A stretch of DNA of 31,172 nt from a virus: positions 1 through 31,172 of IMG/VR virus record IMGVR_UViG_3300045836_000009; one strand, given 5' to 3'. The notes below the pieces were generated by a model. The model saw only the letters and a program-made list of their open reading frames with translations, searched no databases and was not told where the DNA came from. Positions 1 through 31,172 of this stretch are shown piece by piece (position 1 is the stretch's first letter; each line of letters opens with the position of its first letter). A program made the translations under genes and the position numbers.

Positions 1-2
1 CA

Positions 3-134
3 CTTCTTGGGCACGCCACCGAGGAAATGGCGGCCCTCTACGCCAATGCCCGAGGGGCTGAGTTCGAGCGTGTCGCGGTCAAGAATTCCGCAACGAATTC
101 CGAACCAATTGTGAACCGAGGCGAGCCTTCATAG
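3..134 (+). CDS. int: Tyrosine integrase, C-terminal fragment (cut by window edge)
   Basis: The frame is open from the left edge and ends at TAG 132-134, giving the last 43 residues. It begins LLGHATEEMAALYANARG. This matches the end of the catalytic domain of tyrosine recombinases: the LGH motif supplies the second active-site His, and the Tyr in ALYAN, nine residues on, is the expected nucleophile. A short polar tail follows, as in many phage integrases. The enzyme would catalyse site-specific insertion and excision of the phage genome, so the phage is temperate or derived from one. The Arg and Lys catalytic residues lie outside the window. No attachment core could be identified downstream. 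Confidence 0.85.
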   Translation, partial: LLGHATEEMAALYANARGAEFERVAVKNSATNSEPIVNRGEPS

Positions 135-323
135 GGAGAATGGGTCCTTGCCGTATATTGCCCATGCAGACTGTCAGGACTCGGATTTTTCCCATAAGAA
201 ACAAATACTTAGGTCAAAACTTAATGCCCCAATAAGGGCGCCAAAAGCGGCCACTGGCGTCCTTACGAATCAACAACTTACCCACCAATTCCGAACCGCC
301 ATCCTCTCCCGAAAGGACCACCC
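135..323. other. Intergenic region after integrase; no gene seen
   Basis: This stretch separates the integrase stop from the first small accessory gene. It is locally AT-richer than its surroundings (around 195-225). It is a logical place for attP and for a promoter of the downstream genes, but I could not recognise a convincing -35/-10 pair or a tRNA-like attachment core. An imperfect repeat, CGCCA...TGGCG, lies near 230-262. Confidence 0.5.
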
Positions 324-644
324 ATGACCCCTCAAGACCTACCGCCGCTGCCGAGACCATGCGTTGATGGTGGCTGCACCGCCGACCAGATGCGCTCCTA
401 CGCCCTGGCAGCAGTAGAGGCAACGCGGCCGAAGTGGCTGCCTATTGAGACGGCGCCAAAGGATGGTCGCGAGATGTTCGTCGTCCGTGCGTTCGACGTG
501 AGCAACGGATTCACTGGCGGCCGGGTCTACACCTCTGACGCTTATGCCGTTTGGCGCGACGATGATGGCGGCTTCGCTCGGTGGCCTCATCATTTCCAGC
601 CCACCCACTGGCAGCCCCTCCCCGCCGCGCCCTCTCAGGAGTAG
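324..644 (+). CDS. DUF551-like phage accessory protein, 106 aa
   Basis: ATG 324 is preceded by a GAAAGGA ribosome-binding site. Residues about 37-48 read WLPIETAPKDGR and the C-terminus has PTHWQPLPAAP. These two blocks bracket DUF551-type proteins common in prophages, whose consensus is W-x-PIETAPKDG ... PTHWMPLP. The N-terminal third, with TADQMRSYALAAVEA, is a helical segment found in front of other small phage proteins. No enzymatic motif is visible and the function of the family is unknown. It is the first gene of a plus-strand operon; the next gene's SD lies just before this gene's stop. The family call is from motif memory, and the role is unknown. Confidence 0.75.
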   Translation: MTPQDLPPLPRPCVDGGCTADQMRSYALAAVEATRPKWLPIETAPKDGREMFVVRAFDVSNGFTGGRVYTSDAYAVWRDDDGGFARWPHHFQPTHWQPLPAAPSQE

Positions 645-647
645 GTG

Positions 648-959
648 ATGGACCTGACCGGCGACACCAACGTACCCGCAATGCCGCTTGCAGATTCCGA
701 GGTGAACCATTTGCGGCGCCTCCTGGCGTGGCTGCGGTGTGAGTACACCTTGGACGAGGACATGCAGCGGGGCTACTTTCTCGGAGCGCACGAGTGTGTT
801 GCTCGCGGCCTAGCGACTCCTGAATGTGCATCAGCCATCGTCCAGCAGAAGGCCGAACAGATCAACCGTGTCCCGCTGTACGTGCGACAAAGCGTGAAGA
901 TGCTGACCAAGGCCATTCGCAAGCACGACAGTGCATCGGGCGTGGTCGAGCAGGAGTAG
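648..959 (+). CDS. Small phage protein of unknown function, 103 aa
   Basis: A GTG at 645 directly precedes ATG 648. The ATG is preferred because an AGGAG at 637-641 is correctly spaced and the previous gene stops at 644. The protein is mostly helical, with a basic patch around VRQSVKMLTKAIRKHD near residues 80-95 and two cysteines. No known domain was recognised. It lies between the DUF551-like gene and another small helical gene, with 3-nt gaps on both sides, so the three are surely co-transcribed. The first codons and SD nearly repeat the start of the gene at 28588 on the other strand. Confidence 0.75.
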   Translation: MDLTGDTNVPAMPLADSEVNHLRRLLAWLRCEYTLDEDMQRGYFLGAHECVARGLATPECASAIVQQKAEQINRVPLYVRQSVKMLTKAIRKHDSASGVVEQE

Positions 960-962
960 CCG

Positions 963-1232
963 ATGACCGACCTACAGAAGCTGGTGGAGCAGGCGAAAGC
1001 CGAAGCCGAGTGGTTGCGCAATCCGACGCAGACCGATCCTGCGTGGCTGTACAAGCGTCTTTCGCTAACGGCCGAATTGCTCGAGTCGCTTCCCACCCTT
1101 GCCATGCAGTACGCGGCGGAAGAGGCGGCGAAGGTGGCTGAGGCTGAAGCCGAAATGCAGCGGGATTCCTATTCGCACGACGGATGTCTTGCCGCGGCTG
1201 ACGCGATCCGCAAGCGGTTCAAGGCGCTGTAA
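963..1232 (+). CDS. Small helical phage protein of unknown function, 89 aa
   Basis: ATG 963 follows the previous stop by 3 nt and has an AGGAG about 9 nt upstream. The sequence is strongly helical and acidic. An Ala/Glu-rich segment (about residues 50-66) looks like a short coiled coil, followed by an SHDGCLAAADAIRKRF stretch of the kind seen at the C-terminus of several small phage accessory proteins. No catalytic motif is visible. Its place in a run of small early or accessory genes suggests a non-structural role, but none can be assigned. Confidence 0.75.
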   Translation: MTDLQKLVEQAKAEAEWLRNPTQTDPAWLYKRLSLTAELLESLPTLAMQYAAEEAAKVAEAEAEMQRDSYSHDGCLAAADAIRKRFKAL

Positions 1233-1254
1233 CGCGCTGTCCTATGCTTGAGGT

Positions 1255-1716
1255 GTGCCAAACCCTCCGAACCACGCTTACCGCCTGACCGACGCCAATC
1301 CGGAGTCGATCGTCTCAACGCCAGAGACCATGCGGCGGCAGCACATCTCGTGGATGCGGCACAGCGGCACCACTGTGATCGTCTGCGGCGGCCGAGATTA
1401 CAAGGACCGGGATCGCGTCTTTGCCGCTCTGGACCAGATGCGCGCCAAGCACAGCGGCTTCCTGCTGATCGCGCATGGAGGCGCGCCTGGCGCGGACACC
1501 CTGGCCGGCGAATGGGCGCGGGAGCGTGGCATCGCCTGCGAGGTCTTCCCCGCCGATTGGGAGGGACGGGGCCCGGCTGCTGGACCGGAGCGCAATCAGC
1601 GCATGATCGACGCTGGCGCCAATGGCTGCGTCGCCTTCCCAGGTGGCCGCGGCACGGCGGATTGCGTGCGCCGCTGTGAGGCCACCGGCATCCCTGTATG
1701 GCGGCCCTTCGGGTGA
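1255..1716 (+). CDS. DUF2493 / SLOG-family nucleotide-binding protein, up to 153 aa
   Basis: The core from about residue 38 reads TVIVCGGRDYKDRDRVF, then HGGAPGADTLAGEW, then AFPGGRGTADCVRRC near the C-terminus. This is the pattern of the YspA/DUF2493 branch of the SLOG Rossmann superfamily. Relatives bind nucleotide-derived ligands; some SLOG proteins act in phage defence or DNA uptake. The substrate here is unknown. The start is uncertain: GTG 1255 gives the longest form but its SD is poor. ATG 1330 or ATG 1354 would still keep the whole fold, and the residues before about 35 look unconserved. It is the last gene of the plus-strand group and faces the end of the late operon. Confidence 0.85.
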   Translation: MPNPPNHAYRLTDANPESIVSTPETMRRQHISWMRHSGTTVIVCGGRDYKDRDRVFAALDQMRAKHSGFLLIAHGGAPGADTLAGEWARERGIACEVFPADWEGRGPAAGPERNQRMIDAGANGCVAFPGGRGTADCVRRCEATGIPVWRPFG

Positions 1717-1761
1717 ATCTCATTCTGGTCAATGCCTAGAACGAGCGCCACAAACGACAAA

Positions 1762-1798
1762 AGCCCGGAGCACCGCACAGTGGCGATGCCCCGGGGCT
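1762..1798 (-). terminator. Probable intrinsic terminator of the late operon
   Basis: A long imperfect hairpin: AGCCCGGAGCACCGC (1762-1776) pairs with TGGCGATGCCCCGGGGCT (1781-1798), with one bulge and two mismatches. On the minus strand the stem is followed by TTTTGTCGTTTG, so it fits the end of leftward late transcripts. On the plus strand the downstream T content is weaker, so it may act partly in both directions. Confidence 0.65.
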
Positions 1799-1843
1799 CA
1801 TTCCTTTGGTGGAATAGGTTGTCGATATGCCGTTGCCGACATG

Positions 1844-1864
1844 AGTCCAACTACGGACTGTTTT
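1844..1864 (+). terminator. Weak plus-strand terminator candidate
   Basis: AGTCC (1844-1848) and GGACT (1855-1859) form a 5-bp stem with a 6-nt loop, followed by G and TTTT. It could end rightward transcripts of the small accessory operon just before the next promoter. The stem is short. Confidence 0.35.
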
Positions 1865-1882
1865 CCTATTTTCGTCCGCATA

Positions 1883-1911
1883 TGGACAGTTTGAGATTTC
1901 AGTGCTAGATT
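1883..1911 (+). promoter_or_regulatory. Sigma70-type promoter, extended -10
   Basis: TGGACA at 1883-1888 (5 of 6 to the -35 consensus), a 17-nt spacer, and TAGATT at 1906-1911 (4 of 6) immediately preceded by TGC, an extended -10 element. Transcription would start near 1918. No open reading frame with a ribosome site follows; the transcript runs into the terminator at 2004-2028. Confidence 0.65.
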
Positions 1912-1917
1912 CCGCCC

Positions 1918-2028
1918 GTCGTCCGGAACCCGGAGAAGTGCGAGCGGCGGCCCATGCGCAGGGCCGCGGGTTGACGTGAAGCTCGCCCGGACGAAACAGG
2001 CAGCGCCCCGTTCTAGTCGGGGCGTTTT
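1918..2028 (+). ncRNA. Candidate structured small RNA, about 110 nt
   Basis: The unit is bounded by a sigma70-like promoter and an intrinsic terminator and has no credible reading frame. Perfect stems: 1919-1926 with 1987-1994 (8 bp, closing), 1948-1953 with 1961-1966 (6 bp, 7-nt loop), 1927-1932 with 1967-1972 (6 bp), and 1940-1945 with 1981-1986 (6 bp). The last two cross, so they form either a pseudoknot or two alternative folds. The terminator hairpin closes the 3' end. The unit is antisense to the 3' untranslated end of the late operon. The size and phage setting recall C4-type antisense RNAs of P1/P22-like phages, but I could not verify any family match. Confidence 0.6.
2004..2028 (+). 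terminator. Intrinsic terminator of the small RNA
   Basis: CGCCCCG (2004-2010), loop TTCTAGT, CGGGGCG (2018-2024), then TTTTCCTTTC. The stem is perfect and the T-tract is only on the plus strand. It overlaps the stop codon of the converging minus-strand gene ending at 2013. Confidence 0.85.
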
Positions 2029-2189
2029 CCTTTCTGGGCCAGCCACTCCAGCGCTTCAAATGCGCGGTGTACTTCGTCGTCGGTGGCCTCGTTCGGGACC
2101 AAAACCCAGAAGCCCGAGTCGTGCAGCCCGACGTAATCGTCCAGGTCGGGGATCGTGATCGGCGCGGGGCGCTTGGCGGTGGCACTCAT
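2013..2189 (-). CDS. Small acidic protein of unknown function, 58 aa
   Basis: The start ATG 2189 overlaps the stop of the metallophosphoesterase gene as ATGA, so translation is probably coupled. A longer form from 2249 would lie inside that gene and look like arginine-rich shadow sequence. The protein begins MSATAKRPAPITIPDLDDYV and has an acidic helical second half. No domain was recognised. It is the last gene of the late operon, and its stop codon lies inside the terminator of the opposing small RNA. Confidence 0.65.
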   Translation of the reverse strand: MSATAKRPAPITIPDLDDYVGLHDSGFWVLVPNEATDDEVHRAFEALEWLAQKGKRPD

Positions 2190-3151
2190 TGCGGAACCTC
2201 GATCACGTGCCCGCGGAAGTCCACGTGCCGCTCGTCCATGACGCGGCACACCTCCGGCCAGAGCAGCCGACCAGAGTGAAACGTCGCCACCGCGAAGCCT
2301 GATCGCCAGTCAAGCGGGCCGTCTTCGGTGTAGTCCACGAACTGCGGGCCACCAGGCTCCGCGAGAGTCCCGGTGTCGACACCCCAGCGAGTGCCGTTGT
2401 AATCGTCCAGCGGCGTCACCTTGAGCTGGTGGAGGTGCCCGGTGAAGGTCGTCTTGCCGGAGTTGAGGGTATTGTTCCGCGTCGCGTGAATTCCGCCCTT
2501 GAGCCGATGTTTCACCACGACATCATCGTTGATCCACACGGACCAGCACGGCGCCCAGGCCGGGAAGTGATCCTTCAGACTGAAGCCCTTGACCCCTTCA
2601 AATTCGGGCGCGTTCTGCGCTAGGCGGTTCTCGAATCGGGCGTCATGGTTCCCGAGCGGCCAGTAGAGTTTGGCGCCGTTGGCCGCCACCTCGATCTCGC
2701 CCAAGCGGTCTTTGCACGCCTTGAGTTCTTCGATGACGCTCGGCTTTGAATCCCATCCTATGCGCGGCCACCGGCTGATCGATGCTCCGTCGAAGGCGTC
2801 ACCGTTGCAAATGATCGCCTTCGGCTTGAGTTCGCGAATGAACAGCAGGAGCGCGCGGAAGGCGGTGGTGCGCACGCCAGGCCAGAAGTGCGCGTCTGAG
2901 AAGATCAGTGCGCAGCCGTCGTTCAGTTCGAGGTGCTTGCGCGCCGAGTGCTCTTCGGGTGACAGATGCTTGTAGAACTGCGCCGCAGGATGGCTCGCCT
3001 CTAGCTTGATGTTGTGCTTCGTCTCTAGGTTGCGGCGCCTGCGATGGACGTTGGTGAGCCCAATTCCGAGCGCTTCGGCGACCTTTGACGCCGACTTATG
3101 AACGCGCCAAAGTTCGACAAATTCAGCGTCTGTGCATGCTGCTGCTGCCAT
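2186..3151 (-). CDS. Calcineurin-like metallophosphoesterase with N-terminal helix-turn-helix, 321 aa
   Basis: The metal-binding blocks of the calcineurin-like phosphoesterase fold appear in order: D86-x-H88 (SDAHF), G117-D118 (NGDAFD), G167-N-H-D170, H215 (VVKH) and G238-H-L-H241. All expected ligands for a two-metal phosphatase or nuclease site are present. Residues about 18-42 (SASKVAEALGIGLTNVHRRRR) look like a helix-turn-helix, suggesting nucleic-acid binding; similar HTH-phosphoesterase fusions are common in phages. A GAGG site precedes ATG 3151. It lies after the lysis genes with the Ntn hydrolase. The substrate is unknown; a phosphodiesterase or DNA/RNA end-processing role is inference. 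Confidence 0.88.
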   Translation of the reverse strand: MAAAACTDAEFVELWRVHKSASKVAEALGIGLTNVHRRRRNLETKHNIKLEASHPAAQFYKHLSPEEHSARKHLELNDGCALIFSDAHFWPGVRTTAFRALLLFIRELKPKAIICNGDAFDGASISRWPRIGWDSKPSVIEELKACKDRLGEIEVAANGAKLYWPLGNHDARFENRLAQNAPEFEGVKGFSLKDHFPAWAPCWSVWINDDVVVKHRLKGGIHATRNNTLNSGKTTFTGHLHQLKVTPLDDYNGTRWGVDTGTLAEPGGPQFVDYTEDGPLDWRSGFAVATFHSGRLLWPEVCRVMDERHVDFRGHVIEVPQ

Positions 3152-3155
3152 TGGG

Positions 3156-3581
3156 CTACCTCAATCGATAGACCCGCACGGGGCCGAGAGAACAGGCGTC
3201 GTGCTTGCAGACGATGCGCACGGCCTTCTGTGGGTCTTGCCAGCCCAGCGCCTCCCAGGCACACATGGCGGCCTTGGCGCCGGTTCCGATGGCACCGCGA
3301 CCGGACGTGATGGGCACCGGCCGCGCGTAGTTGGCGTCGAACGACTCCAGCCCTCGCTCGGACAGGATCAGCGCCGAAGATTCGCCGAAGTTGAGCTTGC
3401 CGACCATGCCGCGGCGGTACCAGTCGAGAAACCTGAACGAGTCGGCCTCATCACCCGCGAAGCCGATCAGCGCGCCGTGGACGCGCCAGACCTTGCGGCC
3501 TGGGTAGCGGCGGTCGCCGTCACTGACGCACGAATCCGAGACCATCACGCGGTCTCGCAAGCTGGCTACTACGGTTGTCAC
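3156..3581 (-). CDS. Proteasome/HslV-like Ntn hydrolase, 141 aa
   Basis: The start chosen is GTG 3581, which overlaps the Rz1 stop as GTGA. It places Thr-Thr directly after the initiator Met, as in HslV, where Met removal exposes catalytic Thr1; a GTG at 3590 would add three residues and bury it. The pattern then follows HslV: MVSDS near residue 14 (acidic active-site neighbour), GRKVWRV (position of the active-site Lys), LIGFAGDEAD, and GTGAKAAMCAWEAL. The length is slightly short of bacterial HslV. No HslU-like ATPase is visible here. It could be a self-activating peptidase or an inactive homologue. Its place between spanins and metallophosphoesterase gives no clear clue to a substrate. Confidence 0.8.
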   Translation of the reverse strand: MTTVVASLRDRVMVSDSCVSDGDRRYPGRKVWRVHGALIGFAGDEADSFRFLDWYRRGMVGKLNFGESSALILSERGLESFDANYARPVPITSGRGAIGTGAKAAMCAWEALGWQDPQKAVRIVCKHDACSLGPVRVYRLR

Positions 3582-3868
3582 TTCGGCCACGCCTTCACAA
3601 GTGCGTCATGCCGTTCGCGGCAGTCAGCCGCAGCGGCTTCGCGTTCAGCAACGATGTCGAGCAGCGCGCCGAGCTTCGTGTCACCGGCCGGGTAGTCCGG
3701 GCCAGCATCACAGGCGCGCGCCAGGTCAGCGGGGGGCGCCGGAATCTGCGCCGGCTGCACCTGCGGCGCTGCGCAGGCCGTCAAGAGCAGCACCGGGGAT
3801 GACCAGATCAGCCAGCGGAGCCGAAGCCGGGCACTGAGCCGGCGCAGCGAGTGCGGATTGGATGGCAT
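3578..3868 (-). CDS. Rz1: Rz1-like outer-membrane lipoprotein (o-spanin), 96 aa
   Basis: ATG 3868 has a GAGG site 7 nt upstream and gives a short basic N-terminus, a hydrophobic stretch and a lipobox LLTAC with the lipidated cysteine at residue 32. A proline-rich start of the mature part follows (APQVQPAQIPAPPADL), typical of Rz1. The gene starts inside Rz in another frame and extends about 150 nt past its end, a known overlapping spanin architecture. With Rz it would bridge the periplasm and fuse the inner and outer membranes in the last step of lysis, which indicates a Gram-negative host. The mature part is longer than lambda Rz1. Confidence 0.85.
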   Translation of the reverse strand: MPSNPHSLRRLSARLRLRWLIWSSPVLLLTACAAPQVQPAQIPAPPADLARACDAGPDYPAGDTKLGALLDIVAEREAAAADCRERHDALVKAWPK

Positions 3869-4145
3869 GGCGTGCCTCGGGTTGACGTGCGGTGATGGAC
3901 TGAGCCTTGGCCTCGTAGGTCGTGGCCGCGTCCTGTGCCGCGTGCTCGTTGGCACGGAACTGGTCGGCGGCGGCTTGAGTGCGCTGCGCATCCGCCTGCG
4001 CCGCCTTCGCTTCGCACTGCGCCGCGCCCTGCTGCTCGATGCTGTGCCGCAGCCAGAGCCAGCCAGCCACGGCCAGGATCACGGCCACGGAGCCCGCGAT
4101 GAGCTTCGCGGTGGACGCCTGCGGCAGCGCGAGCAACGGGTTCAC
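3726..4145 (-). CDS. Rz: Rz-like inner-membrane spanin (i-spanin), 139 aa
   Basis: GTG 4145 overlaps the upstream stop as GTGA; a longer frame from 4220 would add an arginine-rich shadow segment. Residues about 12-32 (TAKLIAGSVAVILAVAGWL) form one transmembrane anchor. A long Gln/Ala/Glu-rich helical periplasmic domain follows, as in Rz proteins. It sits downstream of the lysozyme and partly overlaps a proline-rich lipoprotein gene in another frame, the diagnostic Rz/Rz1 context. The sequence family was not recognised; the call rests on topology and position. Confidence 0.82.
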   Translation of the reverse strand: MNPLLALPQASTAKLIAGSVAVILAVAGWLWLRHSIEQQGAAQCEAKAAQADAQRTQAAADQFRANEHAAQDAATTYEAKAQSITARQPEARHAIQSALAAPAQCPASAPLADLVIPGAALDGLRSAAGAAGADSGAPR

Positions 4146-4384
4146 TTGCCCTCGGGTCGCTTGTCGAGGCCGGCGCTCGACAGCAGTGCAGCAACGTCTT
4201 CGATATGCAGGCAGTCGCACAAGCAGGCGTAGTCCACCACGCCACGCTTGTCCACGATGGAGCCGTTGCAGTAGTCGTTTCCGGGCTGGGCGTCGACAAG
4301 CCAGCCGAAGGCGTCGATCTTCCCGCCATTGAGCCGGACGATCTTGTCGCCGTTCTTGGCCTCGCGGCCGTTGCGGTAGTGCAT
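4142..4384 (-). CDS. Small phage protein of unknown function, 80 aa
   Basis: ATG 4384 has a strong GAAAGGA site. The N-terminus, MHYRNGREAKNGDKIV, looks like a small beta-barrel or SH3-like protein found in many prophages near lysis or tail genes. A cluster of three cysteines, YACLCDCLHIED, lies near residues 53-64 and could bind metal or form disulphides. No signal peptide or membrane segment is seen. It sits between a membrane protein and Rz, so it is expressed with the lysis genes, but its part in lysis is unproven. Confidence 0.7.
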   Translation of the reverse strand: MHYRNGREAKNGDKIVRLNGGKIDAFGWLVDAQPGNDYCNGSIVDKRGVVDYACLCDCLHIEDVAALLSSAGLDKRPEGK

Positions 4385-4411
4385 GGTGCTTCCTTTCAGG
4401 AGCGGTTGGGA

Positions 4412-4726
4412 CTAGTTCGCGGCCGGCGGCTGCGGCGGTTGCTGGGGGCCGGCGGCCAGTCCATTCAGCACGGTGCGCGCATGGTTGAGCTGTGCGAGCT
4501 GGAGCGCCTTGGCTTGCTGCGCGGCCGCGATCGCAGCGTCATGCGCGGTGGTGTCGGCCAGCTTCTGGATGCCCTTGACCAGCAGGCCGAAGGCGTCAGC
4601 TTCGATGGTTTGTGCGACGGAGCCTGGCGCCTGTTTGGCGCTGTAGCGCGTCCAGATGACGGCGGCGACAGCCGCTACGGCGGCGGTGACGGCTGGGTGA
4701 AACAGGATGGCGAGCAGTTGATCCAT
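4412..4726 (-). CDS. Single-pass membrane protein in lysis block (holin candidate), 104 aa
   Basis: An N-terminal hydrophobic helix spans about residues 4-25 (LLAILFHPAVTAAVAAVAAV). A helical Ala/Gln-rich region and a proline-rich C-terminus (QQPPQPPAA) follow. It lies directly after the lysozyme and before Rz. It could be a holin, an antiholin or a small virion membrane protein. Compared with the two-helix protein encoded before the lysozyme it is the weaker holin candidate, because it has only one obvious membrane segment. Confidence 0.7.
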   Translation of the reverse strand: MDQLLAILFHPAVTAAVAAVAAVIWTRYSAKQAPGSVAQTIEADAFGLLVKGIQKLADTTAHDAAIAAAQQAKALQLAQLNHARTVLNGLAAGPQQPPQPPAAN

Positions 4727-4752
4727 GGTGTGCCCCTTTCAGGCGGTGAGAG

Positions 4753-5193
4753 TCATTGCCACTGCGCTGTTTGCATTTGGCGCGCGAGGCGGTGCGCGCG
4801 GCCCGCGGTCTGCTTGGCCCATGTGCTGGTCAGCATCTCGTTGGCCGCGTCTTCGTAGTGCCCGTCGCGGGTCGCGGCGAGCATGTGCTTGAACTCCAGC
4901 AGCCCCGCCACGCCCATCTGGAACGCCATGTTGAACAGCACAGCGGCGCGGATCGGGTCGAGCGTCACTACCCAGGGCAGCGCGCGCAGCGTGCCGTCGG
5001 TCGCATGTGCGATGTCGGCGTCGAGTTGGGCGCTGACCTGGTTGTCGGTCCACTGCAGGCCCTGGTGCACTTCTGGGCCGGTATGGCCAACGCCGATCGT
5101 GAATGGCGCACCGTGCGTGAGCGGGTCGGGATAGGCCTCGCGGACCCACCCTTCGTCGCGGATCAGCTGGTCGCGCAGGGAGGTGATGCTCAT
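4753..5193 (-). CDS. T4-type lysozyme endolysin (GH24), 146 aa
   Basis: The catalytic pattern of phage T4-type lysozymes is present: E14 in RDEGW, D23 in YPDPL and T32 in FTIGVGHT. The later block NMAFQMG also matches T4 lysozyme. It would cleave the glycosidic backbone of peptidoglycan. No signal-anchor-release or secretory helix precedes the catalytic Glu, so the enzyme should stay cytoplasmic until a holin opens the membrane. ATG 5193 overlaps the upstream stop as ATGA. The length is a little under that of T4 lysozyme. This is the enzymatic core of the lysis block. Confidence 0.93.
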   Translation of the reverse strand: MSITSLRDQLIRDEGWVREAYPDPLTHGAPFTIGVGHTGPEVHQGLQWTDNQVSAQLDADIAHATDGTLRALPWVVTLDPIRAAVLFNMAFQMGVAGLLEFKHMLAATRDGHYEDAANEMLTSTWAKQTAGRAHRLARQMQTAQWQ

Positions 5194-5417
5194 GATTGCG
5201 GCTCCGTCTTGGCCTTGAGGTTGAGGAACGCGCCGACTCCGGCGGCCAACGCTCCCATCCCGATGCCGTAGGCCTGAGCATCGAAGTGCGCGCCGTTATG
5301 GATCACATCCCATGCCGCGAGGAATAGCCCATTCCCGCCGGCCAGCACCGCGAACCATCGGCCGATGTCATGCGTCTCACCATCGGCGAGCGTTACAAGG
5401 TCTTTGAGGATGCTCAT
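5190..5417 (-). CDS. Two-helix small membrane protein, best holin candidate, 75 aa
   Basis: ATG 5417 overlaps the previous stop as ATGA. Two hydrophobic segments are visible, about residues 20-38 (WFAVLAGGNGLFLAAW) and 48-68 (YGIGMGALAAGVGAFL), separated by a polar turn. The tail is short and charged (NLKAKTEPQS). Small size, two helices and immediate translational coupling to a lysozyme lacking a secretion signal fit a class II holin. No family was firmly recognised; the call rests on topology and position. Confidence 0.72.
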   Translation of the reverse strand: MSILKDLVTLADGETHDIGRWFAVLAGGNGLFLAAWDVIHNGAHFDAQAYGIGMGALAAGVGAFLNLKAKTEPQS

Positions 5418-5605
5418 TGGCGCCCCTTGAACCACTCGCGAACGTTCAGCGCAAGCCGAGTGGCAAGCACCAGCAGCGTGAGAAGTTGGACCCACGTTGA
5501 AACGTTGAAGTGAAGGACCAAACTGCCCCAAATCGCGGCGAGGTAGTCCCACGAGTGATGAATGCCGCTCGAAGCCGCTGCGCTGGCGTTCTGGTGGTCT
5601 TGCAT
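5414..5605 (-). CDS. Small membrane protein in lysis block, 63 aa
   Basis: ATG 5605 forms a TGATG overlap with the tail-fibre stop. After a polar His/Ser-rich N-terminus there are hydrophobic stretches at about residues 21-33 and 35-54, ending in the basic tail NVREWFKGRQ. It is the first of three small membrane proteins around the lysozyme and could be a holin or antiholin partner. Sequence alone does not settle which protein makes the hole. Confidence 0.7.
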   Translation of the reverse strand: MQDHQNASAAASSGIHHSWDYLAAIWGSLVLHFNVSTWVQLLTLLVLATRLALNVREWFKGRQ

Positions 5606-6654
5606 CACTTCACCTCGTACATCGCAGTGATAGAAAACGTGATCCCTGTGGTATCTCCGGTCACCGCCGTAATCTGAAGTGTCTTGTTGGTTGTATTGCC
5701 CTGGATGATGATCGACTTCCCATTGAAGGTTCCGTTGTACCCGGCCACCGACCCGTTGAGGTCTGCTGTCGAAGCCAAGTTCGATGCAATCGGAAGAGAT
5801 AGTTGAAACCCGATTGAACCGGCAGAAGACGCAGGCGTGACGCTGACCGACCCGGACAGCGTTACCACGTTGCCGACGCGGGTCCACTGGAACGGCGCAT
5901 TTACATTCAGAACTGACAGGTTGGAGCTGTTGCTTGCTGTCGGCGTGTACGTCCCGCTGCCGATGTACTGGTTCGTTGTCCCTGTCAGCGGCTGGGCATT
6001 GTTGTGAAGCTGCGAGCCATAAACACGCCCGACCTGATCGATTGCAAACGCCGTCGTGAACGCTGCAACCCCGCCGGCCGTTCCACTTGCTGCATATGAG
6101 AATGTATGGCCACTGCTGCTTTGCGCGTAACTGAACGCAAGACCGTTATTCTTGTAAATCAACTGACCGCTGCTATTGCGAAAATAGTTCGATCCAAGAA
6201 TGGTCGCGGCGCTATTGAAACTCTCGATAAAACTGAAATTCGACGGCCCAACTTGCAGCGCAGTAGAGGATGAATTCCATGCACTAGGTGTTGCCCCAAA
6301 GCCGATATTCCCGCTAGCGTCTTTATAGAACTGCCCCGAGCCGAGGTTGACGACGCCCGTCCCACCGGTCAGCGCGCCTGAATAGGAGACGTTGCCGCCG
6401 AACGATGCGGCGGTGGTCTGTCCGTAGACGAGAGCCTGCCCGTTCGCCGCCCCGTCCCCCAACCCCGTCAGCTTGTAGCCTCCCATCGGCAGGTTGGCCG
6501 TGGGGACTGTCTGACCATCCTTGGCAATGCTGTATGTCAGCGCAGAGGCGATGTCGTTGAGCGTCGTGTTCGCCCAGGTGTCGGTGATCGTTGTCCCAGC
6601 GACGACAGGGTTCCCAGCTGGCAACGAGTAATTGCCTGATCCGTCTCGGGCCAT
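5605..6654 (-). CDS. Tail fibre protein, 349 aa
   Basis: The chosen ATG 6654 has a CCGGAG site; seven earlier codons lack support. The N-terminus (MARDGSGNYSLPAGNPVVAG ... TITDTWANTTLNDIASAL) is a widespread phage-fibre leader that joins fibres to the virion. The region after about residue 80 is Gly/Ser/Thr-rich and beta-strand-rich with no enzymatic motif, as in receptor-binding shafts and tips. No S74 chaperone is attached; that domain is in another gene (11699-12796). The gene follows its own terminator/SD cassette and is the last structural gene before lysis. It is probably a host-range determinant. Confidence 0.85.
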   Translation of the reverse strand: MARDGSGNYSLPAGNPVVAGTTITDTWANTTLNDIASALTYSIAKDGQTVPTANLPMGGYKLTGLGDGAANGQALVYGQTTAASFGGNVSYSGALTGGTGVVNLGSGQFYKDASGNIGFGATPSAWNSSSTALQVGPSNFSFIESFNSAATILGSNYFRNSSGQLIYKNNGLAFSYAQSSSGHTFSYAASGTAGGVAAFTTAFAIDQVGRVYGSQLHNNAQPLTGTTNQYIGSGTYTPTASNSSNLSVLNVNAPFQWTRVGNVVTLSGSVSVTPASSAGSIGFQLSLPIASNLASTADLNGSVAGYNGTFNGKSIIIQGNTTNKTLQITAVTGDTTGITFSITAMYEVK

Positions 6655-6673
6655 TGTGTAGACTCCGGAATGC

Positions 6674-6698
6674 AAAAAGCCCGCGCTAGGGCGGGCTT
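6674..6698 (-). terminator. Intrinsic terminator in terminator/SD cassette before the tail fibre
   Basis: AAGCCCGC (6677-6684) pairs perfectly with GCGGGCTT (6691-6698) around a 6-nt loop. On the minus strand it is followed by TTTTTGCATTCCGGAG and then the fibre ATG. It is one of four similar hairpin-U-tract-SD modules in the late operon. Confidence 0.85.
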
Positions 6699-6711
6699 GG
6701 TGGGGGTAGAG

Positions 6712-6867
6712 ATGGGGAAATGGTGGGAATACGATCCCGGGGCGCAGCGGCCACCTAGCCAGTCACATGACGATGGCTATCAGCTCGGCAAACTCGCGCT
6801 AGGGCTGCTCGCTTCGGTCGTGTCTGTTGTTTTTCTCGTTCTAGTGCTGCTGAGAGTCATTGCCTGA
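6712..6867 (+). CDS. Possible small single-pass membrane protein on the opposite strand, 51 aa
   Basis: It fills the only sizeable gap in the late structural block and is read against it. ATG 6712 has a G-rich GGGGG sequence about 7 nt upstream. The protein has a polar N-terminal half (MGKWWEYDPGAQRPP) and a strong C-terminal helix (ALGLLASVVSVVFLVLVLL). Its 3' end overlaps the end of the large virion gene by 27 nt. This would fit a moron-type membrane protein, but no clear promoter was found. It could be a chance reading frame. Confidence 0.4.
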   Translation: MGKWWEYDPGAQRPPSQSHDDGYQLGKLALGLLASVVSVVFLVLVLLRVIA

Positions 6868-9129
6868 CAAGAGCATTGTGGCGAGACGCCCGGCGTAGCT
6901 ACGCTGGGTGGGAGCGTCGATCATTGTCTTTCTCGCCAACGCTTGCACGATGTCAGGGTTCGTCATTGCCCGGCTTGCCAGATTGACGCCGCCCAATGTG
7001 GCGGGGACGCCGATGAGCGCCCAGGGGTTGTAGGCGCCCGCAGCAAGACCTCCGATAAGCATGTCCCGAGCGTTCAGCACCGGGGCAGTTCCAGATGGGT
7101 TCGCCAGAACTTTTGCAGACGATCTTAGGTTGCCTGTCGTTTGCGCGAGCGCATCAAGTTTTGCGCGCATTTCATCCGCGCCGTCGAACCCGCCGACAAG
7201 AGCTGTCTTGGCGCTCGGGTCCATCTTGTTCCAGTTAGTCAGAAATGTCTCAGGTGAGAAAGCATCACCATTCGCGTTCTGCTGTCCTGGGGTTGCGTCA
7301 CCCAATTGGTCAATGACATTTGAGACTACTTGCTTCCACTGATCGGGGGCGAGACTCCGCTTAACCGCGTTGATCTGGGTGGGACCGTGGCTAGCGCTAT
7401 TAACAAGACGCTCAAACGCTTGCTCCGGTGTCGCCGCATTGGCAAACGGCTGCAACTGCTCCAGTCGATTGATGCCCGCAGCCGTGTAGTTATTTGCACG
7501 GTTCCATGCTTGCGTTGCCTGTGGGCCTGCCGCCTCCGCGGCCCCTTGCATGTCACCAGACAGCCCGGCATAGAGTGCCTTCCACTGCGAGTTCGGGACG
7601 CTTGACGTGAGACTGTTGGTGCTCATGGCGTCGCCTACTTGAGTGCGCAGTTGCTTGACCGCCTGGTATGGCAGGGCAGGCGTTTGCGGGGGGCGCCACG
7701 TGCCTTCTCCGGGGACAACAGGCGCGGTGCTGATGACGCGGGTAACTGACCCAGACGGAGGTTGCTGAGGCGGCGTCTTGCCTACCTGAATCGTCCTCGT
7801 CACCGTTCCAGACGGTCCTCGCGCAGATGCAGGAGCGACACCTTCGCCGTTGCGGCGAACGGGTGCCGGAGGTGCACTCCATGGCACAGTGACAGTGCGA
7901 AGCGAGGGCTGAGGAGGCGCCTCCTGCGGACCGAACGAGACTGCAGTGGCATTCGTCCCTGACGGCCGAACCAAGCCCGTGTCCAGGTCGAAGCCGTTCT
8001 TGATACTCTGGATGTCGCCGTTGATGAACCGCTGGCTTGTGTTCGGCGCTCCAGAGATCGGAGTCGTCAGGTTGACCAATGCATCGCGCGTGCCAGTGAC
8101 CGGAACTGCCGTGGTTGGTGGCAGGTATTGGTCAAGCCGGGTGTAGAGATTGTTTTGCCCAGTCTTGAATCGCTCGTAAAAGCCGGGGTTGTCCGCGTCG
8201 TTCGAGCGAATGCCGGTCTGAATAGCGCGCCCAGACTGGGTTGGGTCGTTTGGCTGACCGGCAGTTAGTGCATCAATCGTGGCTTGCAAGTCTTCTTGTT
8301 GCTGCATTCCCTTATCCCGGAAGACGCCATAGCCACCCGGCATCTTCGACAGCAACGCTTCGGCTAGTTGCGGGACGGCACTTTGAGATGCCTGCCCGAC
8401 AGTGAGGGTAGTACCAGCTTGGTTCGCTGTGTCAATGTTGCGCTGCATCTGCTGGCGCCCCTGCTCGCCGCCGCGCATCGCGCCCCTCAATACGGTTTCG
8501 CCAGCCTTTTGCGCAAGAACCGGAGTGAAGCCAACAAGTGTCGCGATGGCCGGGTCGCCCGTTCTTTCATAGGCCGCCTGGGAGCCGGCGCCCGAAAGTT
8601 CTGATCCGAGCAACGTCGCGCCGATTTGGCGCGCGAACTGCATGTCAGATTGAGGCACAAAAGGCCCAGGAACAGGTGCGAGACTTGATGTGGCCGCACC
8701 TCCAGCTGCTGTGCCTCCAGCATAAAGAAGCCGCGACGCCTTATCTTCCGGATTTTGATTGTCTATCAGATACGTGCCATATGGCGCCTTCCGAATCTGA
8801 TGAGCAATCCAACTTGAAGACCCAACGTATTGAGACCTGTCACTAGGATCAAATGCAGACGGGGGCACCTTGCCAGTGATGGCGCCATAAGTCGCCCCTG
8901 CCGCCGCCTTTGCTAGATCCCACACATTAAGTGCCGTATCTACCGGAAGGCCAACCGTTCCTGGAATGGCACCGTAATTGAAGCCTGCCGCTGCATTACC
9001 GGCTCGATTCAACGCCGTCGGTGCCGTCTTGATATTCGGGGCGCTTTCTGGCGTCGCATCCCATGCTGACACCGGAACTTGCTGGGTATTCACACCCGGC
9101 GCCGGCGTGTCGTCCCATGCGGAGGCCAT
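6841..9129 (-). CDS. Large virion protein, probable DNA-ejection protein, 762 aa
   Basis: ATG 9129 shares an A with the upstream stop (TAATG), so translation is coupled; an upstream alternative start adds only four residues. The N-terminus repeats SAWDDTP and SAWDATP. Residues about 30-230 are Gly/Ala-rich with several weakly hydrophobic segments, followed by a Pro/Thr-rich middle and a helical C-terminal third. No lytic transglycosylase or protease motif was seen. In podoviruses the genes between tail hub and fibre usually encode proteins ejected with the DNA, and its size, composition and position fit that. The assignment is contextual. Confidence 0.72.
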   Translation of the reverse strand: MASAWDDTPAPGVNTQQVPVSAWDATPESAPNIKTAPTALNRAGNAAAGFNYGAIPGTVGLPVDTALNVWDLAKAAAGATYGAITGKVPPSAFDPSDRSQYVGSSSWIAHQIRKAPYGTYLIDNQNPEDKASRLLYAGGTAAGGAATSSLAPVPGPFVPQSDMQFARQIGATLLGSELSGAGSQAAYERTGDPAIATLVGFTPVLAQKAGETVLRGAMRGGEQGRQQMQRNIDTANQAGTTLTVGQASQSAVPQLAEALLSKMPGGYGVFRDKGMQQQEDLQATIDALTAGQPNDPTQSGRAIQTGIRSNDADNPGFYERFKTGQNNLYTRLDQYLPPTTAVPVTGTRDALVNLTTPISGAPNTSQRFINGDIQSIKNGFDLDTGLVRPSGTNATAVSFGPQEAPPQPSLRTVTVPWSAPPAPVRRNGEGVAPASARGPSGTVTRTIQVGKTPPQQPPSGSVTRVISTAPVVPGEGTWRPPQTPALPYQAVKQLRTQVGDAMSTNSLTSSVPNSQWKALYAGLSGDMQGAAEAAGPQATQAWNRANNYTAAGINRLEQLQPFANAATPEQAFERLVNSASHGPTQINAVKRSLAPDQWKQVVSNVIDQLGDATPGQQNANGDAFSPETFLTNWNKMDPSAKTALVGGFDGADEMRAKLDALAQTTGNLRSSAKVLANPSGTAPVLNARDMLIGGLAAGAYNPWALIGVPATLGGVNLASRAMTNPDIVQALARKTMIDAPTQRSYAGRLATMLLSGNDSQQH

Positions 9130-10874
9130 TACTGCACCCAACCTTGGCTATGCGCCGCGTTGTATTGCTGGCCAAACTGCATACGCTGCTGGGGAGTCAG
9201 CTGAGACTTGAATTGTTGCCTATCAGTGGGCGACATGCGCGAAAACTCGAACACCTTTGGACTGTAAACCTGCGACCACTGAGTCTCGGCACGGAGTGCG
9301 GCGTTCGGGTCATTGGGGCTAGCTGCCATCTGCTTCTGAATGTAGTCAGCGCGCGCGACAGTGGCGTCCTGCTGCGACAGGACATAGCGGATTGCGTGAT
9401 CGACAGCCTCTGGGTTCATGGTATCTGCGCTTGGATTCCCAGCCTTGTATTGCTCGAAGCGCGCGTCCGAACCTGTGAAGCCATTGGAAGCTGCAGCAGT
9501 AGATGCCGCGTTCTCCAAAAATTTCTTAAAGGTCTGATAGTTGGTGACATCATCTTTACCGACCGGCAGCCCAAGATTGTTGAGAATGGCGGCGAAATTA
9601 ATGGCCTTACTCACCCCGGCCCCACTAGGCGCCCCAGACTCCACCAGCTTCAGAGCATTCTCCAAGCCGGCAATGGTTTGTTTTGACTGTTGAACTTGTC
9701 CGGGCAAAGCGGAAATATCTTTTGCAGTTGCCTCTTGGGTGACCCTATCGGCGGTGCTTTGCCCGATTCGAGGACGAGCCACTTGTGGCGCCGGCTGGGC
9801 GATTGGCGTTGTCTGCGTAATACCAGCGGGAGCGCTAAGCGCAGGACTTGCCGGAGGCGTCGCGCCAGCCATAGGCGGCGCCGCAGACAGCTGCTGCGCG
9901 ACGGCCCCGACCGCGGCTTCCCCGCGCATCGGGACAGTCGCGCCGGTTGACAACGTAACCGGGATGATCGACCCATTAGCACTGCCAGTAGAGCCAGCTT
10001 GCGAATTGCCCAGCGTAACCCCGAGTGACCCCGGCATCTGCGAGACCCCGCCAGGGATGGCCCCATTCGGGGCGACAGGACCAACAGGATTCGCGTTCTC
10101 AGGAATCTTCGGAGCGATGCCAGAGGCGCCGAGGAACGGATTGACGAACTCGTTTCCGCCCCGACGCTCGATTTCCGCGGCCTTCGCGGCTTCGCCCATG
10201 AGAGCCGCCTTGATCTGATCGTCGCTGAAGCCGGCTTGACGAAGCGCTCGCACCTTCGGATCGGTGTTCGAGAACTGGAAGGCCTGCTGGTTGGCCTGCC
10301 CCACATCCATCCCGCCTTGCGTCGCTGCCTTGGTCGCGTCCGTGGCGTTGTAGCGCGAAGCTTGGATGTCGAACGCCTCTTTCGGGATGAAGCCGGCAGC
10401 ATAGTCCGCCATCAAAGGCGCGGGCATGCCAGCCGGGTTGTACGGATTCACCCCGCCATTCGCCGGCTGCTGGCTGCCAAGCAATTTGGCCATCTTGGCT
10501 GCATTCGCATTGGTCGGTCCGCCGCCGCCGCTCAAAGCAGCCTGAGATGCGTCGCTGGTCTGGTCTGGCGAATAGCTCGGAGATTGGCCGGGCTGGTACT
10601 TCTGCAGCAAGTTGGCGTATGCATTTGAGGCGAGCTGCGCTTCCGCATTGATGCTGTCCTTCAACCCCTTCTGTCCGTAATAGGACTGCGCGATCTTGGC
10701 CAGCCCCTCAAACGGGCTGACGTGATACGCGACGCCGCCGACCTGGCGGTTTGACGTATCAATCGGCGTCAGCCCTTGCTGCAGCAGAGCATTGGCCAGC
10801 GCCATGCGCTGCTGGATGAGCGCAGCGTTCGCCTGGGTCTGCGGGTCCGTGTTGAACAGAGGAATTCCAGGCAT
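9129..10874 (-). CDS. Virion protein, probable ejection/internal protein, 581 aa
   Basis: The start ATG 10874 has GGGG about 8 nt upstream and lies just after the previous stop. The protein is rich in Gln, Ala and Asn; it opens with a helical segment (DPQTQANAALIQQRMALANA), has a long low-complexity Pro/Gly/Ser middle, and a helical C-terminus with PQQRMQFGQQYNAAHSQG. No enzymatic motif is visible. It is the second of three consecutive coupled genes of this compositional type, which together resemble internal/ejection protein sets of podoviruses. Function is inferred from position. Confidence 0.72.
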   Translation of the reverse strand: MPGIPLFNTDPQTQANAALIQQRMALANALLQQGLTPIDTSNRQVGGVAYHVSPFEGLAKIAQSYYGQKGLKDSINAEAQLASNAYANLLQKYQPGQSPSYSPDQTSDASQAALSGGGGPTNANAAKMAKLLGSQQPANGGVNPYNPAGMPAPLMADYAAGFIPKEAFDIQASRYNATDATKAATQGGMDVGQANQQAFQFSNTDPKVRALRQAGFSDDQIKAALMGEAAKAAEIERRGGNEFVNPFLGASGIAPKIPENANPVGPVAPNGAIPGGVSQMPGSLGVTLGNSQAGSTGSANGSIIPVTLSTGATVPMRGEAAVGAVAQQLSAAPPMAGATPPASPALSAPAGITQTTPIAQPAPQVARPRIGQSTADRVTQEATAKDISALPGQVQQSKQTIAGLENALKLVESGAPSGAGVSKAINFAAILNNLGLPVGKDDVTNYQTFKKFLENAASTAAASNGFTGSDARFEQYKAGNPSADTMNPEAVDHAIRYVLSQQDATVARADYIQKQMAASPNDPNAALRAETQWSQVYSPKVFEFSRMSPTDRQQFKSQLTPQQRMQFGQQYNAAHSQGWVQ

Positions 10875-10877
10875 TGC

Positions 10878-11702
10878 TTACCCCATCAATCCGACAACGT
10901 ATGGATTCCTCGGCGCCGCATAGGAGATCATGCGGGGCTGCTGAGCATTTGCGAGTTGCAGCGACGACGGCCGCTGATCTAGCATCGGGTCGTACATCTG
11001 GTAGGGCATGCGGCTTGAGCCGTTCCGCTGCATTCCTTGCTGGCCGCTGCGTAGCATGCGGTCCCAGTCCATACCGCTGCCTGCAGTGTTGTACGTCGTC
11101 CCATCGACATTCACTTGGCTTGGGACGCCGCCAGTATTCGCGCCGAGGCCAAGCGAAGAATTCGCCGCTTGGGAATCAGCCGCCCCAAGTGTCCCGGCCG
11201 AGCCGCCCATTGCATCGCCTGCCGACGCGGTTCCGGTCACACCACCCGCCGTGCCGAGATCAACCGCGCCAGGGGCAGCCGCCGTGAAACCATAGCCGCT
11301 CGCGGCCGAATCAGCCGCGCCCAACGTGCCGGCAGCGCCGCCCATGGCATCCCCACCCGCCCCGGCCGCGGCGGCGTCGCCAGCCCCCGCACCAGCCGCA
11401 CCGCTCCCACCCAGCGCCCCGGCCCCGGCCATGCCGCCGAAGATCGCCCCAGCGGTGAGCGCCGCGCGTCCCGCCCCTCGAACGGGATTCTGCTCGTTGC
11501 GTCCAGCCTCGTTATGAATGTCGTTCATCCAATGTCCGACGAGGGTCTTGTTGCCGCCCATCAGGCCGGACAGGTAGCCAGTCCCCACGCCGAGGTTGTG
11601 GCTGTCCTGCCGAACGACACCTTCAATCAAGCTGTGTCCAAGAGGATCGATCTGCTTGTCGCGATTCCAATTGCCCGCGAAGAAGTTGTCCCACCAACTC
11701 AT
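10878..11702 (-). CDS. Gly/Ala-rich virion protein with internal repeat, 274 aa
   Basis: ATG 11702 overlaps the previous stop as ATGA. The N-terminus, MSWWDNFFAGNWNRD, and residues to about 75 look folded. Residues about 76-190 are almost all Gly, Ala and small residues, and include two near-identical 19-residue blocks at 117-135 and 162-180. The C-terminus is Gln/Pro/Tyr-rich. The composition suits a flexible or membrane-inserting segment of an ejected protein. It is encoded with two larger virion proteins just after an S74-domain protein. No known family was recognised. Confidence 0.7.
   Translation of the reverse strand: MSWWDNFFAGNWNRDKQIDPLGHSLIEGVVRQDSHNLGVGTGYLSGLMGGNKTLVGHWMNDIHNEAGRNEQNPVRGAGRAALTAGAIFGGMAGAGALGGSGAAGAGAGDAAAAGAGGDAMGGAAGTLGAADSAASGYGFTAAAPGAVDLGTAGGVTGTASAGDAMGGSAGTLGAADSQAANSSLGLGANTGGVPSQVNVDGTTYNTAGSGMDWDRMLRSGQQGMQRNGSSRMPYQMYDPMLDQRPSSLQLANAQQPRMISYAAPRNPYVVGLMG
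11163..11354 (-). repeat. Tandem-like coding repeat in the Gly/Ala-rich virion gene
   Basis: Two copies of a 19-codon block, GDAMGG-[A/S]-AGTLGAADS, occupy 11298-11354 and 11163-11219. They are separated by about 26 codons. The repeat suggests recent internal duplication or a structural repeat unit. Confidence 0.75.
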
Positions 11703-12796
11703 TGCAGCCTCGCGTAGTCAACTGCCTTGAAGCCACTCGGATGGGCAATCACGGCCTCCGGAATCACCGCCTCAACCTCATCGGCCATGACGCCACGTTG
11801 GCGCTTGCCGAAGATGTCATATTCGTAGATGCCAATGCCGGACTTGTGCGTGCCGATCCGAATGATCTTCGACTTCAGGCGTCGGTCAGAGAACCACTGG
11901 CCCCAAGGCATCGCACTAGCCACACCCATGAGGCCGCCCATGAAACTGTTTTGCGATCCCGTCTGCGCGTTGTATGCATTGAGCTGGCCTTGGTACGCGC
12001 TGTTCACCGCGTTCTGGTAGTTCGGGGCATTTGCCATCACCGTTGGATTCGACTGGAACTGGGGTGCTTGCACCTGCGTACCGGTCATCATTGAGTTGTA
12101 TTCGTTCAGCGGCTGATCGTGGAGCGTAAGCGCTTGCTGGAATCCGCCCTGCTGCGCCTGGTTTTGGAGGTAGGCATTCGACACCCCCTGATTGAACAGT
12201 TGGTTGTCGTACTGCATGCCCTGCAGCGTTGCATTGTTCGCCGCCTGGGTGCGCGACCAGTCCTGTTGCCGGTTGAGGTTGCCCATGGCGTTCTGATACG
12301 CCTCGGAATCGGCAGCAAGGCCCTGGTTGGCCAATTCGTTCTTGGTCTGCTCCTGTTGCTGAGCGTACTGAGGCTCCAGCATTGACATTTGCGAGTTGTA
12401 CGAGGCCTGCGTGGCTTGATTGGCTAGCCCGGAAAGATCGCCATGATTCACCGGCCCCGCATAACCAGGAAGGCCCTCCGTATTCACGGGCTGGGCAAGA
12501 CCGATGCGCGCGTTGTTCAACAGCTGCCCCTGCGTCTGGCTCAGGTTATTCGCGTTCCTCATGTTCTGGTTGAGCGTCGCCTGAGCCTGTGGGGACAAGC
12601 TGATGTTTTGCGAATAGATCGGCGCGCCGCTTGCGTCGGTCCCAGACCGTTGCCACGTCTGGTTGCCATAAGGCGTGTAAACGTTGTACCGGTTGAGCGC
12701 CGCGTTATAGGCGGCTGTGTTCTTGTCGTACTGCGACTGAGCACTTGCGGTCGCATTCGGATCTGGCGCCGGAGGAGGGGATGATTTACCGCCCAC
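11699..12796 (-). CDS. Virion protein with C-terminal S74 intramolecular-chaperone domain, 365 aa
   Basis: GTG 12796 is chosen because GGAG lies six bases upstream; TTG 12808 is an alternative. Residues about 1-300 are Gln/Asn/Ala-rich and helical. The C-terminus starts FSDRRLKSKIIRIG and continues with RGVMADEVEAVIPEAV and VDYARL, the signature of S74 (endosialidase-type) auto-processing chaperones. The Ser-x4-Lys dyad of SDRRLK is intact, so self-cleavage is plausible. The body does not look like a beta-helical fibre, and the gene lies next to probable ejection proteins, so the trimerised partner is unclear. It could also be a tail appendage protein. Confidence 0.82.
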   Translation of the reverse strand: MGGKSSPPPAPDPNATASAQSQYDKNTAAYNAALNRYNVYTPYGNQTWQRSGTDASGAPIYSQNISLSPQAQATLNQNMRNANNLSQTQGQLLNNARIGLAQPVNTEGLPGYAGPVNHGDLSGLANQATQASYNSQMSMLEPQYAQQQEQTKNELANQGLAADSEAYQNAMGNLNRQQDWSRTQAANNATLQGMQYDNQLFNQGVSNAYLQNQAQQGGFQQALTLHDQPLNEYNSMMTGTQVQAPQFQSNPTVMANAPNYQNAVNSAYQGQLNAYNAQTGSQNSFMGGLMGVASAMPWGQWFSDRRLKSKIIRIGTHKSGIGIYEYDIFGKRQRGVMADEVEAVIPEAVIAHPSGFKAVDYARLQ

Positions 12797-13211
12797 GTCT
12801 TTCTCCAATCCACCGGCATTGCCCCGGTGTCATGCTGTAGATCAATAGGTCGCCCTCTTTGCCCGCGTCAGTGATGACGGCTTCGAGTTGGAACCCAAGG
12901 TGTTCGTCGTACCGCCTCGCAGCGGCGTTCTTCGAATCCACGAACCCAAGAACCTTCGTGGCCTTGAGTTGGTTGAATGCGTATCCGAAGCAGTCGCGAG
13001 CGAATTGGCGCGTCATCCAGTGGCCACCCTCACCCGCGACGTGCATGGCGATAGAGCGGCCGTTCCAGTGATCGAACATCACGCCAGCGATGAGTGTCCC
13101 ATCGCTTTCAAGTCCGATGGCCGTTGCGCCGGCCGGATCAAATGCGCCGCCAATGCGCGCACAGATCCACTCGCTCACTTCCCGCGGGCGATCCCAAATG
13201 GTGACCTTCAA
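12786..13211 (-). CDS. GNAT-family N-acetyltransferase, 141 aa
   Basis: The core resembles small GNAT proteins: LIAGVMFDHWNGRSIAMHV forms the strand pair before the acetyl-CoA loop, GEGGHWMTRQFARDCF the loop and helix, and VLGFVDSKNAAARRYDEHLG the C-terminal Asn/helix motif (family pattern N-x2-A-x-R-Y-x2-L-G-F). The start TTG 13211 overlaps the preceding TGA as TTGA; an internal GTG is possible but would trim the fold. It would transfer an acetyl group to a small molecule or protein. Similar acetyltransferases occur in tail gene clusters of many phages, where targets are mostly unknown. Confidence 0.85.
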   Translation of the reverse strand: MKVTIWDRPREVSEWICARIGGAFDPAGATAIGLESDGTLIAGVMFDHWNGRSIAMHVAGEGGHWMTRQFARDCFGYAFNQLKATKVLGFVDSKNAAARRYDEHLGFQLEAVITDAGKEGDLLIYSMTPGQCRWIGERRGR

Positions 13212-14746
13212 AGAACAGCGCCCGTCTCAAGAACGATCGTGGTTGCGACCCAGCGCAGATCTAGGCCCTGAGAAGCAGTCTTGACGCGCGGTGCGGCCGC
13301 CACCCCGATGCCTGCACAACCCTGCCACGTCTGATAGACCGGCAGATTCGAGGTGCCCCACATCGAAACACCCCACGTGGCATTACCCCACGTCCCCGAT
13401 GCGGTGGCCGGCGAGTAGTTCAGCTGCGCGGTATTGTCCGTGGTGTCGAAATCGACACTGACAGAGGCTTGGACAGCGGGCGTTCCATTGCACCGGAACT
13501 GCGGCTTCAACATCGTGAAGCGCTTCAGTTGCCCCGGGGTTTCGAAATAGCTATACGCCTGCAGCGCCGATCCCTGGATGTTTCCTCCGGCGTCAGAGAA
13601 TCCGTCCCACGCGCGCCCCACCACGCCGTTGCCGCCAAAGTAGGGCATGTCCTTGTGGAGTGCCCAGCAGTTAGCACTCCATCCGGTGTAGTTGCACCAC
13701 GACCCGGAAATCGTGTTCATTGCGTACTGTTGCTGCTGTCCAGTAGCGATCGGGACGTTCAGAAAGAGCTGGTTCTCTTTCGGGAAGTTGATGACCTGCC
13801 ACCCGAAGTTCCCGCTGTATGTGCTGATGGCGGTTGAGACGGCGTATTGGATCTTGTTCGACAGCGCCACCTGCGGCTGAACGCGCGAAGACTGAAGAGC
13901 CCCGGAGAGTGGAAGCAGGCCATCCTGACAGATGATGAGCAGGTCGCCCTGATACTTGAACAGACAACGTGCGCCAATCGGCGACCCGATGCGCCAGAGG
14001 CCTTTCATGGCCCACGTGGACGCATTCGACGGGTCCGTTCCTTGATAGACGAGGGCCTCGCCCTTTGACGACACGAACACCAGAAGGTCATCAACGCCGA
14101 AGCCCGCATCAATTGTCCATGTCTCCAGAGCAACGAGCGATCCGCCCATTCTGAAGAACTGCGACATATCGAACTTGGTCGCGGCCCCTTGGATCGCGCT
14201 AGTTCCGAGATACCAGGCCGTCAACGTGCCAGATTGGATCGCCCACACCCGCTGCTTATGCAGGCAGATGTTCGTCCAGGTGCTGGTATCAACTCCGGTG
14301 ACGGTGTATGTCGTGCCGTCTGCCGTCCAACTCGCCCCATCGTAGTACTGCATCTTGTCGGCACCGTTGACCGCCAAGATATAGTTCTGCGCAGACGCGT
14401 TCGCGATGTTGATGTACTGAAACCTAGAATTCGATAGTCCCGACTTCAGCGCCGCCCCGACAGCACCACCATTGGTGACATCGTAGATCGAGCCGTTGGA
14501 GACGGCATACAACTTGTCGCTGGCCCCGGAGCCATACGCGATCAATGTTTCCACTTGCGCGGGAAGTCCGGTGGCGAAGTTCGTGTACCCCTGCCGCAGC
14601 CGGCATTCGGTCATGGCCGGGAAGAAGTTCTGCAGGACGATTGCGTCCTTCTCGTCCATGTCGGCCGCAGAGTCGCGCGCATTCCATCCGCCCACCGGGG
14701 CCGGGATGGAAACCGACGTTGACCGGGTTCGCTGCGCAACCAGCAT
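13208..14746 (-). CDS. Tail hub / nozzle-like beta-rich protein, 512 aa
   Basis: ATG 14746 is two bases after the adaptor-like gene's stop. The N-terminus (VSIPAPVGGWNARDSAADMD) and the DAIVLQNFFP segment resemble the opening of long, beta-rich structural proteins encoded after head-tail adaptors in podoviruses. The rest is full of repeating Trp/Gly strands (such as YAVSNGSIYDV and FGWQVINFP), consistent with a beta-propeller tail nozzle. There are no catalytic motifs. By order it would cap the short tail below the adaptor. I rely on pattern and position, not an exact family match. Confidence 0.7.
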   Translation of the reverse strand: MLVAQRTRSTSVSIPAPVGGWNARDSAADMDEKDAIVLQNFFPAMTECRLRQGYTNFATGLPAQVETLIAYGSGASDKLYAVSNGSIYDVTNGGAVGAALKSGLSNSRFQYINIANASAQNYILAVNGADKMQYYDGASWTADGTTYTVTGVDTSTWTNICLHKQRVWAIQSGTLTAWYLGTSAIQGAATKFDMSQFFRMGGSLVALETWTIDAGFGVDDLLVFVSSKGEALVYQGTDPSNASTWAMKGLWRIGSPIGARCLFKYQGDLLIICQDGLLPLSGALQSSRVQPQVALSNKIQYAVSTAISTYSGNFGWQVINFPKENQLFLNVPIATGQQQQYAMNTISGSWCNYTGWSANCWALHKDMPYFGGNGVVGRAWDGFSDAGGNIQGSALQAYSYFETPGQLKRFTMLKPQFRCNGTPAVQASVSVDFDTTDNTAQLNYSPATASGTWGNATWGVSMWGTSNLPVYQTWQGCAGIGVAAAPRVKTASQGLDLRWVATTIVLETGAVL

Positions 14747-14748
14747 GT

Positions 14749-15648
14749 TCAGCGTCCGTAGCCAGAGTCCGGGATTTGCTCCCAGCCGATCAAGGTTTCA
14801 GCCAAACGCGGCGCCATGCTCAAGGTGGGTGCGCCACCTGTAGTGGCCTTCGCGATGTCCAGCTGAGTCAGGTAGTCCCTGGCAAGCGCCGTGGTGTCGA
14901 AACCCTTGATCTCGAAGTACTTGCGCTTCAAGCCAAGGACCATCAAGCGATCCGGGAAGACACAGGCGTCAGAGTCCGAGCTGAATAGCGACTTGCCATT
15001 CCCATTGGCATCCGTCACCCAACTATTGGAGATGTACTCAAATCCAAGGTACTCAGGGGTACCAAGCAGCGGCCAAATCTGGAAGAAGCCGCCCATGATT
15101 CGATAGCGAATTCTTGGGCCTGTCGAGATATAGGATGACTTCAGGAACTGCCACTGCTGCGGCGTCTCTGGCCCCAGCATCTCCCAGCGCTTCGACTTGT
15201 CGTAATGAGTGCGGTTGATCTGGCGGAGATAGTCCGAAGGCATCGCATACTTCGTCTTACCGAAGGTCAACGAGACACCCGTCCCCGTGGAAGTCGCAGG
15301 CTGGGTAAGCGTGACTTGGCTCCCGCTATCTACGCTCTGTACGTAGGTGTCCTGATTGATGCCAGTCCCGCTCACCATGTAGGTGGTGTCCAACCCTGTC
15401 GTCGCTGGGATGCTCACCACAACGGCGGAGTTCGCGGTGAGATTCCCGGTCGTTGACAGGTATTGCGTGGTGAACCGGTACTCTCGTTCGAGCGCTTGCC
15501 AGTCGAACTCAGCGCATAGTTCACTCCCCAACGCGTTCAGCAGAGCGAACTGCTGCGCCGTATCAGTCGCGGTGTTGCCGGCAACTTGGCTCGGGATGGG
15601 AACCCCCATCTCCGCAGTTGCCTGCTGAACGAGTTGAAGAAGGTTCAT
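14749..15648 (-). CDS. Head-to-tail adaptor-like protein, 299 aa
   Basis: The start ATG 15648 overlaps the previous stop as TAATG. The first 60 residues (MNLLQLVQQATAEMGVPIP, then ALLNALGSELCAEFDWQAL) and the later KYAMPSDYLRQINRTHYD and IWPLLGTPEYLGFEYIS blocks are typical of adaptor or tail-tube-A-like proteins of podoviruses: helical arms around a central beta domain. A Thr/Ser-rich stretch at about 70-130 resembles a small Ig-like insertion. It lies just before the nozzle-like gene, matching the gp11/gp12 arrangement of short-tailed phages. The homology claim is moderate. Confidence 0.72.
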   Translation of the reverse strand: MNLLQLVQQATAEMGVPIPSQVAGNTATDTAQQFALLNALGSELCAEFDWQALEREYRFTTQYLSTTGNLTANSAVVVSIPATTGLDTTYMVSGTGINQDTYVQSVDSGSQVTLTQPATSTGTGVSLTFGKTKYAMPSDYLRQINRTHYDKSKRWEMLGPETPQQWQFLKSSYISTGPRIRYRIMGGFFQIWPLLGTPEYLGFEYISNSWVTDANGNGKSLFSSDSDACVFPDRLMVLGLKRKYFEIKGFDTTALARDYLTQLDIAKATTGGAPTLSMAPRLAETLIGWEQIPDSGYGR

Positions 15649-16253
15649 TACGCGGCCTCAGCCTCTTTGCGCGGCCGGCCGGGGCCTCGCTTTGCGTCCC
15701 GGCCATCGATGGCGTTGCGCATGTCTTCCATCTGCCGCGCCATTTCGGCCATTTGCTGGCGAAGCGCATCCTTCTCGGCGCGCTCCTTCGCGATCTGCTC
15801 GGCCTGCTGCATCACGACGGCCGTGTCCTTGGCGTTTGAGAGGTACGCCCTGGCCTTGTCTCGGAAGGCGACCGGCGACATGCCGGCGACCATGGCGATT
15901 GAGCTGAGTTGCCCGTCTGACGCCTCGGCGACCTGCTCCACCGTGTAGAAGCGGAAGTGTTCAAGTTCTCGAACTTGGGCTTGGTTGAGAATGGACCAGT
16001 CCGCCAACTTGGTGCCGACGAATTCGGTCGCCCCCTCTTCGTTCACGCGGTTTTTGAAGTCGGCCCATTGCACCGGGAAGCGGCGCTTGTGGTCCTCATT
16101 GGCCTGCGTATCGATGATGAGATCGGAGCGTCCCGGAATCTCGATGCGCACGAAATCGCGCATCTCATAGATCGGCCGCCCCTCCTCGCCGGACTTGAAG
16201 GGAAGTTCGACTTCGCGCTTATAGAAGCGCACGTTGAAAATCTGGTCAGACAT
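15648..16253 (-). CDS. Phage structural-operon protein with coiled coil and AT-hook-like tail, 201 aa
   Basis: The start ATG 16253 lies 7 nt inside the end of the DUF115-methyltransferase gene. Residues about 100-140 (TVEQVAEASDGQLSSIAMVA and on) suggest a helix-hairpin segment. Residues about 145-180 form an Ala/Gln/Met/Glu-rich coiled coil. The C-terminus KRGPGRPRKEAE carries the GRPRK core of an AT-hook, a minor-groove DNA-binding motif. A DNA-contacting head or assembly protein would fit. No known family was recognised, and the AT-hook reading is inference from a short motif. Confidence 0.72.
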   Translation of the reverse strand: MSDQIFNVRFYKREVELPFKSGEEGRPIYEMRDFVRIEIPGRSDLIIDTQANEDHKRRFPVQWADFKNRVNEEGATEFVGTKLADWSILNQAQVRELEHFRFYTVEQVAEASDGQLSSIAMVAGMSPVAFRDKARAYLSNAKDTAVVMQQAEQIAKERAEKDALRQQMAEMARQMEDMRNAIDGRDAKRGPGRPRKEAEAA

Positions 16254-17556
16254 TAGTTTCCTCGTGAGTGGTCACGTAGAACAACACCGCGGTTTCCTCT
16301 TCGCGAGACCACTGGACCGCGTAACCCAGTGAGCGAAACTTTTCATCCCACCAGTCGTGCTGATGAACGGACAGATGCAACGGCTGCCCGATGAGAGCGC
16401 CAAGGTTGTCAGGAACAGTGCTGATCTGGAAGAAGACCTTCGGAGTCGCTGAAAGCAGGTTTGCAATCGTCGTATCCACCTTCTCTGGCGGGATGTGTTC
16501 CATGACATCCGTGCAGTAGCCAAAGTCGCCTTGGATCGGCGCAGTTCCTGGCTCTGAAAAGTCCCAGAGCACGAACGGCAACGACTTGGCTTCATCGTCC
16601 CGCGAGTTCTCTACGAAATCGACACATACAACTTCACACTCGCGCGAGATTCGAAGCGCCCCGCGCCCCGTTCCACAGCCGAAATCAATCACGCGCCCCA
16701 ATGGCCGCACGATGCGCATGAACTCATCGGCAACCAATTCCCCCGGGGCCACATGCCTGTACTCGGGCAGGCTCCACATGAGGCGGTATTTCTCGGCCTC
16801 GCTCATCGGCCGGTTATGGCGCATGATCCAAGGGATCAATCCTTCACCGTCGCAGGTGATGACACACCCCAAGTCGATTAGCGTGTCGCATAGCTCGGGG
16901 AACAACTCTGCCTGTTTGGCCATTGCCAGCGATGCGCGGAAGGTCTTGCCGAAGACAGTGACCTTGCATTCCGGGTCAGTGGCATTCTCGGGTTGGGGGT
17001 ATGCGTGCCCTTTCCCGTCTTGATGGCACGAGTCATAGCCGTAGAGGTGCAGTTTGCGATAACCCAGCGTATATGCCAGTGCCATCGCTGAAAGACCAAC
17101 CGTCGTGCCGCCCCCCACCTTCGCATATGGCCGATCTGCCAAGATGTGATCGTCAATGCCGTCGATGACCGGATGCCACAGGGTTACATGGTCACCGCCG
17201 GCCACAAACAGGGACGGGTGGCATTGGGAAGAAAGAAGAAGTCGCTTCGCCCACGGATAGCGGATGAAACGCTTGTTATGTTCTCTGGCGTCAACGATGA
17301 CTTGGTAATCAGGCCGAACGCCTTGTTGATATAGCCATTCCGCTGCACCGTTCAGGGCGAACACCGTCTGCCCCAGGCTTTGCCGATGCCGAATGGACTC
17401 GATGGTTTCCTTGATGCTGTGACCGCCGCCAACAATGACAGCATGACCGTCATGAGCGTCCGCCTTCGTGACCCAAGGCAGGTCAAGCATTGAGTTGGCC
17501 GCCACGTTGGCAAACAACCGATCGTCGTCTGTGTTGCAGGTGATTTCGATGCGCAT
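16246..17556 (-). CDS. DUF115 (Maf/MptE-like) domain fused to SAM-dependent methyltransferase, 436 aa
   Basis: Residues about 36-245 carry the DUF115 pattern: AVIVGGGHSIKE, FALNGAAEWL, PDYQVIVDA, KVGGGTTVGLSAMALAYTLG and LHLYGYDS. Relatives include Maf flagellin glycosyltransferases and MptE-type enzymes. Residues about 285-436 form a class I methyltransferase: motif I VIDFGCGTGRG (289-299), acidic loop CVDF and motif IV-like YCTDVMEHIPPEKV. The protein could glycosylate and methylate a surface sugar or modify a virion protein. It sits between the decoration-like gene and tail genes. The SD is poor because a terminator hairpin abuts the start. The substrate is unknown. Confidence 0.85.
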   Translation of the reverse strand: MRIEITCNTDDDRLFANVAANSMLDLPWVTKADAHDGHAVIVGGGHSIKETIESIRHRQSLGQTVFALNGAAEWLYQQGVRPDYQVIVDAREHNKRFIRYPWAKRLLLSSQCHPSLFVAGGDHVTLWHPVIDGIDDHILADRPYAKVGGGTTVGLSAMALAYTLGYRKLHLYGYDSCHQDGKGHAYPQPENATDPECKVTVFGKTFRASLAMAKQAELFPELCDTLIDLGCVITCDGEGLIPWIMRHNRPMSEAEKYRLMWSLPEYRHVAPGELVADEFMRIVRPLGRVIDFGCGTGRGALRISRECEVVCVDFVENSRDDEAKSLPFVLWDFSEPGTAPIQGDFGYCTDVMEHIPPEKVDTTIANLLSATPKVFFQISTVPDNLGALIGQPLHLSVHQHDWWDEKFRSLGYAVQWSREEETAVLFYVTTHEETNV

Positions 17557-17559
17557 ATG

Positions 17560-17587
17560 AAAAGGGCCTGGAGGTGACCCCAGGCCC
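17560..17587 (-). terminator. Intrinsic terminator after the capsid genes
   Basis: GGGCCTGG (17564-17571) pairs perfectly with CCAGGCCC (17580-17587); on the minus strand it is followed by TTTT and then the start of the DUF115 gene. It probably reduces transcription beyond the abundantly needed capsid genes. Confidence 0.75.
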
Positions 17588-17608
17588 GGTTCGTGCGATC
17601 CGGATGGA

Positions 17609-18148
17609 TCAGGTGACGCGGCCCTGCAGATGCGGCCGGTCGCAGACGATGGTGACCGTGGCGGTCGCGGACGCTACCGTGGCGGCATTCGCGGTACGAG
17701 CGCCGAGGATCTGCTTGCCGGAGGCCGAATTGCCGACCTTCCCGGTCGAGTTGACACCAACGGCGACCGTGGGGGCGATTGCCACACCAGTGCTCTTCAC
17801 TGCAACGGCAGTACCAGAGATCTGATACCAGCCAAATTGCGAAGACGAGGTGTTGGCGGACATCGCGAACGCCACAGGACGACCTTGGTTGGTCGTCGTT
17901 GCGGCCAAAGTGGTCGCGTAGGTCGTCCCGTCGTAGGTCACCGTCGAACCCACCGCGGTATTGGCGACACCCTTCAGCAGGATGAATTCGCCCTCCCCGT
18001 AGGTGGGGTCGAAAGCGCGCACACGCATGCCGAGATTCAACGGCGGAGTCGGGATCGCCGACGAGCCATTGGGCATCGTGGTGCCGGCGTCGATGTTGGC
18101 AATCGGCAGGATGCCGGCAGTCTGCGGGTTGTTGATCGTGTAGGCCAT
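17609..18148 (-). CDS. Capsid decoration/cement-like protein, 179 aa
   Basis: ATG 18148 has a strong AAGGAGA site. The protein is rich in Thr, Ala, Gly and Val, with predicted beta-strand segments and few charged residues (for example FILLKGVANTAVGSTVTYDG and FGWYQISGTAVAVKSTGVAI). It is immediately downstream of the major capsid gene and before a terminator, the usual place of a cement or decoration protein; BPP-1-like phages encode a jelly-roll cement protein in this position. The function is inferred from position and composition. Confidence 0.75.
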   Translation of the reverse strand: MAYTINNPQTAGILPIANIDAGTTMPNGSSAIPTPPLNLGMRVRAFDPTYGEGEFILLKGVANTAVGSTVTYDGTTYATTLAATTTNQGRPVAFAMSANTSSSQFGWYQISGTAVAVKSTGVAIAPTVAVGVNSTGKVGNSASGKQILGARTANAATVASATATVTIVCDRPHLQGRVT

Positions 18149-18158
18149 GATTGTCTCC

Positions 18159-19154
18159 TTACGCGATCAGAACGCCGTGGAACTGCGAACCAGACATCGT
18201 CATGTTGCCGGCCCAGCCGATCAACTTGACAATGGCATCCTGGTTCACCGCCTGGCGCTCGCCGCCGATGGGAACGAAGTTGCGGTCACGGTGCGGGCGG
18301 AAGAAGATGTACTTCGTGTTCAGCATCCACAGGTGATTGGCGGTCGCAGCGGCACCGATACCGCCGTCGCACACCACATCCATGGACGTGCCGCCGCCGT
18401 AGAACTTCAGCGATGCGAAGCCTGCGCCGGCATTGGTCTCGCTCTGCACGCGCTGGATTGCCTGAAGCGACTTCACGTACATGCCGAAGTAGTTGTTGTC
18501 AGCGACAGCTAGGTCAGGCTTGTCGTTGCCGCGAACGAGCTTCAGAGCGAGGTCGGTCATGAACCCGGTGATGTTCGCCGTCGAAACAGTCGCGCCACCA
18601 TTGGTGACACCGCTGTACGACTGCGGGCGCCAGAAGGTCCACACCGAACGATCGATGCCGCCATACACGCCGGAAGTCGGCGAATCGGGAACGGCAGCGG
18701 CCAAACCGGTGATGTTCTTGCCGCTGTTGCCAGTGCCATCCAGGTAGATGTCGCTGCCGATGCGGTTCATCAGCTCGGCTTCCGCCACTTGCATGCGCCC
18801 ATCGAGCAGATCGATGATTTGCTCTTTGGATGCGTTCTGCAGCATTTCCAGGCCGCTGATCGTCACCGCCGAGGCGTACTGACAGATCGAGAACTGGGCT
18901 GCGGAAATCGGGCTATTCGGCGAGATGTTGATCGTCTCGTAGCCCGAGTAGGAATTCGTCACGTTCGTGGTCGAATCCTGGTACATGATTTCTTCGAAGA
19001 TCACGCGACCGCCGCTGAACGGACGGGAGTTACCGCGCTCCTTCAAACGCCGCAGAAGGGCGTTGTTGTTTTGGACGTTATCGGCCAGCTCGCCAGAGCG
19101 ATTTTCGATCGTGGTAGCGATGATGTCCGACACGGCCGAATTTGCGAATGCCAT
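18159..19154 (-). CDS. Major capsid protein, 331 aa
   Basis: ATG 19154 follows an AGGAG site. The N-terminus (MAFANSAVSDIIATTIENRS) is typical of HK97-fold capsid proteins lacking a cleaved delta domain. The segment around SQFHGVLIA, the VIFEEIMYQDSTT strand pair, and the IGSDIYLDGTG and FFRPHRDRNFVPIGGERQA blocks match the family found in BPP-1-like podoviruses; the 331-residue length equals that of the BPP-1 capsid protein as I recall it. Scaffold lies upstream and a decoration-like gene downstream. It would form the icosahedral shell. Confidence 0.9.
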   Translation of the reverse strand: MAFANSAVSDIIATTIENRSGELADNVQNNNALLRRLKERGNSRPFSGGRVIFEEIMYQDSTTNVTNSYSGYETINISPNSPISAAQFSICQYASAVTISGLEMLQNASKEQIIDLLDGRMQVAEAELMNRIGSDIYLDGTGNSGKNITGLAAAVPDSPTSGVYGGIDRSVWTFWRPQSYSGVTNGGATVSTANITGFMTDLALKLVRGNDKPDLAVADNNYFGMYVKSLQAIQRVQSETNAGAGFASLKFYGGGTSMDVVCDGGIGAAATANHLWMLNTKYIFFRPHRDRNFVPIGGERQAVNQDAIVKLIGWAGNMTMSGSQFHGVLIA

Positions 19155-19173
19155 GTTCGGCTCCTAGTGGAGA

Positions 19174-20274
19174 TCAGAAACGTCCGGCGATGTGCTCGTC
19201 AAAGCTCTGCGCAATGAGAGATCGCCGGTCTTGTTTGCCGCCACCCGTCGTCGCTGGGCCTGTGGGGCTTGCCGATTTAGGGGATACAGCCGCCGCCCTC
19301 TTATGTGCGACACGCGCCTGTTCTTCGCGCTGGCGACGATCAGCTTCCGCTTTGGCGGCCTCGGCCTGTCGGGCCTGTTCCGCCTGCTGTTGTCGTTGCC
19401 ATAGCGAGTCTTCGACGCGCATCGCCTTTTCAAAGGCGTTTTTGAGGTCGCTTGCCATGCCGGACTCAAGTAGTTGAGCCATGACAGGTTTCGCTGCCTC
19501 GAAGAGGTCTTCATCGACAGTTGCTCGGAACTGTTCGATTTCGGTGAGCAGACGGGCCTGTTCCATCTGCTGTTGGTAGGTTTCAAATTGCTGCAGCTTG
19601 TTCTGCAGCGCATTCACGGTCTGCGCGATGTATCCAAACTGAGGATCGACTTGCGGAACCGCGCCGGACTGCCCGTTGGGCTGCCCTTGCAGTGCTTGAA
19701 GTGGGATGCCATAGTCGGTCGCCAGCTTGGCGAACATCTGCAGCTTTTCCTGCGGGCTGCCGAGCGCCAACGTGCGGTGAGCAATCCCGAGGTTCTGAAT
19801 CCACTGCTGCGGCGGGATGCCGAAGCGCTCCAGTTCCGGCATGAATGGCGTAATTGCCTCCATGAGCGGCTGCGCTTGATCCCACTGGGCTTTGTAGGTC
19901 GATACGCCCTTCGCGAAATCGGCCTCCCGTTGCTCGATGTAGTCCTGGAGCTTCGAGAGTTCTGGGTCCGTCGCCAGCTTGTCCCAGTGTTGCCAATAGT
20001 CTTTCTTCCAGGAGGAAGGCGGCTTTCGAGTTGCTTGCGGCTCTGGTGCGGTCGTCGGCGTTTGCGTCGCCGCACTGACAGCAGGCGCCGGGGCGGCCTC
20101 CGTGGGCTTGACTGCTTCTGTCTGCTGAGCCTTGGCAAACCTGCCCTGCTCATCGCGAGCACGATCCGCGGCTTGGGATTCAACCGCAGGCGGTTCGGCC
20201 GGCGTTTCGGCGGGTGGTTGGGATTCGATCTTGTCGAACGCTGCAGCCAGGGCCTCTTGACGAGTTGTCGCCAT
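19174..20274 (-). CDS. Capsid scaffolding protein, 366 aa
   Basis: Preceded by CTGGAG within a terminator/SD cassette. The first about 85 residues are Pro/Ala/Glu/Gln-rich and disordered. Residues about 200-320 form a long Gln/Glu/Ala/Arg-rich coiled coil, and the C-terminus is basic (RRSLIAQSFDEHIAGRF), as in scaffolds whose C-terminal basic tail binds the capsid protein. It lies immediately before the major capsid gene. No protease motif is seen, so it would be a plain scaffold leaving the prohead. This is inferred from composition and order. Confidence 0.85.
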   Translation of the reverse strand: MATTRQEALAAAFDKIESQPPAETPAEPPAVESQAADRARDEQGRFAKAQQTEAVKPTEAAPAPAVSAATQTPTTAPEPQATRKPPSSWKKDYWQHWDKLATDPELSKLQDYIEQREADFAKGVSTYKAQWDQAQPLMEAITPFMPELERFGIPPQQWIQNLGIAHRTLALGSPQEKLQMFAKLATDYGIPLQALQGQPNGQSGAVPQVDPQFGYIAQTVNALQNKLQQFETYQQQMEQARLLTEIEQFRATVDEDLFEAAKPVMAQLLESGMASDLKNAFEKAMRVEDSLWQRQQQAEQARQAEAAKAEADRRQREEQARVAHKRAAAVSPKSASPTGPATTGGGKQDRRSLIAQSFDEHIAGRF

Positions 20275-20290
20275 TTGCGCTCCAGAAATG

Positions 20291-20314
20291 CAAAAGGGCG
20301 CCTTCGGGCGCCCT
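20291..20314 (-). terminator. Intrinsic terminator in terminator/SD cassette before the scaffold gene
   Basis: AGGGCGCC (20295-20302) pairs perfectly with GGCGCCCT (20307-20314) around a TTCG loop (CGAA on the transcript). On the minus strand TTTTGCATTTCTGGAG follows, so the U-tract runs straight into the SD of the scaffold gene. Confidence 0.9.
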
Positions 20315-20333
20315 CAAGTGGGTTGGGTTGGGA

Positions 20334-20516
20334 TCAGTTCTTGGTCACGGTGTAGCCGCGCGACTGAAGCCAATCGATATGGGCTTGGATGTCGGCTTCT
20401 TCGTTCTGCTTGCTTTCGACCCAATCAGCGAAAGCGCGCAGCGTTACCGCGGCGTTCTCGCTCGTGGCGCCCGAAAGATGCCGCTCTACACGGGTGCGGA
20501 GTTCTTGCACGTCCAT
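20334..20516 (-). CDS. Small helical protein of unknown function, 60 aa
   Basis: ATG 20516 has a GAGG site with 6-nt spacing; a longer frame upstream would overlap the previous gene and looks non-genuine. The protein is wholly helical and charged (MDVQELRTRVERHLSGAT and on), ending in DWLQSRGYTVTKN. No domain was recognised. It is placed just before the scaffold cassette in the head-assembly section, so a minor assembly role is possible. Confidence 0.68.
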   Translation of the reverse strand: MDVQELRTRVERHLSGATSENAAVTLRAFADWVESKQNEEADIQAHIDWLQSRGYTVTKN

Positions 20517-20523
20517 GGATGCC

Positions 20524-20895
20524 TCAAGCAGACAGCGAAGCCGCGTACTGCAGCCCATTGCCGGAGATGCACTGGAACTGAGCGGTCTTTGTGGCCGCCA
20601 CGCTGAAAGCCGCATTGGTCGAGCCGTTCGCGATGCTGCCGCCGGAGGGCGGATAGACGGACAGCGTATTGGCGCCGTGATTCACCACGGTGATCCAGTC
20701 GCCAATCGCACTCGTCGGCAGAAGGCAGCCGGTAGACGAGGCGACTGTGGTGAAGACGTTCAGGTCGCTGGTCAGCGCATAAGCGGTGCCTTGGCTATTG
20801 CCAAGCGCGGTGAGGCCAGTAGCGGGAACGCCGACAGCGGCTTGAGCAGCAGGGCCGGACGAGCCGGTGCCCATGAGGTTGCGAACGGTGGTCAT
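20524..20895 (-). CDS. Small beta-rich virion-type protein, 123 aa
   Basis: ATG 20895 follows the TTCTGGAG of a terminator/SD cassette. After a Gly/Ala/Ser-rich N-terminus, residues about 50-120 are strand-rich (DWITVVNHGANTLSVYPPSG, then SVAATKTAQFQCISGNGLQY), resembling small phage surface or fibre-knob proteins. No enzymatic motif was found. It is encoded between portal and scaffold. It might decorate the head or belong to a tail appendage; which cannot be told. Confidence 0.7.
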   Translation of the reverse strand: MTTVRNLMGTGSSGPAAQAAVGVPATGLTALGNSQGTAYALTSDLNVFTTVASSTGCLLPTSAIGDWITVVNHGANTLSVYPPSGGSIANGSTNAAFSVAATKTAQFQCISGNGLQYAASLSA

Positions 20896-20912
20896 GTGTT
20901 CTCCAGAAAATG

Positions 20913-20935
20913 AAAAAGCCGCCCGAAGTCGGCGT
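20913..20935 (-). terminator. Terminator in terminator/SD cassette before the 123-aa gene
   Basis: GCCG and CGGC form a stem around CCCGAAGT (20918-20933), shorter than its siblings. On the minus strand it is followed by TTTTTCATTTTCTGGAG and then the ATG at 20895. The arrangement matches the other cassettes. Confidence 0.65.
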
Positions 20936-20953
20936 TGCTGGCGGTTCGCTGCG

Positions 20954-21250
20954 TCAGTACCGCAGCTTCTCGTAAACCGCCCGCGCAATGGCTTCCTTTC
21001 GCCCGGCCGGGGGCGTGACGGCCTTGGGCTGAAGGTATTTGGTCTCATTGCCAACTTCGATCAAGCCGTTGGCTTTGAGATGCTCTCGATGGCGACTGCG
21101 GCTTGTGATCATTTCGCCTGTCGCCATCGATTGGTAGGGCTGAATGTCCGGCATGATGAAGGGCGCATCAACGTCCGAGCGTTGGTAGTACTCTTCAGCG
21201 GGGACGAGCTTCAGCGTCACAGGGTCTTGGATATAGCGTTTACGCGTCAT
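20954..21250 (-). CDS. Conserved podovirus small protein downstream of portal, 98 aa
   Basis: Start ATG 21250 lies inside the last codons of portal; GTG 21259 would add three residues. MTRKRYIQDPVTLKLVPAEE, then FIMPDIQPYQSMATGEMI and SRSRHREHLKANGLIEVGNE, form a pattern I recognise from short proteins next to portal genes of several podoviruses. The SRS[RK]HREHL motif is basic. The function is unknown; it may be a head-assembly or portal-associated factor. A terminator cassette follows it. Confidence 0.78.
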   Translation of the reverse strand: MTRKRYIQDPVTLKLVPAEEYYQRSDVDAPFIMPDIQPYQSMATGEMITSRSRHREHLKANGLIEVGNETKYLQPKAVTPPAGRKEAIARAVYEKLRY

Positions 21251-23423
21251 CGTTGCCACTCGCTTGGTTGGCCGCGGAAATCTGCGCGGCGTCGAGCGTG
21301 GTCTGGGCGGCGATTTCTGCCACCTCCACCTTCGCCGCGTTGTTCAGGTGCGCAAGGATCAGTTGGAGTTGCTGACTAACGCGCTGCTCCATCACAGATA
21401 GCGCCTCTTGATGCTGCTGCTGCATGGCGGCGATCTGTGCCTGATACTGCTGGGCGGCTCCCGCCATCGCTGCCTCATGCTGCTGGCGCATGGCTTCCAT
21501 CTGCCGCTCGTGCGCTTGGCGCGAAGCCTCCATTTGCATTGCTGCCGACTGTCTGGCGTTCTCGATTGCAACATCCGCCTGGGCGCGCGCTTGATCCGAC
21601 TGCTGATCTGCCTGGATCTGCATCTGCGTTTTCTGAAGGTCAGCTTGCGCCTGCATCTGCTCAGGATTGGGCTGCGGCTGGGCCATCTGCTGAGCGATGC
21701 GCTGCTTCAACTGTTCGGCCGTTGAATCGATCGTTCCTTCTAGCGACTTGCCCACCCGGAAGCCGGTGACGCCGAACTTGAGCATTTCGACGGCCAACGG
21801 GACCAGCTCTGGCGACGCCTGCCCCGCTTGGACAGCTTTCTCCATGAACTGCGAGACCGCCGTCAAAAACTCCATGCGATCCTGCTTTTCCTGCTGCTCA
21901 TCTTGGTAGACCATCGAATCGGTGGCTACCTCGATACGGAAGTTGCGCAGAACGTTGCTTTTGAGCAGTTGGATGGCCTGTGGGATCAGTTGTTGATCGG
22001 CTTCGCTCAACTGATCGCACGCCGCCATCTGGCAAATCGTCTCTGCGTCAAACTTCGAGCAGATGATTTGCGCCTTCAGCTGCAAGAGGCGCTCGGAGAA
22101 CTTCTCGACCTCGTCCTGATAGACCTTCAGGCGCAGGGATGCATAGCTGTTCTTGATCTGCTGGGCGGTCGCGGTCTCGCTCGGCGCCGTCTGCCCGCGC
22201 AAAATGTCGCTGATGCCGGTCAGCTCGTAAATCTGTCCCTTGATCTGCTCGAAGGCTGCATAGGCTTCCTTGAGCGCCTGCGCAATCGGCAGGATGTCTA
22301 CCATGCTAATGGAGCCGCTGAGACCCTGCTTCTCGGCGAACGCCGCCCAGTTGTTGACCGGTATCAGCGTGCCATTGCCGGCTTCGGTGAACAGCCGGGC
22401 CAGGTTCGGCTCTGATGCGTCATAGACACCCTTGACCTGCAGCGCCTTGACTAGACCGTCGATCCGATCCGCCAACAGGTCAAGTTCGGCCGCTTGATCC
22501 TGGTAGAGCGTGAAGTCCGGGATTGGAATCAGCGATTCCGTCGTCAGCGTCGAGAACAGCGGTGGGGGGCACGGAAAGAATTCTTCCAGGCCCAGAGGGT
22601 CGGGGCGCGTCTCGATGATCTTTCCAAGACTCTTTGAGAGCCATAGGGCGCAGCCCTCTTCCTTATCCCAGATTTCGTAGATCAGCGCCTTCTTGTTGAC
22701 GCTATCGGTATCAGTCGTTCCCTTGTACTGCTTCAGGTCGTCAGGATTCGAGTCGAACGGGATTTCCTTGGCGACTTCGCCGAACTGCTCGGCCGGCCAG
22801 CGCTCTTCAATCGCCGTCTTGGAAAGATAGACCTTGCGCCAGACGATCGGGCACTCTTCCCACGTCCTAGCTACTGCGTGCCCAAAGTCCTTCCAATGGA
22901 CGTAATCGACAGGGGCGCACTCGAAGTCAAGCTCTTCGCTGGTTTGCGTCTCTGACTCGACATCCTCGGTGACCTGGTCGGCGTCGCCTTGATACTCGCC
23001 TTGCGCGACCTGTTTGAATGTCGGCTCATACCGCACCCATGCCGTTCCGCGACCGCCTAGGAACCGGTCATAGACGCATTGGCTGATCGACGCCCTGAAG
23101 TCTCGGTAATGTTCAACTTCGAATTCCAGGGCACGCTCCAGCAGCATCGAAGCGACACGGCCGACAGGATCGTTGTCCTTGAATCGCCGCGACACGTCCG
23201 GCATCGGGACGCGGGCGAACGTGGCCGCCTTCAGCGTTTGGACATTGCTCCACAGAACATTGAACTTGGCTTGGCCAGAACTGCCGCGGTCTCGCTTCTC
23301 ATCGCGGTAGCGCTTGACGATCTTGTCAACGCGCCCTTCCCACGTCTTGAACTCGCGTTCGTAAGCAGCGATGTGGTTCAGGTAGTACTGAACGTCATAC
23401 TGCTGATCTTGCTTTGCGGCCAT
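21240..23423 (-). CDS. Portal protein, 727 aa
   Basis: The N-terminus (YYLNHIAAYEREFKTWEGRV ... FNVLWSNVQTLKAATF) and the YRDFRASISQCVYDRFLGG block are typical of large portal proteins of short-tailed phages. The middle (KIIETRPDPLGLEEFFPCPP, then YELTGISDILRGQ) carries the stem/wing signature. The C-terminal about 150 residues are an uninterrupted Gln/Ala/Met-rich helix, matching the long barrel that projects into the capsid of P22-like portals. ATG 23423 has no clear SD; translation is probably coupled to the gene ending at 23427. The dodecamer would gate DNA packaging and ejection. Confidence 0.92.
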   Translation of the reverse strand: MAAKQDQQYDVQYYLNHIAAYEREFKTWEGRVDKIVKRYRDEKRDRGSSGQAKFNVLWSNVQTLKAATFARVPMPDVSRRFKDNDPVGRVASMLLERALEFEVEHYRDFRASISQCVYDRFLGGRGTAWVRYEPTFKQVAQGEYQGDADQVTEDVESETQTSEELDFECAPVDYVHWKDFGHAVARTWEECPIVWRKVYLSKTAIEERWPAEQFGEVAKEIPFDSNPDDLKQYKGTTDTDSVNKKALIYEIWDKEEGCALWLSKSLGKIIETRPDPLGLEEFFPCPPPLFSTLTTESLIPIPDFTLYQDQAAELDLLADRIDGLVKALQVKGVYDASEPNLARLFTEAGNGTLIPVNNWAAFAEKQGLSGSISMVDILPIAQALKEAYAAFEQIKGQIYELTGISDILRGQTAPSETATAQQIKNSYASLRLKVYQDEVEKFSERLLQLKAQIICSKFDAETICQMAACDQLSEADQQLIPQAIQLLKSNVLRNFRIEVATDSMVYQDEQQEKQDRMEFLTAVSQFMEKAVQAGQASPELVPLAVEMLKFGVTGFRVGKSLEGTIDSTAEQLKQRIAQQMAQPQPNPEQMQAQADLQKTQMQIQADQQSDQARAQADVAIENARQSAAMQMEASRQAHERQMEAMRQQHEAAMAGAAQQYQAQIAAMQQQHQEALSVMEQRVSQQLQLILAHLNNAAKVEVAEIAAQTTLDAAQISAANQASGNDDA

Positions 23424-23426
23424 GGA

Positions 23427-24632
23427 TCAATGCAACAGGAGCAGCCCGTCTTTGGCCGGAACCGTAACGGTCGTGACGGCTTGGCCGTTGTTCGTCGCCG
23501 GGTCTTGCACACCGCTGAACCGGCGGTAGCCCTGGCCCGTCAGATCGACAGTGATTGCGGCAGTCGTCGGATTGACCAATGCCAAGCCGCTGGAGTAGTG
23601 GCGCGCAAACAGGCCCCCGAACCCGGCCGCGGCGGCAGATTGCGGCCCGTCCACGGGGTCGCCGATGTGTTGGCCGAACTCATCAAGCCATTCCGGCGCA
23701 CCGCCAGTAGCTGCGTTGAGCGTGTAGTAGCCGTCCTCTTGGAGACTGATGCACAGGCCATAGCGCGCCGTCTGGATGCCTGCCGCCGAGGTCAGATCGG
23801 CGTAGGTGCCAACAAGCGCAAGTTGGCCCTTGGTCGAGTTGATCGCGCTGCGGATGTACTTGAGAACCGCCCCAACGCCCGCGAAGCCTTCCAGGCTGTA
23901 CGACTTGCCGACGACGGCCTCAAGGAAGCCGCCATTTGCCGTCAGAAGCAACTCGGGCTTGCTCAGGCTGCAGCCATACCCGCCGGCTGTCGTGGTATCA
24001 CAGTCAGAGTTGCCGATGATCCCGACGCCAGGAAGCAATGCCTGCAGCGCCGAGTAGTAGTCGGCCAGGGCGGTGCGGAACGCTGCCGCGCCTTGTTGAG
24101 GCGTCTCCTGCACGCCGTCGCAATTCCAATCTGCCGACGCGCGCGGCTGGAACATGCTGTTGTCGACAAACAGGTGGTCGATGTGGCCAGCCAGCGACGA
24201 TAGGTAGGTCTGGTAGTCCCACGCCGCTTTCGCGGCCGGGACGTGCCTGCCTTGTGCATCCGGCATCGTCTCGCGCGTAACGTTGATGAGGTTCGCGCCG
24301 GCCTGTGTCGTGCTCGGCGTCTTTGCGCCCCCCGGCTGCTGGAGCACCCACCAGTTCTGTGCGTTGAGCGTCTGCCAGTAGCCGTACTGCTCGCTCGTGC
24401 TGGTCAGCGGATCGGGCCACTCGTTGAGCACCACGTACTGCGCGATCTTCGTCCCAGCATTTCGTATCGCCTGAAGGAACGTGAGCGTCGCCGGGAGGGC
24501 CGTTGGGTTCAGCTGAGCCTGCAGCAGGCTCAGGACCGCTACCGGGAATTGCGACAGAAACGCTTGACGAGCCGGGGAAAGGTCGCGCGAATAGTCCAGC
24601 GCTGCGACCTTGGGTGTCGATGGGAGGGTCAT
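23427..24632 (-). CDS. Glycoside-hydrolase-like TIM-barrel protein (possible depolymerase), 401 aa
   Basis: ATG 24632 overlaps the SGNH gene stop as ATGA; a longer frame lies inside that gene and is rejected. The protein shows a barrel-like series of strands (AALDYS, KIAQYVVLNEW, DHLFVDNSMF, GIIGNSD) with acidic residues at strand ends (NEW, VDN) as in putative glycoside hydrolases of the GHL type. The C-terminal about 80 residues (GLALVNPTTAAITVDLTGQG ... VPAKDGLLLLH) match the small beta-sandwich that ends such enzymes. It probably degrades a host polysaccharide and may be a tail-spike partner of the SGNH protein. The catalytic pair is not proven. Confidence 0.7.
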   Translation of the reverse strand: MTLPSTPKVAALDYSRDLSPARQAFLSQFPVAVLSLLQAQLNPTALPATLTFLQAIRNAGTKIAQYVVLNEWPDPLTSTSEQYGYWQTLNAQNWWVLQQPGGAKTPSTTQAGANLINVTRETMPDAQGRHVPAAKAAWDYQTYLSSLAGHIDHLFVDNSMFQPRASADWNCDGVQETPQQGAAAFRTALADYYSALQALLPGVGIIGNSDCDTTTAGGYGCSLSKPELLLTANGGFLEAVVGKSYSLEGFAGVGAVLKYIRSAINSTKGQLALVGTYADLTSAAGIQTARYGLCISLQEDGYYTLNAATGGAPEWLDEFGQHIGDPVDGPQSAAAAGFGGLFARHYSSGLALVNPTTAAITVDLTGQGYRRFSGVQDPATNNGQAVTTVTVPAKDGLLLLH

Positions 24633-26380
24633 GGCGCAACCTTTCGCACCCATACATTGCCAATGCGAATGTTCACTGCTGCAGAGCACTTGAAGAAGAT
24701 GCGCAACTGGCAAAGGCTCGGTGCGCCGGCCTGCCCTGTCCACGCCCACGATGATGGAATTGCCCACCTAGGCGATTTCCAAGACCGACGCAGCGCACTG
24801 GACGTGGCGCCGTTTCCGGCCCACGACTGGCCGCCGTATTGCCCGCAGCAAAGCCAGTCTGCGTTGTTGAAGAACAGAATGGACCGAAAATCAGTGATGA
24901 GGCTCGAGTTGTCGAAACCGAAATCCAGGCCGTGCTCGATGACATCGCCTGGCGAGAAGTTCGCCACCGGAAGACTGATGTATGCGAAGCCTCCGGTACC
25001 GAAGCCGGCGGTGACGTTGATGTTCCACCACGATCCGCGCACCGTGTCGGTGGCGTCCACGCTTGCGCGCGTCACAGTCGTGCTGGTGTAGGTCAGACCA
25101 GCACCGCTGATGGTCCAATCGTCCGGAGGCGTGCCTGTCGGCGTGCCGCCGGAGTTGACGCCCGCCGTCGAGAGGCTGGAGCCCGTTGGAACCCCCGCAG
25201 GCCTGGATGATCCAGACAGCATCTGCGGGTTGGTGATCAGATTCCCGTAGTAGTTATTGGTCGAGTCGTATAGATCCGTCTCTGCCTCATAGTGAGGAAG
25301 AGCATTGGGATCTTTCATCACGTTGGCGATCGTGCTCGACAGCAGCAATGCGCCGGGGATGTTGGGGTGCAACTTGTCCGCGTTGAGTAAACTGGTGTTC
25401 GCGTCATACGGTGATGCGTTTGTATAAGCAGGAGAGCTCGACATCAGCACGCTGTAGATGTCGATATAGCGGAGCATCTTCCGGTTGTTGGCCGTGCTCG
25501 CGCAATACTGCTCAAGATACCTCGCAAGCCCTCTTAGCTTCTGGGCAGAGTTCAAGTCCCCGCGCGGCATCCCAGACAAGACGGTGACCTTGATGCCGGC
25601 CGCAACCAACCCACTGATGAGCGTGGTAATGTTGGACGAGTAGGTCGCGAACGAAGCGGCGCCCGCGATGTCATTCGTCCCGATCAAGATCATTGCCTCG
25701 TCGGGCGCCGCCGCAATGATGTCCGATAGCTGATCGGAAACATTGGCGGTCCAATTCCCCGTTTCGGCCCACTTACCGATGACCGTGTAGGTCGGATGCA
25801 GATCCGCTCGCAGCCAGTCAAACGGGCACGTCGCCTCGACCTGCATTACTGGCTTGTAGCCGTTGCCCAGTGCCCCCACATTGACGGTGTTGTCGGTTGT
25901 GGTGCCTTGGGCTAGCGCAGCGAAATTTGCTGCATTTGCGCCATCTGGGCGCAGCGTCACCCAAAGGCCCTGTCCGGCACTCGCCGATTGGAGCTTGACC
26001 GTCTTGGTGCGGTCCATCGTGACTGCGGCGCCAGGCCCAGTGTCTCCATTGGCTTGCCATGTGATGGTGACAGTCGAGCCGGACTTGTTCGCTGTGAGCG
26101 TCCCCAGACCGGCAGCACAGTTTCGTTCAGCCCCAATGACCAACACCATTCCTGAGTTGGTCAGCGCGCCGTTCGCGCTTCCGTTCAGGGGGACGATGGT
26201 GTCCGTGATGCCCGCGTGATTGGCATGTACTGGATTCGCATTGATGTCGCTCGTCAGGCTGTCGCCGATGATGGCGAGCCGACGCGCGTAGCTCGGGGGG
26301 ACCGAGCCGCCGTAGGCGACCTTCGGGCCGTCCGGGTAGCCAAGCTTCTTGAGATCGACCAGGGTTCCTGCGACGCTCAT
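24629..26380 (-). CDS. SGNH/GDSL hydrolase, probable virion-associated esterase, 583 aa
   Basis: ATG 26380 overlaps the upstream stop as ATGA; a start at 26392 is possible but unneeded. Block I is IIGDSLT with nucleophile Ser41, block III is GTND (234-237), and the catalytic Asp/His pair is D335-x2-H338 in DKLHPN. An insertion of about 190 residues separates blocks I and III and contains beta-rich sequence. The C-terminal about 200 residues (from SGSSRPAGVPTGSS) look like a carbohydrate-binding or structural beta-sandwich. It could deacetylate capsule or O-antigen. Its position between terminase and portal is unusual for an appendage gene. Family certain, substrate unknown. Confidence 0.85.
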   Translation of the reverse strand: MSVAGTLVDLKKLGYPDGPKVAYGGSVPPSYARRLAIIGDSLTSDINANPVHANHAGITDTIVPLNGSANGALTNSGMVLVIGAERNCAAGLGTLTANKSGSTVTITWQANGDTGPGAAVTMDRTKTVKLQSASAGQGLWVTLRPDGANAANFAALAQGTTTDNTVNVGALGNGYKPVMQVEATCPFDWLRADLHPTYTVIGKWAETGNWTANVSDQLSDIIAAAPDEAMILIGTNDIAGAASFATYSSNITTLISGLVAAGIKVTVLSGMPRGDLNSAQKLRGLARYLEQYCASTANNRKMLRYIDIYSVLMSSSPAYTNASPYDANTSLLNADKLHPNIPGALLLSSTIANVMKDPNALPHYEAETDLYDSTNNYYGNLITNPQMLSGSSRPAGVPTGSSLSTAGVNSGGTPTGTPPDDWTISGAGLTYTSTTVTRASVDATDTVRGSWWNINVTAGFGTGGFAYISLPVANFSPGDVIEHGLDFGFDNSSLITDFRSILFFNNADWLCCGQYGGQSWAGNGATSSALRRSWKSPRWAIPSSWAWTGQAGAPSLCQLRIFFKCSAAVNIRIGNVWVRKVAP

Positions 26381-26580
26381 TGCTTCACCCAAGGCGAAAC
26401 CGTTGACAGCACGCCGTTGGAATAGGTCAGCGTCTGGATGTAGGTATTGCCGTTGAAGACGACAGTGATGGTCGTCAACGAGCCGTTCGTGTAACCCATG
26501 GTCTGCGTCAGCTGATCCAGCGGCAAAAGCACGCCGTCACTCGCTTGGACAACTGGCGGGGCATAGGAGGTACCGGCCAT
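26377..26580 (-). CDS. Small beta-rich protein of unknown function, 67 aa
   Basis: ATG 26580 follows CTGGAG of a terminator/SD cassette. The protein opens MAGTSYAPPVVQASDGVLLP and has two short strand motifs, TITVVFNGNTYIQTLTYSNG, then ends SPWVKQ. It resembles small phage appendage or adaptor pieces encoded in front of tailspikes. Its stop overlaps the start of the SGNH hydrolase gene, suggesting a functional link, for example an anchor or spacer. No known domain. Confidence 0.72.
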   Translation of the reverse strand: MAGTSYAPPVVQASDGVLLPLDQLTQTMGYTNGSLTTITVVFNGNTYIQTLTYSNGVLSTVSPWVKQ

Positions 26581-26597
26581 AGCGGCTCCAGAAACAC

Positions 26598-26617
26598 AAA
26601 ACCGCCCGAAGGCGGTT
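26598..26617 (-). terminator. Intrinsic terminator in terminator/SD cassette after terminase
   Basis: AACCGCC and GGCGGTT form a perfect 7-bp stem around CGAA (TTCG on the minus strand), followed on the minus strand by TTTTGTGTTTCTGGAG and the next ATG at 26580. It sits 8 nt past the TerL stop. Confidence 0.85.
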
Positions 26618-26625
26618 GGAATTGA

Positions 26626-28011
26626 CTAGATGCGGCCTGTTGGCCGTGGCGCAGTGCGCCATAGGTCTTCGAGCGGCGCGAGTTCGATCGTGCTTGGAGA
26701 TTTCCCGACAGCGGCGAACCTCGCGCTCTCTGGCGTTGGCTCCGTTTTGCGCTCTTCCATCACCTGGCAGCCATATGCGAATGCATCGGCGGGGTGAGAC
26801 GCCCAGTTATGCAATGGGTCTTTGGAGAAGGCTTGGGTGTTCTCGTTGTAATCGAACTCCCAAGCGATCAGGCCATCCAACCCAGACTCGCACGCGTCCT
26901 GGTTGAATTCGCAGCGATCGATCACGGTGCGCGCCGCGTTGATCTGGTGTTCCTTCTTGGTCTGGGGAACGACCCCGACCCGTTCGGCACCGAATGCGCC
27001 GATGAACTTCTCAATAGTCGAGTGCTTCGACTGGAAGGTCTTGGCCCTTGCGTCATGCGGGAGCCATATCTTCCCGAGCTTTCCTGAAAACTCCTGCCGC
27101 AGGACGCGCTGCAATTCGGCGATCCAGTCCTCAGCATCCCAGCCGCTTGCGCCCTGATACCTCAGAATACTATAGCCGCCGAACTTGCGCTGCCAGAACC
27201 ACCAGGAGGCCGTGTCGCGGAAGCCCAGGTCGGAGCTGATCTCGATCGGAGAACCGTCAATGTCGAAGGACACATCGTTGGAGATGCGCCCCTCCCGCTC
27301 GGCCTTATGGACCCATCGGGCGAGGATCGCGCCCTGCGCGAAACCATACTTGCCCTCCCAGATGTGGTCGTATTCTTCGGGCCGCTCTCTCAGGTCTCGC
27401 TGACGTTGCCGCTCCAAGACCGCCGGGAATCGCGGGTTATCACGCCAGTTGCACTCGACAATCTTGATTCGCGGGTCGGTGCTGTTGCGAAACCGTTTCT
27501 CAACCGCCGCCGTCTTGCGCCGCGGGTTCCAGGTGACCCACAACTCAGCGTTCCAGTCGTCGCCCTCTTCGCGCAGGGTTGGCTGAACGACGTTCCAAGC
27601 CGCATCGGTGACCGGCTCGGCCTCGTCCACCCACAGGAGCAGGATGCGCCCTTTGGACTTGATGCTGGCGATGTTCCTGTCTAGACCGACGAAGGTGAAC
27701 CAGATTCGGCCGTCCCGGCTCTTGATGTACTTGTCGCCGATCTCGTAGTGGGCGGCAAGGAATGGTTCTTCCTCAATCGCCCGCTTGCACTCTTCCAGGC
27801 TGGAGTCTTCCAGCGAGTTCATGAACTGGCGCCCGCAAACGAGCTGGCCCGTCAACCCGGCTGAGCCGAACATGAAGCCGCGCACTGCCACCATCTTGGC
27901 GAAACTGCGCGTCTTGCCTGAGCCGCGGCCTCCATATGCGCCACGGACATCCGCTGGACCCTCGAAGACTGGGATCAGCTTCGGGACCAGCGCGACCCGA
28001 ACTGTGGTCAC
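26626..28011 (-). CDS. terL: Terminase large subunit, 461 aa
   Basis: GTG 28011 overlaps the TerS stop as GTGA. Walker A is GGRGSGKT (27-34), Walker B ILLLWVDE (123-130) with the catalytic Glu after Asp, and the coupling motif region VTWNPRR follows. The RNase-H-like nuclease has D261 (SSDLGF), D320 (LPHDAR) and D409 (HPADAFAYG). It pumps DNA into the prohead through the portal and cuts concatemers. The length is normal for podovirus terminases of the Terminase_3/6 type. This is a clear ATPase-nuclease with all sites intact. Confidence 0.95.
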   Translation of the reverse strand: MTTVRVALVPKLIPVFEGPADVRGAYGGRGSGKTRSFAKMVAVRGFMFGSAGLTGQLVCGRQFMNSLEDSSLEECKRAIEEEPFLAAHYEIGDKYIKSRDGRIWFTFVGLDRNIASIKSKGRILLLWVDEAEPVTDAAWNVVQPTLREEGDDWNAELWVTWNPRRKTAAVEKRFRNSTDPRIKIVECNWRDNPRFPAVLERQRQRDLRERPEEYDHIWEGKYGFAQGAILARWVHKAEREGRISNDVSFDIDGSPIEISSDLGFRDTASWWFWQRKFGGYSILRYQGASGWDAEDWIAELQRVLRQEFSGKLGKIWLPHDARAKTFQSKHSTIEKFIGAFGAERVGVVPQTKKEHQINAARTVIDRCEFNQDACESGLDGLIAWEFDYNENTQAFSKDPLHNWASHPADAFAYGCQVMEERKTEPTPESARFAAVGKSPSTIELAPLEDLWRTAPRPTGRI

Positions 28012-28346
28012 TTGAGGCCGACCAGCTCAATCCTGCCGACTGTCTGAACCGGGCCGCCATCGGCTCCGGTGTGCTCAGTGCGCGCCAGCTTCGGCGCCGC
28101 GAACTCTGCCAGTTTGGCCAGCAGGTCCAGCGCCTTGCCTGGATCTGGCTTGGAATGCTCAGAGCCGTCACCCTCTGCCACTAGCGTGAGCCAGCGCGCC
28201 ATGTTGTCGGCGTTGTCCTCTAGCAGGCGGCGAACCGTATCGCGGAACTCGGTTGTCAGCTTGTTCGGCACGCCAGGCTTGCGGCCTGCATTAGGTCGAT
28301 AGCCACCGCGCTTCTTTGTGGTCGATTTTGGTTGATTGCTTTTCAT
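28008..28346 (-). CDS. terS: Terminase small subunit-like protein, 112 aa
   Basis: ATG 28346 is preceded by GGGAGG. The N-terminus has a basic, Gly-rich segment (KKRGGYRPNAGRKPGVPNK), then a helical region (TTEFRDTVRRLLEDNADNMA) and the FAAPKLARTEHTG motif common in proteins encoded just upstream of TerL. It should recognise the packaging start site on phage DNA and hand it to TerL. No classic helix-turn-helix is obvious, so DNA binding may use the basic tail. Direct GTGA coupling to terL strengthens the call. Confidence 0.82.
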   Translation of the reverse strand: MKSNQPKSTTKKRGGYRPNAGRKPGVPNKLTTEFRDTVRRLLEDNADNMARWLTLVAEGDGSEHSKPDPGKALDLLAKLAEFAAPKLARTEHTGADGGPVQTVGRIELVGLK

Positions 28347-28390
28347 CGCAGCCTCCCGGAGTAGTCCGGTTGGGCTTGATTAGCGCTCGC

Positions 28391-28588
28391 TTACTTATTC
28401 AGTTTCGCCCGCGCCTTGGCCTTTACCTCTTGCTCTTGGCCTTCGCTGATGTTCCCCGCGTTATATGCTCGGGTGGCGCCAGAGATCGCTAGGCGGTCGT
28501 GGGTCTGGTCGGTGAGCGGGAAGCGCTTGTTGGGGAGGGCGAAAAGAGCCTTCGCCAGCTTCTTGCGTTTGTCTGCGGTCAGGTCCAT
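28391..28588 (-). CDS. Small basic protein of unknown function, 65 aa
   Basis: ATG 28588 overlaps the preceding stop as TGATG and has CAGGAG upstream. The sequence resembles a small phage protein class with the pattern LAKALFALPNKRFPLTDQTH and a Lys/Ala-rich end (KAKARAKLNK); several prophages carry such KR-P-[IL]-D proteins of unknown role. The upstream 30 nt and first codons nearly repeat the start of the gene at 648. It lies just before terminase and may act in DNA packaging or regulation; that is only positional. Confidence 0.7.
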   Translation of the reverse strand: MDLTADKRKKLAKALFALPNKRFPLTDQTHDRLAISGATRAYNAGNISEGQEQEVKAKARAKLNK

Positions 28589-28785
28589 CACTTGCTCCTG
28601 AGCAGGGCGGCGAGCTTCTGGCCTTTGCCGGCTGGTTTCGCGCGCATGGGGAGCTTGCTCGGCGCCGGAGTGGCCTGTGCGAACTCCTGGCCGACACCAG
28701 GGGGCACGCCGGCTTGCTGCGCGAATGCGGGGTCGTGGGCAACCGCCTGCATGAAGCGGTATTGGGCTTGGGAAGTGGCTGGCAT
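28588..28785 (-). CDS. Small DUF3008-like protein, 65 aa
   Basis: ATG 28785 has a perfect AGGAGG. The start MPATSQAQYRFMQAVAHDPA is like the PA-[TK]-S-x-AQ-x-RFM opening of DUF3008-type phage proteins. The remainder is Pro/Ala/Lys-rich (APSKLPMRAKPAGKGQ). It would be small, basic and perhaps virion- or DNA-associated. The function of that family is unknown. It is translationally coupled to the next gene. Confidence 0.68.
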   Translation of the reverse strand: MPATSQAQYRFMQAVAHDPAFAQQAGVPPGVGQEFAQATPAPSKLPMRAKPAGKGQKLAALLRSK

Positions 28786-28795
28786 GGCTGCCTCC

Positions 28796-29008
28796 TTACT
28801 GCCCCGGCATCACGACCACGCTGACGCACACACGGCCAGCGGGGAATGCCTGGAGTTGGGACAGGATCGCGTCTCGGCCGCCGCCTGAAAGCGAGGTGCG
28901 AATAGCGTCGAACAGGCGCTCCAGATGGTCTTCGGGGCTGTCAGCGAACGACGCTGCCGGGGTTTCTGCGAACAGGCCGGCCTGTAGATCGGCGAGGGTC
29001 AGGGCCAT
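28796..29008 (-). CDS. Small protein of unknown function, first late gene, 70 aa
   Basis: ATG 29008 follows a GAAGGA site; a start at 29101 would lack an SD and extend into non-coding sequence. The protein starts MALTLADLQAGLFAETPAAS, has an acidic helix (SPEDHLERLFDAIRTSL) and ends in hydrophobic strands (GRVCVSVVVMPGQ). No domain was recognised. It is the first coding sequence after the long non-coding leader and the tRNA. Confidence 0.65.
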   Translation of the reverse strand: MALTLADLQAGLFAETPAASFADSPEDHLERLFDAIRTSLSGGGRDAILSQLQAFPAGRVCVSVVVMPGQ

Positions 29009-29106
29009 GCTTGAATCCTTCTGGTCTGTTGCGCCTGGGAGGCGCCCAACGTGGCAGTCAAAGCGAGACAAACGCGTTGATGAGGTCTGCCTGTTGGGCA
29101 TGGGGA

Positions 29107-29175
29107 GCCCAGCCGGTGAGAGCGGCTTTTTCTAGGCTTGAGGTTGCGGCAACTGCGAAGCGCTGCCGGCTGGGC
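29107..29175. repeat. 10-bp inverted repeat beside the tRNA
   Basis: GCCCAGCCGG (29107-29116) and CCGGCTGGGC (29166-29175) are perfect inverted copies with a 49-nt loop, starting 3 nt beyond the tRNA CCA on the transcribed strand. A smaller hairpin (29111-29127) followed by TTTT lies inside on the plus strand. It may aid tRNA 3' processing. Confidence 0.55.
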
Positions 29176-29178
29176 AAC

Positions 29179-29257
29179 TGGAGCGGGCAAGGAGAGTCGA
29201 ACTCCGCGGTCATCAGCTTGGAAGGCTGTTGCGCGCCCCTTGCGCTTGTTTGCCCGC
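29179..29257 (-). tRNA. tRNA-Gly(TCC), abnormal D-arm
   Basis: On the minus strand the acceptor halves are GCGGGCA (29257-29251) and TGCCCGC (29089-type partner at 29089 omitted; here 29089 is not used, the partner is 29083-29089 shifted to 29183-29189), with discriminator T and encoded CCA (29181-29179). The anticodon loop is CTTCCAA, anticodon TCC at 29222-29220, with a 4-5 bp stem like enterobacterial glyT. The T-arm is CGGAG-TTCGACT-CTCCT. The D-arm does not form at its normal place: a GCGC...GCGC stem starts five bases after the acceptor. It would read GGA/GGG codons, if functional. It lies in the late leader upstream of the structural genes. Confidence 0.72.
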
Positions 29258-29266
29258 GCGTAGGTG

Positions 29267-29286
29267 TTGGGCAGTTTGTTGCCCAA
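29267..29286. repeat. Perfect hairpin just upstream of the tRNA
   Basis: TTGGGCA (29267-29273) and TGCCCAA (29280-29286) form a 7-bp stem with a 6-nt loop, 9 nt before the tRNA 5' end on the minus strand. It may be a processing signal. Confidence 0.5.
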
Positions 29287-29293
29287 ATGAGCA

Positions 29294-29324
29294 AAGCCCC
29301 TGCGCCGTTTCCAGCGAGGGGCTT
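29294..29324 (-). terminator. Hairpin, possible second terminator in the late leader
   Basis: AAGCCCCT (29294-29301) and AGGGGCTT (29317-29324) form a perfect 8-bp stem, extended by GC/GC. On the minus strand the stem is followed by TGCTCATTT, a weak U-tract, so termination strength is uncertain. Confidence 0.5.
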
Positions 29325-29650
29325 GTGTAGGTGGGCGGAGACTGCCGCCCCAGCCGGCTTCTAGATCGGCGCCGGATTCGTTGACCGGCTTGCCAACCGA
29401 TCAATGTTTGAATTCTATTTGGTACCGAGCAGTACCATCAAAGGCGAAACCGTGGCCCGTGTTCCTCCGTACCCCCACTGCTTGGGCGGGTGGGCAGCTT
29501 CCCGAGCTACCGGGCTGTACTGCTGCCAATCCAGAGGAATTCGGGGCCGTATATCCAGCGCCCCGTATCGTGGGGCCAAGCGTCCGCCCCACCGTCCGCC
29601 TTTCGGCGTGCCGTGGTCGCGTGCGTGTGTGCGTCGTGAGCTGGTTTATC

Positions 29651-29672
29651 GCTATGCACCGTTCTGCATAGC
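29651..29672. repeat. Perfect 8-bp inverted repeat
   Basis: GCTATGCA (29651-29658) and TGCATAGC (29665-29672) flank CCGTTC. It could be a hairpin of the leader RNA or an operator for a dimeric protein; nothing else distinguishes the two. Confidence 0.6.
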
Positions 29673-29785
29673 TGGAGCAGGCCTGACTCCCGGCGTTACC
29701 CCTTTTATTCCAGACAGGCGGGGCAACCTTCATAGCCTTGAGATCCGTGTGGCAACACGGGGTGGGCGGCGTGGAGTGCGCGCCC

Positions 29786-29815
29786 AAAGAAAAAGGCGCC
29801 CACTCGGAGCGCCTT
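29786..29815 (-). terminator. Strong intrinsic terminator, tR'-like
   Basis: AAGGCGC (29793-29799) and GCGCCTT (29809-29815) form a perfect 7-bp stem. On the minus strand it continues TTTTTCTTT. It lies about 150 nt after the predicted late start and about 190 nt past the Q-like stop, the position of the lambda tR' terminator relative to pR'. Confidence 0.8.
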
Positions 29816-29975
29816 GGTTGTTCCTTCGCCGCAATTCCTGGAAGGGGAAGGCGAGCGGAACGAAATCGTTTCGACAACACCGGCGGATCAACTGCAGGCC
29901 CGATCACACTCGGGTAGCTCGGCCGCCGGGCCGACGAATTCACTCAGAGGAACGAATCAAGCTGAGCGTGAGCGA

Positions 29976-30009
29976 ATTATGCGATAGCGGAAGTTGGAGT
30001 GCAAGTCAA
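29976..30009 (-). promoter_or_regulatory. Candidate late promoter (pR'-like)
   Basis: Two overlapping readings on the minus strand: TTGACT (30009-30004), 17-nt spacer, TATCGC (29986-29981); or TTGCAC (30004-29999), 17-nt spacer, CATAAT (29981-29976). It overlaps the last codons of the Q-like gene, as lambda pR' follows Q. The start would be near 29970. Confidence 0.5.
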
Positions 30010-30662
30010 CCTCCCTTGTTGCGCAGCAGCCGCTTCATCCCCTGCTCCACCTCGGCCACCAGCCGATCCATCTCCGCCAGCATGTACGCCGCAAAGCGCT
30101 TCTGCTCTCCGTCGAGCCCGATCCTGAGCGTGCCCTGTTTGTCCCGTAGGCGCAACTTCGTCCCGCTGCATGCCCGGCACACCACTTGAGGCGAGCCGTA
30201 GCCGCCGAGCGTCCCCCGGCCCTCGCACTTGTGGCAGTTCGGGTCCAGCCAAGCGCTCAGGACTTGGCCCATGAGCGGCATGACCTTGTCGTCAGGCTGC
30301 ATGAAGCGCTGCTTGGTGGCTTGGATGGAGGCGTAGGCGCCCAGGCTCTCGCGAGTCTCCCGCAGCGTCTTCAAGCGCATCAGGGCCAGCGCGAACTCGG
30401 TAGCGCTGAGGACTTCGCGCATCTCCTGTCGTACCGAGTCGAACTCCGAGGCCAGGCGGTAGAGGGCGACTGCGAGCCGAGTCCTGCGCGCCACGAATGG
30501 GATTGTCTCAGGGTCTCCCGAATCGTTGCAGCATCTTGCTACCCATCCCGCTGCCATCAGCATGTCCACGTCCGTGCGCTCTCGCGCCGAGACGACAAGG
30601 CGGGGCGAATGGATCGCCCGGGTGTATCGCTCTTCAACGGTCGGCGGGGCTTCTATTGGCAT
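30006..30662 (-). CDS. Putative Q-like late antiterminator with zinc finger, 218 aa
   Basis: ATG 30662 has GGAG with 7-nt spacing; a TTG at 30683 is less likely. Residues about 150-180 carry a DnaJ-like zinc finger: CHKCEGRG, a 10-residue spacer, CRACSGT. Lambdoid antiterminators of the phage-82/21 Q type have a comparable zinc-binding segment. The rest is helical with many basic residues. It is followed by a promoter-like site, a strong terminator and then the whole late operon, the expected place of Q. Alternatively it is an unrelated zinc-binding phage protein; the sequence match is only partial. Confidence 0.55.
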   Translation of the reverse strand: MPIEAPPTVEERYTRAIHSPRLVVSARERTDVDMLMAAGWVARCCNDSGDPETIPFVARRTRLAVALYRLASEFDSVRQEMREVLSATEFALALMRLKTLRETRESLGAYASIQATKQRFMQPDDKVMPLMGQVLSAWLDPNCHKCEGRGTLGGYGSPQVVCRACSGTKLRLRDKQGTLRIGLDGEQKRFAAYMLAEMDRLVAEVEQGMKRLLRNKGG

Positions 30663-30717
30663 GACTGCTCCAACGTAGGACAATAGCGGCTACCACCCCG
30701 CTTGCCACTCAAGCCCC

Positions 30718-30741
30718 GCGCCTCGGTTCACGCCGAGGCGC
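30718..30741. repeat. Perfect 9-bp hairpin between two small-operon genes
   Basis: GCGCCTCGG (30718-30726) and CCGAGGCGC (30733-30741) enclose TTCACG. There is no U-tract on the minus strand; on the plus strand TTTCACTTT follows. It may be a weak rightward terminator or an mRNA-stability hairpin upstream of the Q-like gene. Confidence 0.6.
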
Positions 30742-30743
30742 TT

Positions 30744-30935
30744 TCACTTTCCCCCACGCTGGTTGACCGCATAGGGCTTGCAATACCTGCGAACCCAGTC
30801 AGCTCTCAGGTCGCAGTAGTCCCGAGTCCCGAGATACCTGCATTCGCAGGCTTCTCCGACTCGGCGCACGATTTCGACGGGACGGCCGCTAGGAAGAAGG
30901 ATGAAGCGGCCGGCGGCGATTTGGTCTGGGGTCAC
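30744..30935 (-). CDS. Small cysteine-containing protein of unknown function, 63 aa
   Basis: GTG 30935 overlaps the preceding stop as GTGA and has GGGGAG six bases upstream, so it is preferred to a longer frame from 31049 that would lie within the other gene. The protein begins VTPDQIAAGRFILLPSGRPV and has four cysteines (ACECRY, DYCDLRAD, RYCKPY), possibly a small metal-binding fold; the C-terminus is basic. It resembles no family I recognise. It is coupled to the winged-helix-like gene upstream and precedes the Q-like gene. Confidence 0.68.
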   Translation of the reverse strand: MTPDQIAAGRFILLPSGRPVEIVRRVGEACECRYLGTRDYCDLRADWVRRYCKPYAVNQRGGK

Positions 30936-31172
30936 GACATGCTCCCCGGGAAACTCAGCAGCCACGTCGCGCAGACTGCGAACGTCCGCGTGCGCGAGGT
31001 GCGATCGTTGGGATGCTGGCCGCGATAGACGGTCAACCGCCCTTCGCAAAGCGCCCTGCCGCGTTCGGTCAGCTCGTAGACCGCCTCGAACCGCTGACGG
31101 TCGATCGTCCGCAGAAGGCCGAGCGCCTTTGCATCTTGGATGCCGGCCTTCACCGCTCCGCGCGAATAGCTC
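30932..31172 (-). CDS. Winged-helix-like DNA-binding protein, partial at window edge
   Basis: The frame is open to the right edge, so the start is outside. Visible residues include SYSRGAVKAGIQDAKALGLL and YELTERGRALCEGRL; this helix-then-wing pattern with the TERGRAL block is typical of small winged-helix regulators and of phage replication-associated DNA-binding proteins. The C-terminus has Thr/Arg-rich sequence ending FPGSMS. It is translationally coupled to the 63-aa gene. Only about 80 residues are seen, so the role remains open. Confidence 0.6.
   Translation of the reverse strand, partial: SYSRGAVKAGIQDAKALGLLRTIDRQRFEAVYELTERGRALCEGRLTVYRGQHPNDRTSRTRTFAVCATWLLSFPGSMS

Follow-up and report, generated by a model that had tools for sequence, protein, structure and literature searches.

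A conserved small RNA unit with a predicted crossing-stem fold in otherwise dissimilar phages

The window (the whole stretch of viral DNA analyzed, 31,172 nt) carries at positions 1883–2030, on the + strand, a free-standing unit made up of a sigma-70-type promoter, approximately 80 nt of structured RNA, and an intrinsic terminator. The unit was conserved in relatives, three of its four helices covaried, and it occurred in unrelated phages. We found no match to the fold or the core in Rfam 15 or in the literature searched. This is therefore a real and apparently undescribed RNA family of a general kind that is known, namely, phage-encoded structured small RNAs. The best explanation in our view (probability approximately 0.55) is that temperate phages carry it as a moron-like, free-standing RNA gene whose product acts in trans and whose core binds a protein or other ligand.

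Transcription unit and relatives

The promoter, the stems, and the terminator described in the initial annotation were all found where it had placed them (Table 1). Its proposal of an autonomous promoter–small RNA–terminator unit with crossing stems was borne out by the relatives, in which the unit was kept and helices a, c, and d covaried.

Table 1. Features of the RNA unit and its upstream region in the window; the helices and the transcript are predicted.
Feature	Position	Strand	Description
Possible operator 2	1844–1859	.	Palindrome AGTCC-N6-GGACT; paired sites in relatives
Possible operator 1	1873–1888	.	Palindrome CGTCC-N6-GGACA; overlaps the −35 box; paired sites in relatives
Promoter	1883–1911	+	TGGACA (1883–1888), 17-nt spacer, TAGATT (1906–1911), preceded by TG (extended −10)
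Predicted small RNA	1918–2030	+	About 110 nt, inferred from promoter and terminator
Helix a	1919–1926/1987–1994	+	8 bp; compensatory change in 8 of 8 pairs
Helix b (pseudoknot, probable)	1927–1932/1967–1972	+	6 bp, or 5 because C1967 of the last pair is shared with d; invariant
Core segment J1	1932–1939	+	GGANAMGW; almost invariant
Helix c	1940–1945/1981–1986	+	6 bp; compensatory change in 4 of 6 pairs
Helix d	1947–1953/1961–1967	+	7 bp; compensatory change in 4 of 7 pairs
Loop of helix d	1954–1960	+	Palindromic; GCGC in 6 of 6 sequences
Core segment J2	1973–1980	+	GACNUGAW; almost invariant
Intrinsic terminator	2002–2030	+	Stem 2004–2010/2018–2024, then TTTTCCTTT

Pattern scans of viral and genome contigs recovered five relatives, four of them viral contigs (L024, L002, L159, and L033; L092 equals L002) and the fifth, L104, a prophage-like region of a Rubrivivax MAG. 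L024, L002, and L159 came from closely numbered metagenomes (33000446xx), and L033 and L104 did not; another contig, L015, was identical to L033 across the 1.4 kb compared. Within the collections searched, the family was rare and its core hardly varied. Relaxed scans of viral contigs, with helix b, J1, or J2 freed, yielded no further member among the matches listed, and a search keyed on the terminator, aimed at relatives whose core had changed, yielded none. A structural descriptor run on 2.8 Mb of fetched sequence returned the known family, L159, one false positive, and nothing else. Pattern searching at the order level (399 genomes) and at the class level (369 genomes) returned L104 alone. 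Across the Rubrivivax family (401 genomes), weaker CM matches (20–28 bits) were judged to be due to chance, the inspected ones having broken stems or no core. The genome searches covered approximately 1,170 genomes in total and added no member. BLAST against named phage and plasmid records gave chance-level or short matches only, which for L104 lay mostly across the terminator.

A promoter scan of positions 1–6000 returned a single site, the one at the RNA unit, which is not significant alone because 0.7 sites were expected in shuffles. Terminator-like sites were common around the unit (6 observed vs. 4.4 expected). The promoter was kept with its 17-nt spacer in L002 (TGGACT/TATCAT) and in L024 and L159 (TGGACA/TACAAT), and in all three relatives the −35/−10 pair was located 7 nt 5′ of helix a. 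The window terminator was near-identical in the same three, and L104 had a separate, independent terminator directly 3′ of the fold. In L033, scans recognized neither a promoter nor a terminator. Promoter and/or terminator were therefore kept in four of the five relatives; a promoter and terminator of its own, as expected of an RNA moron, was found for four members and not for L033. A T7/T3-like promoter was considered for the element just 5′ of the RNA in L033 (GACTCACTAAAA, 2718–2728) and rejected: it had one copy in the 40-kb contig, where no ORF of RNA-polymerase size was noticed.

Upstream of the promoter, two palindromes of the form GTYC-N6-GRAC lay exactly 29 bp apart in the window, L024, and L159; L002 had matching sites, one end of which was imperfect. 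Beyond this pair, the window and the L024 contig contained no further such sites with compatible end bases. It is a fair inference that a dedicated regulator acts at the paired palindromes. An Arc/Mnt-type repressor was considered for this part and dropped, as Pfam found none in the six carrier records. The gene upstream of the RNA in L104 had a weak match to an Arc-like PHROG.

Predicted fold, covariation, and core

The RNA was assigned to the + strand because L024, L159, and L104 contain U-G and G-U pairs, which count as standard on that strand only. We used a model-guided alignment (A3) of six sequences, two of which (L024 and L159) are nearly identical. Its four helices comprised 26 pairs, and 98.7% of cells were paired, in an alignment that was fitted to the structure and leans towards it. 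Both sides had changed in 16 of the 26 pairs, all of these in helices a, c, and d, and none of 500 shuffles matched the pairing or the change count. When partners were shifted by 1–3 columns, pairing was only 29–44%. A structure-free alignment of five of the sequences agreed with A3 (93.8% pairing, 13 pairs with compensatory changes), and the prediction made by RNAalifold itself on A3 recovered a, c, and d. The predicted a-c-d fold is firmly supported by these comparisons. The unit and its fold are well supported, by proof that is comparative; the window sequence alone folded only mildly beyond chance (z = −2.1 vs. shuffles).

Helices b and c cross, which the initial annotation had read as either a pseudoknot or a two-state switch. 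Both crossing stems were present in all six sequences, and the strands of the four stems adjoin one another with hardly a gap; this favors a single pseudoknotted fold. The covariation found in a, c, and d did not extend to b (0 of 5 pairs), since b was unchanged in all six sequences. The pseudoknot is thus probable and not proven, on the basis of the perfect complementarity of AACCC (1927–1931) and GGGUU (1968–1972) in every sequence and of the exact placement, b beginning one base after a and b′ one base after d′. In nearest-neighbor energy, a+c+d was 2–12 kcal/mol less favorable than the pseudoknot-free minimum, and b by itself would contribute approximately −5 kcal/mol; energy is therefore not decisive on the pseudoknot. 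In the overall shape proposed, helix a would close the RNA, c and d would stack inside it, and each strand would bear a 13-nt bulge, the two pairing through b to give a compact pseudoknot that displays the core GGANAMGW and GACNUGAW.

The sequences of these single-stranded bulges, AACCCGGANAMGW and GGGUUGACNUGAW (13 nt each), were almost invariant, whereas the stems varied freely. The variants of loop d were UGCGCA, CGCGCG, and GGCGCG, and its GCGC could pair between two RNA molecules. Apparent covariation between bases 1939 and 1980 was not used; it reflected a single split (L002 and L104 vs. the rest) and was topologically awkward.

The strand order b-c-d-d′-b′-c′ is that of P1-P2-P3-P3′-P1′-P2′ in HDV-like ribozymes, although b, in the place of P1, showed no covariation. 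A new small ribozyme, with C1975 in J2 as the possible catalytic base, would fit this nested order, the invariant core, and the presence of a C in the segment before c′. HDV-like ribozymes, including theta ribozymes, are indeed found in phages, and their catalytic C is the first base of J4/2 (PMC10879173). In the present RNA, however, the motif is enclosed by the covarying helix a, which cleavage would sever from P1. The segment between P1′ and P2′ comprises only the 8 nt of GACNUGAW, too short for P4 and with its C third, no tRNA is nearby, and no HDV-like family of Rfam matched in 1700–2260. Ribozymes are not usually flanked by a promoter and terminator of their own. The enclosing helix, the insufficient space for P4, and the Rfam result argue against membership in the HDV-like class, and we consider it very improbable that the RNA is a new small ribozyme.

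Neighboring genes and antisense pairing

On paper, ORFs overlap the RNA, but none was conserved, and protein coding on either strand was rejected. The distance between the invariant blocks was 46, 45, or 44 nt across relatives, which covers all three frames, so no reading frame is kept.

As first described, the unit is directed against the late operon where that operon ends, and it is antisense to the 3′ untranslated region there. Late transcripts lie on the strand opposite the RNA in the window, L024, and L033; in L104, the RNA converges on lysis genes. This arrangement is what would be expected of an antisense regulator such as C4, OOP, or sar RNA that lowers the expression of the mRNA with which it pairs, either the late mRNA opposite or that of a repressor or antirepressor. 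However, the RNA is conserved although the genes opposite vary from phage to phage; this disfavors a role as a cis-antisense RNA. The stems, moreover, vary freely. The longest complementarity to the RNA elsewhere in each carrier sequence analyzed (the window being part of its phage) was 11–14 nt, within the range of shuffles, and a C4-like target upstream of an antirepressor gene did not stand out above shuffles in those sequences either. No Rfam family reached its gathering score in the window, and at E ≤ 10 the region 1700–2260 gave two meaningless matches, neither C4 nor HDV-like.

The analogy with C4 drawn in the initial annotation was thus not supported. Like the C4 antisense RNA of P1/P7/P22-type phages, the present RNA is short, structured, and located between genes of a phage, but it has a pseudoknot-like core in place of antisense loops. 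Lambda OOP and P22 sar RNA are also small phage RNAs with their own promoter and terminator that run against other phage genes; they pair with a fixed overlapping mRNA, whereas here the opposite genes vary among carriers. Taken together, we consider antisense regulation unlikely. A role in immunity or the lysis/lysogeny decision, also suggested at first, is possible because most carriers look temperate.

An intrinsic terminator behind a sequence with aptamer-like conservation could also point to a riboswitch or attenuator controlling whatever lies beyond the terminator. In the window, L024, and L002, however, no same-strand gene came next, and the next genes were opposite in direction; of all readings weighed here, we consider this one the least probable.

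Carrier phages and proposed mode of action

Integrases were found in four of the six carrier records searched (the contigs of L024, L002, L159, and L015), and most carriers look temperate for this reason. The phages were otherwise dissimilar. Protein comparison found nothing in common between the window and the 40-kb L033 contig or between the window and the 19 kb around L104. Outside the RNA, the window shared with the L024 contig two short DNA patches and a few proteins at 42–52% identity. The genes flanking the RNA varied among unrelated carriers. No close relative without the RNA, which would provide an empty site for comparison, was found.

Portal-type proteins resembling those of podophages were recognized in the window, L033, and L104. 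Together with the GCGC that is always present in loop d, they would be compatible with a packaging or assembly RNA like phi29 pRNA, in which a closed helix carries self-complementary loops that dimerize. The phi29 pRNA resembles the present RNA in its length of about 110 nt, its closing helix, its self-complementary loop sequence, and its occurrence in podophages, but the fold is different, there is no sequence match, and the packaging motor proteins of the carriers are unrelated. P22- and T7-type motors are not known to depend on an RNA. We give a packaging role little credence.

A phage moron is an autonomous unit that sits beside late genes, or among them, in temperate phages that are unrelated. 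The RNA unit shares this autonomy and location, in temperate phages that are otherwise dissimilar; classical morons encode proteins, whereas the cargo here is an RNA. The conserved core, the variable scaffold, the promoter and terminator of its own, and the lack of an expression platform together suggest a trans-acting binding RNA. Phage anti-sRNAs or sponges such as AgvB are likewise non-coding phage RNAs that act in trans as mimics or sponges, through base pairing (PMC4104026); the conserved part of the present RNA, which would also act in trans, is a structured core.

In the moron-like RNA gene that we favor, a DNA-binding protein at the two palindromes would probably control the sigma-70-type promoter, from which an RNA of roughly 110 nt, running from helix a to its own terminator, would be made. 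The RNA would act in trans, its core most likely binding a host or phage protein or other ligand, and this partner may be titrated or modulated during lysogeny or at an early stage of infection. As to the kind of partner, a protein is our first guess and a small ligand or catalysis our second. A more tentative reading, which we rate as clearly less probable than the favored one, takes the core for the ligand-binding or catalytic center of a new RNA class; the moron would then consist of a free-standing aptamer or ribozyme, such as a sponge for a host protein or for the nucleotide signal of a defense system.

Few known phage non-coding RNAs combine an elaborate fold with a near-invariant core. 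The occurrence of a self-contained unit in unrelated phages implies a useful activity across different genetic backgrounds, and clear covariation with a defined core puts structure determination and the capture of partners within direct reach.

Several further observations concern the surroundings of the unit. Between L002 and the window, 14 of 965 bases differed downstream and 15 of 81 across the RNA, and the upstream DNA was strongly divergent. Fast divergence of the stems was rejected as the explanation, because the upstream DNA is divergent too and a breakpoint near 1996 explains the pattern equally well; it is likely that recombination left a boundary there, at the RNA 3′ end. At 1742–1797 of the window, a hairpin terminator on the − strand (flank CGAGCGCCACAAACGACAAAA) ends the late operon; terminator and flank recurred with 82–84% identity in the L002 contig and in the L024 contig (13355–13409), which is otherwise largely dissimilar to the window. 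Just upstream of the RNA unit, positions 1255–1716 (+) encode a member of the YspA/YpsA-related SLOG (YAcAr) family. At the end of the late operon, positions 3156–3590 (−) encode an HslV-like peptidase family protein with 49% identity to a protein of the L024 contig.
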